NCBI GenBank assembly: GCA_030525875.1
Contig: JAUNDV010000014.1
Coordinates: forward strand, 1-55,067
Direction: 5' to 3'
DNA from: Eubacteriales bacterium
Lineage (GTDB): Bacteria; Bacillota; Clostridia; Lachnospirales; Lachnospiraceae
Length of the DNA stretch: 55,067 bases
In this document: one piece after another, positions 1-55,067 of the stretch
Layout: each line of letters begins with the position of its first letter
Position numbering within the stretch: the first letter of the stretch is position 1
Notes under the pieces: model-generated
Told to the model about the DNA's origin: nothing
What the model saw: only the letters and a program-made list of their open reading frames with translations
Database searches by the model: none
Position numbers and translations under genes: made by a program

Positions 1-65
1 AAGGCTATCCTAGACGTTCAGAATTGGATGATATTTTATATCAGCACGAAATTATTTACAGATAA
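1..65 (+). CDS. 3' end of an unidentified gene (partial)
   Basis: The third reading frame is open from the window edge to a TAA at 63-65 and encodes about 20 C-terminal residues ending in DDILYQHEIIYR. A clear intrinsic terminator follows 10 bases later, which supports this as the true end of a plus-strand gene. The fragment is too short to assign a family. Confidence 0.5.
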   Translation, partial: GYPRRSELDDILYQHEIIYR

Positions 66-75
66 AATAAAAGTA

Positions 76-112
76 AGGAGTTTTGGAATTTTTCTAAAAC
101 TCCTAAATTTTT
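76..112 (+). terminator. Intrinsic terminator
   Basis: A 9-bp perfect stem (AGGAGTTTT at 76-84 with AAAACTCCT at 96-104) with an 11-nt loop is followed by a T-rich tract (104-112). It ends the transcript of the partial gene at the left edge. Confidence 0.8.
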
Positions 113-196
113 ATAAAAATTTAATTATGACTATCTATAGATTGGGGTTATCATATATTAATGTGATTTAAGTAGTATAAATTTGAGGGGAGATTT

Positions 197-1060
197 ATGA
201 TACAGAAATTACGCGAAAAATATAAAATTGCGGATTATATTATTATAATTCTTGGTTCATTTATTATAGGATATGCAATTAAGAATATTTATGATCCGGC
301 AAGGCTTGTAACCGGAGGTGTTTCGGGCATAGCAGTAATATTCAATGCTCTGTTTGAGGTTCCGCTTTGGCTTACCAATACAATTATGAATATTCCGCTT
401 TTTATTATAACCTATAAGATAAAGGGCTGGAGATTTATGGTTAAGACCTTTATTTCAACAATGATGTTGTCTGTTGCCTTGCTTTTAATTCCGTACAGAC
501 CACTGGTAAGAGATTTTGATCCTCTGCTTTCTGCAATTTTTGGGGGAATCATAACAGGTATTGGTACAGGTATGGTATTTATGTGCAGTGCAACTACGGG
601 AGGAACCGATATGCTGGCAGCGGATATCCAGCATTTTATGCGGCACAGGACAGTCGCACAGGTTCTGATGGTATTGGATGGATTAGTTGTTATCGTGGGA
701 GCAGGCATTTTCGGAATAAATACTGCTCTTTACGCTGTAATATCCGTATATCTTGTTACAAAGGTATCGGATGGTATTGTTGAAGGAATAAAGTTTGGCA
801 AGATAGTCTATATAATTTCTGATAAACCGGAGGAAATAGCTAAAGAGATAATGGACAGACTTGGCAGAGGTATAACCGGTATTGATTCTGTGGGAATGTA
901 TACTGGTAATAAACGGACAATGCTATACTGTGTTGTTACAAGCAGGGAAATCCCTATTATAAAGGATATAATTTACAATATAGATACATCAGCATTTGTG
1001 ACAGTCTCAGATGCAAATGAAGTTATGGGAGAAGGGTTTCAGGAAAATATAAATAAATAG
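197..1060 (+). CDS. YitT family membrane protein (DUF161/DUF2179)
   Basis: A 287-residue membrane protein whose first 200 residues are mostly hydrophobic and should form five to six membrane segments, with the glycine-rich GGVSGIAVI and TTGGTDMLA signatures of the YitT (DUF161) family. The last 70 residues, starting near IVYIISDK, form the soluble DUF2179 domain usual at the C-terminus of this family. Length and architecture are typical. A GAGGGGAG Shine-Dalgarno lies just before the ATG. The family is widespread in Firmicutes and its transport substrate is not established. The gene stands alone after a terminator, 67 bp before the next gene. Confidence 0.9.
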   Translation: MIQKLREKYKIADYIIIILGSFIIGYAIKNIYDPARLVTGGVSGIAVIFNALFEVPLWLTNTIMNIPLFIITYKIKGWRFMVKTFISTMMLSVALLLIPYRPLVRDFDPLLSAIFGGIITGIGTGMVFMCSATTGGTDMLAADIQHFMRHRTVAQVLMVLDGLVVIVGAGIFGINTALYAVISVYLVTKVSDGIVEGIKFGKIVYIISDKPEEIAKEIMDRLGRGITGIDSVGMYTGNKRTMLYCVVTSREIPIIKDIIYNIDTSAFVTVSDANEVMGEGFQENINK

Positions 1061-1127
1061 TTGATGAGAAATACATAGACAGATTTTTGTTTTGGTGGGT
1101 ATGAAAATGTAAAATCAGAGGTGAAGA

Positions 1128-1880
1128 ATGCAATTTGAAGGAAAAGAACTAATCAACAGGTACAAAGAGGCAAAGGTTCATGTTGTAAAGCATGCAAAAA
1201 CTCCAAATATCGAAATCAGGGAGCATAAGGAAAGAGGAAAGAAGGTTTTTGCAGATGGCTGTGGCTTCTATAAGCTGTTTTGGATATTTGTGTTGGGTTC
1301 ATTGTTTGGAGATGGTATAGAAACTATCTTTGTAAGGCTTACAGCCGGCGAGTGGATGAGCAGAAGCTCGCTTGTATATGGCCAGTTTTCAATAGTATGG
1401 GGACTTGGATGTTTTCTGCTTACCTTTTTTCTGCATCGCATGATAGAGATGGAGGACCGGTATATTTTCATAGCAGGAACTGTGCTTGGAGGTGCATTTG
1501 AGTATCTGTGTTCTGTATTTACAGAAAAAATGTTTGGATGTATCTTTTGGGATTACAGCGGAATGGCACTTAATCTGCATGGAAGAATAAATCTGCTATA
1601 TTGCTTTTTCTGGGGCATAGTTGCAATTATATGGTTGAAAATATTATATCCGTGGATGAGCAAGCTTATTGAGCGCATTCCTATAACACTTGGAAAGGTG
1701 CTTACATATGTAATGTTGATTTTTCTTATTGTAGACTGTATGATAAGTGCTGCGGCTCTATACAGAATGAATGTCAGAGATGATGTACCACCAAAGAACC
1801 GAGCAGAAGAGTATGTGGATACTCATTTTACGGACGAATGGCTTAATAATAGATATAAAAATCTTAAAGTAGTAGAATAA
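1128..1880 (+). CDS. Putative CmpB-like (PF06541) membrane protein
   Basis: A 250-residue protein with a charged N-terminal stretch of about 45 residues and then five likely membrane segments. The block containing EYLCSVFTEKMFG, FWDYSG and NLHGRINLLY is the core signature of the family annotated as 'putative ABC transporter permease' (PF06541, ABC_trans_CmpB). No ATPase partner is adjacent, so the transporter role is only a family label. The start at 1128 has an AGAGGTGA ribosome binding site. It lies 24 bp before the L,D-transpeptidase gene and may share its transcript. Confidence 0.82.
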   Translation: MQFEGKELINRYKEAKVHVVKHAKTPNIEIREHKERGKKVFADGCGFYKLFWIFVLGSLFGDGIETIFVRLTAGEWMSRSSLVYGQFSIVWGLGCFLLTFFLHRMIEMEDRYIFIAGTVLGGAFEYLCSVFTEKMFGCIFWDYSGMALNLHGRINLLYCFFWGIVAIIWLKILYPWMSKLIERIPITLGKVLTYVMLIFLIVDCMISAAALYRMNVRDDVPPKNRAEEYVDTHFTDEWLNNRYKNLKVVE

Positions 1881-1904
1881 TTGAAAGGAAGTTTGTTTAT
1901 ATAA

Positions 1905-3299
1905 ATGGTAAGTTTAAATTTGGCCAGGAAAATAGCTGTTGGTATAGCTTTACTTCAGTTAACAGCATTTTCAGCCTTTGCAGAAGAAAGAGTTTTTATT
2001 CCGGGAACTAATGTAAATGGATTTCATGTAGGTGGAATGACAGTTGATGAAGCTGATGCATTTTTATCAGAGCAGGAAAGCGTTGCTGATACATTTTCCA
2101 TAAAGCTTAATGATGGAAATTATGTCCATATAGACGGAAAAGACTATGGACTTACAAAGTCTGCTGATAAAAATGAATTAAATAGTATAATTGATGCCCA
2201 GATAGCCAATGGTGGTTCATTTGGAATGGGGGCTGAGTGGAAAAATGAAGTTCATGTCAATTCTAGCTTTGATGAGGGAAAATTGGATGAAACCTTAAGT
2301 CAGCTGGATTTTCTTGTTAATCAGGATAAAACTACAGATGCATATATTTCAGATTATGTTGAGGGACAACCTTTTTATATCGTTCCAGAGCATCAGGGAA
2401 ATTCTCTTGATACAGAACGTGTAAAGACTGAAATAAAAAATGCACTATCCAGAGGCGAACGTTTTATTGATCTTAATACCTTGGATGTATATGATAAGAT
2501 AAACATTTACAGCTCTGATGCAGGGCTTCAAAAAAAGGTAGAGGCATTGAATCAGGCAAGTAAGGTTGATGTGACACTTACAGCTGGTAGTAAGGAATTC
2601 AAAATTGGAATTAATGAGATTAAGGATATGGTTATAGGATTGGATGAAAATGGAAGATTGTTGCTTGATGATGTTGCATTTTCAGAATTCCTTAAAAGCG
2701 TTGCTGGAACATTTAACACTACAGGAACAGAGAGAGTATTCACAGGCGGAGCTGGAAGAGAGGTAAGACTTGTTTCGAATTACGGATGGGAGATGGACCT
2801 TGAAAAAGAGCTTATACAGCTAAAAGAAGACATCATAAATGGTCAGCCTGTAAGAAGAGAGCCTATATGGAAGAAACAGGCAAAGAGCTATGAGGCAATG
2901 GACTGGGGAACTACATATGTTGAAGTAGATATGGCTAGTCAGCATGTATATTATTTTCAGGATGGAAATATAGTATGGGATGCACCTTGTGTAACAGGAA
3001 ATGTTGAAAGAGGAGATGCTACACCTGAAGGTATTTATTCTATATATTCAAAGGAAACAGACCGGGTGCTTAGAGGAAAGCTTCTTCCAAATGGAAAGAG
3101 AGAGTATGAGACACCTGTAAAGTACTGGATGCCATTTAACGGAGGTGTAGGACTTCACGATGCTTCATGGAGAGGAAGTTTCGGAGGAAATATTTATCAA
3201 AATAATGGATCTCACGGATGCATAAATTTACCACCGAAGTCTGCTGCAAAGCTTTATGAGCTCGTGAGTGTAGGAACTATAGTAGTATGTCATAATTGA
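1905..3299 (+). CDS. Secreted L,D-transpeptidase (YkuD) with peptidoglycan-binding region
   Basis: A 464-residue exported enzyme expected to make 3-3 cross-links in peptidoglycan or to attach proteins to it. Residues 1-26 form a signal peptide ending AFSAFA. The middle section (about 45-330) resembles the PG_binding_4 regions that precede YkuD domains in Firmicutes. The catalytic YkuD domain occupies about 335-464 and carries the SHGCINLP motif with the nucleophile Cys439 and the preceding His437. An upstream HDASW element matches the conserved active-site histidine region. The Shine-Dalgarno is GAAAGGAAG. A strong terminator follows. Substrate preference cannot be read from the sequence. Confidence 0.93.
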   Translation: MVSLNLARKIAVGIALLQLTAFSAFAEERVFIPGTNVNGFHVGGMTVDEADAFLSEQESVADTFSIKLNDGNYVHIDGKDYGLTKSADKNELNSIIDAQIANGGSFGMGAEWKNEVHVNSSFDEGKLDETLSQLDFLVNQDKTTDAYISDYVEGQPFYIVPEHQGNSLDTERVKTEIKNALSRGERFIDLNTLDVYDKINIYSSDAGLQKKVEALNQASKVDVTLTAGSKEFKIGINEIKDMVIGLDENGRLLLDDVAFSEFLKSVAGTFNTTGTERVFTGGAGREVRLVSNYGWEMDLEKELIQLKEDIINGQPVRREPIWKKQAKSYEAMDWGTTYVEVDMASQHVYYFQDGNIVWDAPCVTGNVERGDATPEGIYSIYSKETDRVLRGKLLPNGKREYETPVKYWMPFNGGVGLHDASWRGSFGGNIYQNNGSHGCINLPPKSAAKLYELVSVGTIVVCHN

Positions 3300-3306
3300 T
3301 AGTAAT

Positions 3307-3337
3307 AAAAAACGACTGTTTATGCAGTCGTTTTTTT
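3307..3337. terminator. Bidirectional intrinsic terminator between convergent genes
   Basis: AAAAAACGACTG (3307-3318) pairs with CAGTCGTTTTTT (3325-3336) around a six-base loop, with an A-run on one side and a T-run on the other. It lies between the stop codons of the plus-strand transpeptidase and the minus-strand thiT gene, so it can end both transcripts. Confidence 0.9.
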
Positions 3338-3360
3338 GTGCCGCTTTTAGCGTCGATTAT

Positions 3361-4020
3361 TTAGTTTTCAAGAGCCTGTTTCTTTATCCTGTTAAGAGCT
3401 TTCTCTACAGCCGGGATACAGATAATGATAATAGTAAAAAGTGCTTCAAGGCCTATATAAGAAATATTGTATACCATAGAGTATGGAAGTGGTGCCCATC
3501 CATCCCAAACAGTAGATCCAAGAGATACCCATACAAGACCAGCTATTGTAGCCATGATCCATCTTCCTATAACAGCTACGATGTAGCCTGTAAGAAGACC
3601 ATTTTTCTTCTTGCTGAAAATGCCGGAAACTCCAAGAATCATAAAAGCAAAAATGTAGTCAAACAAAACCTGTACAGGAGTCATTACATAAGGTCCTAAT
3701 ACAAACTGGAGTATTCCATATATAAGACCACAGAGAAGACCGGTTGAAAGTCCATATATCCATCCAGGAAGTACTGCAAAAAGCATAGAGCAAAGAGTTA
3801 CTGATCCGCCAAATGGAAGCTCATAAACCTTTATCATGCTGGTAACAGCAGCAAGAGCTATGCACATGGATGAAAATGCTATTTTCTTAGCTGACATATG
3901 GGCTGATGCCTTTGATTTCTGCGAAAAATAAAGAACAGCAGTAAGAATAACAATGAGTGCGATACAGCCAGCATATCCGGCTGTTGTAAGGCCTCCGTCG
4001 GCGTTTACAAAAAGTGACAT
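3361..4020 (-). CDS. thiT: ECF transporter S component, thiamine-specific (ThiT)
   Basis: A 219-residue integral membrane protein, the substrate-binding subunit of an energy-coupling-factor vitamin transporter. It has about six hydrophobic segments and carries the family's core features: LPFGGSVTLCSMLFAVLPGW, then YGILQFVLGPYVMTPVQVLF with DYIFAF. The upstream TPP riboswitch independently points to thiamine. The start at 4020 is chosen over an ATG at 4056 because an AAGGAGG precedes it at the right distance and the upstream ATG lies inside the riboswitch P1 stem. No EcfA/EcfT genes are adjacent, as expected for group II ECF systems with a shared energising module elsewhere. Confidence 0.92.
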   Translation of the reverse strand: MSLFVNADGGLTTAGYAGCIALIVILTAVLYFSQKSKASAHMSAKKIAFSSMCIALAAVTSMIKVYELPFGGSVTLCSMLFAVLPGWIYGLSTGLLCGLIYGILQFVLGPYVMTPVQVLFDYIFAFMILGVSGIFSKKKNGLLTGYIVAVIGRWIMATIAGLVWVSLGSTVWDGWAPLPYSMVYNISYIGLEALFTIIIICIPAVEKALNRIKKQALEN

Positions 4021-4045
4021 AAAAAAAACCTCCTTAAAAGTTGGA

Positions 4046-4146
4046 GGGGCATGCAAAATGAACTCAAGCTTCCCTACGTAGGCATTATCCTATTCAGGTA
4101 GTGAGGGTTTTAAGGAAAATCCTTAATCTCAGCGTTACGCGCCCCT
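4046..4146 (-). promoter_or_regulatory. TPP (thi-box) riboswitch upstream of thiT
   Basis: Read on the minus strand, this leader shows GGGGCGC, then CGCTGAGA, then ACCTGAATAGGATAATGCC, then CGTAGGGA, closing with GCCCC. These are the conserved elements of the THI-box aptamer in the right order, and GGGGC pairs with GCCCC as P1. It sits 25 bp from the thiT start. The strand after P1 includes CCTCC, which can pair with the thiT Shine-Dalgarno GGAGG, so binding of TPP is expected to lower expression. Confidence 0.95.
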
Positions 4147-4262
4147 AGCAAATTAACACATTCATCTTATATGTATTGGTTTAATTTGTCAATTGTATAT
4201 TTTATTTATAGTTGTTAGAATGAAATAAGGGCAGATTCTTAGCTTTCAGAAAGTATGGCGCT

Positions 4263-4913
4263 ATGGATCATAAAATAAAAAGAAATGTCAAATATATTAT
4301 CCTGGCAGCTGGTTTTATAATATCAGCTGCTTTTTATGTAAAAAGTGGAATTCCAGATGAAATAAAGCTTTCAAATGAAGTTAATACAGATGAATTTATA
4401 GATGATGATAAAGCTGAAGAATATAAAGCAGACAGCAATTGTGAAATTAAAGAAAGTAATGCGGATAGAGATGTGAATTCTGTGGATAAAATTGAAGAAT
4501 TAGATGATAATAGTAAAAAAATCATAAAAGAATATGTAAGAGAGGTTTTAGGAGAATATCTGGAAGCAGAAAGGCTAAGAGAGGAATACGATAGAGAACA
4601 TACTGAAATCCTAAAAATGATAAGCTCATATACAAATGGAAATAATCCTGCTGATAGTACAAAAGAGTTTAGCAAAGATGAGATTGTAAAAAATAATGAA
4701 GAAGCAGATAGCAAAGCTGAAGACAAGATAAATATAAATACGGCAGATAAGGAAGAGCTTATGGAACTTGGAGGTATAGGAGAAAAAAAGGCGGAGGATA
4801 TAATTAATTATAGAAAAGAGCACGGGGTATTTCTGTCTATAGAAGAGCTCAAGGAGATTAAAGGAATAAAGGCTTCCCTATATGAAAAGATTAAAGATTT
4901 TATTACGGTTTAG
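4263..4913 (+). CDS. ComEA-like helix-hairpin-helix protein
   Basis: A 216-residue protein with an N-terminal membrane anchor (about residues 9-26), a strongly acidic, helix-prone middle part (about 30-150, rich in E, D and K) and a C-terminal ComEA-type helix-hairpin-helix domain (156-216) marked by INTADKEELMELGGIGEKKA and the second hairpin LKEIKGIKASLYEKI. The family binds double-stranded DNA on the outer face of the membrane during transformation. The SLBB domain of canonical ComEA is not evident and no comEC follows, so a role in DNA uptake is inferred from the domain only. The Shine-Dalgarno is weak. Confidence 0.85.
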   Translation: MDHKIKRNVKYIILAAGFIISAAFYVKSGIPDEIKLSNEVNTDEFIDDDKAEEYKADSNCEIKESNADRDVNSVDKIEELDDNSKKIIKEYVREVLGEYLEAERLREEYDREHTEILKMISSYTNGNNPADSTKEFSKDEIVKNNEEADSKAEDKININTADKEELMELGGIGEKKAEDIINYRKEHGVFLSIEELKEIKGIKASLYEKIKDFITV

Positions 4914-4939
4914 CCGTATTCATTACATAAAAAAATTAG

Positions 4940-4968
4940 TATTATATATCATGGATTTATGCTATAAT
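4940..4968 (+). promoter_or_regulatory. Promoter for the asp23-nusB block (extended -10)
   Basis: A perfect TATAAT at 4963-4968 is preceded by TG at 4960-4961, giving an extended -10. The -35 region (TATTAT at 4940-4945, 17-bp spacing) is weak. It lies about 55 bp before the Asp23-family start codon and after the preceding gene's stop. Confidence 0.6.
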
Positions 4969-5022
4969 GAATAAAATATGGCATACTGATAGCATCATAT
5001 AAGGGTGCAAGAAGGAGGAAAG

Positions 5023-5409
5023 ATGGCTGATATTGATAATCGTATTGCGCATGTAGTATATGAGGATGATAAATTTGGAAGCGTTAAGATAGCAGATGAT
5101 GTTATTGTCTGCATAGCCGGACTTGCTGCAACAGAGGTTGAGGGTGTTTCAAGTATGGCAGGAAATATCACTAAGGATCTTATAGCTAAGCTTGGTGTGA
5201 AAAATATGAGCAGAGGCGTAAAGCTTGAGATGAGTGAAGATGAGGTAAGTATAGAGCTTACAATAGTTGTAACCTACGGATACAGCATTCCAGAGATTTC
5301 TGCAAAGGTACAGGACCGAGTAAAGAGTACAGTTGAAAATATGACAGGACTCCATGTAACAGATGTAAAGATTACTGTTGCAGGTGTTGATACCACAAAA
5401 AATCGATAA
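5023..5409 (+). CDS. Asp23/Gls24 family protein
   Basis: A 128-residue soluble protein of the Asp23/Gls24 (DUF322) family, with the typical core IADDVIVCIAGLAATEVEGV, GVKLEM and a C-terminal part ending VTDVKITVAGV. In Staphylococcus aureus Asp23 is membrane-associated and linked to envelope stress; in Clostridia this paralogue sits directly before nusB and its role is unclear. The ATG at 5023 is preferred over a GTG at 5005 because the latter would translate the AAGGAGGA ribosome binding site. It heads the long housekeeping block. Confidence 0.93.
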   Translation: MADIDNRIAHVVYEDDKFGSVKIADDVIVCIAGLAATEVEGVSSMAGNITKDLIAKLGVKNMSRGVKLEMSEDEVSIELTIVVTYGYSIPEISAKVQDRVKSTVENMTGLHVTDVKITVAGVDTTKNR

Positions 5410-5413
5410 AAAT

Positions 5414-5452
5414 AATTCTCTCCCCTTCAATGATGTAAGGAAGGGGAGAATT
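5414..5452 (+). promoter_or_regulatory. Hairpin enclosing the nusB ribosome binding site
   Basis: AATTCTC-TCCCCTTC (5414-5428) can pair with GAAGGGGAGAATT (5440-5452), giving about 13 base pairs with a two-base bulge. The right arm contains the GGGGAG Shine-Dalgarno of nusB (ATG at 5456). No T-run follows, so it is not a terminator. It may restrict nusB translation or act as a processing site. Confidence 0.6.
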
Positions 5453-5455
5453 AAT

Positions 5456-5893
5456 ATGGGAGAATTTAAGATGACAAGAAGAGAGTTAAGAGAGCAGACC
5501 TTCAAAATGCTCTTTGGAGCAGGCTTTCATGAAGCTGATGACAAGGAGGAAGCACTTTCAAACTATTTAGATGAAACATATGAGTATGAGATAGAGTACT
5601 TTGAAAAGAAAAAGATAATAGAAAGAGTTCTTGAAATTGACAAGCTTGTGCCTGTACTTGATGAAAAAATCGATAGTGTCGCTGAAGGCTGGAAAACTGC
5701 AAGAATGGGAAAGGCTGAGCTTAATATAATCAGACTTGCACTTTATGAGATGCTTAACGACGAAACTGTTCCAGTAAGAGTTGCTATCAATGAAGCAATT
5801 GAACTTTCTAAGGAATATGGAGGAGATGATGCTCCTGCATTTGTAAACGGAATACTTGCAAAGCTCGTTGTAAAAGAAGGGCTTGAGCTTTAA
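5456..5893 (+). CDS. nusB: Transcription antitermination factor NusB
   Basis: A 145-residue all-helical protein that binds boxA RNA with S10 in the rRNA antitermination complex. The N-terminal TRRELREQTFKMLF motif and the C-terminal VPVRVAINEAIELSKEYG and FVNGILAKL blocks are diagnostic of NusB, and the length is normal. An in-frame extension back to 5378 overlaps the Asp23 gene and is rejected, because the ATG at 5456 has AAGGGGAG seven bases upstream. It is followed after 34 bp by xseA. Confidence 0.96.
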   Translation: MGEFKMTRRELREQTFKMLFGAGFHEADDKEEALSNYLDETYEYEIEYFEKKKIIERVLEIDKLVPVLDEKIDSVAEGWKTARMGKAELNIIRLALYEMLNDETVPVRVAINEAIELSKEYGGDDAPAFVNGILAKLVVKEGLEL

Positions 5894-5927
5894 ATATGTA
5901 CTTTGTTAATAATATAGAGTGGTAAAA

Positions 5928-7190
5928 ATGGCCGGAGTTTATACAGTAACACAGATAAATACATATATAAAAAATATGTTTGCAAAGGACTTTGCACTTA
6001 ATAACATTTCGATTGAGGGAGAGGTAAGCAACTGTAAGTATCATACTCGCGGTCATATTTATTTTACTCTTAAGGATGAAGGTGCTACTATTTCCTGTGT
6101 TATGTTTGGTTCAAAGGCAGAGCTTCTTGAATTTAGACTTAAGGATGGACAGAAGATAGAAGCAAGAGGCCAGATTATGGTCTATGAGAAAAATGGAACA
6201 TATCAGCTCTATGTAACCAGCATAAAAAAATCAGGTCAGGGAGTTTTGTATGAGAAATTCTTAAAGCTCAAGACTGAGCTTTTGGATATGGGAATGTTTG
6301 ATGCTTCCTATAAGAAAGAAATACCAAGATATGCAAAGCGTATAGGCATAGTTACAGCACCTACGGGAGCGGCTATAAGAGATATATGCCAGATATCCTT
6401 GAGAAGGAATCCTTATGTCGAGCTTGTTTTATATCCTGCACTTGTCCAGGGTGAAAATGCCAAATATAGTATAGTTAAGGGTATAGAGACACTGGATGAA
6501 ATGAACCTCGATGTGATAATTGTAGGAAGAGGCGGAGGTTCTATAGAGGATCTTTGGGCTTTTAATGAGGAGATTGTAGCGAGGGCAGTTTTTGATGCAA
6601 ATACACCTATAATATCAGCAGTGGGACATGAAACAGATGTAACCATATGTGATTATGTAGCGGATCTTAGAGCGCCTACGCCTTCGGCAGCAGCAGAACT
6701 TGCAAATTTTGAATATGAGGCATTTATAGAAGAGCTTGCCTTAATTAATACAAGTCTGTTAAGTGCTGTGAAAAACAAATTAAACAGGCTCGATAAAGAG
6801 CTTATAGATAAAAAACTTAGATTAAAAGCCCACGATCCAAAGCTTGAGCTTCAAAGAAAATATCAAAAACTTGATTTCTATCTCAATAGCTATGAGTATA
6901 GCTTAAAGAATAAGTTAAAGGATACTAAGGCAAGACTGGATAGTGACAGTAAGAATATCGAAGTAGGAATCAATGTAAAACTGAAGGAATTAAAACACAG
7001 ACTGATGATATTAGCAGGAAGGCAGGAGGCTCTTTCACCACTAAAAAAAATATCCGGTGGATATGGCTACATAATGGATGATGAAGGAAAGACAATTTAC
7101 TCTGTGAAAGATATAAAACAGGGAGACGAGATAGTTACAGTCATCAGAGATGGAAAAATAAGAAGTGTTGTTAAGGATATAGAGCAGTGA
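5928..7190 (+). CDS. xseA: Exodeoxyribonuclease VII large subunit
   Basis: A 420-residue subunit that, with several copies of XseB, degrades single-stranded DNA from both ends. An N-terminal OB-fold (about 1-100) binds DNA. The catalytic domain carries GIVTAPTGAAIRDI, VGRGGGSIEDLWAFNEE and SAVGHETDVTICDYVADLRA, all hallmarks of the family, followed by a long coiled-coil region (about 265-365) that docks the small subunit. The ATG at 5928 is preferred to a GTG nine bases earlier. The Shine-Dalgarno is weak. Confidence 0.97.
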   Translation: MAGVYTVTQINTYIKNMFAKDFALNNISIEGEVSNCKYHTRGHIYFTLKDEGATISCVMFGSKAELLEFRLKDGQKIEARGQIMVYEKNGTYQLYVTSIKKSGQGVLYEKFLKLKTELLDMGMFDASYKKEIPRYAKRIGIVTAPTGAAIRDICQISLRRNPYVELVLYPALVQGENAKYSIVKGIETLDEMNLDVIIVGRGGGSIEDLWAFNEEIVARAVFDANTPIISAVGHETDVTICDYVADLRAPTPSAAAELANFEYEAFIEELALINTSLLSAVKNKLNRLDKELIDKKLRLKAHDPKLELQRKYQKLDFYLNSYEYSLKNKLKDTKARLDSDSKNIEVGINVKLKELKHRLMILAGRQEALSPLKKISGGYGYIMDDEGKTIYSVKDIKQGDEIVTVIRDGKIRSVVKDIEQ

Positions 7191-7237
7191 GTATCTGGCT
7201 GATTTAATATTTAGTTAGTATCTGACTGATTTGATAT
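7191..7237 (+). repeat. Short imperfect tandem repeat between xseA and xseB
   Basis: Two 20-base copies (7191-7210 and 7218-7237) match at 18 positions, with a 27-base period: GTATCTGGCTGATTTAATAT and GTATCTGACTGATTTGATAT. The first copy starts one base after the xseA stop. It lengthens a gap that is usually very short between these two genes. Confidence 0.85.
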
Positions 7238-7250
7238 AAAGGAAAGTTAT

Positions 7251-7481
7251 ATGATAAAAGAGGAACTTATAAAGAATCTTGAAGATGAGAAAATAAAGGA
7301 GCTATCCATAGAAGATAGTCTTAGCATTCTTGAAGAGCTTTTGAGAGAAATAGATTCTGAAGAAACAAGCCTGGAAGATTCGTTTAAGCTCTATGAAAAT
7401 GGACTTAAGCTGGTTAATCATGCAAAGAACGGAATTGATCTGGTTGAAAAAAAATTGCGTATATTAAATGGTGAGGAATAA
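7251..7481 (+). CDS. xseB: Exodeoxyribonuclease VII small subunit
   Basis: A 76-residue helical protein with the family pattern SIEDSLSILEELLREIDSEE, LEDSFKLYENGLKLV and a short C-terminal coil. Several copies bind the coiled coil of XseA and are needed for activity. Length and position right after xseA are as expected. A GGAAAG ribosome binding site precedes the ATG. The stop codon is 4 bp before the chosen ispA start. Confidence 0.96.
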   Translation: MIKEELIKNLEDEKIKELSIEDSLSILEELLREIDSEETSLEDSFKLYENGLKLVNHAKNGIDLVEKKLRILNGEE

Positions 7482-7485
7482 AAAG

Positions 7486-8379
7486 ATGGCAGGCTTTGAG
7501 GAAAAAATCAAGTTAAAAACCAAAGAAGCGCTGATAGCTATAGAAGGATATCTTCCTTCAGAGGAAGGCCTACAGCATACAATACTGGAGGCTTGCGCTT
7601 ACTCTGTTGAAAATGGAGGAAAGAGATTAAGACCTATATTTATGCAGGCTGCATATGAGCTTTGTGGTGGTTCAATGGTAAGTGAGGAACTATATCCTTT
7701 CATGGCTGCCATGGAAATGATTCATTCATCATCATTAGTCCATGATGATCTGCCATGTATGGATAATGACAGACTTAGGAGAGGAAAGCCATCAACCTGG
7801 GCAAAATATGGTGAGGATATGGGAACGCTCACGGGTGATGCTCTTATGATTTATGCATTTGAAACAGCAGTAAAATCAATGGCTGATCCTAAAAAGAAAC
7901 TGGAAGCAATAAAAATACTTGCCGAAAAAACTGGTATTTTTGGAATGATAGGCGGACAGGTAGTAGATGTTGAGCTGACAGGAAAAAGACCTTCTGCCGA
8001 GCAGATAGAGTTTATTTATAAACTCAAGACAGGAGCATTGATAGAAGCTTCCTTCATGATAGGTGGAATCATAGCAGGTGCTGATGATGAAACGATAAAC
8101 AAATTAGAAAAAGCAGGCTCATATATAGGTATGGCATTCCAGATTCAGGATGATATTTTGGATGTTATTTCAAGTGAGGATGAGTTAGGAAAGCCAGTTA
8201 ATTCAGATATAAGAAATGAAAAGATTACATGGCTTAGCATTTATGGAATGGAACAGTCACTTAAGGATGTAGAGAGATTTACATCGGATGCTCTTCAATT
8301 ACTGTCAGAGATAAGAAAAAATGATGAAAAATCTTTTTTAGAGGAGCTGTGTCTGTATCTGATCAACCGAAAAAAATGA
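7486..8379 (+). CDS. ispA: Polyprenyl (farnesyl) diphosphate synthase
   Basis: A 297-residue trans-isoprenyl diphosphate synthase that adds IPP to allylic diphosphates to make the C15 precursor for undecaprenyl phosphate and quinones. The first aspartate-rich motif is DDLPCMD (residues 87-93), preceded by GGKRLRP for IPP binding, and the second is FQIQDDILD. The long spacing in the first motif is typical of bacterial FPP synthases. The start at 7486 is chosen over 7468, since GTGAGG in the xseB tail serves as ribosome binding site. Its place between xseB and dxs is the classical Firmicute arrangement. Confidence 0.94.
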   Translation: MAGFEEKIKLKTKEALIAIEGYLPSEEGLQHTILEACAYSVENGGKRLRPIFMQAAYELCGGSMVSEELYPFMAAMEMIHSSSLVHDDLPCMDNDRLRRGKPSTWAKYGEDMGTLTGDALMIYAFETAVKSMADPKKKLEAIKILAEKTGIFGMIGGQVVDVELTGKRPSAEQIEFIYKLKTGALIEASFMIGGIIAGADDETINKLEKAGSYIGMAFQIQDDILDVISSEDELGKPVNSDIRNEKITWLSIYGMEQSLKDVERFTSDALQLLSEIRKNDEKSFLEELCLYLINRKK

Positions 8380-8403
8380 TTAATTGAAAGGCGAAGCTGT
8401 CTG

Positions 8404-10287
8404 ATGTTATTAGATCATATAAACAGCCCGGAGGATTTAAGAAAGCTGACCTACCATCAGCTGGATATTTTATCCGGAGAAATAAGAAAATTTATCATAG
8501 AAAAAACAAGTCTTACTGGTGGGCATCTTGCCTCAAATTTAGGAGTTGTTGAGCTTAGCATTGCTTTATTTAGAACACTTAACATGCCAAAGGATAAGAT
8601 AATATGGGATGTTGGACATCAATCCTATACACATAAGATATTATCCGGAAGGAAGGATGAGTTTGAAAATTTAAGAAAAATGGGTGGAATAAGTGGATTT
8701 CCAAAAAGAAATGAAAGCCCATTTGATGCTTTTGATACAGGCCATAGCTCTACTTCTATTTCAGCAGGACTTGGAATGGCTCAGGGGCGAGATATAAAGG
8801 GTGAAGATTATACTGTTGTTTCTGTGATAGGAGATGGAGCACTTACAGGTGGAATGGCCTATGAAGCTCTTAATAATGCATCCCATATCAAAAAGAATTT
8901 TATAATTATTCTCAATGATAATAATATGTCGATTTCCCGAAATGTGGGAGGAATTTCAAACTACCTTAACGGCCTTCGTACTGACGAGGGATATAATCGC
9001 CTAAAGAGGGATGTAGAGTCAGGGCTTAGAGCGATTCCAAAGGTAGGAGATATTATTGCAGACAAGGTAAAGCAGACGAAGAATAGTCTAAAACAGATGG
9101 TAATCCCAGGTATGTTTTTTGAAGATATGGGACTTACATATCTTGGACCTGTAGATGGACATGATATAAGAGCATTAGAGAGAGCGCTTAAGGATGCAAA
9201 GAAATTAGACCATGCTGTAATTATCCATGTACTTACAAAAAAAGGAAAGGGATATGCTCCAGCAGAGAAGGAACCATGGCGTTTCCATGGAGTTGAACCG
9301 TTTGATATAAAAACTGGAAAAAGTCTGGCTGTAAAAAAAGGGAAATCATATACGCAGGTATTTTCAGATACGTTGATAGAGCTTGCAAAAGAGGATAAAA
9401 GCATAGTAGCGGTGACAGCAGCTATGCCTGATGGTACAGGACTCTCTGAATTTGCTAAAAAATATCCAGACAGATTCTTTGATGTAGGAATAGCGGAAGA
9501 GCATGCAGTTACAAATGCAGCAGGAATGGCAGCAGCAGGCTTAAAGCCAGTGGTAGCAGTTTATTCTTCATTTTTACAAAGAGGTTTTGATCAGATTGTT
9601 CATGATGTATGTTTGCAGAATTTACCTGTAGTATTTGCAGTAGACAGGGCAGGATTAGTTGGATCTGATGGAGAGACACATCAGGGAATATTTGATATTT
9701 CTTATCTTTCACAGATTCCAAATATGAAAGTATTAGCTCCTAAAAATGATACAGAATTAAAGCTGATGCTGAAATATGCATTTAATGACGGAGGGCCTGT
9801 TGCAATAAGATATCCAAGAGGAACGGCTTATACAGGCTTGGAAGAATATAAGGATGAAATAGAAACAGGACATTCCGAGATAATTAAGGATGGAGAGGAA
9901 ATAGCATTTTTTGCCTTAGGTTCAATGGTGAGTACAGCAGAGCATATATGTAGCAAGCTCGAATTAGAAGGATATAATCCAAGTCTTGTAAATGCAAGAT
10001 TTGCAAAGCCTATAGACAAGGATATGCTAGATCAGCTTTCTAAAAATCATAAGATAATAGTAACACTTGAAGAAAATGTGCAAAGAGGTGGAATGGGACA
10101 GGCTTGCTGTTCATATCTTCACAACAGACATCCTGAAGTAAAGCTTATAAATATTTCACTGCCAGATGCATATATAGAGCATGGCGATGTCAGTGCACTT
10201 AGAGAGATGCTTAAGATAGATTCTGACAGCATTATAATGAAGCTTAAGGAGGAGGGAGTATTTGAACTCATCTCCAAAAGGAATTGA
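8404..10287 (+). CDS. dxs: 1-deoxy-D-xylulose-5-phosphate synthase
   Basis: A 627-residue thiamine-diphosphate enzyme that condenses pyruvate and glyceraldehyde-3-phosphate, the first step of the MEP isoprenoid pathway. The thiamine-diphosphate motif runs from GDGALTGG to the NDNNMSIS block. DVGIAEEHAVTNAAGMA belongs to the pyrimidine-binding domain, and the C-terminal transketolase domain ends the protein. Length is typical. It shares the transcript with ispA, and ispF, the fifth-step enzyme, is at 35169 in the same window. The stop lies 2 bp before the tlyA start, so the two are probably translationally coupled. Confidence 0.97.
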   Translation: MLLDHINSPEDLRKLTYHQLDILSGEIRKFIIEKTSLTGGHLASNLGVVELSIALFRTLNMPKDKIIWDVGHQSYTHKILSGRKDEFENLRKMGGISGFPKRNESPFDAFDTGHSSTSISAGLGMAQGRDIKGEDYTVVSVIGDGALTGGMAYEALNNASHIKKNFIIILNDNNMSISRNVGGISNYLNGLRTDEGYNRLKRDVESGLRAIPKVGDIIADKVKQTKNSLKQMVIPGMFFEDMGLTYLGPVDGHDIRALERALKDAKKLDHAVIIHVLTKKGKGYAPAEKEPWRFHGVEPFDIKTGKSLAVKKGKSYTQVFSDTLIELAKEDKSIVAVTAAMPDGTGLSEFAKKYPDRFFDVGIAEEHAVTNAAGMAAAGLKPVVAVYSSFLQRGFDQIVHDVCLQNLPVVFAVDRAGLVGSDGETHQGIFDISYLSQIPNMKVLAPKNDTELKLMLKYAFNDGGPVAIRYPRGTAYTGLEEYKDEIETGHSEIIKDGEEIAFFALGSMVSTAEHICSKLELEGYNPSLVNARFAKPIDKDMLDQLSKNHKIIVTLEENVQRGGMGQACCSYLHNRHPEVKLINISLPDAYIEHGDVSALREMLKIDSDSIIMKLKEEGVFELISKRN

Positions 10288-10289
10288 TA

Positions 10290-11165
10290 ATGAAAGATAA
10301 GGCAAAGAAAAAAAGACTGGATATATTACTTACTGAAAGAGGTTTTACAGCAAGCAGAGAAAAGGCCAAAACAGTAATAATGAGTGGAATAGTATATGTA
10401 AATGGTCAAAAAGAAGATAAAGCTGGGTCAGTATTTTCAGATGATGAAGATACTGTGATAGAGGTTAGAGGCAATGTTCTGCCTTATGTATCACGAGGCG
10501 GCTTAAAGCTTGAAAAGGCAATAAATACCTTTGATGTAAAGCTTGATGGTGCCGTATGTATGGACATAGGTGCTTCTACAGGAGGCTTTACAGATTGCAT
10601 GCTGCAAAATGGTGCAAAAAAGGTATTTGCCGTAGATGTAGGTCATGGACAGCTGGATTGGAAGCTTAGGAATGATGAGCGAGTTGTCTGTATGGAAAAG
10701 ACAAATATCAGATATATTGAGCCAGAGCATATAGGCGGAGAAAAGCTTGATTTTGCTTCAGTAGATGTTTCATTTATATCACTTGATAAGGTACTTCCGG
10801 CAGCAAAGCCACTACTTAAGGAAAATGCTGAAATGGTATGCCTTATTAAGCCTCAGTTCGAAGCTGGAAGAAATGAGGTTGGTAAAAAGGGCGTTGTAAG
10901 GGATAAGAAGGTCCATGAAGCTGTAATCCAAAAGATAGTAAAGCTTAGCACTTCGCTTGATTTTGAAATACTTGGACTTACATTTAGCCCTGTAAAGGGA
11001 CCTGAAGGGAATATAGAATATCTCATATATATTAGAAATAAATTAAGTGATATTTCTAAGGATAAAGAGGTAGTTTGTGAAGATTCAGACTACGATTTGC
11101 CATCAGAAAGATTGGGAGAAATAAGCAGACTTGTGGATGAGGCGCATGCAGCTTTAGACAAGTAA
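10290..11165 (+). CDS. tlyA: TlyA family rRNA 2'-O-methyltransferase
   Basis: A 291-residue protein with an N-terminal S4 RNA-binding domain (about 6-70) and an FtsJ-type Rossmann methyltransferase domain (about 60-250). The SAM-binding segment is CMDIGASTGGFTDCML, followed by VFAVDVGHGQLDWKLR. Homologues methylate ribosomal RNA cytidines; the older label 'hemolysin A' is misleading. The start at 10290 follows an AAAAGGAA site that overlaps the end of dxs. About 35 acidic residues extend past the methyltransferase domain. Confidence 0.94.
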   Translation: MKDKAKKKRLDILLTERGFTASREKAKTVIMSGIVYVNGQKEDKAGSVFSDDEDTVIEVRGNVLPYVSRGGLKLEKAINTFDVKLDGAVCMDIGASTGGFTDCMLQNGAKKVFAVDVGHGQLDWKLRNDERVVCMEKTNIRYIEPEHIGGEKLDFASVDVSFISLDKVLPAAKPLLKENAEMVCLIKPQFEAGRNEVGKKGVVRDKKVHEAVIQKIVKLSTSLDFEILGLTFSPVKGPEGNIEYLIYIRNKLSDISKDKEVVCEDSDYDLPSERLGEISRLVDEAHAALDK

Positions 11166-11183
11166 GACTAAGGATTAGTTTGT

Positions 11184-12011
11184 ATGAAACGTTTTTTTAT
11201 AATAGTCAATTCAGATAAGGAACTGGCTGAAGAAACAAAACAAAATATAGAAGAGTATTTAAAAAAGGCTGGAAGTGATATAGATGTATCAGTCTGGAAT
11301 GGACCAAAGTCTGATGAATATCCAATTCCTGATGGAACAGAGTGCATTATAACAGTTGGAGGAGACGGAACTTTAATTCAGGCTGCCAGAGCAACTGTCA
11401 ACAGAAAGATACCGCTTATCGGAATCAATAGAGGGCATATGGGATATCTTACGGAGCTTCATGCAGAGGAAGGTCTTTACAAGGCTCTTGACAGGCTTCT
11501 TCAAAATGATTTTGAAATAGAAGAAAGAATGATGCTTGTAGCAAAGGTCAAGAGAGGAAAAAGATATATATATAAGGACATTGCTCTTAACGAAGTTCTT
11601 CTGGGAAGACATGGATCTTTGCATACCATAAAATTTAATGTATATGTAAATAATACCCTGCTTAATGATTACAGTGCAGATGGAATTCTTGTAGCTACGC
11701 CTACAGGTACTACAGCATATTCTCTTTCTGCTGGAGGGGCAATAGCAAAGCCGCAGGCTAAGCTGATAATACTTACACCTATATGTTCACATGCTATGAA
11801 TGCCAGATCAATAATCCTTCCGCCAGAGGATAAAATAAAGCTGGTTGTCTGTTCGGAAGACCAGCTTATAGCCTGTGATGGAGATTCAGTTATGAAGCTT
11901 GAAACCGGAGATGAAATATATATAGAAAAGTCTGAGCATAAAACCAGATTTATAAAGCTAAAAAATGAATCATTTTTGGAAACCTTGAGAGATAAGATGA
12001 CAGTTGTATAA
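11184..12011 (+). CDS. nadK: NAD kinase
   Basis: A 275-residue kinase that makes NADP from NAD using ATP or polyphosphate. The GGDGTLIQAAR motif (about residues 59-69) and the glycine-rich ATPTGTTAYSLSAGG loop (about 170-184) are the two conserved signatures, and the length is standard. It lies 18 bp after tlyA and 37 bp before argR, the usual place in Clostridia. The ribosome binding site is poor, which suggests dependence on upstream translation. Confidence 0.96.
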   Translation: MKRFFIIVNSDKELAEETKQNIEEYLKKAGSDIDVSVWNGPKSDEYPIPDGTECIITVGGDGTLIQAARATVNRKIPLIGINRGHMGYLTELHAEEGLYKALDRLLQNDFEIEERMMLVAKVKRGKRYIYKDIALNEVLLGRHGSLHTIKFNVYVNNTLLNDYSADGILVATPTGTTAYSLSAGGAIAKPQAKLIILTPICSHAMNARSIILPPEDKIKLVVCSEDQLIACDGDSVMKLETGDEIYIEKSEHKTRFIKLKNESFLETLRDKMTVV

Positions 12012-12048
12012 GAGCTACTAAAGTTAATAGTAGATTATGGAGGTACAT

Positions 12049-12501
12049 ATGAAGGTAGGAAGGCAGGCAAAGATAGTAGAGCTGATAGGCAGATATGATA
12101 TTGAAACACAGGAAGAATTGTGTGAAAGATTAAATATTGAAGGATATGATGTAACTCAGGCAACAGTATCCAGAGATATAAGAGCGCTTAAGCTGACTAA
12201 GGTTATAACTGCAAGCGGCAGACAGTGTTACAAGGTTATAGAGGGAAATACCGATTATTCAAAAAGATTTATTAATATTCTTAGAGATGGTTTTGTTTCA
12301 GCAGATATGGCTCAAAATATATTAGTCATAAAGACAGTATCAGGAATGGCTATGGCTGTTGCTACAGCTATTGACTCCTTGAATTACAATGAGATAGTCG
12401 GATGTATAGCTGGTGATGATACAATCATGCTTGCGATAAGGACTGTAGATGACTGTCTTGAAGTGATGAAGAAAATAAGAGAGCTTGTTAATGAAAAGTA
12501 A
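12049..12501 (+). CDS. argR: Arginine repressor
   Basis: A 150-residue hexameric regulator of arginine metabolism. The N-terminal winged helix is recognisable from RQAKIVELIGRYDIETQEEL and QATVSRDIRALKL. The C-terminal oligomerisation and arginine-binding domain contains GCIAGDDTIMLAIR. The ATG at 12049 has GGAGG six bases upstream, so an in-frame ATG at 12037 is rejected. It is conserved next to recN across Firmicutes, probably without a functional link. Confidence 0.96.
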   Translation: MKVGRQAKIVELIGRYDIETQEELCERLNIEGYDVTQATVSRDIRALKLTKVITASGRQCYKVIEGNTDYSKRFINILRDGFVSADMAQNILVIKTVSGMAMAVATAIDSLNYNEIVGCIAGDDTIMLAIRTVDDCLEVMKKIRELVNEK

Positions 12502-12527
12502 AACTTAATTTATAAAAGGATAAATAT

Positions 12528-14201
12528 ATGCTGCTTGAATTAAATGTTAAAAATATAGCACTCATAAAAGATATATCTGTTACATTTGAAAAAGGATTAA
12601 ATATCATGACGGGAGAAACGGGAACAGGAAAATCTGTGATTATCGGTTCTGCCGTTTTGTGCATGGGTGGAAAGGCAAAGACAGATATAATCAGAAAGGG
12701 TGCTGATTATGCATATGTAGAAATGGTTTTTTCGCTTGATGACAGCTATAGAAGGAAAAAACTTGAAGAAATGGGTTTTTCTGTAGAAGACGGTATTATA
12801 AGTCTTAGCAGAAAAATTATGCCACAAAGAAGTATAAATAAAATAAATGGTGAAACAGTCAATCTGTCCATGCTTAGAGAAGTAAGTGGACTTTTTATAG
12901 ATATATATGGGCAGAATGAGCACCAGTCTCTTCTAAATAACAAAAAGCATCTTGAAATTCTGGATATGTATATGGGCGATGAGGCAGAAGAAATTCTTAT
13001 AAAGCAAAAAGCACTGTATAAGGAATGGCAGGATGCAAAGCACAAGCTTGAAAAATTCGACTTAGATGAAAAACAAAGACTTAGAGAAATTGATATAGAT
13101 GAGTACGAATTAGAAGAAATAGATAATGCAAAAATCTCAGAAAATGAAGAGGAAGAGCTTCTAAAAAAATACAAAAAACTAAAAAATGCGAGAAATATAA
13201 TTGAATATGTTAATAATGCGTATGAATACATAGATTCTTTGGATATTGGAATACCATCTTCTGAAATAAATCATGCACTCAAATTTGATGACAGTCTTAA
13301 AGAGATATATGATACTTTATGTGATGCGGACAGTATATTAAGTGGTATAAGAAGAGAGCTCAGGGAATATATTGAAAATATAGATATTGACGAAGAGGAT
13401 TTTGCACTTACCGAGCAAAGACTGGATGAAGTACGTAATATTAAAGCTAAGTATGGACAGAGCTTTGAAGAAATTACAAGCTATAGAAACAGGCTTGAAG
13501 AAAGACTTAATGAGCTCTATGAGTATGATAAGAATCTGGAAAAAGCAAAAAAACAGCTTGCGGACAGCTTTAATAGACTTGAAGAAAACTCCAGGATGCT
13601 TCACGAAAAAAGAATGGAGTTTTCGTTGGGACTTTGCAATAAAGTGAGGGAAGAACTTTTAGAGCTTGGATTTAATAGTGTCGAGCTTGAGCTTGCTTTT
13701 GAAGAAAAAACACCTCAGGCAGATGGAAAGGATATAGTTACATTTTGCATTTCACTTAACCTGGGAGAAAAGAAAAGGCCTATTGGCGAGGCTTGTTCAG
13801 GTGGTGAATTATCCAGAATAATGCTTGCAATAAAGACTGTATTATCAAAGTCAGATGGAGTATCGACCTTGATTTTTGATGAAATAGATACAGGAATAAG
13901 CGGAAGAACAGCTCAAAGAGTTTCAGAAAAGCTTCATCTTATAGCCTTGGAACAGCAGGTTATCTGTATTACACATCTTCCTCAGATAGCAGCTATGGCA
14001 GATATACATTTTGTAATAAAAAAATATGAACAGGACGGAAGAAACACAACAGTTATAGAAAAGCTTGCAGAAGCTAATATAGAGGAAGAGCTTGCCAGAC
14101 TGCTTGGAGGAGCAGAGCTTACAAGTACGGTATATGAAAATGCAAGAGAAATGAAAAAACTTGCAGATAAGTATAAAAACAAACAGCTTCATAACTGTTA
14201 A
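12528..14201 (+). CDS. recN: DNA repair protein RecN
   Basis: A 557-residue SMC-like ATPase acting early in double-strand break repair. Walker A is GETGTGKS (residues 29-36), the signature motif is CSGGELSRIMLAIK and Walker B is LIFDEIDTGISG, separated by a long coiled coil (about 150-370) rich in E, K and L. The length is normal. It closes the housekeeping block. In sporulating Firmicutes spoIVB and spo0A usually come next, whereas here a glycogen synthase follows. Confidence 0.96.
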   Translation: MLLELNVKNIALIKDISVTFEKGLNIMTGETGTGKSVIIGSAVLCMGGKAKTDIIRKGADYAYVEMVFSLDDSYRRKKLEEMGFSVEDGIISLSRKIMPQRSINKINGETVNLSMLREVSGLFIDIYGQNEHQSLLNNKKHLEILDMYMGDEAEEILIKQKALYKEWQDAKHKLEKFDLDEKQRLREIDIDEYELEEIDNAKISENEEEELLKKYKKLKNARNIIEYVNNAYEYIDSLDIGIPSSEINHALKFDDSLKEIYDTLCDADSILSGIRRELREYIENIDIDEEDFALTEQRLDEVRNIKAKYGQSFEEITSYRNRLEERLNELYEYDKNLEKAKKQLADSFNRLEENSRMLHEKRMEFSLGLCNKVREELLELGFNSVELELAFEEKTPQADGKDIVTFCISLNLGEKKRPIGEACSGGELSRIMLAIKTVLSKSDGVSTLIFDEIDTGISGRTAQRVSEKLHLIALEQQVICITHLPQIAAMADIHFVIKKYEQDGRNTTVIEKLAEANIEEELARLLGGAELTSTVYENAREMKKLADKYKNKQLHNC

Positions 14202-14215
14202 TTGAATGCACGTTA

Positions 14216-14224
14216 TGTTATAAT
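14216..14224 (+). promoter_or_regulatory. Probable extended -10 promoter of glgA
   Basis: TATAAT at 14219-14224 with TG at 14216-14217 forms an extended -10 in the recN-glgA gap, 71 bp before the glgA ATG. No good -35 hexamer is visible. Confidence 0.5.
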
Positions 14225-14294
14225 CACAGATATAGATTTAATCTATTAAAGGTATTAGTTTATTTATTATAATGATTATTTAAGGGGGATCGAT

Positions 14295-15740
14295 ATGAAA
14301 AAGATTCTTATGCTTGCGAGTGAAGCTGTTCCATTTATAAAGACAGGCGGACTTGCTGACGTTGTAGGTTCATTGCCAAGAAAAATGGATAAAAAATATT
14401 TCGACTGCAGAATAATGATTCCAAAGTACACCTGTATCAAACAGGAAATGAAAGAAAAAATGGAATATGTTACACATTTTTATATGAAGTATCTTGGAGA
14501 AGATAAGTATGTTGGAATTCTTAAGTCTGAAATAGAAGGTATTACCTATTACTTTATAGACAATGAAGAATATTTTTCAGGAAATTCACCTTATGGAGAC
14601 TGGCTGTGGGATCTTCAGAAATTCTGTTTTTTCCAGAAGGCAGCTCTTAACTCTCTTCCTCTTATTGGTTTCAGACCGGATGTTATTCATTGCCATGACT
14701 GGCAGACAGGATTAGTACCTGTTTATCTCCATGATGATTATGAGGGCGGAGATTTTTACAGAGGAATAAAATCTGTATTTACAATTCACAATCTTAAATT
14801 TCAGGGAGTATGGGATGTAAAGACTGTAAGATATCTTTCAGAGCTTTCAGACTATTATTTCACTCCGGATAAACTAGAAGCTTATAAGGATGGTAATCTT
14901 TTAAAGGGCGGAGTTGTATATGCTGACAGAGTAACTACTGTTTCAAGAAGCTATGCGGAAGAAATAAAATCAGAATTTTACGGTGAAGGTTTAGATGGCT
15001 TGTTAAGAGCCAGATCAAATTCTTTGAGAGGAATTGTCAATGGAATAGATTATAAGGAATTTGATCCTGAGACCGACTCTAAGATTGCTTTTAACTACAA
15101 TCAGATGAATTTTAGAAAAGAAAAGAAGAGAGATAAAGAAGAGCTTCAAAAATCTCTTGGACTTCCAGTTGATAAAAATAAATTCATGATTGGAATAGTT
15201 TCAAGATTAACAAGTCAGAAGGGACTGGATCTGGTTTCCTGTGTAATGGATGAAATATGTACAGATGATGTTCAGTTTGTAGTGCTTGGTACTGGAGATG
15301 AGCAATATGAAAACATGTTCAGACACTATGCATGGAAGTATCCTGAGAGAGTTTCGGCTCAGATATATTACTCTGATGATCTTGCACACAAGATCTATGC
15401 TGGATGTGATGCGTATCTTATGCCATCTTTATTTGAACCATGTGGACTTTCACAGCTTATAGCTTTAAGATATGGAACTGTACCTATAGTAAGAGAGACA
15501 GGCGGACTTAAGGATACTGTAGAGGCATACAATGAATTTGAAAGCACGGGAACAGGATTTTCATTTGCAAATTACAATGCTCATGAGATGCTTGGTACAA
15601 TAAATTATGCAAAATCCGTTTATTATAACAGAAGACGTGAATGGAATAAGATAATTGACAGGGCAATGTTAAAGGATTTTTCATGGAATTCTTCAGCACT
15701 TGAGTATCAGGCACTTTATGATGAATTGATAGGATATTAA
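14295..15740 (+). CDS. glgA: Glycogen synthase (ADP-glucose type)
   Basis: A 481-residue GT5 glycosyltransferase that extends alpha-1,4-glucan from ADP-glucose. The N-terminal KTGGLADVVGSLP (from Lys16) binds the nucleotide sugar, DVIHCHDWQTGLVP lies near the active site, and the C-terminal LFEPCGLSQLIALRYGTVP contains the conserved acidic motif. Length is typical. No glgB, glgC, glgD or glgP gene is nearby, so it is a stand-alone locus. The AAGGGGGA ribosome binding site is strong. Confidence 0.96.
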   Translation: MKKILMLASEAVPFIKTGGLADVVGSLPRKMDKKYFDCRIMIPKYTCIKQEMKEKMEYVTHFYMKYLGEDKYVGILKSEIEGITYYFIDNEEYFSGNSPYGDWLWDLQKFCFFQKAALNSLPLIGFRPDVIHCHDWQTGLVPVYLHDDYEGGDFYRGIKSVFTIHNLKFQGVWDVKTVRYLSELSDYYFTPDKLEAYKDGNLLKGGVVYADRVTTVSRSYAEEIKSEFYGEGLDGLLRARSNSLRGIVNGIDYKEFDPETDSKIAFNYNQMNFRKEKKRDKEELQKSLGLPVDKNKFMIGIVSRLTSQKGLDLVSCVMDEICTDDVQFVVLGTGDEQYENMFRHYAWKYPERVSAQIYYSDDLAHKIYAGCDAYLMPSLFEPCGLSQLIALRYGTVPIVRETGGLKDTVEAYNEFESTGTGFSFANYNAHEMLGTINYAKSVYYNRRREWNKIIDRAMLKDFSWNSSALEYQALYDELIGY

Positions 15741-15768
15741 GCTTATAACATAATAAAAAGGGCAGAAG

Positions 15769-16230
15769 ATGAATATTTGGGAGCAGATAATATCAAATCA
15801 GGTTTTAGTATCAGCGGCTTTGGCCTGGTTAGTTGCACAGGTTCTTAAAACAATTATAGATTTTAAGGTATATAAGTCATTTAATCCTGAGAGACTGGTT
15901 GGATCAGGAGGAATGCCAAGTTCACATTCATCTACGGTTTGTGCACTTACAACCTCAGCTTTTATGGAGTATGGAGCTGGTTCGTTTGAATTTGCTATTT
16001 GCTTTGTTTTAGCCATGATAGTTATGTATGATGCCATGGGAGTCAGACTTGAAACCGGCAAGCAGGCTGTAGTATTAAATGCTTTGCTAAGAGAAAATCC
16101 TTTTGAATGGAAAGGGGATATTCTGGACGAGAAGCTAAAGGAGTTCGTTGGACATACTCCGCTTCAGGTCTTTGCAGGAGCAATTTTAGGTATAGTAATG
16201 GCTTTAGTTATAGGAATCAATTTTTACTGA
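15769..16230 (+). CDS. Divergent PAP2 family (DUF212) membrane protein
   Basis: A 153-residue membrane protein of the DUF212/YuiD family, related to acid phosphatase/haloperoxidase (PAP2) proteins. Visible signatures are GGMPSSHSSTVCAL, the phosphate-binding part, and MYDAMGVRLETGKQAVVLN, followed by LKEFVGHTPLQVFAGA and a last membrane segment. The reaction is not known. It lies 28 bp after glgA with an AAAGGGCAG site and 30 bp before the lipoprotein gene, so all three may be cotranscribed. Confidence 0.92.
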   Translation: MNIWEQIISNQVLVSAALAWLVAQVLKTIIDFKVYKSFNPERLVGSGGMPSSHSSTVCALTTSAFMEYGAGSFEFAICFVLAMIVMYDAMGVRLETGKQAVVLNALLRENPFEWKGDILDEKLKEFVGHTPLQVFAGAILGIVMALVIGINFY

Positions 16231-16260
16231 TACAGATATTAAATCCGAAGGAGTAGCTGT

Positions 16261-17259
16261 TTGTTGAATTTTTTTATTAATAACAAAAAAATAATAAAAA
16301 AGTATATTTTGTTAGTGACGATACTTGTTGTATCGTCACTTTCGATGTCTGCATGTAAAGGAATAGAGCTTGAAAATAAAACAGAACAGGTAGAAGGCTA
16401 TAGTCAAAGTGAAGCAATGATTCTTCTTGTTAATGAACGCAACAGATATGAGAAGGCTTATACCAGTGATATATGGAAGCTTGTGGTTGATGATAGTGGA
16501 AATACATTTGATAAGCTTCTCGTACAAAATGTAAAATCATATATGGAGCAGATAAAGCTTTTATGTATGCTTGCTGAAGAAAGAGGCATAACAGTAAATA
16601 GCCAGGAAAGAGATGAGATAAGAAAATTAAGTGAAAAATATATGGCATCTCTTACAGAAGCTGATCTAAACGCCATAGGCTGTTCAAGCGATGATATTCA
16701 GGATGTATATACTGACTATTATCAGGCCAATAAGCTTATACATTCCTTAACAGAGGCAATTGATAGCGATATCAGTGATTCAGAGGCAAAGGTTATTAAG
16801 GTACAGCAGATAGTTACCTCATCACTCAAGAAAGCAAAGGCCATATTAAAAAAGATCAAGATAGATAATTCGGATTTTGAAACCATGGCAACCAGATATT
16901 CCGAATTTGAAAATGCAGAAATAGTACTCGAAAGAGGAAAGGGAGACGGACTTTATGAAAATACAGCATTTTCATTAGATGAAGGTGAAGTCTCAAATAT
17001 TCTTGTAATAGATGGGATGTTTTATATTATAAAGTGTACAGACGGATATGATGAAGAAGCAACACTTAAGAGAAAAGAAAGTCTCCAAAATGCAATAAAT
17101 AATAAAACATTCCAGGAAGCTTATGCTCCTTACAAGCAGGATCACAATATAAGTTTTTCAGATAAATTCTGGAAAGAAATAAGCTTCACAGATGAAAATC
17201 TGTCAACTACAGATAATTTTTTTGATATGTACAGGGAAGAATTTCCTGAGTATTCATAA
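16261..17259 (+). CDS. Lipoprotein with PpiC-type peptidyl-prolyl isomerase region
   Basis: A 332-residue exported protein that starts at TTG: AAGGAG lies seven bases upstream and no ATG fits the signal peptide. The signal is of lipoprotein type, with a hydrophobic stretch then LSMSAC giving a lipidated Cys near residue 33. A helical, SurA-N-like region (about 45-170) leads into a parvulin-like segment (about 175-275) containing FETMATRYSE, GDGLYENTAFSLDEGEVS and FYIIKC. It resembles PrsA-type extracytoplasmic foldases, but catalytic residues cannot be confirmed by eye. Confidence 0.8.
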   Translation: MLNFFINNKKIIKKYILLVTILVVSSLSMSACKGIELENKTEQVEGYSQSEAMILLVNERNRYEKAYTSDIWKLVVDDSGNTFDKLLVQNVKSYMEQIKLLCMLAEERGITVNSQERDEIRKLSEKYMASLTEADLNAIGCSSDDIQDVYTDYYQANKLIHSLTEAIDSDISDSEAKVIKVQQIVTSSLKKAKAILKKIKIDNSDFETMATRYSEFENAEIVLERGKGDGLYENTAFSLDEGEVSNILVIDGMFYIIKCTDGYDEEATLKRKESLQNAINNKTFQEAYAPYKQDHNISFSDKFWKEISFTDENLSTTDNFFDMYREEFPEYS

Positions 17260-17292
17260 AAAACAATGAATAATAAAAGGATGGACAATTAT

Positions 17293-18123
17293 ATGGGAAA
17301 TGAAAAGGAATTAAAGATAATTGAAGCAGCAGTTAGAATCATAAAAGAGAGAATTGATTTTGAACCTGAGGTTGGAATGATACTTGGAAGCGGACTTGGA
17401 GATTATGCAGACAGGATAGAGAATCCGGTAAGCATTCCATACAGTGATATACCGGATTTTCCAGTATCAACTGTTGCAGGTCACAAGGGACAGTTTATTA
17501 TTGGCGACTGCATGGGCAAGAAGGTTATAGCAATGCAGGGAAGAGTCCATTTTTATGAGGGATATAGCATGAAGCTTATCACTCTTCCTATAAGGATTAT
17601 GAAGAGAATAGGTGTAAAGAAGGTACTTCTTACAAATGCTGCTGGCGGAGTTAATAAGTCTTTTGATCCGGGTACACTTATGATTATAAATGATCACATA
17701 AATTACTCAGGCTCAAATCCACTTAGAGGTGAGAATTTTGAAGAGGACGGACCAAGATTCCCTGATCTTACAACTGTATACAATAAGGACTTTATTTTAA
17801 GACTTAAAGAAGCTGCTGGCAAAAGAAACATAAAGCTTGAAGAAGGCGTTTATATGATGTTTCAGGGACCAAACTATGAGACTCCGGCTGAGGTAAGAAT
17901 GGCAAGATTGCTTGGAGCAGATGCTGTTGGAATGTCAACTGTTCCTGAAGCTATTGTTTGTGCACACTGTGGAATACCAGTTTTAGGTATTTCATGCATT
18001 ACAAATTTTGGGGCGGGAATATTAGAGCAGCCTTTAAATCATCAGGAGGTTGTAGAAACTGCAGCAAGAGTAAAGACTACCTTTGAAGAGGTTGTAGGTA
18101 TTATTCTTAGAGAAGTATTTTAA
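17293..18123 (+). CDS. Purine-nucleoside phosphorylase (trimeric, PNP family 2)
   Basis: A 276-residue enzyme that cleaves inosine or guanosine with phosphate to free base and ribose-1-phosphate. Signatures: MILGSGLGDYA for phosphate binding, GRVHFYEGY, LLTNAAGGVN and GPNYETPAEVRM, typical of the trimeric PunA/PNP class. In-frame ATGs also exist at 17266 and 17281; 17293 gives the usual length and the best spacing from AAAGGATGG, but the start is not certain. A second, unrelated-class PNP (deoD) lies at 38024. Confidence 0.93.
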   Translation: MGNEKELKIIEAAVRIIKERIDFEPEVGMILGSGLGDYADRIENPVSIPYSDIPDFPVSTVAGHKGQFIIGDCMGKKVIAMQGRVHFYEGYSMKLITLPIRIMKRIGVKKVLLTNAAGGVNKSFDPGTLMIINDHINYSGSNPLRGENFEEDGPRFPDLTTVYNKDFILRLKEAAGKRNIKLEEGVYMMFQGPNYETPAEVRMARLLGADAVGMSTVPEAIVCAHCGIPVLGISCITNFGAGILEQPLNHQEVVETAARVKTTFEEVVGIILREVF

Positions 18124-18159
18124 TTTTAAAAATGACATTTTATAAAAAGTTAATATTTA

Positions 18160-18186
18160 TTAGCACTCTTTTAATATGAGTGCTAT
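18160..18186 (+). promoter_or_regulatory. CIRCE operator (HrcA binding site)
   Basis: TTAGCACTC-N9-GAGTGCTAT matches the CIRCE consensus TTAGCACTC-N9-GAGTGCTAA at 17 of 18 positions. Its last base is the first base of the TTGACA -35 box of the htpG promoter, so bound HrcA should block RNA polymerase. Confidence 0.96.
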
Positions 18187-18213
18187 TGACAAAAGCCTTC
18201 ATTGGAATATAAT
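18186..18213 (+). promoter_or_regulatory. Promoter of htpG
   Basis: TTGACA at 18186-18191 and TATAAT at 18208-18213, spaced 16 bp, a near-perfect vegetative promoter abutting the CIRCE element. It is 43 bp from the htpG start. Confidence 0.92.
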
Positions 18214-18255
18214 TGTTCTTAACATGAATAATTAATTCCGATGGAGGCTTTTATA

Positions 18256-20301
18256 ATGGACGATTTCAAAAACATAAAAGGGTCACTTAGTATAAATAGC
18301 GAAAATATATTCCCTATCATAAAAAAATGGTTATATCAGGATCATGATATATTCTACAGAGAGCTTATTTCTAATGGCTGTGATGCTGTTACAAAGCTTA
18401 AGAAGCTCGCTCTTATGGGTGAATATAATACACCTCAGGATGAAAAATATAGAATAGATGTAACTGTTGATCCAGACGAGAAAACTATAACATTTTCAGA
18501 TAATGGTCTTGGAATGACTGAAGAAGAGGTCAATAATTATATAAATCAGGTAGCATTTTCAGGTGCTGCTGATTTTCTTGAAAAATATAAAGACAAGGCA
18601 AATGAAGACCAGATAATAGGACATTTTGGTTTGGGCTTTTACTCTGCTTTCATGGTTGCGGACAAGGTAACGATAGATACCTGCTCTTACAGAGAAAATG
18701 CTATACCTGTTCACTGGGAATCAGAGGGAGGAACTGAATTTACAATTACAAGAGGCGAGAAATCAGGTCATGGAACAGATATAAAGCTTTATCTTAATGA
18801 GGATTCAGTAGAATTTTGTAATGAATATAAGGCATATGAGGTTATAAGCAAGTATTGCTCATTTATGCCTGTTGAAATATATCTTCATGATGTAAAGCGT
18901 GAGGCTGAAGAGGCAAAGAAGAAGGCGGAAGAAGCTGCGAAGAAGGCAGAAGAAAGGGCTAAGGCAGCAGAAGAAGGAAAGACAGTTGATAATTCAGAGG
19001 AAGAAGAAGTAAAGAATGAGCCACGCCCATTAAATGATACAAATCCTCTTTGGAATGAAAATCCTTCACAGGTAAAAGAAGAACAATATAAGGAATTTTA
19101 TAGAAAGGTATTTAATGATTATAAAGAACCTTTGTTCTGGATACATTTAAATATGGACTATCCTTTCAACCTTAAAGGAATACTGTATTTCCCTAAGGTA
19201 AACACACAGTATGATAATCTTGAAGGAAGGATAAAACTCTATAACAACCAGGTATTTATTGCAGACAATATCAAGGAGGTAATTCCTGAATATCTGATGC
19301 TTTTAAAGGGCGTTATAGATTGCCCGGATCTGCCACTTAATGTTTCACGTTCAGCTCTTCAAAATGACGGCTTTGTAAAGAAGATATCTGATTACATTAC
19401 AAAGAAGGTATCTGATAAGCTTTCAGGAATGTTTAAGACAGACAGAGAAAATTATGAAAAATACTGGGACGATATCAGTCCATTTATAAAATATGGCTGC
19501 ATAAAGGACGTAAAGTTTGGAGATAAGATGAAGGATGCCATTATTATGAAGGATCTTTCAGGAAAATATCTCATGCTTTCAGAGTATCTTGCTTCAAATT
19601 CATTGAGCGAAGCTAAGGATGAAAATGGAGAAACTGTTCAGGCAGAGACCATTGAGCCAGAGTCAGAAGGGAATAAGGAAAGCGAAGAGAATAAAGAAAA
19701 CGAAAAGAAAAATGTATATTATGTAACCGATGAGAACGAGCAGGGACAGTATATAAGAATGTTCAAGGAAGCTGGTCTCAATGCTGTTATTCTTAATCAG
19801 GTAATTGATACACCATTTATCAGCTTTATGGAGCAGAAAAATGAAAATATCGATTTTGTAAGAATAGATTCAGATCTTACAAAGGACTTTAAGGATGAGG
19901 GTGAGCTTTCAGAGGAAGAGCAGAAGTCAAGCGATAGGCTCTGCGAGATTTTTAAGAAAGCTCTTGAAAATGACAAGCTCGATATTAAGGTTGAAAAGCT
20001 CAAGGATACTGCAGTTGCATCAATGATGACCATGTCAGAGGAAGGAAGACGTATGCAGGAGATGATGAAGATGTATGCTATGTACGGTATGGGAGACATG
20101 CAGAATGATGATCAGACTCTTGTAATAAATGCAAACAATGACCTCGTAAAGAGACTTTTAACTGAGGAAAATGAAGAATATAAAAAGGATATAGCTATCC
20201 AGCTTTATGACATGGCTCTTCTTTCAAGAGGAGGACTTAGCCAGGAAAGAATGACAGCATTTATAAAGAGAAGCCAGAAGCTTATGATGGATCTTAAATA
20301 A
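18256..20301 (+). CDS. htpG: Molecular chaperone HtpG (Hsp90) with charged insertions
   Basis: A 681-residue Hsp90-family ATPase. The N-terminal GHKL domain shows ELISNGCDAV, SDNGLGM and GHFGLGFYSAFMVAD. The middle domain contains PLNVSRSALQ. Compared with E. coli HtpG (624 residues) it is longer, mainly through a Glu/Lys/Ala-rich linker at about 212-258, between the N and middle domains, and an acidic stretch at about 452-485. The ATG at 18256 has GGAGG eight bases upstream, so the in-frame ATG at 18241, inside the ribosome binding site, is rejected. Expression should be HrcA-controlled through CIRCE. Confidence 0.96.
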   Translation: MDDFKNIKGSLSINSENIFPIIKKWLYQDHDIFYRELISNGCDAVTKLKKLALMGEYNTPQDEKYRIDVTVDPDEKTITFSDNGLGMTEEEVNNYINQVAFSGAADFLEKYKDKANEDQIIGHFGLGFYSAFMVADKVTIDTCSYRENAIPVHWESEGGTEFTITRGEKSGHGTDIKLYLNEDSVEFCNEYKAYEVISKYCSFMPVEIYLHDVKREAEEAKKKAEEAAKKAEERAKAAEEGKTVDNSEEEEVKNEPRPLNDTNPLWNENPSQVKEEQYKEFYRKVFNDYKEPLFWIHLNMDYPFNLKGILYFPKVNTQYDNLEGRIKLYNNQVFIADNIKEVIPEYLMLLKGVIDCPDLPLNVSRSALQNDGFVKKISDYITKKVSDKLSGMFKTDRENYEKYWDDISPFIKYGCIKDVKFGDKMKDAIIMKDLSGKYLMLSEYLASNSLSEAKDENGETVQAETIEPESEGNKESEENKENEKKNVYYVTDENEQGQYIRMFKEAGLNAVILNQVIDTPFISFMEQKNENIDFVRIDSDLTKDFKDEGELSEEEQKSSDRLCEIFKKALENDKLDIKVEKLKDTAVASMMTMSEEGRRMQEMMKMYAMYGMGDMQNDDQTLVINANNDLVKRLLTEENEEYKKDIAIQLYDMALLSRGGLSQERMTAFIKRSQKLMMDLK

Positions 20302-20366
20302 ATATAGATAATAGGAAAAAAAACTGCTATTATAGTGATATATTGTAATAGAAAAGGAGTATAGCT

Positions 20367-21761
20367 ATGACAAAAAAGACAGATGGTGAACAGCTTTATG
20401 AGAAGTTAGGATATTCCTTCAAGCATATTGCTAAAGCAAGTCATGAGGATATAGAACAGGCTGAGCAGTTTTCTAAAGGATATAAAGCGTTTCTTGATGC
20501 AGGAAAAACAGAGAGAGAATGTGTAAACTATACCGAGAAGCTCGTAAAGGAGAATGGATATACTGAGTTCGATAAGAATGCTCATTATAAGGAGTTTGAT
20601 AAGGTATATTATAATAACAGAGGAAAAAATATAGTTCTTATTACCTTTGGAAAGAGACCTTTGGCTGATGGTGTTAAATTCAATATAGCGCATATTGACT
20701 CTCCAAGACTTGATCTTAAGCCAAATCCACTTTATGAGCAGGATGAGCTTGCATATTTTAAGACTCATTACTATGGCGGAATCAAGAAGTATCAGTGGGG
20801 AACAATTCCTCTTAGTATGCATGGAGTAGTAATCCTCAAGGACGGAACAAAGGTTGAACTCTCAGTTGGAGAGAAGGATGACGATCCTAAGTTTATAGTT
20901 TCTGATCTTCTGCCTCATCTTTCAGCAAGGCAGAATGAGAGACCATTAAAGGACGGCTTAAAGGGCGAGGAACTTAATATAATCCTTGGAAGTATTCCAT
21001 ATCAGGATGATGCTGTTAAGGAGCCATTTAAGCTTATGGCATTAAGCCTGTTAAACGAGAAATATGGAATAACAGAAGCTGATTTTATGAGAGCTGAAAT
21101 AGAAATGGTTCCTTCTGCAAAGGCTTCTGATATTGGTCTTGACCGTTCACTTATTGGTGCATATGGACAGGATGACAGAGTTTGTGCATATACGGCATTA
21201 ATGGCTGCTCTTAGTGTGGATAAGCCAGAATATACAACGGTCACAGTAATGACAGATAAAGAAGAAATAGGTTCAGAAGGAAATACAGGCATGGCTTCCA
21301 GGATGCTTGCTCATCTTATGGAAGATATCTGTGATATGTATGGAGTAAAGGCAAGAGATGTATATAGAAAATCAACCTGCCTTTCATCAGATGTAAATGC
21401 TGCTTATGATCCAACCTTCCCAGATGTATTTGAAAAGCAGAATTCATCCTTCTTAAATCATGGACCAGTTCTTACCAAGTATACAGGTTCAAGAGGAAAA
21501 GGCGGGTCAAATGATGCCTCAGCAGAGACCATGGCTAAGGTCATCAAATACATGGATGATGACAACGTTATCTGGCAGATTGGTGAACTTGGAAAGGTAG
21601 ATGAAGGAGGCGGTGGAACAATCGCTCTGTTTATGGGAGATATGGATGTAGATACCGTAGATCTTGGAGTACCAGTTCTCGCTATGCATTCACCTTTTGA
21701 AGTTACTTCAAAGCTTGATGTATATTATACATACAAAGCATTCATGGCATTTTATAAATAA
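20367..21761 (+). CDS. M18 family aminopeptidase
   Basis: A 464-residue cytoplasmic zinc aminopeptidase of family M18 (aspartyl aminopeptidase type). Metal ligands and catalytic residues are visible in order: NIAHIDSPRLDLKP (His and Asp), GQDDRVCAYTAL (Asp), TDKEEIGSEGNTGM (Glu-Glu), SSDVNAAYDP (Asp) and AMHSPFE (His). The length is typical of the bacterial group. It has its own AAAAGGAG site and a 65-bp gap after htpG, so it may be read through from the heat-shock promoter or use its own. Confidence 0.94.
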   Translation: MTKKTDGEQLYEKLGYSFKHIAKASHEDIEQAEQFSKGYKAFLDAGKTERECVNYTEKLVKENGYTEFDKNAHYKEFDKVYYNNRGKNIVLITFGKRPLADGVKFNIAHIDSPRLDLKPNPLYEQDELAYFKTHYYGGIKKYQWGTIPLSMHGVVILKDGTKVELSVGEKDDDPKFIVSDLLPHLSARQNERPLKDGLKGEELNIILGSIPYQDDAVKEPFKLMALSLLNEKYGITEADFMRAEIEMVPSAKASDIGLDRSLIGAYGQDDRVCAYTALMAALSVDKPEYTTVTVMTDKEEIGSEGNTGMASRMLAHLMEDICDMYGVKARDVYRKSTCLSSDVNAAYDPTFPDVFEKQNSSFLNHGPVLTKYTGSRGKGGSNDASAETMAKVIKYMDDDNVIWQIGELGKVDEGGGGTIALFMGDMDVDTVDLGVPVLAMHSPFEVTSKLDVYYTYKAFMAFYK

Positions 21762-21802
21762 AAGCAGGGTATTTATATACTGACTGTATAACAAAATATA
21801 GG

Positions 21803-21878
21803 CTGCTGTAGATTTTGCTATAGCTTTATATAGGATTTTTTCTTATAATAAGCTGTGGTAACTTTTACAGCAGTTTTT
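21803..21878 (+). terminator. Terminator-like nested hairpin after the aminopeptidase gene
   Basis: CTGCTGTA (21803-21810) pairs with TACAGCAG (21866-21873), followed by TTTTT. The large interior can fold again through AGCTTTATA and TATAATAAGCT. The 159-bp gap before the CDF gene holds nothing else recognisable. Confidence 0.55.
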
Positions 21879-21920
21879 GCTGAATAAAGAAAAATATATA
21901 GTAAAAAGTGGTATTAGGTA

Positions 21921-23099
21921 ATGACAGAATTTTTAGTAAAGCTATTTATAAAAAACAGCGAAGATATTACAAACAGAAAGGTAAGAGCTGATTATGGAGT
22001 TCTTGCAGGAGCTGTAGGCATAGGGCTTAACATATGCCTTTTTATAATCAAGTTTCTTATAGGCGTTGCAGTAAAATCAGTATCAGTAACAGCAGATGCT
22101 TTCAATAACCTTTCTGACGTTGCAGGTTCAGTAATATCTCTTATAGGTGCGAGACTTGCAGGAAAGCCAGCAGATGAGGAACATCCCTTTGGACATGGAA
22201 GGATAGAATATCTTTCAGCGCTTGTCGTATCATTTTTGATTCTGCAGGTTGGCTTTATGCTCTTTAAGAATTCACTTGCAAAGATAATTAATCCAGAGCC
22301 ACTATCATTTAGCTGGGTAGGATTTATAATATTATTTATTTCAGTTTTAGGTAAGCTCTGGCTTTCACTTTTCAATGAAAAATTAGGCAAAAAAATAGGT
22401 TCACAGGTAATGCTTGCAACCGCGGCTGATGCCAGATCAGACATGATAGCAACCTTGGCAACACTTGTTTCATTATTTGTCTTTTATGCATTTGATTTTA
22501 ATGTAGATGGCCTGATAGGAATAATAGTTTCATTCTTTGTTTTAAAAGCAGGAATTGATATTGTAAAGGAAACCTTGGTATCGATTATCGGTGAGGCAAA
22601 TGACCCAGAGCTGGGAAAAGAAATAAGTGAATACGTATGCAACTTTGAAAATGTTTTAGGTGTCCATGATCTGATTATACACAACTATGGTCCATCAAAC
22701 AGTTTTGCTTCCATTCATGTTGAGGTTCCATCAGATATGAGTCTGGATGATGCCCATGTTCTTTTGGATAATATTGAAAAACAGGTGGCATCAAAGTATA
22801 AGATGATGATTGTAACCCATGCAGATCCTGTGGATATCAAGGATAAAAGAGTTATAGAGCTTAGAGAGATAATAAAAGAGGTCGTAGATGCTGAAAATGA
22901 TCCTAAGCTTAGTTTCCATGATGTAAGAATTATAAATGCCTCAGGCGGAAAGCTTAATGTTGTATTTGATCTTGTAATACCATGGAATTACAACAATGAA
23001 AAGAAAAATGAAATAATAATAAATATAAGAGAAAATATCAAAAAGAAAAATGACAAGTTAAACCTTGTTATAACTCTTGAACACAGTTACGGGAGCTAA
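21921..23099 (+). CDS. Cation diffusion facilitator (CDF) transporter
   Basis: A 392-residue divalent-metal/proton antiporter with about six membrane segments in the first 220 residues and a long cytoplasmic C-terminal domain. The signature region runs through SVTADAFNNLSDVAGSV, EEHPFGHGRIEYLSAL and TAADARSDMIATLATL, where the Asp/Asn and Asp/His pairs form the transport site. The C-terminal cation-efflux dimerisation domain starts near 225, and about 80 extra residues follow, giving a protein longer than the usual 300. The metal cannot be assigned. The next gene starts 5 bp after the stop. Confidence 0.94.
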   Translation: MTEFLVKLFIKNSEDITNRKVRADYGVLAGAVGIGLNICLFIIKFLIGVAVKSVSVTADAFNNLSDVAGSVISLIGARLAGKPADEEHPFGHGRIEYLSALVVSFLILQVGFMLFKNSLAKIINPEPLSFSWVGFIILFISVLGKLWLSLFNEKLGKKIGSQVMLATAADARSDMIATLATLVSLFVFYAFDFNVDGLIGIIVSFFVLKAGIDIVKETLVSIIGEANDPELGKEISEYVCNFENVLGVHDLIIHNYGPSNSFASIHVEVPSDMSLDDAHVLLDNIEKQVASKYKMMIVTHADPVDIKDKRVIELREIIKEVVDAENDPKLSFHDVRIINASGGKLNVVFDLVIPWNYNNEKKNEIIINIRENIKKKNDKLNLVITLEHSYGS

Positions 23100-23104
23100 G
23101 TGCG

Positions 23105-23527
23105 ATGAATAAAAAAAGAAATGATATTATTTTGATATCAATATTTGTTTTGGCAGCAGTAGCCCTGCTTTTATTCCAGTTTCTTGGAAGAAGCAAAGGA
23201 GAAAATACAAGGATTACTGTAACATTAAATAACGAAGCCATTTTAAAGGGCAGGATTTATGAAGATGCAGGGCAAATAATAAAAAATGCAGATTATGTTG
23301 ATTTAAAATATATATCATACGAAGATAATAAGCTGATGGTCATGAATGGCAATGATTATAACGTGCTTGTTACAGAAACTGAAGAAGATGGAAGGATAGG
23401 TATAAGGTGTATCGATGCTAATTGCAAAGACCATGTATGCATGGATGTAGGGCTTACAAGCAGTGAAGAAAATCCAATAGTATGCCTTCCTCATAAGCTT
23501 TCTGTAAGAGTGATAAGGACTGAATAG
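23105..23527 (+). CDS. NusG domain II-containing extracytoplasmic protein
   Basis: A 140-residue protein with an N-terminal membrane anchor or signal (about 8-25, ISIFVLAAVALLLF) and a small beta domain of the NusG_II (PF07009) type, including RCIDANCKDHVCM and IVCLPHKLSVRVI near the end. In Firmicutes such proteins often sit beside Gx transporters or FMN-binding proteins; here it follows the CDF gene. Its function is not known. The three cysteines and His in the conserved block could bind metal or form disulfides, which is an inference. Confidence 0.85.
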   Translation: MNKKRNDIILISIFVLAAVALLLFQFLGRSKGENTRITVTLNNEAILKGRIYEDAGQIIKNADYVDLKYISYEDNKLMVMNGNDYNVLVTETEEDGRIGIRCIDANCKDHVCMDVGLTSSEENPIVCLPHKLSVRVIRTE

Positions 23528-23591
23528 TCATTGTATTAAGTTTGAAATTATATTAAAATGAAAATATATAATGAATTGGGAGGATAAGCCG

Positions 23592-24878
23592 ATGAATATA
23601 GGAGAAACATTAAATCTGTTAGAAACAAAAGAGTGCAGGGAATTATTTTGCAAGCTTTACGAAAAGAAAGCAGATGAAAATAAGCTTAGATACGTTTCTG
23701 TACTTGGGGGATATAAAAGTAATTTTGGAGATGGAGAGGTAGAGCTTTTTACATCAGCAGGAAGAACAGAAATTTGTGGAAACCATACAGATCATAACCA
23801 TGGCAAGGTTTTATGCGGAAGTATAAATCTTGACTGTGTAGCGGCAGCAGGAAAGAATGATACAAACGAGATTAGAATTATATCAGAGACCTTTAATCAG
23901 GACTTTACAATTGATATATCAGATCTTGAACCTTCACCTAGATTTGCAGGAACAACAGATCTTACCAAGGGCATAATCAAGGCATTTTTAAATGAAGGAT
24001 ATAAGGTTGGAGGATTTACAGCATATACGACCTCAAATGTAATTGCATCAGCAGGAGTAAGTTCATCCGCTTCATATGAGATGCTTATCTGCTCAATAAT
24101 CAATGAGCTTTATAATGATGGAAAGATAGATGTAGTTTCATATGCACATATGGGTAAATATTCTGAAAATGTTTACTGGAAGAAAGGCTCTGGCCTCATG
24201 GATCAGATGGCTTGTGCTGTAGGCGGACTTATCGCACTTGATTTCAAGAATCCTGTAGCTCCTGTAGTTGATAAGCTTGATTTTGATTTTGCAAAAACAG
24301 GCTACAGTATGATTATGGTTCAGACAGGCAAGGGGCATGCTGACCTTTCAGAAGAATATTCATCTATTCCAAACGAAATGAAGTCTGTAGCTGCTTACTT
24401 TGGTAAGGAAACTCTTTCAGAATGCAGTGAGGATGAGCTTATAGCTAATATTGCTGATGTAAGGAAAAAATGTTCTGACAGAGCAGTTATGAGAGCTTTA
24501 CACTTCTTTGAAGAAAATAAGAAGGTAGATTCAGCTGTTAAGGCTCTTAAGGAAAATAATTTTGATGAAGTCCTCAAGCAGATTACAGCTTCAGGTAATT
24601 CATCATGGAAATACCTTCAGAATACTTATATTACAGGAGCGGTAGAGGAACAGGGAATTCCAGTTGCCCTTGCTCTTACAGAAATCTATTTGAAGAAAAT
24701 AGGAAAGGGAGTATGCAGAGTTAATGGAGGCGGATTTGCTGGAGTTATCCAGACCTTTGTACCAGACGAATACGCTGATGAATATGTAAAATATATAGAC
24801 TCACTTTTAGGACAGGGAAGTGCACATAATATGAAAATAAGACCTATTGGCGCAGCTTGTATAAATAGATTAATATAA
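23592..24878 (+). CDS. galK: Galactokinase
   Basis: A 428-residue GHMP kinase phosphorylating galactose at C1. The galactokinase signature GRTEICGNHTDHNHG (about residues 57-71), the ATP-binding SAGVSSSASYE and the C-terminal RVNGGGFAG are all present. The ATG at 23592 is preferred to 23571, since the GGGAGGA between them serves as ribosome binding site eight bases before it. The N-terminus is somewhat longer than in E. coli GalK. No galT or galE is nearby, so the Leloir genes are dispersed. Confidence 0.93.
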   Translation: MNIGETLNLLETKECRELFCKLYEKKADENKLRYVSVLGGYKSNFGDGEVELFTSAGRTEICGNHTDHNHGKVLCGSINLDCVAAAGKNDTNEIRIISETFNQDFTIDISDLEPSPRFAGTTDLTKGIIKAFLNEGYKVGGFTAYTTSNVIASAGVSSSASYEMLICSIINELYNDGKIDVVSYAHMGKYSENVYWKKGSGLMDQMACAVGGLIALDFKNPVAPVVDKLDFDFAKTGYSMIMVQTGKGHADLSEEYSSIPNEMKSVAAYFGKETLSECSEDELIANIADVRKKCSDRAVMRALHFFEENKKVDSAVKALKENNFDEVLKQITASGNSSWKYLQNTYITGAVEEQGIPVALALTEIYLKKIGKGVCRVNGGGFAGVIQTFVPDEYADEYVKYIDSLLGQGSAHNMKIRPIGAACINRLI

Positions 24879-25118
24879 TGGTTTAAGTTTTTTCATATAA
24901 ATAAGGGGAATATTTAGATACAAGTTTTTGGGATTTTATCAGTTAAATTTTTTTATTATACACTTTAGTGTAATCTGAAATATGGGGGTGATTTTAAAAG
25001 GTATTAAGTGAATTGCTTTGATGTATTGTAAAATAAAGATTGAATTTGAAAAATGTACTAAAGTAAACCTACTGTATATTGTTTATTGAGAATGAACATA
25101 AGTATTAGGAAGTACTAA

Positions 25119-26219
25119 ATGAAAAAGTTTATATGTATTTTTTATGGGATATTGTTTAGCACATTGGTTGTTATATCTGTATTTGCTATTGGAAAATATG
25201 AGGAAACAGATAGAGGTAGCGTTTATATAACAGATGAAACAAATCAAATTCTGTATTTAATTTTTGATGAAATTTCGGCATATAATGCCGAAGGTATATG
25301 GCACGAAGATAGTAACGGTTGGTGGTTTGAGTATTCTGGAGGAGGATATCCGAGTAATACGTGGGAACAGGTGGAAAACTACTGGTATTATTTCAATGAA
25401 TCTGGATACATGATAACTGGTTGGATTCAAGTAAAAGGGAAATGGTATTTTTGTGAGACATCTAGTCAAGGAGAAGCTCCACATGGAAGTATGGTAACTG
25501 GTTGGAAACAAGTTGATGGAGAATGGTATTTTTTTGAAACAGCAGGAACAGATGGAGTACCGCTAGGATCAATGATAATAGGCTGGTATACCTGGGATAA
25601 AAATGATTATTATTTTAGAGAAAAAAAGACAGGAGCACATCCCATAGGTTCAATGGTTACCGGTACTACTAAAATCGGTGATATTATGTATGAATTTAAA
25701 GATAATGGGATACATTATTCTACTTTTTGTCCGGTAGTGCGCAGAAAACAAGAGAAAGACAATTGGTGTTGGGCTGCATCAGCTGAAATGATAGGAAAAT
25801 ATAGAAATCCAGAAAGTGAAAAAACTCAAGCGGACATAGTGTCTAATTTTTATATATTTGATTTTGATATTGGAGGCTTGACTTTGCAAATGCCGGCGGC
25901 ATTAGAATTTGTTGCTAAAGATAAAATTAAAGATACTAAAATTAATCATGGTCCATTAAATTTTGAAGAAACGAAAGCCGTTATAAAAAATAATGAGCCT
26001 TTTGTTGGTATATTGATGTGGTCAGATTCTGGATTAATTCCTAATGGACATATGGTAGTAATGACGGGATATGCTGAAAAGACAAAGGAGATAAAAATTT
26101 TAGATCCATGGGAAAATACAGAAAGTGTATTTATTCCTTATGATAAAGCAATACTTGAGTATCAATTTTTAACAGGAAGGGGAACTTATACAGATAGTGT
26201 TCTTGCTTATAAGAATTAA
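25119..26219 (+). CDS. Secreted papain-like cysteine protease with cell-wall-binding repeats
   Basis: A 366-residue exported protein. Residues 1-24 are a signal or anchor. About 60-195 hold roughly four to five aromatic choline-binding-type repeats (GWWFEYSGG, WYYFNESGYMITGW, WYFCETSSQG, WYFFETAGT), as in Lachnospiraceae surface proteins. The C-terminal half is a papain-fold (C39/staphopain-like) peptidase with Gln211, Cys217 in NWCWAAS, His311 in GHMVVM and Asp329 in ILDPWE. It begins after a 240-bp AT-rich gap with no clear promoter, and wording and codon use look more AT-rich than the neighbours. The partner gene follows after 25 bp. Substrate unknown. Confidence 0.85.
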   Translation: MKKFICIFYGILFSTLVVISVFAIGKYEETDRGSVYITDETNQILYLIFDEISAYNAEGIWHEDSNGWWFEYSGGGYPSNTWEQVENYWYYFNESGYMITGWIQVKGKWYFCETSSQGEAPHGSMVTGWKQVDGEWYFFETAGTDGVPLGSMIIGWYTWDKNDYYFREKKTGAHPIGSMVTGTTKIGDIMYEFKDNGIHYSTFCPVVRRKQEKDNWCWAASAEMIGKYRNPESEKTQADIVSNFYIFDFDIGGLTLQMPAALEFVAKDKIKDTKINHGPLNFEETKAVIKNNEPFVGILMWSDSGLIPNGHMVVMTGYAEKTKEIKILDPWENTESVFIPYDKAILEYQFLTGRGTYTDSVLAYKN

Positions 26220-26244
26220 TAATCAGTTAGGAGGAAGAGCGACA

Positions 26245-27132
26245 ATGATAAAAATAATTATTGTGTTTACATATATTTTTTTATTATTTAATCCTAGTTT
26301 TAATTCATATGCTTCGGGACATTTAATACCATTGGACGGAAATGAGTATCAGAAAATTACATCTATGAAGGATGAGGTTTTGTATCATATTAATTATGGA
26401 GGAACACGTACAGAGCTTAATCGAGATGTAAGATCAGATGAAGTAGATATGCAAAAAGCATATAAAATCTATTCTAATTCGGATTTATTAGCATCTGAAG
26501 ATATTAAGAAAGCATTGCAGGATAGTCATTATATTTGGCAAATTCCTGTTTATACAGATAATTATACGGTTTTAGTTGATATAACCAAAGTGACTTCAAT
26601 TCCCAATAATATTCCTGAAGATGCAAAAGAAATGCTTAAAGATGATTTGAATAACTGGACTGTAGGAGCTGTTTATGTGTATAAGACAGAAATTGTTGAT
26701 TATAATAATACTGTAATAACATCTATGAATGGTGCAGGATATAATAATGATGAATATACTTATGAGATTGTATCAGGAATTCCAGGAATAAGATATCCTG
26801 TGGCACTTGTGTTCAATTCTGAAGAAAAACCAAAATATGTAATTCCAGCACAAAAAGCCACTGCACATGCATTTAATGGGGAATGGCCTACAGTGGTAAA
26901 AAATAAAGGTGATATAGATAAATATAGTGGTAATGAAGGTACCTTTCCTGTATATAATTATGATGATGTTGTTAAAGCATCAAATTCTTATTATCAAAAT
27001 GGAATGACGGGAGCAGGGATTTTTTATGAAAAAAATATTTCGAATAAAGTGATTTTGTTACTGTCGATATTAGGAATTGTGGGTGTTCTATTATTTAATA
27101 TTGTGAAAAGAAAAACTAATGTAAAAATGTAA
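26245..27132 (+). CDS. Unrecognised exported single-pass membrane protein, partner of the protease
   Basis: A 295-residue protein that I cannot place in a family. It has an N-terminal signal peptide (about 1-24, ending NSYASG), a 235-residue extracellular region rich in Asn, Tyr, Asp and Val, and a C-terminal membrane helix (VILLLSILGIVGVLLFNIV) followed by KRK, so it should be a type I membrane protein. There is no LPXTG motif. The ATG at 26245 follows TAGGAGGA, making an upstream in-frame start at 26197 unlikely. It is 25 bp after the protease gene and is closed by a strong terminator, so the two form an operon. A membrane anchor, substrate or inhibitor for the protease are all possible. 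Confidence 0.75.
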   Translation: MIKIIIVFTYIFLLFNPSFNSYASGHLIPLDGNEYQKITSMKDEVLYHINYGGTRTELNRDVRSDEVDMQKAYKIYSNSDLLASEDIKKALQDSHYIWQIPVYTDNYTVLVDITKVTSIPNNIPEDAKEMLKDDLNNWTVGAVYVYKTEIVDYNNTVITSMNGAGYNNDEYTYEIVSGIPGIRYPVALVFNSEEKPKYVIPAQKATAHAFNGEWPTVVKNKGDIDKYSGNEGTFPVYNYDDVVKASNSYYQNGMTGAGIFYEKNISNKVILLLSILGIVGVLLFNIVKRKTNVKM

Positions 27133-27155
27133 ATGGTATGATTTAATGTAAAATA

Positions 27156-27201
27156 AAACCACTTGCTCAGTGATAATTTTCAGAGCAAGTGGTTTGTTTG
27201 T
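27156..27201 (+). terminator. Strong intrinsic terminator of the protease cassette
   Basis: A perfect 13-bp stem (AAACCACTTGCTC at 27156-27168 with GAGCAAGTGGTTT at 27183-27195) is followed by GTTTGTT. It runs directly into the first 38-bp repeat. Confidence 0.85.
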
Positions 27202-27235
27202 TAGGGCAAAGTCCTGTTTTAGAATGAGAGTTTTT
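27198..27235 (+). repeat. 38-bp direct repeat, left copy
   Basis: From TTGTTAGGGCAAAG through TCCTGTTTTAGAATGAGAG to TTTTT. It matches the right copy at 27597-27634 at 37 of 38 positions (T here, C there at the 15th base). The spacing between starts is 399 bp, and the repeats bracket the IS200-like remnant. Confidence 0.92.
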
Positions 27236-27386
27236 GCTAAGAACAAAAACGAACTTTATAAAACAATAAACCACCTGCTATGCAGGCGGAAGAAGAAGCT
27301 TTAGCGTTATAAAAAAAGACCTCCAATGATATAATGAAAACAGGTTCGCCAACCGTTTAAATTAGATCAAAGGAGGAAATGCCCAA

Positions 27387-27476
27387 ATGGACAACAACAG
27401 TTTATCACATACAACATGGAATTGTAAGTATCATATAGTATTTGCACCAAAATATAGAAGAAATGTAAGTCCGTAG
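27387..27476 (+). pseudogene. Truncated IS200 transposase tnpA
   Basis: A 29-codon reading frame starting MDNNSLSHTTWNCKYHIVFA and continuing PKYRR, which is the N-terminus of IS200-type HUH transposases (family length about 150). After PKYRRN it runs into three unrelated codons and a TAG. The catalytic HUH motif and tyrosine are absent, so it cannot be active. The ribosome binding site and start are intact. Confidence 0.85.
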
Positions 27477-27592
27477 GACTTAGCAAGTAGGTGATGTTGC
27501 GGGAGGCGAACCGTTCGATGAGTCTTTAGACTCAAGTGCCGGGAAAGAGCCCTTATAGGGCGAAAAACAAACCACCGGCTTAGCCGGTGGTT
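27467..27592 (+). other. Structured 3' region of the IS remnant (possible RNA)
   Basis: Four hairpins follow in 126 bases: AAGTCC-GTA-GGACTT (27467-27481), GAGTCT-TT-AGACTC (27520-27533), GCCCT-TAT-AGGGC (27549-27561) and the right-end hairpin (27571-27591). Such structured 3' parts belong to the ends of IS200/IS605 elements and, in tnpB-bearing relatives, overlap the omega RNA. No tnpB is present. Read on the minus strand, the last hairpin is followed by TTTGTTTTT and could terminate degV. Confidence 0.55.
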
Positions 27593-27596
27593 ATGA

Positions 27597-27634
27597 TTGT
27601 TAGGGCAAAGCCCTGTTTTAGAATGAGAGTTTTT
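27597..27634 (+). repeat. 38-bp direct repeat, right copy
   Basis: Differs from the left copy (27198-27235) by one base. Here AGGGC-AAA-GCCCT forms a perfect small hairpin. It begins six bases after the right-end hairpin of the IS remnant and ends 3 bp before the degV stop codon. Confidence 0.92.
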
Positions 27635-27637
27635 ATA

Positions 27638-28498
27638 TCAGATTCCTACTATAACTCCGCCATCAGCAGCGTATAAAGTTGCAACACCTCTTGTATCAGC
27701 AATTACGATTTCTTCAAAATCTGCCAGAGCTCTGAGCTCTGATTCAACAAGCTGTGCACGGTCAAGGCAGTTGCAGTGAACGATAACAGCTCTTTTTAAG
27801 GCCTTTAAACCGTTATTAGCTTCAATAGCCCGCTTAACAGCGGCTTCACACATCTTCTTAAGTGCTTTATTTTGTCCTCTTGCTGTATCAAACTTTTTGA
27901 TTTCACCTTCATGAGCAAACAGTATAGGCTTGATATTGAGAGCTGTAGCAAAAAGTGCAGCAGTACCAGAAAGTCTTCCATTTTTTCTGAGAAATTCCAA
28001 ATTTCCGAGAACAAAGAAGGTCTGGAGCTTTTCTATGTATTTCTCAGTAAGTCTTACGATTTCATCGAATGGTAGCCCGTTTTTGCAGAGATCTTCAATA
28101 AAAAGGCCTATGCTGGTCATGCCAGCAGTACCTGAAAGTGAATTGAATATGGCAATATTTTTGCCGTCTTCTCCGTGCTTTTCTTCATAAACAGTCTTAC
28201 CTATACATGCAGCATTATATGAACCTGAAAGTTTTTCTGTTATACAGACAACATATACATCATCAGCCTTGCATTCATATGCCTTGCAGTATTCCTCTGG
28301 TGATGGACATGCAGTACGAGGACATTCATGGCACTCGCTGATAAGCTTTAAAAAGCTCTTTTGATCAAAATTTTCATCATCGAGATAGTGTTTGTCACCA
28401 AGCTGAAGAATAATAGGAACTATTCCAAAATGTTCCTTATCCTCTAACATGTGCTGTGTTAAATCCATAGCACTGTCCCCTATGATTTTATAACTCAT
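27638..28498 (-). CDS. DegV family fatty-acid-binding protein
   Basis: A 286-residue cytoplasmic protein of the DegV family, which binds a fatty acid (the FakB role in fatty acid kinase systems). Conserved elements are the N-terminal IIGDSAMDLTQHM, VVCITEKLSGSYNAA and the C-terminal DTRGVATLYAADGGVIVG. The ATG at 28498 is preceded by GGAGG; an upstream ATG at 28510 lies before it and is rejected. No fakA is adjacent. A palindrome behind its promoter suggests a local repressor. Its 3' end touches the 38-bp repeat. Confidence 0.93.
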   Translation of the reverse strand: MSYKIIGDSAMDLTQHMLEDKEHFGIVPIILQLGDKHYLDDENFDQKSFLKLISECHECPRTACPSPEEYCKAYECKADDVYVVCITEKLSGSYNAACIGKTVYEEKHGEDGKNIAIFNSLSGTAGMTSIGLFIEDLCKNGLPFDEIVRLTEKYIEKLQTFFVLGNLEFLRKNGRLSGTAALFATALNIKPILFAHEGEIKKFDTARGQNKALKKMCEAAVKRAIEANNGLKALKRAVIVHCNCLDRAQLVESELRALADFEEIVIADTRGVATLYAADGGVIVGI

Positions 28499-28538
28499 GT
28501 AAACCTCCAAAAAAATAAGTAGTTTTTGACATTTGTAG

Positions 28539-28559
28539 ATGTAGTTTTTTAAACTACAT
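28539..28559 (-). promoter_or_regulatory. Palindromic candidate operator upstream of degV
   Basis: ATGTAGTTT-TTT-AAACTACAT is a perfect 9-bp inverted repeat with a 3-bp centre, lying 11 bp downstream of the degV -10 box. A further half-site GTAGTTTTT lies at 28519-28527. The geometry fits a dimeric repressor acting on early transcription; the protein is not identified. Confidence 0.6.
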
Positions 28560-28569
28560 ACAACTATAG

Positions 28570-28596
28570 CTTATAGCAATAACACGATTATGTCAA
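28570..28596 (-). promoter_or_regulatory. Promoter of degV
   Basis: On the minus strand, TTGACA (28596-28591) and TGC-TATAAG (-10 at 28575-28570) are spaced by 15 bp; the short spacing is partly offset by the extended -10 TG. Confidence 0.6.
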
Positions 28597-28657
28597 TGCA
28601 ATATGCTTTATTTTATCAACATTTAATAAAGTAAGTATACATAAATAATGTCACAAC

Positions 28658-28686
28658 TTGAGTAAAAATAAAATATGGTGTAAAAT
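28658..28686 (+). promoter_or_regulatory. Promoter of the TSCPD gene and probably glnA
   Basis: TTGAGT at 28658-28663 and TAAAAT at 28681-28686, spaced 17 bp, in the divergent gap with degV, 36 bp before the start codon. Confidence 0.65.
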
Positions 28687-28722
28687 ACTAGGATTATATA
28701 AAAAGTAAAGAGGTGCACAAAT

Positions 28723-28971
28723 ATGAATTTTGAATATAAAACAAAGGGTGTATGCCCTTCAAAGGTGGAATTTTCATTGGAAGATGGTAAAGTACATGGA
28801 GTTAAATTTCAAGGCGGATGCAATGGTAATCTCAAAGCAATAGGAAAGCTTACAGAGGGAATGGAAGCTACAAAGGTTATAGAGATACTTGAAGGTAATA
28901 CCTGCGGATTTAAAGATACTTCATGTGCAGATCAGTTAGCAAGAGCACTAAAGGATGCGTTAACAAGGTAA
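28723..28971 (+). CDS. TSCPD domain-containing protein
   Basis: An 82-residue protein of the small TSCPD family (TIGR03905 type). It shows KGVCPSKVEFSLEDGKV, FQGGCNGNLKAIGKL and the cysteine-bearing GNTCGFKDTSCADQLARAL. The same domain ends some ribonucleotide reductases, where it is thought to bind metal or nucleic acid; the free-standing protein has no defined role. Four cysteines are well placed for a metal site, which is an inference. An AGAGGTG site precedes it, and glnA follows after 29 bp. Confidence 0.92.
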   Translation: MNFEYKTKGVCPSKVEFSLEDGKVHGVKFQGGCNGNLKAIGKLTEGMEATKVIEILEGNTCGFKDTSCADQLARALKDALTR

Positions 28972-29000
28972 GGTATCAGACGTCAGGAGGAATTTGACTA

Positions 29001-30296
29001 ATGTCTAAGTATACAAAGGAAGAAATCCTTAGAATCGTGGATGAAGAGGATGTCCGCTTTATAAAGCTTCAGTTTACAGATATGTATGGCATGCCTAAAA
29101 ATGTTAACCTGCCAATAGGACAGCTTGACAGAGCTTTGTCCGGACAGGTTGTTTTTGATGGATCAAGTATTGAAGGTTTTATAAGAAAAGATGAGGATGA
29201 TATGCTGCTTCATCCAGATATGAATACCTTTGAGGTTTTTCCTGTAAGAGGAAGAGATGGTGCAACAGCAAGATTTATTTGTGATATATATCAGTCAGAT
29301 GGACAAGCTTTTGAAGGTGATCCAAGATATGTACTAAAAAAAGTAATAAACAAGGCAAGAGAAAGAGGAATATATTTTGGCATTAAGCCGGAGCTTGAGT
29401 TCTTTCTTTTTAATTGTGACGATGCGGGAAATCCTACTACTAATAACCCAGAGGTGGCAAGTTATTTTGACATGTCAACACTTGATTTTGGAGAGGGAAT
29501 CAGAAATGAAATGGTTATATTTCTTGAAGAGATGGGATATAAGGTAGAATCTTCACACCATGAAACCTCACCGGGACAGCATGAGATAGATTTTGAAGAG
29601 AAAAATTGCTTGGATTGTTCAGATGCTTTGGCTACTTCAAAGATACTTATTAAGATGATAGCAAGAAGGAGCGGAATGCATGCAACTTTTATGCCGAAGC
29701 CAAAGGAAGGTGTAAATGGCTCAGGACTACATATTTCAATGAGTATGTATAATGCCAAGGGAGAGAATATGTTTAGCTCAGTAAATGGAGAATATGGACT
29801 TTCTGAGGATGCTTATGCATTTATGTCAGGCATTTTAAGCCATATTTATGGAATGAGCCTTATTTTAAATCCTCTTGTAAATTCATACAAGAGAATTCTG
29901 CCGGGCTATGATGCACCTGTAGATATAAGCTGGTCTGCTGGAACGAACAGAGGATCATTTATGCGTATTCCTTCATTTAATAAAGAGAATATTTTTATTG
30001 AGCTTAGAAGTCCTGATCCTTCATGTAATCCGTATCTGGCTTTAGCACTTATCCTGGCTGCCGGACTTGATGGACTTGAAAATAGGAAGGAAAAGCTTGA
30101 AGAAGGAGTCAGCATGGGTTCCCTTCCTAAGAATCTTGGGGAAGCCATAGAAGCGTACAAGAAGGATGAATTTATAAAATCAGTGCTTGGAGAAACTATT
30201 TACAATAAATATCTTGAGGCAAAGATTCACGAATGGGATGGATACAAAAAGCAGGTAACGCCTTGGGAAGTACAGGAGTATTTATATAAATATTGA
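29001..30296 (+). CDS. glnA: Glutamine synthetase, type I
   Basis: A 431-residue GSI enzyme making glutamine from glutamate, ammonia and ATP. Conserved parts are FTDMYGMPKNV, VFDGSSIEGF, KPELEFFLF (metal-binding Glu), HHETSPGQHEIDFE, NGSGLHISMSMY and RIPSFNKENIFIELRSPDPSCNPYLAL. The short length and lack of the adenylylation-loop insertion fit the GSI-alpha group of Firmicutes, which is controlled by feedback rather than adenylylation. The Shine-Dalgarno is AGGAGG. It is followed by an ANTAR regulator. Confidence 0.97.
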   Translation: MSKYTKEEILRIVDEEDVRFIKLQFTDMYGMPKNVNLPIGQLDRALSGQVVFDGSSIEGFIRKDEDDMLLHPDMNTFEVFPVRGRDGATARFICDIYQSDGQAFEGDPRYVLKKVINKARERGIYFGIKPELEFFLFNCDDAGNPTTNNPEVASYFDMSTLDFGEGIRNEMVIFLEEMGYKVESSHHETSPGQHEIDFEEKNCLDCSDALATSKILIKMIARRSGMHATFMPKPKEGVNGSGLHISMSMYNAKGENMFSSVNGEYGLSEDAYAFMSGILSHIYGMSLILNPLVNSYKRILPGYDAPVDISWSAGTNRGSFMRIPSFNKENIFIELRSPDPSCNPYLALALILAAGLDGLENRKEKLEEGVSMGSLPKNLGEAIEAYKKDEFIKSVLGETIYNKYLEAKIHEWDGYKKQVTPWEVQEYLYKY

Positions 30297-30336
30297 TGAG
30301 CTGTACAGGTTTACGATATGAGGAGAGAACCACAGT

Positions 30337-30897
30337 GTGAATAATAATATTATTGTCTGTTTTAATAAACCAAATGATGTAAATGCCATCAAGACTTTGA
30401 TAAGCCACTATGGTTACAGAGTGGCTTATTCATGTATGTCGGGGGCAAGAGCCTTGGAAGTGAGTGATAAACTTGGCGATGGCATTATCATATGTGGTTT
30501 CAGACTTAATGATATGATATGCATAGATCTTTATGATAACAAGCCGGATACATTTTCTGTAATAACTGTGAGTTCACCAAAAAACTGGGGGATAATCCTG
30601 CCACCATCAGATATGGCTGTTGTGGATCTTCCGATGAAACCATCAGATATGATAGCTACCTTGGAGGATGTCGAGGCGAAAATTGAATACAGAAAAAGGA
30701 TGCAAAGAAGAAAGGCAAGGCTAGGAAGCGCTGGGAGAAGCGCAGAGGAAACAGAGCTTATCAATAAAGCCAAGAGCATGATAATGAAGAGCAAAAATAT
30801 TACTGAACCAGAGGCATACAGGTATATTCAGAAACTTGCTATGGATTCAGGTATAAGCATTACTGAAACTGCATCTAAGGTAATTTTAACTTTTTAA
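30337..30897 (+). CDS. ANTAR domain transcription antiterminator
   Basis: A 186-residue regulator starting at GTG with AGGAGAG upstream. Residues 1-115 form a receiver-like domain that lacks an obvious phospho-acceptor Asp (the beta3 end reads IIICGFRLND). A short helix leads to a C-terminal ANTAR RNA-binding domain (about 130-186: LINKAKSMIMKSKNITEPEA, with the conserved aromatic in YRYIQKLAM). ANTAR proteins bind paired hairpins in leader RNA and prevent termination. Its place 40 bp after glnA, common in Clostridia, points to nitrogen-regulated genes. No target hairpin pair is evident in the short glnA leader. Confidence 0.9.
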   Translation: MNNNIIVCFNKPNDVNAIKTLISHYGYRVAYSCMSGARALEVSDKLGDGIIICGFRLNDMICIDLYDNKPDTFSVITVSSPKNWGIILPPSDMAVVDLPMKPSDMIATLEDVEAKIEYRKRMQRRKARLGSAGRSAEETELINKAKSMIMKSKNITEPEAYRYIQKLAMDSGISITETASKVILTF

Positions 30898-30917
30898 CAG
30901 GACATAATTATATTATA

Positions 30918-31838
30918 ATGATAGAAGAGATAAAAAAATATTTAAAAAAAATCAGCTGGATATTTGTACCTTTTTTTTGGTACATCGTTGGAGTTGTAAT
31001 TACAGAACAGCTTTTATATGGATTATTTTTATTGTCAGTCAAATATTTCTTTGATAGTGAAGCTTATTATCCTGTATTTAAGTTTATAGTTGCTAACAGA
31101 TATGTACTCTTTCCTATGATTAGCGGGATTATACTTACTTCATTTTTTATAAGACTCTACAGAGAAGACTGGAAGCTGAGAGTAAGGAAGGATGGAGACA
31201 GGTATCTATTTAATACAACGGAGATAGGTGGAAAAGACAAAAAAAATATTAAAGTGCAATTTGAAGAAATGACAGGACTTGGATTTGGACTTCTTTCTTC
31301 CATGGCTCTCTGTATTCTTTTGACTTTTGGGATAAATTTTTTTGCTGGAGCAGCTTCTCTTGATCAGGCTGTAGCAGAGGCTTCAAAGCTGAAAATGTCA
31401 GATATATACATGTTTATACCAGCTTCTCTTCTGGTTGCACCGGTATTTGAAGAACTTTTCTTTAGAGGAATACTTTTTAGAAGAGCAAGAGATAGATTTG
31501 GTTTTTGGAATGCGGCAATAATAAGCTCTTTGGTATTTGGTATAGTGCATGAAAATACAGCTCAAATGCTGTTTGCTTTTATTATGGGACTGTTATTTGC
31601 CTATACATATGAAAGATACGAGGCACTTCTTCCAGCCGTTTTGATGCATATGTCTGCAAATTTAATGAGCTTTGTAATATCTATGGGCATATTTGACAGT
31701 CTGTATATGGAAAAAGGAATACTGTTTTATTGTATGATATTAATATGTTCATCTGTTACTTTATACGGCATATACAAGTTAGGAAAAAATAAAATTAAGG
31801 AATATGTTTTATTTTCTTCCACAGAAAAGGAGGATTAG
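30918..31838 (+). CDS. CPBP family intramembrane metalloprotease
   Basis: A 306-residue multi-pass protein with the three CPBP (Abi/CAAX) motifs: EELFFRGILFRR (Glu-Glu and Arg), FGIVHEN (His) and a third near HMSANL. The family includes CAAX prenyl proteases and bacteriocin self-immunity proteins; the bacterial substrate is rarely known. The Shine-Dalgarno is poor (AGGA 16 bases away), so the start may depend on coupling to the upstream gene, which ends 20 bp before. The glycosyltransferase starts 4 bp after its stop. Confidence 0.88.
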   Translation: MIEEIKKYLKKISWIFVPFFWYIVGVVITEQLLYGLFLLSVKYFFDSEAYYPVFKFIVANRYVLFPMISGIILTSFFIRLYREDWKLRVRKDGDRYLFNTTEIGGKDKKNIKVQFEEMTGLGFGLLSSMALCILLTFGINFFAGAASLDQAVAEASKLKMSDIYMFIPASLLVAPVFEELFFRGILFRRARDRFGFWNAAIISSLVFGIVHENTAQMLFAFIMGLLFAYTYERYEALLPAVLMHMSANLMSFVISMGIFDSLYMEKGILFYCMILICSSVTLYGIYKLGKNKIKEYVLFSSTEKED

Positions 31839-31842
31839 ACAC

Positions 31843-32862
31843 ATGAAATTACTTTCAGTAGCAATACCATGCTATAATTCAGCAGCCTATATGAGAAATT
31901 GTATAGAGACTTTACTTGTCGGAGGAGACAGGGTTGAAATACTTATAGTGGATGATGGTTCACAAAAGGATAATACCTTTGAGATTGCAAAGGAATATGA
32001 AGAGAAATATCCTAATATTTGTAAGGCAATACATCAGGAAAACGGAGGACATGGTGCAGCTGTTAATACAGGATTGCAAAATGCTACAGGAATATATTTT
32101 AAGGTAGTAGACTCAGATGATCATTTGGATCCAAAAATATTTCCAGAAGTTTTAGATAAGCTTGAAGAGTTCGTATATAGTCAGGAAAAGATAGATATGC
32201 TTGTATGCAATTTTGTATATGATAAGCAGGGCGTTGAGCATAAAAAGGTTATGAGCTACAAGACGGCCTTCCCTCAGGATACACCATTTACCTGGGAAGA
32301 TGTTAAATTCTTTATGCTTGGACAGTACATACTTATGCATTCAGTTATCTATCGTACAGAGCTTCTAAAGAGCTGTCATCTGGAATTGCCTAGACACACA
32401 TTTTATGTAGATAATGTTTACGTATATTATCCTCTTCCTTATGTTAAGAAGCTTTATTACATGAATGTTAATCTGTATAGATATTTTATAGGAAGAGATG
32501 ACCAGTCTGTAAATGAAAAAGTAATGATCGGAAGAATTGATCAGCAGATAAAGGTCACAAAGCTCATGCTGGGATATCATGATGTGCTTAAGGTGCAGCC
32601 GGCAAAACTTAGAAAGTATATGCTGAGTTATCTTAATATTATGATGACAGTTTCTTCAATACTTGCAATACGCTCAGGAACAGAGGAAAATATGGCTAAG
32701 AAGGAGGCTTTGTGGAAGTATCTTAAGGAGCAGAATCTACCTCTCTATGTAAAGCTTAGAGTAAGTTTCCTAGGTCAGGGTATGAACATGAAGAGCAAAT
32801 TTGGAAATAAGCTTGCAGAAACAGGCTATAAGATAACCCAGAAGTTCTACGGTTTTAACTAA
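31843..32862 (+). CDS. Glycosyltransferase family 2
   Basis: A 339-residue GT-A fold transferase. The N-terminal VAIPCYNSAAYMRN, LIVDDGSQKDNT and VDSDDHLDP carry the nucleotide-sugar and metal (DXD-type) sites; the C-terminal 130 residues are variable. The ATG at 31843 has GGAGG nine bases upstream, so the in-frame start at 31804, overlapping the protease gene, is rejected. Donor and acceptor cannot be inferred; no polysaccharide cluster is near. Confidence 0.92.
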   Translation: MKLLSVAIPCYNSAAYMRNCIETLLVGGDRVEILIVDDGSQKDNTFEIAKEYEEKYPNICKAIHQENGGHGAAVNTGLQNATGIYFKVVDSDDHLDPKIFPEVLDKLEEFVYSQEKIDMLVCNFVYDKQGVEHKKVMSYKTAFPQDTPFTWEDVKFFMLGQYILMHSVIYRTELLKSCHLELPRHTFYVDNVYVYYPLPYVKKLYYMNVNLYRYFIGRDDQSVNEKVMIGRIDQQIKVTKLMLGYHDVLKVQPAKLRKYMLSYLNIMMTVSSILAIRSGTEENMAKKEALWKYLKEQNLPLYVKLRVSFLGQGMNMKSKFGNKLAETGYKITQKFYGFN

Positions 32863-32957
32863 GTTTACTTTGAAAATATAAATGTGAAGATAGAAACATT
32901 TTAAAGATGGAATAAACTGCACAGATAAAAATAAAAATAAAAATATTAAAAAAACTG

Positions 32958-32986
32958 TTGACATTTCAGGATATATTTTATATACT
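32958..32986 (+). promoter_or_regulatory. Promoter of the tRNA-Val/tRNA-Met operon
   Basis: TTGACA at 32958-32963 and TATACT at 32981-32986, spaced exactly 17 bp, the strongest stable-RNA-type promoter in the window. Confidence 0.9.
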
Positions 32987-32988
32987 AT

Positions 32989-33016
32989 CTAAGCGTTGTG
33001 AAAAACAAACGCTTAG
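32989..33016 (+). promoter_or_regulatory. Leader hairpin of the tRNA transcript
   Basis: CTAAGCGTT (32989-32997) pairs with AACGCTTAG (33008-33016). It begins 2 bp after the -10 box and ends 5 bp before tRNA-Val, so it covers the transcription start. It may guide 5' processing, or could be a binding site. Confidence 0.55.
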
Positions 33017-33021
33017 AAAAC

Positions 33022-33094
33022 GGGGTCTTAGCTCAGCTGGGAGAGCATCTGCCTTACAAGCAGGAGGTCATAGGTTCGAGCCCTATAGGCCCCA
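33022..33094 (+). tRNA. tRNA-Val (anticodon TAC)
   Basis: A 73-base cloverleaf with acceptor GGGGTCT/AGGCCCC, D-arm TAGCTCAGCTGGGAGAGC, anticodon loop CTTACAA and T-arm GGTTCGAGCCC. The 3' CCA is not encoded. Confidence 0.97.
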
Positions 33095-33137
33095 TGTATA
33101 TAGGTTAGTAATCGCTGTAAAAGGCGTTTACATATAT

Positions 33138-33211
33138 GGCGGAATAGCTCAGTTGGCTAGAGCATACGGTTCATACCCGTAGTGTCGAGAGTTCGAGTCT
33201 CCCTTCCGCTA
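33138..33211 (+). tRNA. tRNA-Met (anticodon CAT)
   Basis: A 74-base cloverleaf with acceptor GGCGGAA/TTCCGCT (a G-U pair first), D-arm TAGCTCAGTTGGCTAGAGC, anticodon loop TTCATAC and T-arm GAGTTCGAGTCTC. The paired acceptor end and lack of three G-C pairs in the anticodon stem indicate an elongator. No CCA is encoded. Confidence 0.95.
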
Positions 33212-33217
33212 CTGATT

Positions 33218-33245
33218 AAGCCCATAAGTATATGGGCTTTTTTTT
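33218..33245 (+). terminator. Terminator of the tRNA operon
   Basis: AAGCCCATA-AGTA-TATGGGCTT followed by a run of eight further T, beginning six bases after tRNA-Met. Confidence 0.93.
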
Positions 33246-33390
33246 GTTTACAAATACAAAGTTTGGATTAAAAATATAAAGTGAAAAAAAACTTAAATAA
33301 GTATAAATGCTATTGAAAGTATATATAAGGAGTGGTATATTTCCGTAATATTTATATAGTGTTAATGCAAGTTAAAAAGGAGTCTTTATA

Positions 33391-34068
33391 GTGCAAAAAC
33401 TAAAAACGACAATTAAAAATAATGCAGATATTTTTATGACGGGAATATGCGGAATAGTTTATTTAGTATGGTTTTTTATTCTCGAACAAAAGGTTACAGA
33501 CAATTATCACATAATTCATGTAGGGCTTGATGATTATATTCCATTTGTTGAATATTTTATTGTGCCTTATCTTTTATGGTTTGTTTATGTATTTGCTGTA
33601 TGGGCATTCCTTTTGTTTAAAGATAGAGAGATGTTTAAGAAACTTTCGATCTTTTTGTTTTCAGGTATGTTTTTCAGCTTATTTGTATGTACAATTTACC
33701 CTAATGGAACAGACTTCAGACCAGTAATAGATCCTGAAAAGAATATTTTTGCATTTCTTGTATATAAGCTTTATGGAATAGACACTCCTACAAATGTACT
33801 TCCAAGCATTCATGTATTTAACTCTATTGCTGTTCATATTGCTATATTGAAGAGCAAATGCTTTGAAAAGAAACCGGTCATAAAATGGGGCTCACTTGTA
33901 CTTTGTATTTCAATCTGCCTTGCGACAGTTTTCCTGAAGCAGCACAGTTCAGTTGATGTTATAGCTGCTGGTTTTCTTGCATATGTAGTATATGGAATAG
34001 TATATGAGCCTGTTACAGAATCAGGTACAGGAAGAATTCTGAAGACGAGAAAAGCCGATAATTTATAA
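33391..34068 (+). CDS. PAP2 superfamily membrane phosphatase/transferase
   Basis: A 225-residue membrane protein with about six hydrophobic segments. Two PAP2 parts are seen: LPSIHVFNSIAVH (phosphate-binding, His at the usual place) and LKQHSSVDVIAAG (catalytic His and Asp). The form PSIH and the spacing match the subgroup annotated as inositol phosphotransferase-like or PAP2-family. It starts at GTG with AAAAGGAG eight bases upstream. The next gene encodes a lipid kinase, which fits a phospholipid or lipid carrier context. Confidence 0.82.
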   Translation: MQKLKTTIKNNADIFMTGICGIVYLVWFFILEQKVTDNYHIIHVGLDDYIPFVEYFIVPYLLWFVYVFAVWAFLLFKDREMFKKLSIFLFSGMFFSLFVCTIYPNGTDFRPVIDPEKNIFAFLVYKLYGIDTPTNVLPSIHVFNSIAVHIAILKSKCFEKKPVIKWGSLVLCISICLATVFLKQHSSVDVIAAGFLAYVVYGIVYEPVTESGTGRILKTRKADNL

Positions 34069-34135
34069 ATATTTTATACTTATAAATGAGCTTATATGTT
34101 ACAATCCATTTGTATTCAATATTAAGAGGATTGTT

Positions 34136-35065
34136 ATGTATTACTATTTTATCGTTAATCCTAATTCCGGAGCTGGAAAAGGCTTAAAAATATGGAATCA
34201 GGTAAAGACAATTTTAAATAAAAAGAATGCAGAATATGAGGTTTATTTTACAACAGGAACTGGAGATGGAAGAAAGAAAGCACATGAGCTTACTTCCTCC
34301 CATAAGGAGGAAATCCGCATAATTGCAATTGGCGGAGATGGCACCATGAATGAAGTTCTGGATGGAATATCATTTGGTTGTCCTGTGATTTTGGGCTACA
34401 TTCCTTCTGGCTCGGGAAATGACCTTGCAAAGGGTCTTGGTCTTCCTAAAAATGTAAAAAAACTTCTTGAGAGAGTTCTTAATCCAGGTGAAGAGATTGA
34501 TACTATAGATTATGGTGTCTTAAGCTGTGCAGAGTGCGGATGTATACGCAGATTTATTGTAAGTGCAGGAATAGGTTTTGATGCTGCTGTATGCCATGAT
34601 ATCTTAGATTCAAGAGTAAGAGATAAGATTGGAAGATTGTTTGGAAATAAGGCAGCATATGTTGCATCAGGAGTTAAAGAATACTTATTATCAAAGCCGT
34701 CACGAGGATATATAATTCTTGATGGAGAAAGAAGAGTTGAATTAAAGCATATTTTGTTTATTTCTGCTCACATTCATCCCTATGAGGGTGGAGGTTTTAA
34801 ATTTGCACCAAATGCAGATGACAATGACGGAAAGCTTGAGCTTTGTGTAGTAAGCAATAAGAATAAGCTTAAGCTGATTCCTACTCTGTTAAGCGCAAAG
34901 GGCGGAGCCCTCAAGAATACAAATGGAGTCAGATTTTTTTCCTGTAAAGAGGCTCATATTCATATAGACAGACCTTTAGCGGTTCATACAGATGGAGAAA
35001 GCTGCAATTATCAGACAGATATAGATTTCCATTGCGTAAAGGGACAGCTAAGATTTATAAGATGA
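34136..35065 (+). CDS. Diacylglycerol/lipid kinase (YegS/DgkB type)
   Basis: A 309-residue cytoplasmic lipid kinase with the DAGK catalytic domain: VNPNSGAGKG at the N-terminus, IAIGGDGTMNEVLDG and GYIPSGSGNDLAKGLG for nucleotide binding, and a C-terminal beta-sandwich ending in VHTDGESCN. Bacterial members recycle diacylglycerol to phosphatidate. An AGGATTG site precedes the start and a terminator follows. Confidence 0.92.
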   Translation: MYYYFIVNPNSGAGKGLKIWNQVKTILNKKNAEYEVYFTTGTGDGRKKAHELTSSHKEEIRIIAIGGDGTMNEVLDGISFGCPVILGYIPSGSGNDLAKGLGLPKNVKKLLERVLNPGEEIDTIDYGVLSCAECGCIRRFIVSAGIGFDAAVCHDILDSRVRDKIGRLFGNKAAYVASGVKEYLLSKPSRGYIILDGERRVELKHILFISAHIHPYEGGGFKFAPNADDNDGKLELCVVSNKNKLKLIPTLLSAKGGALKNTNGVRFFSCKEAHIHIDRPLAVHTDGESCNYQTDIDFHCVKGQLRFIR

Positions 35066-35070
35066 TTTGC

Positions 35071-35099
35071 AAAAGTGTGTGATTTTCACACACTTTTTT
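35071..35099 (+). terminator. Intrinsic terminator after the lipid kinase gene
   Basis: AAAAGTGTGTGA pairs with TCACACACTTTT across a short T-rich loop, followed by more T. Confidence 0.9.
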
Positions 35100-35168
35100 G
35101 GTATTCTATTAATGTAAAGATTTAAGAAAGGGAGATATAGGTTTTAAACAGAATCTATATATACAAAT

Positions 35169-35642
35169 ATGAGAATAGGACATGGATATGATGTGCATAG
35201 ATTTGCAGAAAACAGGGCATTGATTTTAGGCGGGGTTACTATACCATATGAGCTTGGACTGCTTGGACATTCTGATGCTGATGTGCTCTCACATGCTATA
35301 TCAGATGCTTTGCTTGGTGCACTTTCTTTGGGAGATATAGGTCAGCATTTTCCTGATAATGATGACAGATACAAGGATGCAGATTCAATAAAGCTTCTTC
35401 AGGAAGTATGTAGACTAATAGAAGAAAAAGGATATAAAATAGTAAATATAGACAGTACAATACTTTGTCAAAAGCCTAAATTAAAAAACTTCATTGTGGA
35501 AATGAGAAAGCGTCTTTCAGATGCAATGAATATAGATATTGAGGATGTAAGCGTTAAGGCAACTACGGAAGAAGGGCTTGGATTTACAGGAGAGGGCCTT
35601 GGAATAGCTGTTCATGCTGTCTGCCTGTTAGAAAAATACTGA
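35169..35642 (+). CDS. ispF: 2-C-methyl-D-erythritol 2,4-cyclodiphosphate synthase
   Basis: A 157-residue trimeric zinc enzyme of the MEP pathway that cyclises CDP-ME-2-phosphate. [12 protein letters not shown] provides Asp8 and His10 for zinc, [13 protein letters not shown] holds the third ligand His, and the C-terminal [18 protein letters not shown] is diagnostic. Length is typical. ispD is not adjacent. cysS follows after 144 bp, the conserved Firmicute neighbourhood. Confidence 0.97.
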
Positions 35643-35786
35643 TAATAAGGTGTCTTAAGTTCAGTGATTGCTGTCGTAAGCCTTTATTTAAAGGTTTATA
35701 TTGCAGATATTACAAAATGTGGTAGACTATTAATAATTTTAAAAAGAATAATCGCAATCGGTTTAAAGCTGATAGAAAGAGGAGAT

Positions 35787-37202
35787 ATGATAAAAATATT
35801 TGATACTATGCAGAGGAGAAAGGTTGATTTTGTACCTATTGAAGAGGGAAAGGTACGTATGTATGTCTGTGGACCTACAGTATATAACCTTATCCATATA
35901 GGAAATGCAAGACCTATGATAGTATTTGATACATTTAGACGTTACCTTGAGTATAAGGGATATGATGTTAATTTTGTATCAAACTTTACAGATGTAGATG
36001 ATAAGATAATTAAGAAAGCTAATGAAGAGGGTGTTGATCCTACAGTTATTTCTGAAAGATATATCATGGAATGTAAGAAGGATATGAGTGCCATGAATAT
36101 AAAGCCTGCTACAACCCATCCTCAGGCTACAAAAGAAATAGAGGGTATGATCAAACTTATTCAGAAGCTTATCGATAAGGGACATGCATATGTTGTAGAA
36201 GATGGAACAGTTTATTTTTCAGTAGAATCTGATCCTGGATACGGAAAGCTCAGCCATAAGAACATGGACGAGATGATGTCTGGACTTAGAGAGCTTAAGG
36301 TAAGCGGAGAAGATCAGAAGAAAAACCCTAACGATTTTGTTCTCTGGAAGCCTAAAAAGGATGGAGAGCCTTATTGGGATACACCTTGGTGCAAGGGAAG
36401 ACCGGGCTGGCATATTGAGTGCTCTGAGATGAGCAGCAAATATCTTGGAGAAACTATTGACATTCATGCTGGAGGAGAGGATCTCATTTTCCCACATCAT
36501 GAAAATGAAATAGCCCAGTCAGAATGTGCAAGTGGAAAGATTTTCTGTAATTACTGGATGCACAATGGTTTCCTCAATATAAATAATGAAAAAATGTCAA
36601 AGTCAAAGGGTAATTTCTTTACAGTAAGAGATATTATCGGACAGTATGATCCTATGGTACTTCGTTTGTTTATGTTAAGTGCGCAGTATCGTTCACCACT
36701 TAACTTCTCAGCAGATCTTATGGAGCAGGCAAAGGCTTCATATGAAAGAATATTAAACTGCACAGATAAGCTCAAGGCTCTTCAGAAGACAGTTAAGGGC
36801 GATATTTTTACAGAGGCTGAGGAAGAAAACAAGAAGATTATAGAAGGTTTTATTTCTAATTTTGAACTTGCTATGGATGATGACAATAATACAGCCAATG
36901 CAGAAACTGCAGTTTATGAGATTGTACGAATTGCAAATGCAAGTACAGATGAGAATTCTTCAAAGGCATATGTTGATTATGTTCTGGATGTGATTCATAA
37001 GCTTTGCGATGGTGTGCTTGGAGTTATTTCAGATCGTAAGGAAGTATCTTTGGATGAAGAAGTAGAGGCGCTTATAGCAGAAAGACAGGCAGCAAGAAAG
37101 GCAAAGGATTTTGCTAAGGCTGATGAAATCAGAGCTAAACTTACAGATATGGGAATCATTCTTGAGGATACAAGAGAGGGAGTAAAGTGGAAGAAAGCTT
37201 AA
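35787..37202 (+). CDS. cysS: Cysteinyl-tRNA synthetase
   Basis: A 471-residue class I synthetase. Cys28 in YVCGPTVYN begins the zinc site, continued by GWHIECSEMS and HHENEIAQSE. The HIGH motif reads HIGN (37-40) and the KMSKS motif is KMSKSKGN. The C-terminal helical DALR domain follows. The ATG at 35787 with AAAGAGGAG upstream is chosen over an in-frame start at 35664, whose translation has no family resemblance. The stop overlaps the mrnC start by 16 bases. Confidence 0.97.
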   Translation: MIKIFDTMQRRKVDFVPIEEGKVRMYVCGPTVYNLIHIGNARPMIVFDTFRRYLEYKGYDVNFVSNFTDVDDKIIKKANEEGVDPTVISERYIMECKKDMSAMNIKPATTHPQATKEIEGMIKLIQKLIDKGHAYVVEDGTVYFSVESDPGYGKLSHKNMDEMMSGLRELKVSGEDQKKNPNDFVLWKPKKDGEPYWDTPWCKGRPGWHIECSEMSSKYLGETIDIHAGGEDLIFPHHENEIAQSECASGKIFCNYWMHNGFLNINNEKMSKSKGNFFTVRDIIGQYDPMVLRLFMLSAQYRSPLNFSADLMEQAKASYERILNCTDKLKALQKTVKGDIFTEAEEENKKIIEGFISNFELAMDDDNNTANAETAVYEIVRIANASTDENSSKAYVDYVLDVIHKLCDGVLGVISDRKEVSLDEEVEALIAERQAARKAKDFAKADEIRAKLTDMGIILEDTREGVKWKKA

Positions 37203-37663
37203 ATTTAGAAAAGCTTATTGGACTTGGAGAAATAGAAGCTGAGGAACTTAATGGCCTTTCTCTTGCATATATAGGAGATGCAGTATATGAAATCATACTT
37301 AGAACATATATGATATCTCATGGTTCGAGAAGAGTAGAAAAGCTTCATAAGCACGTTACAGCTCTTGTTAATGCCAATGCACAGTCCAGATTAATTGGAC
37401 TTATAGAAAGCAAGCTTACAGAAGAAGAGCTAGTTATATATAAGAGAGGAAGAAATTCCAAGACCATAACCTCTGCAAAAAATCAGAGTATAGCTGATTA
37501 CAGGAGAGCGACAGGACTTGAGGCTCTTATGGGATATCTTTATTTGAAGAAAGATTTTAATCGAATTGCTGAGCTTTTGAATGAAGCTTTGCCAAAGCTT
37601 AATTCAATGCTTAGGGAGAGTGCTCAGGGAAATGTTAAACTTGAGCCTGAGTCTGAGCAATAA
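37187..37663 (+). CDS. mrnC: Mini-ribonuclease III
   Basis: A 158-residue RNase III-like enzyme without a dsRNA-binding domain, which matures 23S rRNA ends. The catalytic motif is LSLAYIGDAVYEIILR, and the family-specific KRGRNSKTITSAKNQSIADY and GLEALMGYLYL follow. It starts at GTG inside the end of cysS and so is translationally coupled to it. Confidence 0.95.
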   Translation: MEESLNLEKLIGLGEIEAEELNGLSLAYIGDAVYEIILRTYMISHGSRRVEKLHKHVTALVNANAQSRLIGLIESKLTEEELVIYKRGRNSKTITSAKNQSIADYRRATGLEALMGYLYLKKDFNRIAELLNEALPKLNSMLRESAQGNVKLEPESEQ

Positions 37664-37680
37664 AAGTATTTATAAAATTG

Positions 37681-37728
37681 ACTGACTGATATTGGTTTGT
37701 ATTTCCGGTATCGGTCAGTTATTTTTTA
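37681..37728 (+). terminator. Intrinsic terminator after mrnC
   Basis: ACTGACTGATATTGG (37681-37695) pairs with CCGGTATCGGTCAGT (37705-37719), 15 pairs including three G-U, followed by TATTTTTT. The rest of the gap to 38023 holds tRNA-Thr. Confidence 0.87.
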
Positions 37729-37819
37729 GTTCAGAATAATTTATTTCGTTTGAAAAACAAAAAAAGGAACCATCACTTAAGTAATCTGTCAATTACTTTT
37801 GCAATAGCCCCTTTATTTA

Positions 37820-37892
37820 AGCTGATGACGGGAATCGGACCCGTGACCTCCGCACTACCAATGCGACGCACTACCGACTGTGCTACATCAGC
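37820..37892 (-). tRNA. tRNA-Thr (anticodon GGT)
   Basis: A 73-base minus-strand cloverleaf with acceptor GCTGATG/CATCAGC, anticodon loop TTGGTAG and T-arm GGGTCCGATTCCC. No CCA is encoded. It lies antisense in the mrnC-rlmB interval. Confidence 0.95.
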
Positions 37893-38023
37893 AAAACGCT
37901 GTCATTCGAAAGCTAATTAAATATAGCATAAAGTATGACAGCGTGTCAAGTTTTAAATTATCAAGATGAAAATACTGTAAAATGCAGCTTATATCAAATA
38001 ATTGTTAGTATTTTCTTTGCTAT

Positions 38024-38758
38024 TTAAGCAAGTGAAAGAGCGACTTCCATCATGTTTGTAAAGGAAAGCTGTCTTTCTTCTGCTGTTGTTACTTCATCTT
38101 CACTATCAGATACTGTAAGTATTGCAAGTGCATTTACACCAGCTCTTGCAGCATTAGAGTAAAGTGCAGCTGCTTCCATTTCAACAGCAAGAACTCCCAT
38201 TTCTGACCAGCTGTTTGCATGAGGAATATCATATCCATAGAACATGTCACCACTGAGTATATTTCCTACATGGTACTTGAAGCCCTTCTCCTCGGCTGTC
38301 TTAACGGCCTTGGAAAGAAGCTCGTATGAGCATATAGGAGCGTAATCTCCAGGGAGACCAAACAGCTTTACATAATTTGAGGTTGTGCAGGCACCCATTC
38401 CAAAGACTATATCACGAACCTTGACATTTTTATTTAAGGTTCCGGCTGTACCGACTCTGATAAGGTTTTTTACACCATAAAAATGAATAAGCTCATATGA
38501 GTAAATACCTATTGATGGACATCCCATACCGCTTCCCATAACAGAAACTTTTTTGCCGTTATAATATCCTGTATAGCCGAGCATGTTTCTGGTTCCGTTG
38601 AACTGCTTTACATCGGTAAGGAATGTTTCTGCGATGAATTTTGCTCTAAGTGGATCTCCTGGAAGGAGTACGGTTTCTGCAATATCTGCTGGATTATCAC
38701 AGGCAATATGTGGAGTTGGAATTGATTTAACATGAGATAAGTCATTTATTTCTGACAT
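38024..38758 (-). CDS. deoD: Purine-nucleoside phosphorylase, DeoD type
   Basis: A 244-residue hexameric NP-I phosphorylase. ETVLLPGDPLRAKFIAE binds phosphate, GSGMGCPSIGIYSYEL and RVGTAGTLN follow, and VEMEAAALYSNAA with TVSDSEDEVTTAEERQ is typical of DeoD. It acts on adenosine-type and other purine nucleosides, complementing the trimeric PNP at 17293. An AGGAGGTT site precedes the ATG. It and tRNA-Thr interrupt the usual cysS-mrnC-rlmB order on the opposite strand. Confidence 0.96.
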   Translation of the reverse strand: MSEINDLSHVKSIPTPHIACDNPADIAETVLLPGDPLRAKFIAETFLTDVKQFNGTRNMLGYTGYYNGKKVSVMGSGMGCPSIGIYSYELIHFYGVKNLIRVGTAGTLNKNVKVRDIVFGMGACTTSNYVKLFGLPGDYAPICSYELLSKAVKTAEEKGFKYHVGNILSGDMFYGYDIPHANSWSEMGVLAVEMEAAALYSNAARAGVNALAILTVSDSEDEVTTAEERQLSFTNMMEVALSLA

Positions 38759-38873
38759 ATAAGATAACCTCCTATTTTTAAACAGCCTTAAAAGCTGTAT
38801 TTTCTTGTACTATATATTTAAATATGATAACATAAGAAATAATATTTTTAAAGAAAAACAGAGAGGTAAAATC

Positions 38874-39617
38874 GTGGGATACAGCGAATTGATGCTTGAA
38901 GGAAGAAATGCAGTTTTAGAGGCGTTCAGAGCCGGAAAGTCTATAGATAAGGTGTTTATTCAGGAAGGTCTTAATGATGGCAGTCTTATAAGCATAGTCA
39001 GAGAAGCTAAGAAACATCATGAAACCAAGATCAACTATGTAAAGAAGGATAAGCTGGATGAAATGTCAGAAACTCATAAGCATCAGGGTGTAATAGCATT
39101 TGCTGCTGCATTTGAATATGCTGAGGTAGAAGATATACTCGAGTCGGCAAGAAATAAGGGAGAAGATCCATTTATTTTCATTTTGGACGGAATTGAGGAT
39201 CCTCACAATCTTGGAGCTATAATCAGAACAGCTAATCTTGCAGGTGCACATGGTGTGATAATAAGATTAAACAGAGCCGTTGGACTTACTGCCACTGTTG
39301 CAAAAGCATCTGCTGGTGCAATCAATTATACTCCGGTTGCCAAGGTTACAAATATTAGTAAGACAATAGAAAAGCTGAAAGAGAGAGGGCTTTGGTTTGT
39401 ATGTGCTGATATGGACGGAGATAATATGTACAAGCTTAATTTGAAAGGACCTATAGGACTTGTTATAGGAAATGAGGGCAAGGGAGTTTCTGAGCTTGTG
39501 AGAAAAAAATGCGATATGATAGCTTCTATACCTATGAAGGGAGACATTGATTCCCTAAATGCCTCTGTTGCCTGCGGAGTTATGGCATTTGAGATAGTTA
39601 GACAGAGGAGCTTGTAA
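38874..39617 (+). CDS. rlmB: 23S rRNA (guanosine-2'-O)-methyltransferase RlmB (SpoU family)
   Basis: A 247-residue knotted methyltransferase. The N-terminal substrate-binding domain starts LMLEGRNAVLEAF. The SPOUT domain carries LDGIEDPHNLGAIIRTANLA (motif 1), LVIGNEGKGVSELV (motif 2) and IPMKGDIDSLNASVA (motif 3). GTG at 38874 is taken as start since AGAGAGGT precedes it; further upstream in-frame codons have no ribosome binding site and no similarity. Confidence 0.93.
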   Translation: MGYSELMLEGRNAVLEAFRAGKSIDKVFIQEGLNDGSLISIVREAKKHHETKINYVKKDKLDEMSETHKHQGVIAFAAAFEYAEVEDILESARNKGEDPFIFILDGIEDPHNLGAIIRTANLAGAHGVIIRLNRAVGLTATVAKASAGAINYTPVAKVTNISKTIEKLKERGLWFVCADMDGDNMYKLNLKGPIGLVIGNEGKGVSELVRKKCDMIASIPMKGDIDSLNASVACGVMAFEIVRQRSL

Positions 39618-39632
39618 GAAAACATTAAAGTA

Positions 39633-39641
39633 TGATATAAT
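39633..39641 (+). promoter_or_regulatory. Probable extended -10 promoter of glnS
   Basis: TATAAT at 39636-39641 with TG at 39633-39634, 34 bp before the glnS ATG. A good -35 is not seen. Confidence 0.45.
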
Positions 39642-39675
39642 TACTTAGTTATTTAATAGAGTAGGAGAGGCAAAA

Positions 39676-41373
39676 ATGGCAGACGAAAGCTTAAAGATAG
39701 AAAATACAGACTGTGAAACAGTATCAAAGAATTTTATTGAAAGAGAGATAGATAAGGATCTTTCCGAAGGAGTTTATAATCATGTTCATACTCGTTTTCC
39801 TCCGGAGCCTAATGGCTATCTTCATATAGGACACGCAAAGTCTATAGTTCTTAATTCAGGCCTTGCAGCTGAATATGGCGGAAAATTCAATCTCAGATTT
39901 GATGATACAAACCCTACAAAGGAAAAAACTGAATATGTAGAGTCTATCATTGAGGATGTTAAGTGGCTCGGCGCAGATTTTGAGGACAGACTTTTCTTTG
40001 CCTCTGACTATTTTGATGAGATGTACGAAAAGGCAATCCTTCTTATTAAAAAGGGCAAGGCCTATGTATCAGACCTTTCAGCAGAGGAGATAAGAGCATA
40101 CAGAGGAGATTTTACAACTCCTGGCAAAGAAGATCCTTCAAGAAACAGGAGCATTGAGGAGAACCTTAAGCTCTTTGAAGAGATGAAGGAGGGCAAATAT
40201 GCAGACGGGGAGAAGGTATTAAGAGCTAAGATAGATATGGCAGCAGGTAATATCAACATGAGAGACCCTGTTGTTTATCGTATTGCAAGACTTACCCACC
40301 ACAATACCGGAGACAAATGGTGTATTTATCCTATGTACGATTTTGCACACCCTCTTGAGGATGCAATAGAAGGAATTACACACAGTTGCTGTACACTTGA
40401 ATTTGAGGATCACAGACCTTTGTATGACTGGTTTGTAAGAGAGTGCGAATATCCAAATCCTCCTAGACAGATAGAGTTTGCAAAGATGTATCTTACAAAT
40501 GTTGTTACAGGTAAGAGATATATAAAGAAGCTTGTTGAGGATAAGGTAGTTGATGGCTGGGATGATCCTAGACTTGTTACTATTGCTGCTTTAAGAAGAA
40601 GAGGATATACACCTGAATCAATCAGAAAATTCGTAAAACTTGCAGGAGTAAGTAAGGCTGATTCCTCATGTGATCTTGATATGCTTGAATATTGCATCAG
40701 AGATGATCTTAAGCTTAAGAAACCACGTATGATGGCAATATTAAATCCGCTTAAGCTCGTTATAGATAATTATCCTGAAGATCAGGAGGAAATCTTAAGC
40801 ATACCTAATAACCTTGAAGTTCCTGAGATGGGAGAAAGAGAAGTAGTATTTGGCAGAGAGCTTTGGATAGAACAGGAAGATTTCATGGAGAATCCTCCTC
40901 ATAAGTATTTCAGACTTTTCCCTGGAAATGAAGTAAGACTTATGGGTGCTTATTATGTAACCTGTACTGGTTTTGATAAGGATGAGGAAGGAAATATAAC
41001 CTGTGTCCATGCTACTTATGATCCTGAAACAAAGTCAGGAACAGGCAAGCAGCTTAGGAAGGTCAAGGGAACTATTCATTGGGTAAATGCCAAGACCTGC
41101 TACAATGCAACAGTACGCTTATACGAAAATCTCGTAGATGAGGAAAAAGGAAAGCTAAATGATGACGGAACACTTAATTTAAATCCTAATTCATTAGTAG
41201 TGCTTGAGAACTGTAAGCTTGAGCCAGCACTCAAAGAAGCTAAAGCATTTGACAGCTTCCAGTTTGTAAGAAATGGATTCTTCAATGTGGATTGCAGAGA
41301 TTCTAAGCCGGGAATGCCTGTATTTAACAGAATAGTAGGGCTTAAGAGCTCTTTTAAGCTTCCAAAGGCATAA
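39676..41373 (+). CDS. glnS: Glutaminyl-tRNA synthetase
   Basis: A 565-residue class I synthetase that charges tRNA-Gln directly. The N-terminal [17 protein letters not shown] has the HIGH motif, followed by [12 protein letters not shown] and [20 protein letters not shown]. The second motif region reads [11 protein letters not shown] with WDDPR after it, where E. coli GlnRS has MSKRKL, so it is diverged. The C-terminal beta-barrel anticodon domain is complete. Most Firmicutes lack this enzyme and use GatCAB, so the gene is probably an old acquisition in this lineage. Confidence 0.96.
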
Positions 41374-41397
41374 TTTTTAGATGTGAACTTATAGTGT

Positions 41398-41423
41398 GGG
41401 CAAGGAGGAGATATACCTTGCCC
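41398..41423 (+). terminator. Terminator-like hairpin after glnS
   Basis: GGGCAAGG (41398-41405) pairs with CCTTGCCC (41416-41423) and is followed by a weak T-rich tract. The loop contains AGGAGG. It probably ends or attenuates glnS transcription. Confidence 0.55.
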
Positions 41424-41482
41424 TCATTTTCATTTATAGCTCATTTATGAGCAAAAATTGATAGAATAAGCAGGAAAAAAAT

Positions 41483-43861
41483 ATGGATGATAAAACTATT
41501 ATTAAATCAACTAGTATGAGTGAGGAATATCGCAATACAAATGTACAGACTGATATAGGAGCTCAGGGAATAATAGAAAATGACAAAAATAATAAAAAGC
41601 CTAAGGGAGAGCGCAGCTTTGATGAGCCTGCGCCATTTACCGAGCCTGAAGAGCTGTATGAGCTTCTAATAAAAAAGATTAAGGAATATCATCCATCCGA
41701 AGATTTTTCTATGATCAGGAAGGCTTATGAAGTTGCAGCAATGCAGCACAAAGATCAAAAGAGAAGATCTGGAGAGCCTTATATCATACATCCTCTTTGC
41801 GTAGGTATCATTTTAGCTGAGCTTGAGATGGATAAGGAAACTATAGCAGCAGCCTTGCTTCATGATGTTGTTGAGGATACAGGCATGTCGCTTGATGAAA
41901 TAGAAAAGATGTTCGGCAAGGATGTGGCGCATCTTGTAGATGGTGTTACAAAGCTTACCCAGCTTAATTATGATAAGGATAAGATAGAAATGCAGGCGGA
42001 AAATCTTAGAAAGATGTTTGTTGCCATGGCAAAGGATATAAGAGTTGTCCTTATCAAGCTCGCTGACCGCCTTCATAATTTGCGCACGCTACAGTATCAA
42101 AGCAGTGAAAAGCAGATAGAAAAGGCAAGGGAGACCTTGGATATTTATTCTCCTATAGCTGACAGACTTGGTATCAGTAAGCTTAAAATAGAGCTGGATG
42201 ATCTTTCACTTAAATACCTCAAGCCGGATGTATATTATGATCTGGCTGAGAAAATAGCACTTAAGAAGGATGTTAGAGAGGAGTTTATAGCCAATATTGT
42301 CAGAGAAGTTTCTGCACAGATGAAGGAAGCCGGAATCAATGCCCAGGTCGTAGGCAGAGTCAAGCACTTCTTTAGCATATATAAGAAAATGGTAAACCAG
42401 CAAAAGACTCTGGATCAGATATACGATTTGTTTGCTGTGCGAATTCTTGTAAACAGTGTTAAGGACTGTTATGCAGCCCTTGGTGTAATTCATGAACTTT
42501 ACAAGCCTATTCCGGGACGTTTTAAGGATTATATTGCAATGCCTAAGCCAAATATGTACCAGTCACTGCATACAACACTTATAGGAAAACATGGTACACC
42601 TTTTGAAATACAGATAAGAACCTACGAAATGCATAAGATTGCAGAGTATGGTATTGCAGCTCATTGGAAGTACAAGGAGTCAGGTTCAGGCAAGAAGGCT
42701 GACAGCGCAGAGGATGAGAAGATGAGCTGGCTTAGACAGGTGCTTGAGTGGCAGAAGGATGCAGATGACTCCAAGGAGTTTTTAAATATGGTAAAGTCAG
42801 ATTTTAATCTCTTTACCGATGAAGTATTCTGTTTCACACCTACTGGAGATGTTAAGCATTTGCCTATGGGATCTACACCAATAGACTTTGCCTATAGCAT
42901 ACATTCAGCTGTAGGAAATAAGATGGTGGGAGCGAGAGTCAATGGAAAGCTCGTTCCTATAGATTATAAGATACAAAATGGCGACCAGATCAGTATAATT
43001 ACCTCTCAAAATTCAAAAGGACCTAGCAGAGACTGGCTTTCAATAGTTAAGTCAACACAGGCAAAAAATAAAATAAATGCCTGGTTCAAGTCCGAATTAA
43101 AGGAAGTCAATATTGTAAGAGGTAAAGAAACTCTTGAAAAATACTGTAAGCAAAAGGGAATCAGCTATAGTGATGTTACAAAGCCAGAGTATGTTGAGGG
43201 GGTACTTAGAAGATATGCACTTAAGGACTGGAATTCAGTTTTAGCCTCTGTTGGACATGGTGGACTTAAGGAATCGCAGGTTATAGGAAAGCTCATAGAA
43301 ACCAAAAATAAGATATTAAAGAAAAATATCTCAGATGAGGAAATACTTAAGGCTAATCAGACAGAAGCTTCAGACATAACAAATCCTACAGTTAAGAAGA
43401 ATTCAAAGGGAGGAATCATAGTAAAGGGAATACATGATGTTGCGGTTAGATACGCTCATTGCTGCAATCCGGTTCCGGGAGATGAAATTGTTGGATTTGT
43501 TACAAGAGGAAGAGGAATAACGGTTCACAGAACAGACTGTATAAATATGATGAACCTTCCTGATGATGAGAGAATACGAATGATAGAAGCTGAGTGGCAG
43601 GCAACAGATGCTTCATCAGAAACCTACAGTACAGAAATAAAAATATACTGTAACAACAGAATTGGAATGGTAGTAGATATTTCAAAGGTATTTACAGAAG
43701 AAAAAATAGATATAACAAGTATCAATTTAAAAACTGCAAAAAATGGAACTGGTACTATGATCCTTACCTTTGATATACATGGAAAGGATGAACTTGCGAA
43801 GGTAACTGCCAAGTTAAGGAATGTAGAAGGTGTAATAGATATAGGACGAACTGCAGGATAA
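41483..43861 (+). CDS. Bifunctional (p)ppGpp synthetase/hydrolase (RelA/SpoT homologue)
   Basis: A 792-residue long RSH enzyme setting alarmone levels. The order is: a 50-residue charged N-terminal extension; an HD hydrolase domain (about 75-190) with ALLHDVVEDTG and KLADRLHN; a synthetase domain (about 245-360) with RFKDYIAMPKPNMYQSLHT and EIQIRTYEMHKIAEYG; a TGS domain (about 445-510: CFTPTGDVKHLPMGSTPIDF); a helical and zinc-finger part with HCCNPVPGD; and an ACT domain (about 715-790). Both catalytic centres look intact, as in single-RSH Firmicutes. Confidence 0.96.
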   Translation: MDDKTIIKSTSMSEEYRNTNVQTDIGAQGIIENDKNNKKPKGERSFDEPAPFTEPEELYELLIKKIKEYHPSEDFSMIRKAYEVAAMQHKDQKRRSGEPYIIHPLCVGIILAELEMDKETIAAALLHDVVEDTGMSLDEIEKMFGKDVAHLVDGVTKLTQLNYDKDKIEMQAENLRKMFVAMAKDIRVVLIKLADRLHNLRTLQYQSSEKQIEKARETLDIYSPIADRLGISKLKIELDDLSLKYLKPDVYYDLAEKIALKKDVREEFIANIVREVSAQMKEAGINAQVVGRVKHFFSIYKKMVNQQKTLDQIYDLFAVRILVNSVKDCYAALGVIHELYKPIPGRFKDYIAMPKPNMYQSLHTTLIGKHGTPFEIQIRTYEMHKIAEYGIAAHWKYKESGSGKKADSAEDEKMSWLRQVLEWQKDADDSKEFLNMVKSDFNLFTDEVFCFTPTGDVKHLPMGSTPIDFAYSIHSAVGNKMVGARVNGKLVPIDYKIQNGDQISIITSQNSKGPSRDWLSIVKSTQAKNKINAWFKSELKEVNIVRGKETLEKYCKQKGISYSDVTKPEYVEGVLRRYALKDWNSVLASVGHGGLKESQVIGKLIETKNKILKKNISDEEILKANQTEASDITNPTVKKNSKGGIIVKGIHDVAVRYAHCCNPVPGDEIVGFVTRGRGITVHRTDCINMMNLPDDERIRMIEAEWQATDASSETYSTEIKIYCNNRIGMVVDISKVFTEEKIDITSINLKTAKNGTGTMILTFDIHGKDELAKVTAKLRNVEGVIDIGRTAG

Positions 43862-43985
43862 ATCTGAATTTAATAAATTTAAAATTTTATTTACTTTCAG
43901 AATTTAACTTATTTTCTGTGTTTAATTTACTTTCAAAAATTAATCTGTTTAAAAGAAAAAGTTTACATATGCAGAGGTAGAAAAT

Positions 43986-44642
43986 ATGGCATTAAAAACA
44001 AAGATAATTCAGGTTGGACTGATAGAAACAAATTGTTATATTGTATATGATGAAGAAATAAGAAAATGTATTATTATTGATCCGGGTGCTCAGGCTGATA
44101 AAATAATAAGATGTATGGATGAACTCTGTGTTAAGCCAGAGGCAATTTTGCTTACACATGGACATTTCGATCATATACTTGCAGTTGATGATCTGAGAAA
44201 TAAATATAATGAATTAAAGGTTTATGCTTTAGATAAGGAAGAAGCCTTACTCGAGAGTGCAGAGCTGAACCTTTCCCAGAAATTCGAGGTTACCATTACA
44301 CTTAATAATGTTTTATATCTTAAGGATAATGAAGTACTTAATTTAATGGGACATGATATAAATGTTATTGCAACACCGGGACATACACCGGGAGGATGCT
44401 GCTATTATATTGAGGACAATGGATCACTTTATTCAGGAGATACTCTATTTTGTGAATCTTATGGAAGAACTGATCTTCCTTATGGAAGCATGACAGAAAT
44501 TGTAAAATCAATAGCTGAGAGGCTTATGCCTCTTCCTGAGGAAACTGTGGTCTATCCTGGACATGAGATGTCTACAACAATAGGACACGAGCGTAAGTAT
44601 AATATATGCAATGTTATTTATCAGAGAGAGATGGCGAAATGA
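43986..44642 (+). CDS. MBL-fold metallo-hydrolase (glyoxalase II-like)
   Basis: A 218-residue binuclear-metal hydrolase. The metal motif is LLTHGHFDH (His-x-His-x-Asp-His), with further ligands in ATPGHTPGG, YSGDTLF and VYPGHEMSTTIGHE. The family (YqgX/GloB-like) hydrolyses thioesters such as S-lactoylglutathione, but the natural substrate is uncertain. It follows rsh in many Clostridia. Its stop overlaps the hemZ start by four bases (ATGA). Confidence 0.93.
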   Translation: MALKTKIIQVGLIETNCYIVYDEEIRKCIIIDPGAQADKIIRCMDELCVKPEAILLTHGHFDHILAVDDLRNKYNELKVYALDKEEALLESAELNLSQKFEVTITLNNVLYLKDNEVLNLMGHDINVIATPGHTPGGCCYYIEDNGSLYSGDTLFCESYGRTDLPYGSMTEIVKSIAERLMPLPEETVVYPGHEMSTTIGHERKYNICNVIYQREMAK

Positions 44643-46144
44643 TTGCAATTATAAATGAAGAGCTTGCTGAATATGAACAGGATATACGAGAGCTTTTAAT
44701 GGCATTTTTTCCGGGACATACCTTTTGCTATGAGCAGTCCGATGAGGCATTTTTTACTCTGTATGTTAAGGATGGATACATTTATGTAGAAAATGGTCCT
44801 AAAAGCGATAAAATCATACTTACAGACAGCAGGAGAGAAAATAAGTCAATTATAAAAAGACACGTATATGGTGTTCTTCATGAAATGACAGGAAAAGAGC
44901 TTCCATGGGGAACTCTTACAGGGATCAGACCTGTAAAAATCCCTGAGAAGCTTATGGATGAGGGTCTTAATGACGAAGAAATCAGAAGTAAAATGCAGAA
45001 AGAATATTATATTTCTGATGAAAAGTCTAAGCTTATTCTTGATATAGCTCATCGTGAAAGATCTGTACTTCAAAGAGCAGATATAAGAAATGGATGGAGC
45101 CTGTATGTAGGTATACCATTTTGTCCTACAACCTGTCTTTACTGCAGCTTCACCTCTTATCCTATTGAGAAATGGTCAAATAGGATAGAGGAATATTTAA
45201 ATTGTTTAAAGAAGGAATTGGTCTTATTAAACAGGATTCATAAGGCAGGTGCTGGGGATGAATATGAAGGTTATATAAGCGGTAAGGAGCTTCAGACTAT
45301 ATATATTGGAGGAGGAACTCCTACAGCGATATCTGCTGAACAGCTAGACCGGCTTTTATCAATAATAGAAGAAAATATAGATTTGAGTCATGTTGTAGAA
45401 TTCACTGTAGAATCCGGAAGACCTGACAGTATAACGGAAGCAAAGCTGGAAGTCCTTAAGAAACACAATATAGACAGAATAAGTATAAATCCTCAGACAA
45501 TGAATCAGAAGACTCTGGACATTATAGGAAGGCGTCATACTGTTGAAGATGTAAAAAATGCTTATCAAATGGCTAGAAAAGCAGGACTTAATAATATCAA
45601 TATGGATATTATCATAGGCCTTCCTGAAGAAAATAGAGAGGATGTAAAAAGGACACTTGATGAAATAAGAAGGATGAAACCTGACAGTCTTACTGTACAT
45701 GCACTTGCAGTAAAGCGTGCTGCAAGACTTAATACAGAAGGCAAGGCGTGGAGCAATCTGGAGAGAGCAGGAATTGATGAAGCTATACAGATGACTGATG
45801 ACAGTGCTGCTTTGGCAAAGGAGCTAGGTCTTAAACCGTATTATTTATACAGGCAGAAAAATATGGCGGGTAATCAGGAAAATGTTGGTTACGCAATTTC
45901 AGGCAAGGAAAACCTTTACAATATTCTCATGATGGAAGAACTTCATACTGTAATAGGCTGTGGAGCAGGTTCTTCCTCTAAGCTTGTAATTGAAAATAAA
46001 GATGCTTCAAAGTACGATGGCAACAGATTCAGAGTAGAAAGATTTGAAAATATCAAGAACATTGCGGAATATCTGCCAAGGATAGATGAACTCATGGAGA
46101 AGAGAAGAAGATTTCTGACATTTTCAGATAAAAAAGATAGCTAA
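44639..46144 (+). CDS. hemZ: Coproporphyrinogen dehydrogenase HemZ (radical SAM)
   Basis: A 501-residue radical SAM protein of the HemN/HemZ group. The iron-sulfur motif is CPTTCLYCSF, followed by the radical SAM core and the family's TIYIGGGTPTAI. The 150-residue N-terminal part matches the HemZ-type extension conserved in Clostridia. Whether it makes haem is doubtful, because many such hosts lack the rest of the pathway. The start at 44639 overlaps the upstream stop (ATGA), supporting coupling; an in-frame ATG at 44606 is rejected. Confidence 0.92.
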   Translation: MIAIINEELAEYEQDIRELLMAFFPGHTFCYEQSDEAFFTLYVKDGYIYVENGPKSDKIILTDSRRENKSIIKRHVYGVLHEMTGKELPWGTLTGIRPVKIPEKLMDEGLNDEEIRSKMQKEYYISDEKSKLILDIAHRERSVLQRADIRNGWSLYVGIPFCPTTCLYCSFTSYPIEKWSNRIEEYLNCLKKELVLLNRIHKAGAGDEYEGYISGKELQTIYIGGGTPTAISAEQLDRLLSIIEENIDLSHVVEFTVESGRPDSITEAKLEVLKKHNIDRISINPQTMNQKTLDIIGRRHTVEDVKNAYQMARKAGLNNINMDIIIGLPEENREDVKRTLDEIRRMKPDSLTVHALAVKRAARLNTEGKAWSNLERAGIDEAIQMTDDSAALAKELGLKPYYLYRQKNMAGNQENVGYAISGKENLYNILMMEELHTVIGCGAGSSSKLVIENKDASKYDGNRFRVERFENIKNIAEYLPRIDELMEKRRRFLTFSDKKDS

Positions 46145-46146
46145 AC

Positions 46147-46175
46147 TTGACAAACCAGAGATTAATATATACAAT
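46147..46175 (+). promoter_or_regulatory. Promoter of the pheS T-box leader
   Basis: TTGACA at 46147-46152 and TACAAT at 46170-46175, spaced 17 bp, 3 bp after the hemZ stop. Confidence 0.87.
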
Positions 46176-46196
46176 CACAGTTGTAATTTAATAAAA

Positions 46197-46434
46197 AGCT
46201 ATGAGGATGCACAGTAGTTATCTATATTCCTAAGAGAGAGAACAGTCACCGGCTGAAAGCTGTTCAGGTTCATGTAGATATATGAAATTCACATCGGAGC
46301 TGCACTTTTGAACTTATAGTAGGAAGTGACGTTGATGCACGTTAAGCATGAAATGAGAGCCTTTTCTTAAGGAAACTGGGTGGTACCGCGGAGCTTATTA
46401 CAGCCTCGTCCCTTTATTGGGATGAGGCTTTTTA
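46197..46434 (+). promoter_or_regulatory. T-box leader for pheST (Phe specifier TTC)
   Basis: The leader has the AGTA element (46213-46216), a Stem I with specifier TTC at 46288-46290 inside GAAATTCACATCGG, the T-box core TGGTACCGCG at 46381-46390, and a terminator AGCCTCGTCCC/GGGATGAGGCT with TTTTT (46402-46434). Uncharged tRNA-Phe should pair with TTC and the core and thereby favour antitermination. It precedes pheS by 57 bp. Confidence 0.96.
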
Positions 46435-46490
46435 TGTTAAAAAAGTACATCGCATAGTAGTATTAATAGAAAGAGGAGAGATTATTCAAG

Positions 46491-47510
46491 ATGAAGGATA
46501 AGCTTATTAAGATGACTGAGGAAGCCATTGAGAAAATTTCAGAAAGCAGTTCACTGAACGAGCTTAATGATATCAGAGTTTTGTACCTTGGAAAAAAAGG
46601 ACATATTACCTCTGTAATGAAGAGCATGAAGGATGTTGCACCTGAGGACAGACCTGCATTCGGTCAGCTCGTAAATGAGGCAAGAACAAAGGTTGAAGAA
46701 GCTCTTGATGAGAAAAAGGAAGCTCTTCAGAAGGCAGAGATGGAAAAGAAGCTTGCTGAGGAGGTTATAGATGTTACCCTTCCTGCAAAGAGAACAAAGG
46801 TTGGACACGGACATCCATGTCAGATAGCACTTGACGAGGTAGAACGTATTTTCGTAGGTATGGGATACGAGGTAGTAGAAGGACCAGAAGTTGAGTGGCA
46901 GGATTACAATTTTACCAAGCTCAATATTCCAGAGGGTCATCCAGCAAGGGATGAGCAGGATACATTTTATATAAATGATGAAATTCTGTTAAGAAGCCAG
47001 ACCTCACCTGTTCAGGCAAGAGTTATGGAGCAGGGTAAGCTTCCTATCAGAATGATTGCTCCGGGAAGAGTGTTCAGATCAGATAATATAGATGCAACAC
47101 ATAGCCCTTCTTTCCATCAGATAGAGGGACTTGTTATAGATAAGCACATCACAATGACAGATCTTAAGGGAACTTTGGATGAATTTGCCAAGGAATTATT
47201 TGGACCTGAGACAAAAACACGTTTCAGACCTCATCATTTTCCTTTTACAGAGCCATCAGCTGAGGTAGATGTAAGCTGCTTTAAGTGCGGTGGAAAGGGA
47301 TGCCGCTTCTGTAAGGGAGAGGGTTGGATCGAGATTCTTGGATGTGGAATGGTTCATCCTAATGTACTTGAAATGTGCGGAATTGATCCTGAGGTATATT
47401 CAGGTTTTGCATTTGGTGTAGGACTTGAGAGAATTGCACTTTTAAAATATGAAATTGACGATATGAGACTGCTCTACGAAAATGATCAGCGTTTCTTAAA
47501 TCAGTTCTAA
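46491..47510 (+). CDS. pheS: Phenylalanyl-tRNA synthetase alpha subunit
   Basis: A 339-residue class II catalytic subunit. The N-terminal coiled coil (about 1-85) contacts the tRNA. Motif 2 is in MIAPGRVFRSDNIDATHSPS, followed by FHQIEG, and motif 3 in GFAFGVGLERIALLKY. A four-cysteine cluster (VSCFKCGGKGCRFCKGEGW) is seen before motif 3, as in many bacterial PheS. Length is standard. AGAGGAGAG provides the ribosome binding site. The T-box above controls it together with pheT. Confidence 0.97.
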   Translation: MKDKLIKMTEEAIEKISESSSLNELNDIRVLYLGKKGHITSVMKSMKDVAPEDRPAFGQLVNEARTKVEEALDEKKEALQKAEMEKKLAEEVIDVTLPAKRTKVGHGHPCQIALDEVERIFVGMGYEVVEGPEVEWQDYNFTKLNIPEGHPARDEQDTFYINDEILLRSQTSPVQARVMEQGKLPIRMIAPGRVFRSDNIDATHSPSFHQIEGLVIDKHITMTDLKGTLDEFAKELFGPETKTRFRPHHFPFTEPSAEVDVSCFKCGGKGCRFCKGEGWIEILGCGMVHPNVLEMCGIDPEVYSGFAFGVGLERIALLKYEIDDMRLLYENDQRFLNQF

Positions 47511-47529
47511 AAGAGGAGAGGTAATAATA

Positions 47530-49986
47530 ATGAATACACCACTTTCATGGATAAAAGACTATGTGCCAGAGTTAGACTGTACAGCTAAGGAATACAGCGA
47601 CAGACTTACACTTACAGGTACAAAAGTAGAAGGATATGAAGTTTTAGATAAAAATCTTGAGAAAATAGTAGTTGGAGAAATTCTTTCAGTAGAGAGACAT
47701 CCGGATGCAGATAAGCTTGTTATCTGTCAGGTAAATGTTGGAGAAACTGAGCCAGTGCAGATAGTTACAGGAGCTGCAAATATCATTCCTGGAACAAGCG
47801 GACAGCTGGTACCTGTAGTTCTTGATGGAGGAAAGGTTGCAGGCGGACATGATGGAGGACCTCTTCCAGAGGATGGAATAAAGATAAAGGCCGGAAAGCT
47901 TAGAGGAATTCCTTCAAACGGCATGATGTGTTCTATAGAGGAGCTTGGTTCAGACAAAAACAGCTATCCTCTTGCCCCAGAGTCAGGAATATATATTTTC
48001 AGCAAGGAGCTTATTAAAGAGCTTTCTTTAAAGCCAGGTGATAGTGCAATTATGGCACTTGGACTTGATGATACAGTTGTTGAGTACGAAATTACATCTA
48101 ACAGAGTAGACTGCTATGGAGTTATTGGTATTGCAAGAGAGGCAGCAGCAACATTTAACAAGCCATTTAAGCTTCCAGAAATCAAGGCCTGCGGCAATGC
48201 TGAAGATGTCAATGATTATCTTAAAGTAAGAGTTGAAAATAATGAGCTTTGCAAGAGATATTGTGCAAGAGTTATTAAAAATATTCGTATAGCCCCATCA
48301 CCTGAGTGGATGCAGAAGCGCCTCAGAAACAGCGGAATAAGACCTATAAACAATCTTGTGGACATAACAAATTTTGTTATGAAGGAATATGTACAGCCTA
48401 TGCATGCTTACGATTATGATCTCTTAAGCGGAAGAGAGATAGTTGTTAAGACTGCAAATGACGGTGAAATTTTCCAGACACTTGATGGACAGGACAGAGA
48501 GCTTGATCATACAATCCTCATGATTAATGATGCAGAAAAGGCCGTAGGCCTTGCAGGCATAATGGGAGGAGAAAACTCCAAGATTACAGACAATGTAAAG
48601 ACTGTAGTATTTGAGTCAGCAAATTTTGATGGAGTTAATATCAGACTTTCAGCTAAGAAGGTAGGAATGAGAACAGAGGCTTCAGGAATTTTCGAGAAGG
48701 GACTTGATCCTGCTAATGCCTTAAATGCTATCAACAGAGCCTGTGAACTTGTTGAAGAACTTAACTGCGGTGAAGTAGTTGGAGGTGTTATCGATGTTTA
48801 TCCTGAACCTGAAGAAACTGTAAAGGTTAAATTCGAGCCAGACAGAATCAACAATCTTCTTGGTACAGATATAGACAGGGAAGAAATGAAGAGAATCTTC
48901 TCATTGATCGGACTTTCACTTGATGAAGCAGAGGAAAATGTTATAGTTCCAAGTTTCAGAAGAGATCTTCACTGTATGGCTGATCTGGCTGAAGAGGTAC
49001 TTCGTTTCCATGGCTATGATAAGATTGAAAGTACACTTCCTATAGGAGAATCAACAACAGGTAAGCTTTCATATAAGCTCCGTATTGATCAGGCAGCAAG
49101 AAATGTTGCAGAGCTTTCAGGATTTTCACATGCTATGACCTATGCATTCGAGAGTCCAAAGGTATATGACAAGCTTCTTATTCCAGAAGATTCTAAACTT
49201 AGAGAGGCTGTGGTTATATCAAATCCACTTGGAGAGGACTTCTCAATTATGAGAACACAGCCAGTAAATGCAATGCTCACAGCACTTTCTTTCAATTACA
49301 ACAGAAGAAATGCTGACGTAAGACTTTATGACATGGCAAATATTTACCTTCCTAAGTCTCTTCCTGTAACAGAGCTTCCTGATGAGAGAGAGCAGCTTAC
49401 ACTTGGAGCTTATGGAGATATAGATTTCTTCTCAATGAAGGGAGTTGTGGAAGAGCTCTTTGAAAATATTGGTCTGAATAAGAAAATACATTATAATCCT
49501 GTATGTGAGTATTCATTCCTTCATCCAAACAGAAAGGCAGAGATTGTCTATGAAGGAGTAAAGCTTGGATATCTTGGAGAGATTCATCCTGTAGTTTCAG
49601 AGAATTACGATTTCAAGGCAGGTGTAAGAGTTTATATTGCAGTCCTTGATATGCCTTCAGTTATTGAATTTACAAGCTTTGACAGAAAATACGAAGGTAT
49701 AGCAAAATACCCAGCAATGACAAGAGACATTTCAATGCTTGTACCTAAACATATACTTGTTGGGGATATTGAGGATATGATTGGTCAGAGAGGCGGAAAG
49801 ATCCTTGAAGCTTATAAGCTTTTCGATATTTATGAGGGAAGTCAGGTTCAGGAAGGATATAAGTCAGTTGCCTACAGTCTTACATTTAGAGCTAAGGACA
49901 GAACACTTACCGATGATGAAGTAGGGCAGGCTATGAAGAAAATCCTTAATGGACTTCAGGGAATGAATATTGAACTTCGTTCTTAA
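47530..49986 (+). CDS. pheT: Phenylalanyl-tRNA synthetase beta subunit
   Basis: An 818-residue subunit. Domains in order: an N-terminal and tRNA-binding (EMAP-like) part (about 1-155, with HPDADKLVICQV), the B3/B4 editing domain (about 210-380), B5 (about 405-475), a core catalytic-like domain, and a C-terminal FDX-ACB anticodon domain (about 725-818, KYPAMTRDISMLV and FRAKDRTLTDDEV). The length and order are complete. The ribosome binding site is GAGGAGAGG. Confidence 0.97.
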   Translation: MNTPLSWIKDYVPELDCTAKEYSDRLTLTGTKVEGYEVLDKNLEKIVVGEILSVERHPDADKLVICQVNVGETEPVQIVTGAANIIPGTSGQLVPVVLDGGKVAGGHDGGPLPEDGIKIKAGKLRGIPSNGMMCSIEELGSDKNSYPLAPESGIYIFSKELIKELSLKPGDSAIMALGLDDTVVEYEITSNRVDCYGVIGIAREAAATFNKPFKLPEIKACGNAEDVNDYLKVRVENNELCKRYCARVIKNIRIAPSPEWMQKRLRNSGIRPINNLVDITNFVMKEYVQPMHAYDYDLLSGREIVVKTANDGEIFQTLDGQDRELDHTILMINDAEKAVGLAGIMGGENSKITDNVKTVVFESANFDGVNIRLSAKKVGMRTEASGIFEKGLDPANALNAINRACELVEELNCGEVVGGVIDVYPEPEETVKVKFEPDRINNLLGTDIDREEMKRIFSLIGLSLDEAEENVIVPSFRRDLHCMADLAEEVLRFHGYDKIESTLPIGESTTGKLSYKLRIDQAARNVAELSGFSHAMTYAFESPKVYDKLLIPEDSKLREAVVISNPLGEDFSIMRTQPVNAMLTALSFNYNRRNADVRLYDMANIYLPKSLPVTELPDEREQLTLGAYGDIDFFSMKGVVEELFENIGLNKKIHYNPVCEYSFLHPNRKAEIVYEGVKLGYLGEIHPVVSENYDFKAGVRVYIAVLDMPSVIEFTSFDRKYEGIAKYPAMTRDISMLVPKHILVGDIEDMIGQRGGKILEAYKLFDIYEGSQVQEGYKSVAYSLTFRAKDRTLTDDEVGQAMKKILNGLQGMNIELRS

Positions 49987-50027
49987 TTATGTTGGTCCTT
50001 ATGCTAAACCTTAGCTTGGAGTAAATA

Positions 50028-50711
50028 ATGGGTGAGATAAAAGAAAGACTTAATTTCATATATAAAAATATAGAAGAAGCCAAAGCCCGTGGGGAGAATG
50101 CTTCCGAAAATGTAAAGCTTATTGCAGTTTCAAAGACAAAGCCAATTGAAGATATGCTTGAAGCCTATGGATGTGGAGTCAGGGATTTTGGAGAAAATTA
50201 TGTGCAGGAAATAGTCACAAAATATGATTCCATTTCTAAAGATGCGAGAATACATATGATAGGACATCTGCAAACTAATAAAGTAAGCAAAATCATAGAC
50301 AAAGTTTATATGATACACTCAGTTGATTCAATTAAACTGCTCAAGGAAATTGAGAAACAGGCTGTAAAGCATGATGTAGAAAGTATGCCTGTACTTCTTG
50401 AGGTAAATGTAGCAAAGGAAGAAAGCAAGTTTGGCTTTAAAACAGATGAGCTTAATCAGGCTATAACCTTTGCTGGACAGGAATGTCCTCATATCGAAGT
50501 AAGAGGACTTATGACCTCAGCTCCTATAACAGATGATCAGGAAACAAATAGAATTCATTTTAAGGAGCTTAAGAAAATGGCAGATAAATATGGTCTCCCA
50601 GAGCTTTCAATGGGAATGACAGGAGACTATATTGTAGCTGTAGAAGAGGGATCAACTATGGTCAGGATAGGAACAGCTGTATTTGGAAAGAGAGCTTATG
50701 CCAATGATTAA
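50028..50711 (+). CDS. YggS family PLP-binding protein (PLPHP)
   Basis: A 227-residue TIM-barrel protein that binds pyridoxal phosphate through Lys36 in LIAVSKTKP and keeps vitamin B6 and amino-acid pools balanced; no catalytic reaction is known. Other hallmarks are FGENYVQE, IGHLQTNKV, VNVAKEESKFG and LSMGMTGDY with a final MVRIGTAVFG. In many Firmicutes it sits by sepF; here a HAD phosphatase overlaps its end by eight bases. Confidence 0.95.
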   Translation: MGEIKERLNFIYKNIEEAKARGENASENVKLIAVSKTKPIEDMLEAYGCGVRDFGENYVQEIVTKYDSISKDARIHMIGHLQTNKVSKIIDKVYMIHSVDSIKLLKEIEKQAVKHDVESMPVLLEVNVAKEESKFGFKTDELNQAITFAGQECPHIEVRGLMTSAPITDDQETNRIHFKELKKMADKYGLPELSMGMTGDYIVAVEEGSTMVRIGTAVFGKRAYAND

Positions 50712-51327
50712 AAATATAGTTTTTGATATGGGTAAAGTGCTTTTGGATTATGAATGTGATGCAGCCATAAGAGCCTTTACAAAGGATGAAAAGCTTATAA
50801 AGAAAATAAGTATGGCAGTATTTTTATCACAGGAATGGGTGCTTCTGGATATGGGAATCATATCTGAGGAGCAGGGCTTGAGCAGAATGCTTGCACATCT
50901 GGATACAGAGGAAGAAAAAGAAATAGCAGAGAAAGCTTTTAAAAACTGGCATAGGTACAATCTTTTTCCGAAGGCGGGAATGGGTGAGCTCGTAAAAGAA
51001 CTCAAGGAAAAACATGGATACAACTGTTACATCCTCTCCAATGCCTCAGTGCGAGTGCCTGAATGCTGCTATGATATTATTCCGGGACATGAATATATGA
51101 GCGGAGCCTTATTTTCAGCAAATGAAAAATGCATAAAACCTCAGGATATAATATATGAGAGGTTTTTTAAGAAGTTTGATCTAAGACCAGAGGAATGCTT
51201 TTTTATAGATGATCTCTATGAAAATATCTTAGGTGCAGAAAAAACAGGAATGAAGGGCTATTGCTTTTCAGATGGAGATATCGGTAAGCTGAGAGAGATT
51301 TTATGCAATTTACGATGCAGATATTGA
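50704..51327 (+). CDS. HAD hydrolase, YihX-like sugar phosphatase type
   Basis: A 207-residue HAD subfamily IA protein. Motif I is FDMGKVLLD with the nucleophile Asp8; the second Asp is Gly, as in the YihX-like group whose E. coli member is an alpha-glucose-1-phosphate phosphatase. Motif II is YILSNAS, the Lys follows in CIKPQ and motif IV is FFIDDLYENI. Start: ATG 50704 has better spacing from GAAAGAGAG than 50698. It overlaps the YggS-family gene. A role in glucose-1-phosphate metabolism would connect to glgA, but this is inference. Confidence 0.87.
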   Translation: MIKNIVFDMGKVLLDYECDAAIRAFTKDEKLIKKISMAVFLSQEWVLLDMGIISEEQGLSRMLAHLDTEEEKEIAEKAFKNWHRYNLFPKAGMGELVKELKEKHGYNCYILSNASVRVPECCYDIIPGHEYMSGALFSANEKCIKPQDIIYERFFKKFDLRPEECFFIDDLYENILGAEKTGMKGYCFSDGDIGKLREILCNLRCRY

Positions 51328-51351
51328 CAAAAAAAATAAATATGATATGAT
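51324..51351 (+). promoter_or_regulatory. Promoter of secG
   Basis: TTGACA at 51324-51329, overlapping the stop codon of the HAD gene, and TATGAT at 51346-51351 with 16-bp spacing, 31 bp before the secG ATG. Confidence 0.8.
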
Positions 51352-51382
51352 AATTAAGTTATTATGTTTGGAGGTATGAAAG

Positions 51383-51613
51383 ATGACAACTTTTGTTTCA
51401 ATTATATATGTACTTCTTGGAATTGCTATATCTGTAATTGTACTTATGCAGGAAGGCAATCAGCAGGGACTTGGAAGCATTGGCGGTATGGCTGACAGCT
51501 ACTGGGGAAAGATAAAAGGTCGTTCAATGGAAGGTGCACTTGAGAAGTTCACTAAATATGGAACAGGTTTATTCTTAATCCTCGCTTTAGTTTTAAATAT
51601 TTTAATGAAGTAA
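51383..51613 (+). CDS. secG: Preprotein translocase subunit SecG
   Basis: A 76-residue protein with two membrane segments (about 5-22 and 55-74) around a glycine-rich cytosolic loop with VLMQEGNQQGLGSIGG, the conserved core of SecG. It belongs to the SecYEG channel. GGAGG precedes the start by eight bases. It comes before rnr and smpB as in most Firmicutes. Confidence 0.95.
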   Translation: MTTFVSIIYVLLGIAISVIVLMQEGNQQGLGSIGGMADSYWGKIKGRSMEGALEKFTKYGTGLFLILALVLNILMK

Positions 51614-51676
51614 TCTTGTATTTTGATGCAGACTTAATATGGGCCTGCTGTTTATCAGATATAGAAGGTGAATTTT

Positions 51677-51711
51677 AAAGCAGTCCGGGCTATGCTTAGG
51701 GCTGCTTTTTG
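51677..51711 (+). terminator. Terminator between secG and rnr
   Basis: AAAGCAG (51677-51683) pairs with CTGCTTT (51702-51708), with further pairing GGGC inside the loop, followed by a T-run. Confidence 0.75.
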
Positions 51712-51770
51712 CATAATGATAAAATTAATTTAATTTAAGGATTTTAAAATTAATTTTAACGTCCGTAATT

Positions 51771-53933
51771 TTGAAAGGTTTGGTTAAAGATTTGAATTTA
51801 GAAAAAAAGAAAAATATTATAGTTGAGCTTATGAAGGATCCTATTTATAAGCCAATGAAATTAAAAGAGCTTTGCATGCTTTTGGATATTCCAAAGGAAA
51901 AGCGGGATGAGTTTAAGCTTATTTTGGATGAGCTTTGCAAGGAAGGAAGAATAGGCGTAAGCCCAAGAGGAAAATATGGAAAGCCAGAGCTTTATACATT
52001 AACAGGTATATTTCAGTCAAATGCAAGAGGCTTTGGATTTGTTACCGTAGAAGGAAGGGAACAGGATATTTTTATTCCTGCTGACAGAATAGGTGAAGCT
52101 CTTAACGGAGATAAGGTACGCATAACGATAGAAAAGGAAGGCGGAGAAAAGAGAGCTGAAGGAAGAATAATAAAGGTTCTTGAGCATGCTAATACAGAAA
52201 TTGTTGGAATATACAGCAAGAATAAAAACTTTGGATTTGTAATACCAGATAATCAGAGAATTTTAAAGGACATTTTCATTCCGGCCGGTAAGGATAAAAA
52301 GGCCTGTAATGGAGATAAAGTCTTGGTTAAGCTTGTGAATTATGGTGACAAAAAATCAAAACCTGAAGGTGTTATAACAGAGGTTCTTGGAAATATAAGA
52401 GATAAGGGAGTAGATATACTTTCGCTTGTAAAGGCATATAATATTCCGGAGTATTTTCCTGAAGAAGTAGAAATAGAGCTTAAAAGGATACCTGATAGCG
52501 TAGAATTTGAGCAGGCAGAAGGAAGGCTGGATCTCAGGAATGTAAGCATGGTAACGATTGATGGGGATGATGCAAAGGATCTTGACGATGCTGTTTCCCT
52601 TACTTATCATGAGGACAGAGAGCTCTATGAGTTAGGCGTACATATCGCAGATGTAAGCGAATATGTCAAAGAAAAAAGCCCTCTTGATAAGGAAGCATTA
52701 AGTAGAGGTACATCGGTTTATCTTACTGACAGAGTGATTCCAATGCTTCCTAAGAAGCTATCCAATGGTATCTGCTCTCTTAATCAAGGTGAGGACAGAT
52801 TAGCACTTTCTTGTATTATGTGGATAAATACTAAGGGTGAAATAGTAGATCACAAGATAGCTGAAAGCGTTATCTGTGTAAATCGAAGAATGAGCTATAA
52901 AAATGTTGATGCAATAATTACAAAAAATGATGCAAGAAGAAAGGAACAATTTGCCGAATTTGTTCCAATGTTTATGCAGATGAAGGAGCTTTCTTCTATC
53001 CTTAGAAATAGAAGAAAACAAAGAGGTGGCATTGATTTTGATTTTCCTGAGACAAAGATTACTTTAGATGCAAAGGGAAAGCCAATAAAGATAGAGGCGG
53101 CAGAAATCAATGATGCCAACAGACTTATAGAGGATTTCATGCTGGCGGCAAATGAAACTGTTGCAGAGGAATTTTACTGGAGAGAGCTTCCATTTTTATA
53201 CAGAACGCATGAGGCACCTGAACCAGATAAGATAAGGGAGCTTGCTGCATTTGCAGGAGGTCTTGGTTTTAGTATAAGACAGCCAAAGGAAGAGCATGTA
53301 CATCCAAAGCAGATTCAGGAACTTCTCAAAAAGATAGAAGATGATCCGGCAGAGGCAGTTATAGAAAGAATGACGCTTAGGAGCATGAAGCAGGCAAGAT
53401 ATACTACAGAATGCAGCGGACATTTTGGACTTGCAGCTCCGTATTATACTCATTTTACATCTCCAATACGAAGATATCCTGATTTGCAGATACATCGTAT
53501 AATTAAAGAAAGTCTTCATGATGGAGGCTTATCCAAAAAGAGATTAATGCATTATGAGGAGATTCTTCCTGAAGTTGCCATAAAAGCTTCAACTCTTGAG
53601 AGAAGAGCAGAAGAGGCAGAGAGAGAATGCACAAAGATGAAAATGTGTGAATATATGTCAAAGCATATAGGAGAAGAATTTGATGGCATTATTTCCGGGG
53701 TCACTGCTTTTGGTCTTTATGTTGAGCTTGAAAATACATGCGAAGGAATGGTGCATGTTACTACTCTCACAGATGATTATTATGTTTATGACGAGCAAAA
53801 ACTTGAGATGAGAGGTGAGCATACATTTAAAACCTATAGTCTTGGACAGAAGGTACATATAATTGTTTCTGGAGCAGATAAACTGCTTAGGACAATTGAC
53901 TTTAGATTAGTAAAACAGAAGGTAACAGAATAA
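51771..53933 (+). CDS. rnr: Ribonuclease R
   Basis: A 720-residue 3'-5' exoribonuclease of the RNB family that degrades structured RNA and works with tmRNA in clearing faulty messages. Domains: N-terminal winged helix (about 15-75), two cold-shock domains (about 80-220), RNB catalytic domain (about 255-580) with [17 protein letters not shown], and S1 domain (about 635-715: [20 protein letters not shown]). The start is TTG; 51771 has little ribosome binding sequence and TTG at 51792 is an alternative. The stop overlaps smpB by one base. Confidence 0.95.
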
Positions 53934-54403
53934 TGGGTAAAGACAGTATTAAGCTTATAGCTAATAATAAAAAGGCATATCATGATTATTTCGTTGATGA
54001 GACGTATGAGGCAGGAATTGAACTTTTTGGAACTGAAGTAAAATCAATGAGATTGGGACATTGCTCAGTGAAGGAGGCTTTTATAAGACCTGACAAGGGA
54101 GAACTATATATATATGGTATGCATGTAAATCCTTACGAAAAGGGAAATATATTCAACAAAGATCCACTTAGAACAAGAAAATTACTGCTTCATAAGCAGG
54201 AAATTAACAGACTTATGGGTAAAGCTCAGGAAAAGGGTTATACCCTGGTTCCACTTCAGGTTTATTTTAAAGGTTCTCTGGTTAAGGTTCAGGTAGGACT
54301 TTGCCGGGGTAAGAAGCTTTATGATAAGAGAGAGGATATAGCTAAGAAAACTCAAAAAAGAGAGCTTGAAAGAGACTTTAAGCAGGCTAATATACGTGTG
54401 TAA
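53933..54403 (+). CDS. smpB: SsrA-binding protein SmpB
   Basis: A 156-residue OB-fold protein that carries tmRNA to stalled ribosomes. Conserved parts are [33 protein letters not shown] and the basic tail [13 protein letters not shown]. It starts in the TAATG overlap with rnr, so translation is coupled. The tmRNA it binds is encoded 76 bp away on the other strand. Confidence 0.97.
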
Positions 54404-54434
54404 GTGCATGATCAATTAGTGTTTATATGATATT

Positions 54435-54469
54435 AAAAAATCCGGACTTGATGACAAGTCCGGATTTTT
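54435..54469. terminator. Bidirectional terminator between smpB and ssrA
   Basis: AAAAAATCCGGACTTG (54435-54450) pairs with CAAGTCCGGATTTTT (54455-54469) around ATGA. A-run and T-run flank it on either side, so it suits both the plus-strand smpB and the minus-strand ssrA. Confidence 0.93.
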
Positions 54470-54478
54470 GCTATTTAG

Positions 54479-54818
54479 TGGACCTGAGGGGAATCGAACC
54501 CCTGTCCGAAAACCAATTCCTCGTTCTTCTACTATCATATTATGTCAGTTTTATTCGCTTTCATACAAAGTGACATACAGCTTTATACAAAAGCTAGCTT
54601 CATAAGTACAATATATACTCAAAGCTTTGTATATATCGTTACCTGCTTTAATCGATGCCTCTTACTTAACGAACAGGTGCGTTAAGGGAGACAAGCTGCG
54701 CTTAGGCAGCTAATGCTAAATTATCTTCAGCGTTTATATTTAGTGTTTGGAATGTAACGTATTGCCTTACGGATAGCTTCACCGACTGCATGATCCCCGT
54801 CGAAACCAGTACAAGCCC
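54479..54818 (-). ncRNA. ssrA: tmRNA
   Basis: About 340 bases on the minus strand. The 5' end GGGCTTG pairs with CAGGTCC at the 3' end, followed by an unencoded CA. GGTTTCGACGGGG near the 5' end and GGGGTTCGATTCCCC in the T-arm are diagnostic. The tag reading frame ends AEDNLALAA followed by TAA (54731-54702). The upstream codons are N-I-N; the resume codon was not settled by eye. Confidence 0.95.
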
Positions 54819-54835
54819 AAATGAAATACATGAAA

Positions 54836-54864
54836 ATATTAACATTTGAAATTATAAACGTCAA
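54836..54864 (-). promoter_or_regulatory. Promoter of ssrA
   Basis: On the minus strand, TTGACG (54864-54859) and TAATAT (54841-54836), spaced 17 bp, with the mature 5' end about 18 bases downstream, so a short leader is removed by processing. Confidence 0.75.
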
Positions 54865-54979
54865 GTTACAGTTTTCTTACATTGCTAGTAAAAAAAAGTT
54901 ATATTTGGACTCTCTTCATTTAAACTCTCTACGTTTAAATTTTCTAATGCTGTACATAAATAAAAGTATCTCTTAAAAC

Positions 54980-55010
54980 AAAAAGACATGAAACAAAAGT
55001 TCATGTCTTC
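54980..55010 (-). terminator. Terminator of tRNA-Ala
   Basis: On the minus strand, GAAGACATGAA pairs with TTCATGTCTT across a short loop (about 55010-54983) and runs into TTTTT. It begins five bases after the tRNA 3' end. Confidence 0.85.
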
Positions 55011-55014
55011 TAAG

Positions 55015-55067
55015 TGGAGATGAGGGGATTCGAACCCCTGACCCCCTGCTTGCAAGGCAGGTGCTCT
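55015..55067 (-). tRNA. tRNA-Ala (anticodon TGC), 3' part
   Basis: The minus strand shows the anticodon stem-loop CCTGC-CTTGCAA-GCAGG, the T-arm GGGGTTCGAATCCCC and the 3' end ATCTCCA. The 5' part, including the D-arm start and acceptor, lies beyond the window. Confidence 0.92.

What the first reader, a model, noticed from the sequence alone, without database searches (positions are those of the whole stretch)
25119..27132. Two-gene cassette: wall-binding papain-like protease plus unrecognised type I membrane protein
The protease has a complete Gln211/Cys217/His311/Asp329 set and choline-binding-type repeats, so it should act outside the cell while attached to the wall. The partner has a signal peptide, a 235-residue extracellular region and a C-terminal anchor, and I recognise no family. 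They are 25 bp apart, share a 13-bp terminator, look more AT-rich than the flanks and sit between galK and an IS remnant, as an acquired unit would. Candidate roles: a protease with its anchored inhibitor or receptor, a system that processes a surface protein, or an anti-competitor factor with immunity.
Basis: partly seen in the sequence, partly recalled or inferred. Interest (0 to 1): 0.7.

Follow-up and report, generated by a model that had tools for sequence, protein, structure and literature searches.

The report
Wall-binding protease with membrane-anchored partner
A bacterium of the Lachnospiraceae carries a two-gene unit in which a secreted cysteine protease that lacks the usual built-in brake is paired with a membrane-anchored surface protein that probably acts as a separate brake; the pairing recurs in distant relatives, while many others keep the partner gene alone.

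Summary
A 366-aa secreted protease (C70/C39-like catalytic domain, choline-binding-type repeats) lies 25 bp upstream of a 295-aa type I membrane protein of no known family. They share a terminator and sit between galK and degV; five genus relatives have galK next to degV without them.

The pairing is real but one-sided. Of 44 related protease-domain hits in three genome surveys, 27 lack an N-terminal prodomain; 16 of these have the partner (or a type I protein of the same layout) as next gene. The other 17 carry an in-cis prodomain; 0 have it. That prodomain is staphopain-like (PDB 1x9y, E 1.1e-9). The partner stands alone at 20 of 27 loci.

Best reading: the partner is a membrane-tethered, trans-acting replacement for the missing propeptide (cognate inhibitor or foldase). 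In one family the downstream gene is clearly a trans copy of the prodomain; one type I partner (G820) resembles it (hhalign P 1.2e-5), though not once aligned with its neighbours. For the window's partner family the similarity is only suggestive (P 0.04-0.09). Inhibition is not shown. Orphan partners fit immunity. No structure prediction was available.

The parts
25119..26219 (+). Secreted papain-like cysteine protease, 366 aa, without prodomain
   Evidence: ORF; Pfam C70, C39_2 and choline-binding repeats; no in-cis prodomain hit with A6
25119..25190 (+). N-terminal hydrophobic segment (signal peptide, cleavage site not determined)
   Evidence: sequence; inference
25299..25622 (+). Choline-binding-type cell-wall-binding repeats (about aa 61-168)
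   Evidence: Pfam, three stretches; similarity to pneumococcal choline-binding proteins in the PDB; ligand not known here
25746..26120 (+). C70/C39-like catalytic domain (aa 210-334), Q211, C217, H311, D329
   Evidence: Pfam; residue check; alignments A4 and A5
26245..27132 (+). Partner: signal peptide, ectodomain, C-terminal membrane anchor, 295 aa; proposed trans-acting inhibitor/propeptide equivalent
   Evidence: no Pfam/NCBIfam family; relatives; hydropathy
26530..26547 (+). Core motif Y-x-W-x-x-P (aa 96-101) that aligns with the 'YxFPV' core of the staphopain-type prodomain
   Evidence: P101 is 90% or more conserved in A2; register in hhalign, not significant on its own
27049..27102 (+). 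C-terminal transmembrane segment (aa 269-286), short basic tail after it
27156..27195 (+). Shared terminator, 13-bp stem followed by T-rich tail
27197..27637 (.). IS200-like remnant with repeated ends next to the unit (29-codon TnpA start at 27387-27476)
   Evidence: IS200 naming recalled

Best explanation
The protease is exported and held at the cell wall by its repeats. It is made without the N-terminal propeptide that related secreted cysteine proteases use to stay inactive while folding and leaving the cell. The second gene supplies that function in trans: its ectodomain, tethered to the outer face of the membrane, binds the protease as it emerges (inhibitor, perhaps also foldase) and protects the producer's surface. 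Away from the membrane, in the wall or on targets, the protease is free to act. Shown: gene order, architectures, recurrence, absence of a prodomain in the paired enzymes, and trans-encoded prodomain homologues beside related proteases. Inferred: binding, inhibition, timing, and homology of this partner family to the prodomain.
For: (1) Complementarity: 16 of 27 proteases without an in-cis prodomain have the partner (or a type I protein of the same layout) downstream, against 0 of 17 with one (Fisher 4.9e-5, or 1.9e-4 for the 14 with a membrane anchor). (2) The in-cis domain is the staphopain propeptide type: A6 matches pro-staphopain B (1x9y_A residues 11-161) at E 1.1e-9 (the naming of 1x9y as pro-staphopain B is recalled). 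(3) In family f11 of the order the downstream gene begins with a copy of that prodomain (hhalign 96%, E 1.7e-9; genome search E 5.7e-9 for the best copy). (4) The type I partner of G820, as a single sequence, resembles the prodomain (hhalign 81%, P 1.2e-5; 0 of 150 column shuffles reach it; A6 HMM E 0.011). (5) The class-level survey, with A5 and A8 built without it: besides the window genome, the only two genomes of 148 with a partner hit, G749 and G824, have it directly beside a protease hit. (6) The partner ectodomain diverges faster than the catalytic domain (lower identity in 14 of 15 comparisons of six pairs).
Against: For the window's partner family, similarity to the prodomain is weak: hhalign P 0.092 (22 sequences), 0.038 (25) and 0.026 (29, but that set contains the G820 sequence); 0.043 with A2 against A6 and 0.37 with A2 against A7; forced global alignments fail (P 0.83 and 0.75); no HMMER match. 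The G820 signal is fragile: aligned with G795 and G824 it falls to P 0.073, in a set of seven divergent partners to 0.56; the larger prodomain HMM gives E 0.097 and single-sequence phmmer 0.3; G820 was one of many partners tried. G820 is not linked to the window family by sequence. 20 of 27 partner genes have no protease beside them, and 10 of 17 partner-positive family genomes have no protease hit at E 1e-5, so the partner must have another use there. Co-divergence of the two genes is absent in the six core pairs (Spearman 0.11, 708 of 2000 permutations reach it) and weak in nine (0.41, 53 of 2000). No inhibition data, no structure.
Confidence: 0.5

Rival explanations
1. Antagonism with immunity: the protease attacks surface proteins of competing cells, and the membrane-anchored partner is the immunity protein. 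Orphan partner genes are immunity genes kept by non-producers against neighbours' proteases. This overlaps with the inhibitor reading and differs in what the protease is for.
For: Orphan partners at 20 of 27 loci; 10 of 17 partner-positive family genomes have no protease hit at E 1e-5; the same catalytic fold sits at the end of proteins that look RHS-type by eye in G159 and G816, and C39-like domains are described as polymorphic toxin domains (PMC3482391, passages); orphan immunity genes are described in gut bacteria (PMC12247911, title and start of abstract in the listing); insertion between conserved genes.
Against: No delivery module or toxin-system genes were recognised beside the unit; the wall-binding repeats would hold the enzyme on the producer; PADLOC and PHROGs were not searched.
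Confidence: 0.25
2. Activator or foldase: the partner is needed to fold or dock the protease at the surface and does not inhibit it.
For: 16 of 27 prodomain-less proteases come with it; propeptides in general also assist folding (recalled).
Against: 10 of 17 partner-positive family genomes have no protease hit, which a dedicated activator does not explain.
Confidence: 0.12
3. Substrate or receptor: the protease cleaves the partner's ectodomain, as processing or signalling.
For: Both act outside the cell and are encoded together.
Against: The tail after the membrane segment is about 10 residues with no signalling domain; the in-cis prodomain pattern is unexplained; orphans.
Confidence: 0.08
4. 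Neighbours without functional link, carried together on mobile DNA.
For: Insertion next to an IS remnant; partner often alone.
Against: Same order, strand and short gap in several families and orders; in 26 neighbourhoods with 335 ORFs of 100 aa or more, 23 are type-I-like and 230-345 aa long, 20 of them partners, so 3 others.
Confidence: 0.05

Closest known systems
SpeB and Spi of Streptococcus pyogenes (C10 protease with adjacent propeptide-analogue inhibitor; described in passages of PMC2873492)
   Same: A secreted cysteine protease and, next to it, a proposed propeptide-like protein encoded separately.
   Different: SpeB keeps its own propeptide (recalled); Spi is not a type I membrane protein (recalled); the protease family differs (C70/C39-like); the window partner's propeptide similarity is not significant.
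Staphopain and staphostatin of Staphylococcus aureus (C47/I57)
   Same: Protease with adjacent cognate inhibitor; the propeptide type found in the unpaired relatives here is the staphopain one (1x9y).
   Different: No staphostatin chain appears among PDB matches of the partner profiles; staphostatin controls the zymogen in the cytoplasm (title of reference B35 in PMC2873492); staphopains keep an in-cis propeptide (recalled).
Bacteroides fragilis bfp/bfi pairs (C10 protease with staphostatin-like, exported or lipid-anchored inhibitors, partly on mobile elements; PMC2873492, passages including the abstract)
   Same: Co-encoded protease and envelope-located putative inhibitor, mobile context.
   Different: Inhibitors of 116-138 aa with lipoprotein or Sec signals, not 295-aa type I membrane proteins; different protease family.
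Pneumococcal choline-binding proteins
   Same: Repeat type.
   Different: The repeats carry a protease here; binding to choline is untested.

Membership tests
Papain-like protease of the Pfam C70 / C39_2 type | Profile match above the curated cut-off | tested here: met
   C70 39.5 bits (cut-off 19), C39_2 35.1 bits (cut-off 24)
Papain-like protease of the Pfam C70 / C39_2 type | Cys, His and Asp catalytic residues | tested here: met
   C217, H311, D329, invariant in A5; Gln211 not invariant
Papain-like protease of the Pfam C70 / C39_2 type | Proteolytic activity | not testable with these tools
   needs an assay
Choline-binding proteins | Repeat profile | tested here: met
   Choline_bind_3 51.8 bits (cut-off 27), Choline_bind_1 32.4 (20.5)
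Choline-binding proteins | Binding to choline on the wall | not testable with these tools
   ligand unknown in this organism
Staphopain-type zymogen | N-terminal propeptide in the same chain | tested here: not met
   no A6 hit in the window protease and no A6 match at E 0.001 in its genome
SpeB/Spi-type protease with propeptide-analogue inhibitor | Genes adjacent, same strand | tested here: met
   recurrent
SpeB/Spi-type protease with propeptide-analogue inhibitor | Partner homologous to a propeptide | tested here: inconclusive
   window family P 0.038-0.092 without the G820 sequence; clear for the f11 downstream genes; for G820 significant as a single sequence only
SpeB/Spi-type protease with propeptide-analogue inhibitor | Partner inhibits the protease | not testable with these tools
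   needs an assay
Staphostatin | Sequence similarity to staphostatins | tested here: not met
   no staphostatin chain among the PDB matches up to E 10 with A2 (6 matches) or A8 (2 matches); fold not tested
IseA/YoeB inhibitor | Sequence similarity of the mature domain | tested here: not met
   E 0.02 with signal peptide disappears with the mature profile
Effector with immunity protein | Orphan immunity genes in non-producers | tested here: met
   20 of 27 loci without protease; 10 of 17 partner-positive genomes without a protease hit
Effector with immunity protein | Toxicity to a target and protection by the partner | not testable with these tools
   needs an assay

The most novel reading that the evidence does not exclude
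A new family of membrane-anchored trans-acting propeptides: in several lineages of this bacterial class the inhibitory propeptide of secreted staphopain-like proteases has moved from the enzyme to a separate, surface-tethered, fast-evolving protein. Non-producers keep the partner alone as protection, so that propeptide and immunity protein are one and the same thing.
Probability: 0.27. Interest if true: 0.72.

Novelty: new variant of a known kind. Interest (0 to 1): 0.55.

Why it matters
If right, it shows a propeptide switching from cis to trans and becoming a membrane-bound guard, with orphan guards in cells that make no such protease. That gives a simple, testable account of how these bacteria use surface proteases without harming themselves, and names an unannotated protein family with a specific predicted function. 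Related cis, trans-soluble and trans-anchored versions exist side by side and can be compared directly.

Tried and rejected
YoeB/IseA as a relative of the partner: E 0.02 in the PDB search, but the match lies on positions 1-84 including the signal peptide and vanishes with the mature profile.

A phage origin of the partner: the only phage record hit (MT836067) is bacterial chromosome over the stretch read, nearly the same as locus L061. No plasmid match for either query and no phage match for the protease domain.

Partner merely rare and unlinked: after the first three relatives lacked the protease, I expected refutation; the wider profile surveys reversed this.

Direct HMM link of the window partner family to the prodomain: none. 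Controls for the weak hhalign score: with the 29-sequence set 0 of 150 column shuffles reach it, with the 22-sequence set 1 of 150; 12 other profiles (galK, CDF, degV and glnA pieces and the protease's own A4 and A5) and one reversed profile score lower. I treat this as suggestive only; the 29-sequence set contains the G820 sequence. Sets of 3, 2 and 7 divergent partners gave P 0.073, 0.071 and 0.56; another set of 28 gave 0.029.

Weak Pfam and NCBIfam matches of partner members each concern one of 21 members and were dismissed. Rfam gave nothing above gathering scores.

PADLOC and PHROGs were not searched. Literature: the listings showed me no description of this pair; only open-access papers are held, I read passages of three papers, and no claim of absence from print is made.

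Full report
What is there. Two same-strand genes, 25119-26219 (366 aa) and 26245-27132 (295 aa from its ATG), are separated by 25 bp. The second has a signal peptide, an ectodomain and a C-terminal membrane segment at aa 269-286 followed by about 10 residues. It matches nothing in Pfam or NCBIfam up to E 1. A terminator with a 13-bp stem follows. The partner ORF is AT-rich (29.4% GC against a mean of 36.6%, sd 2.4%, for window ORFs); the protease less so (33.4%). Named relatives of the partner are Lachnospiraceae and other Clostridia records.

Acquired unit. The flanking genes are galactokinase and a DegV protein. The galK search found a galK in 18 of 25 genus genomes, the window's included. 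In five of the loci (L125, L127, L128, L129, L130) degV follows galK after about 30-240 bp with nothing like the unit between them. The other twelve do not show galK followed by degV within the DNA held, so they do not test the site. The partner relative in G005 lies elsewhere in that genome. An IS200-like remnant lies between the unit and degV; a copy of its left 257 bp at 97% identity is on contig C18.

Distribution of the partner. In 99 relatives the single protein found 4 genomes including the window's own. A profile of 21 members found 17 of 397 family genomes. In the 148-genome class set a profile of 22 members found three: the window's, G749 and G824. I examined 27 distinct partner loci from the family-level surveys; 7 have a protease hit beside them and 20 do not within the DNA held. 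Four of the 27 are partial partner genes (L067, L073, L074, L116), some lie near contig ends, and two short fragments of G451 (C107, C83), duplicate loci and the class-level loci were left out of this count. Of the 17 partner-positive family genomes, 10 have no protease hit at E 1e-5 anywhere.

Distribution of the protease. The catalytic-domain profile of five paired proteases gave 17 hits in 16 of 397 family genomes. The seven strongest have a partner hit directly downstream, 7 of 7 (Fisher 6.7e-11 for co-occurrence); five of these seven were in the profile, so only G144 and G444 are independent tests. G444's protease carries a stop and its contig ends inside the partner. The next three hits (G439, G151, G327) are followed by type I proteins of 259-304 aa with marginal or no profile match (E 0.005, 78 and 1.4). 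The nine-member profile gave 19 hits in 16 of 344 order genomes and 12 hits in 10 of 148 class genomes, the window included in each.

Prodomain and partner exclude each other. I classified the 44 distinct protease hits of the three surveys (33, 11). Seventeen carry an N-terminal domain matching profile A6 in the same ORF (for G249 the match is seen); none of these has a type I partner as next gene. A6 was built from ten of the first 13, while the four in the class set are independent. Twenty-seven lack it. Fourteen of these are followed by a protein of 230-345 aa with signal peptide and C-terminal anchor, and two more (G173 without anchor, G444 truncated) by a partner-profile hit, giving 16 of 27. 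The eleven others are two C-terminal domains of proteins that look RHS-type by eye (G159, G816; Pfam, run on the G816 piece only, named no RHS family), G135, G065, G644, G390, G405, G557, a case cut short near a contig start (G809), and G482 and G500, where the next gene encodes a signal-peptide protein of 283 or 260 aa without anchor. Some rows are near-duplicates (G627/G657, two copies each in G624 and G795), so the Fisher values of 4.9e-5 and 1.9e-4 overstate independence. In the class set alone, 5 of 7 without prodomain have a type I partner and 0 of 4 with it.

What the prodomain is. A6 matches 1x9y_A residues 11-161 at E 1.1e-9; the PDB entry is named 'cysteine proteinase' there, and that it is pro-staphopain B with the propeptide in this part is recalled. 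Of the eleven genomes with a partner beside a protease in the family and order surveys, ten have no A6 match; G144, which also has an unpaired in-cis protease, has two. The class-level genomes were not searched with A6. In family f11 the gene downstream of the protease begins with a homologous domain (hhalign 96%, E 1.7e-9; genome search), fused to Cu_amine_oxidN1 in the one tested with Pfam. So a propeptide-type domain in trans does occur next to these proteases. In G820 the type I partner itself resembles the prodomain as a single sequence (hhalign 81%, P 1.2e-5, 0 of 150 shuffles; A6 HMM E 0.011), but with the larger prodomain HMM E is 0.097, with phmmer 0.3, and in alignments with other partners P is 0.073 to 0.56.

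Is the window's partner such a domain? The best alignment puts Y-x-W-x-(I)-P of the partner on Y-x-F-P-V of the prodomain. P is 0.092 with 22 sequences, 0.038 with 25 and 0.026 with 29 (the last includes G820). This beats column shuffles (1 of 150 and 0 of 150 reach it for the 22- and 29-sequence sets) and 12 decoy profiles plus a reversed one, but it is not proof. Forced global alignments fail and HMMER finds no match. G824's partner matches the window family (E 1.6e-7) and G795's matches G824's (6e-18), while G820's matches neither, so the chain is not closed by sequence.

Mechanism. The enzyme lacks the usual in-cis brake; a surface-tethered protein encoded next to it takes the place that a propeptide-type protein takes in relatives. 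I infer a membrane-anchored, trans-acting inhibitor or propeptide equivalent, which could equally serve as immunity for orphan carriers. The partner ectodomain diverges faster than the catalytic domain (14 of 15 comparisons in six pairs, 34 of 36 in nine); agreement of the two genes' distances is absent in six pairs (Spearman 0.11) and weak in nine (0.41, 53 of 2000 permutations). Activity, binding and inhibition are untested, and no structure could be predicted.

Known relatives. Adjacent protease-inhibitor genes are known for SpeB/Spi, staphopain/staphostatin and Bacteroides bfp/bfi (PMC2873492, passages including the abstract). None of these, as described there or recalled, is a type I membrane protein next to a prodomain-less C70/C39-like enzyme. 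C39-like domains occur as toxins in polymorphic systems (PMC3482391, passages). Hence: new variant of a known kind.

Noticed in passing
window 27197-27637; own genome contig C18 121342-126118: IS200-like remnant with repeated ends (27197-27238 and 27597-27637) and only a 29-codon transposase start; a 97% copy of the left 257 bp and short pieces of the right part lie about 4.5 kb apart on C18.
   Followed up: partly
L066 4169-4753 and 4767-5318; L065 reverse complement 7801-8391: Behind the pair in G187 and G375 lies a third secreted protein of 194-196 aa, alike in the two genomes by eye; the G187 copy has no clear Pfam family. G187 has a fourth small secreted gene.
   Followed up: partly
L145, L147, L148, L157 (family f11 genomes): Downstream of proteases with an in-cis staphopain-type prodomain sits a secreted protein that begins with a second prodomain-like domain; in L145 it ends in a copper-amine-oxidase-N-like domain. 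G620 has two such genes in a row.
   Followed up: partly
L121 and L192: The same protease domain forms the C-terminus of proteins that look RHS-type by eye in G159 and G816.
   Followed up: no
L065 8138-8548, L116 6118-6774, L151 1516-1776, L194 410-637: Four protease genes beside a partner or type I gene look shortened or broken while that gene reads through (in G444 the contig ends inside it), as if the partner outlasts the protease.
   Followed up: no
L142 (G065:C241): A protease-domain hit (E 1.6e-22) lies inside a 1921-residue open frame of unknown kind.
   Followed up: no
own genome, places: The repeat part of the protease matches 19 further places on nine contigs (E up to 0.1), so such wall-binding repeats are common in this genome.
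   Followed up: no
MT836067.1 (phage collection record): A record filed as bacteriophage is bacterial chromosome over the 9 kb read.
   Followed up: yes
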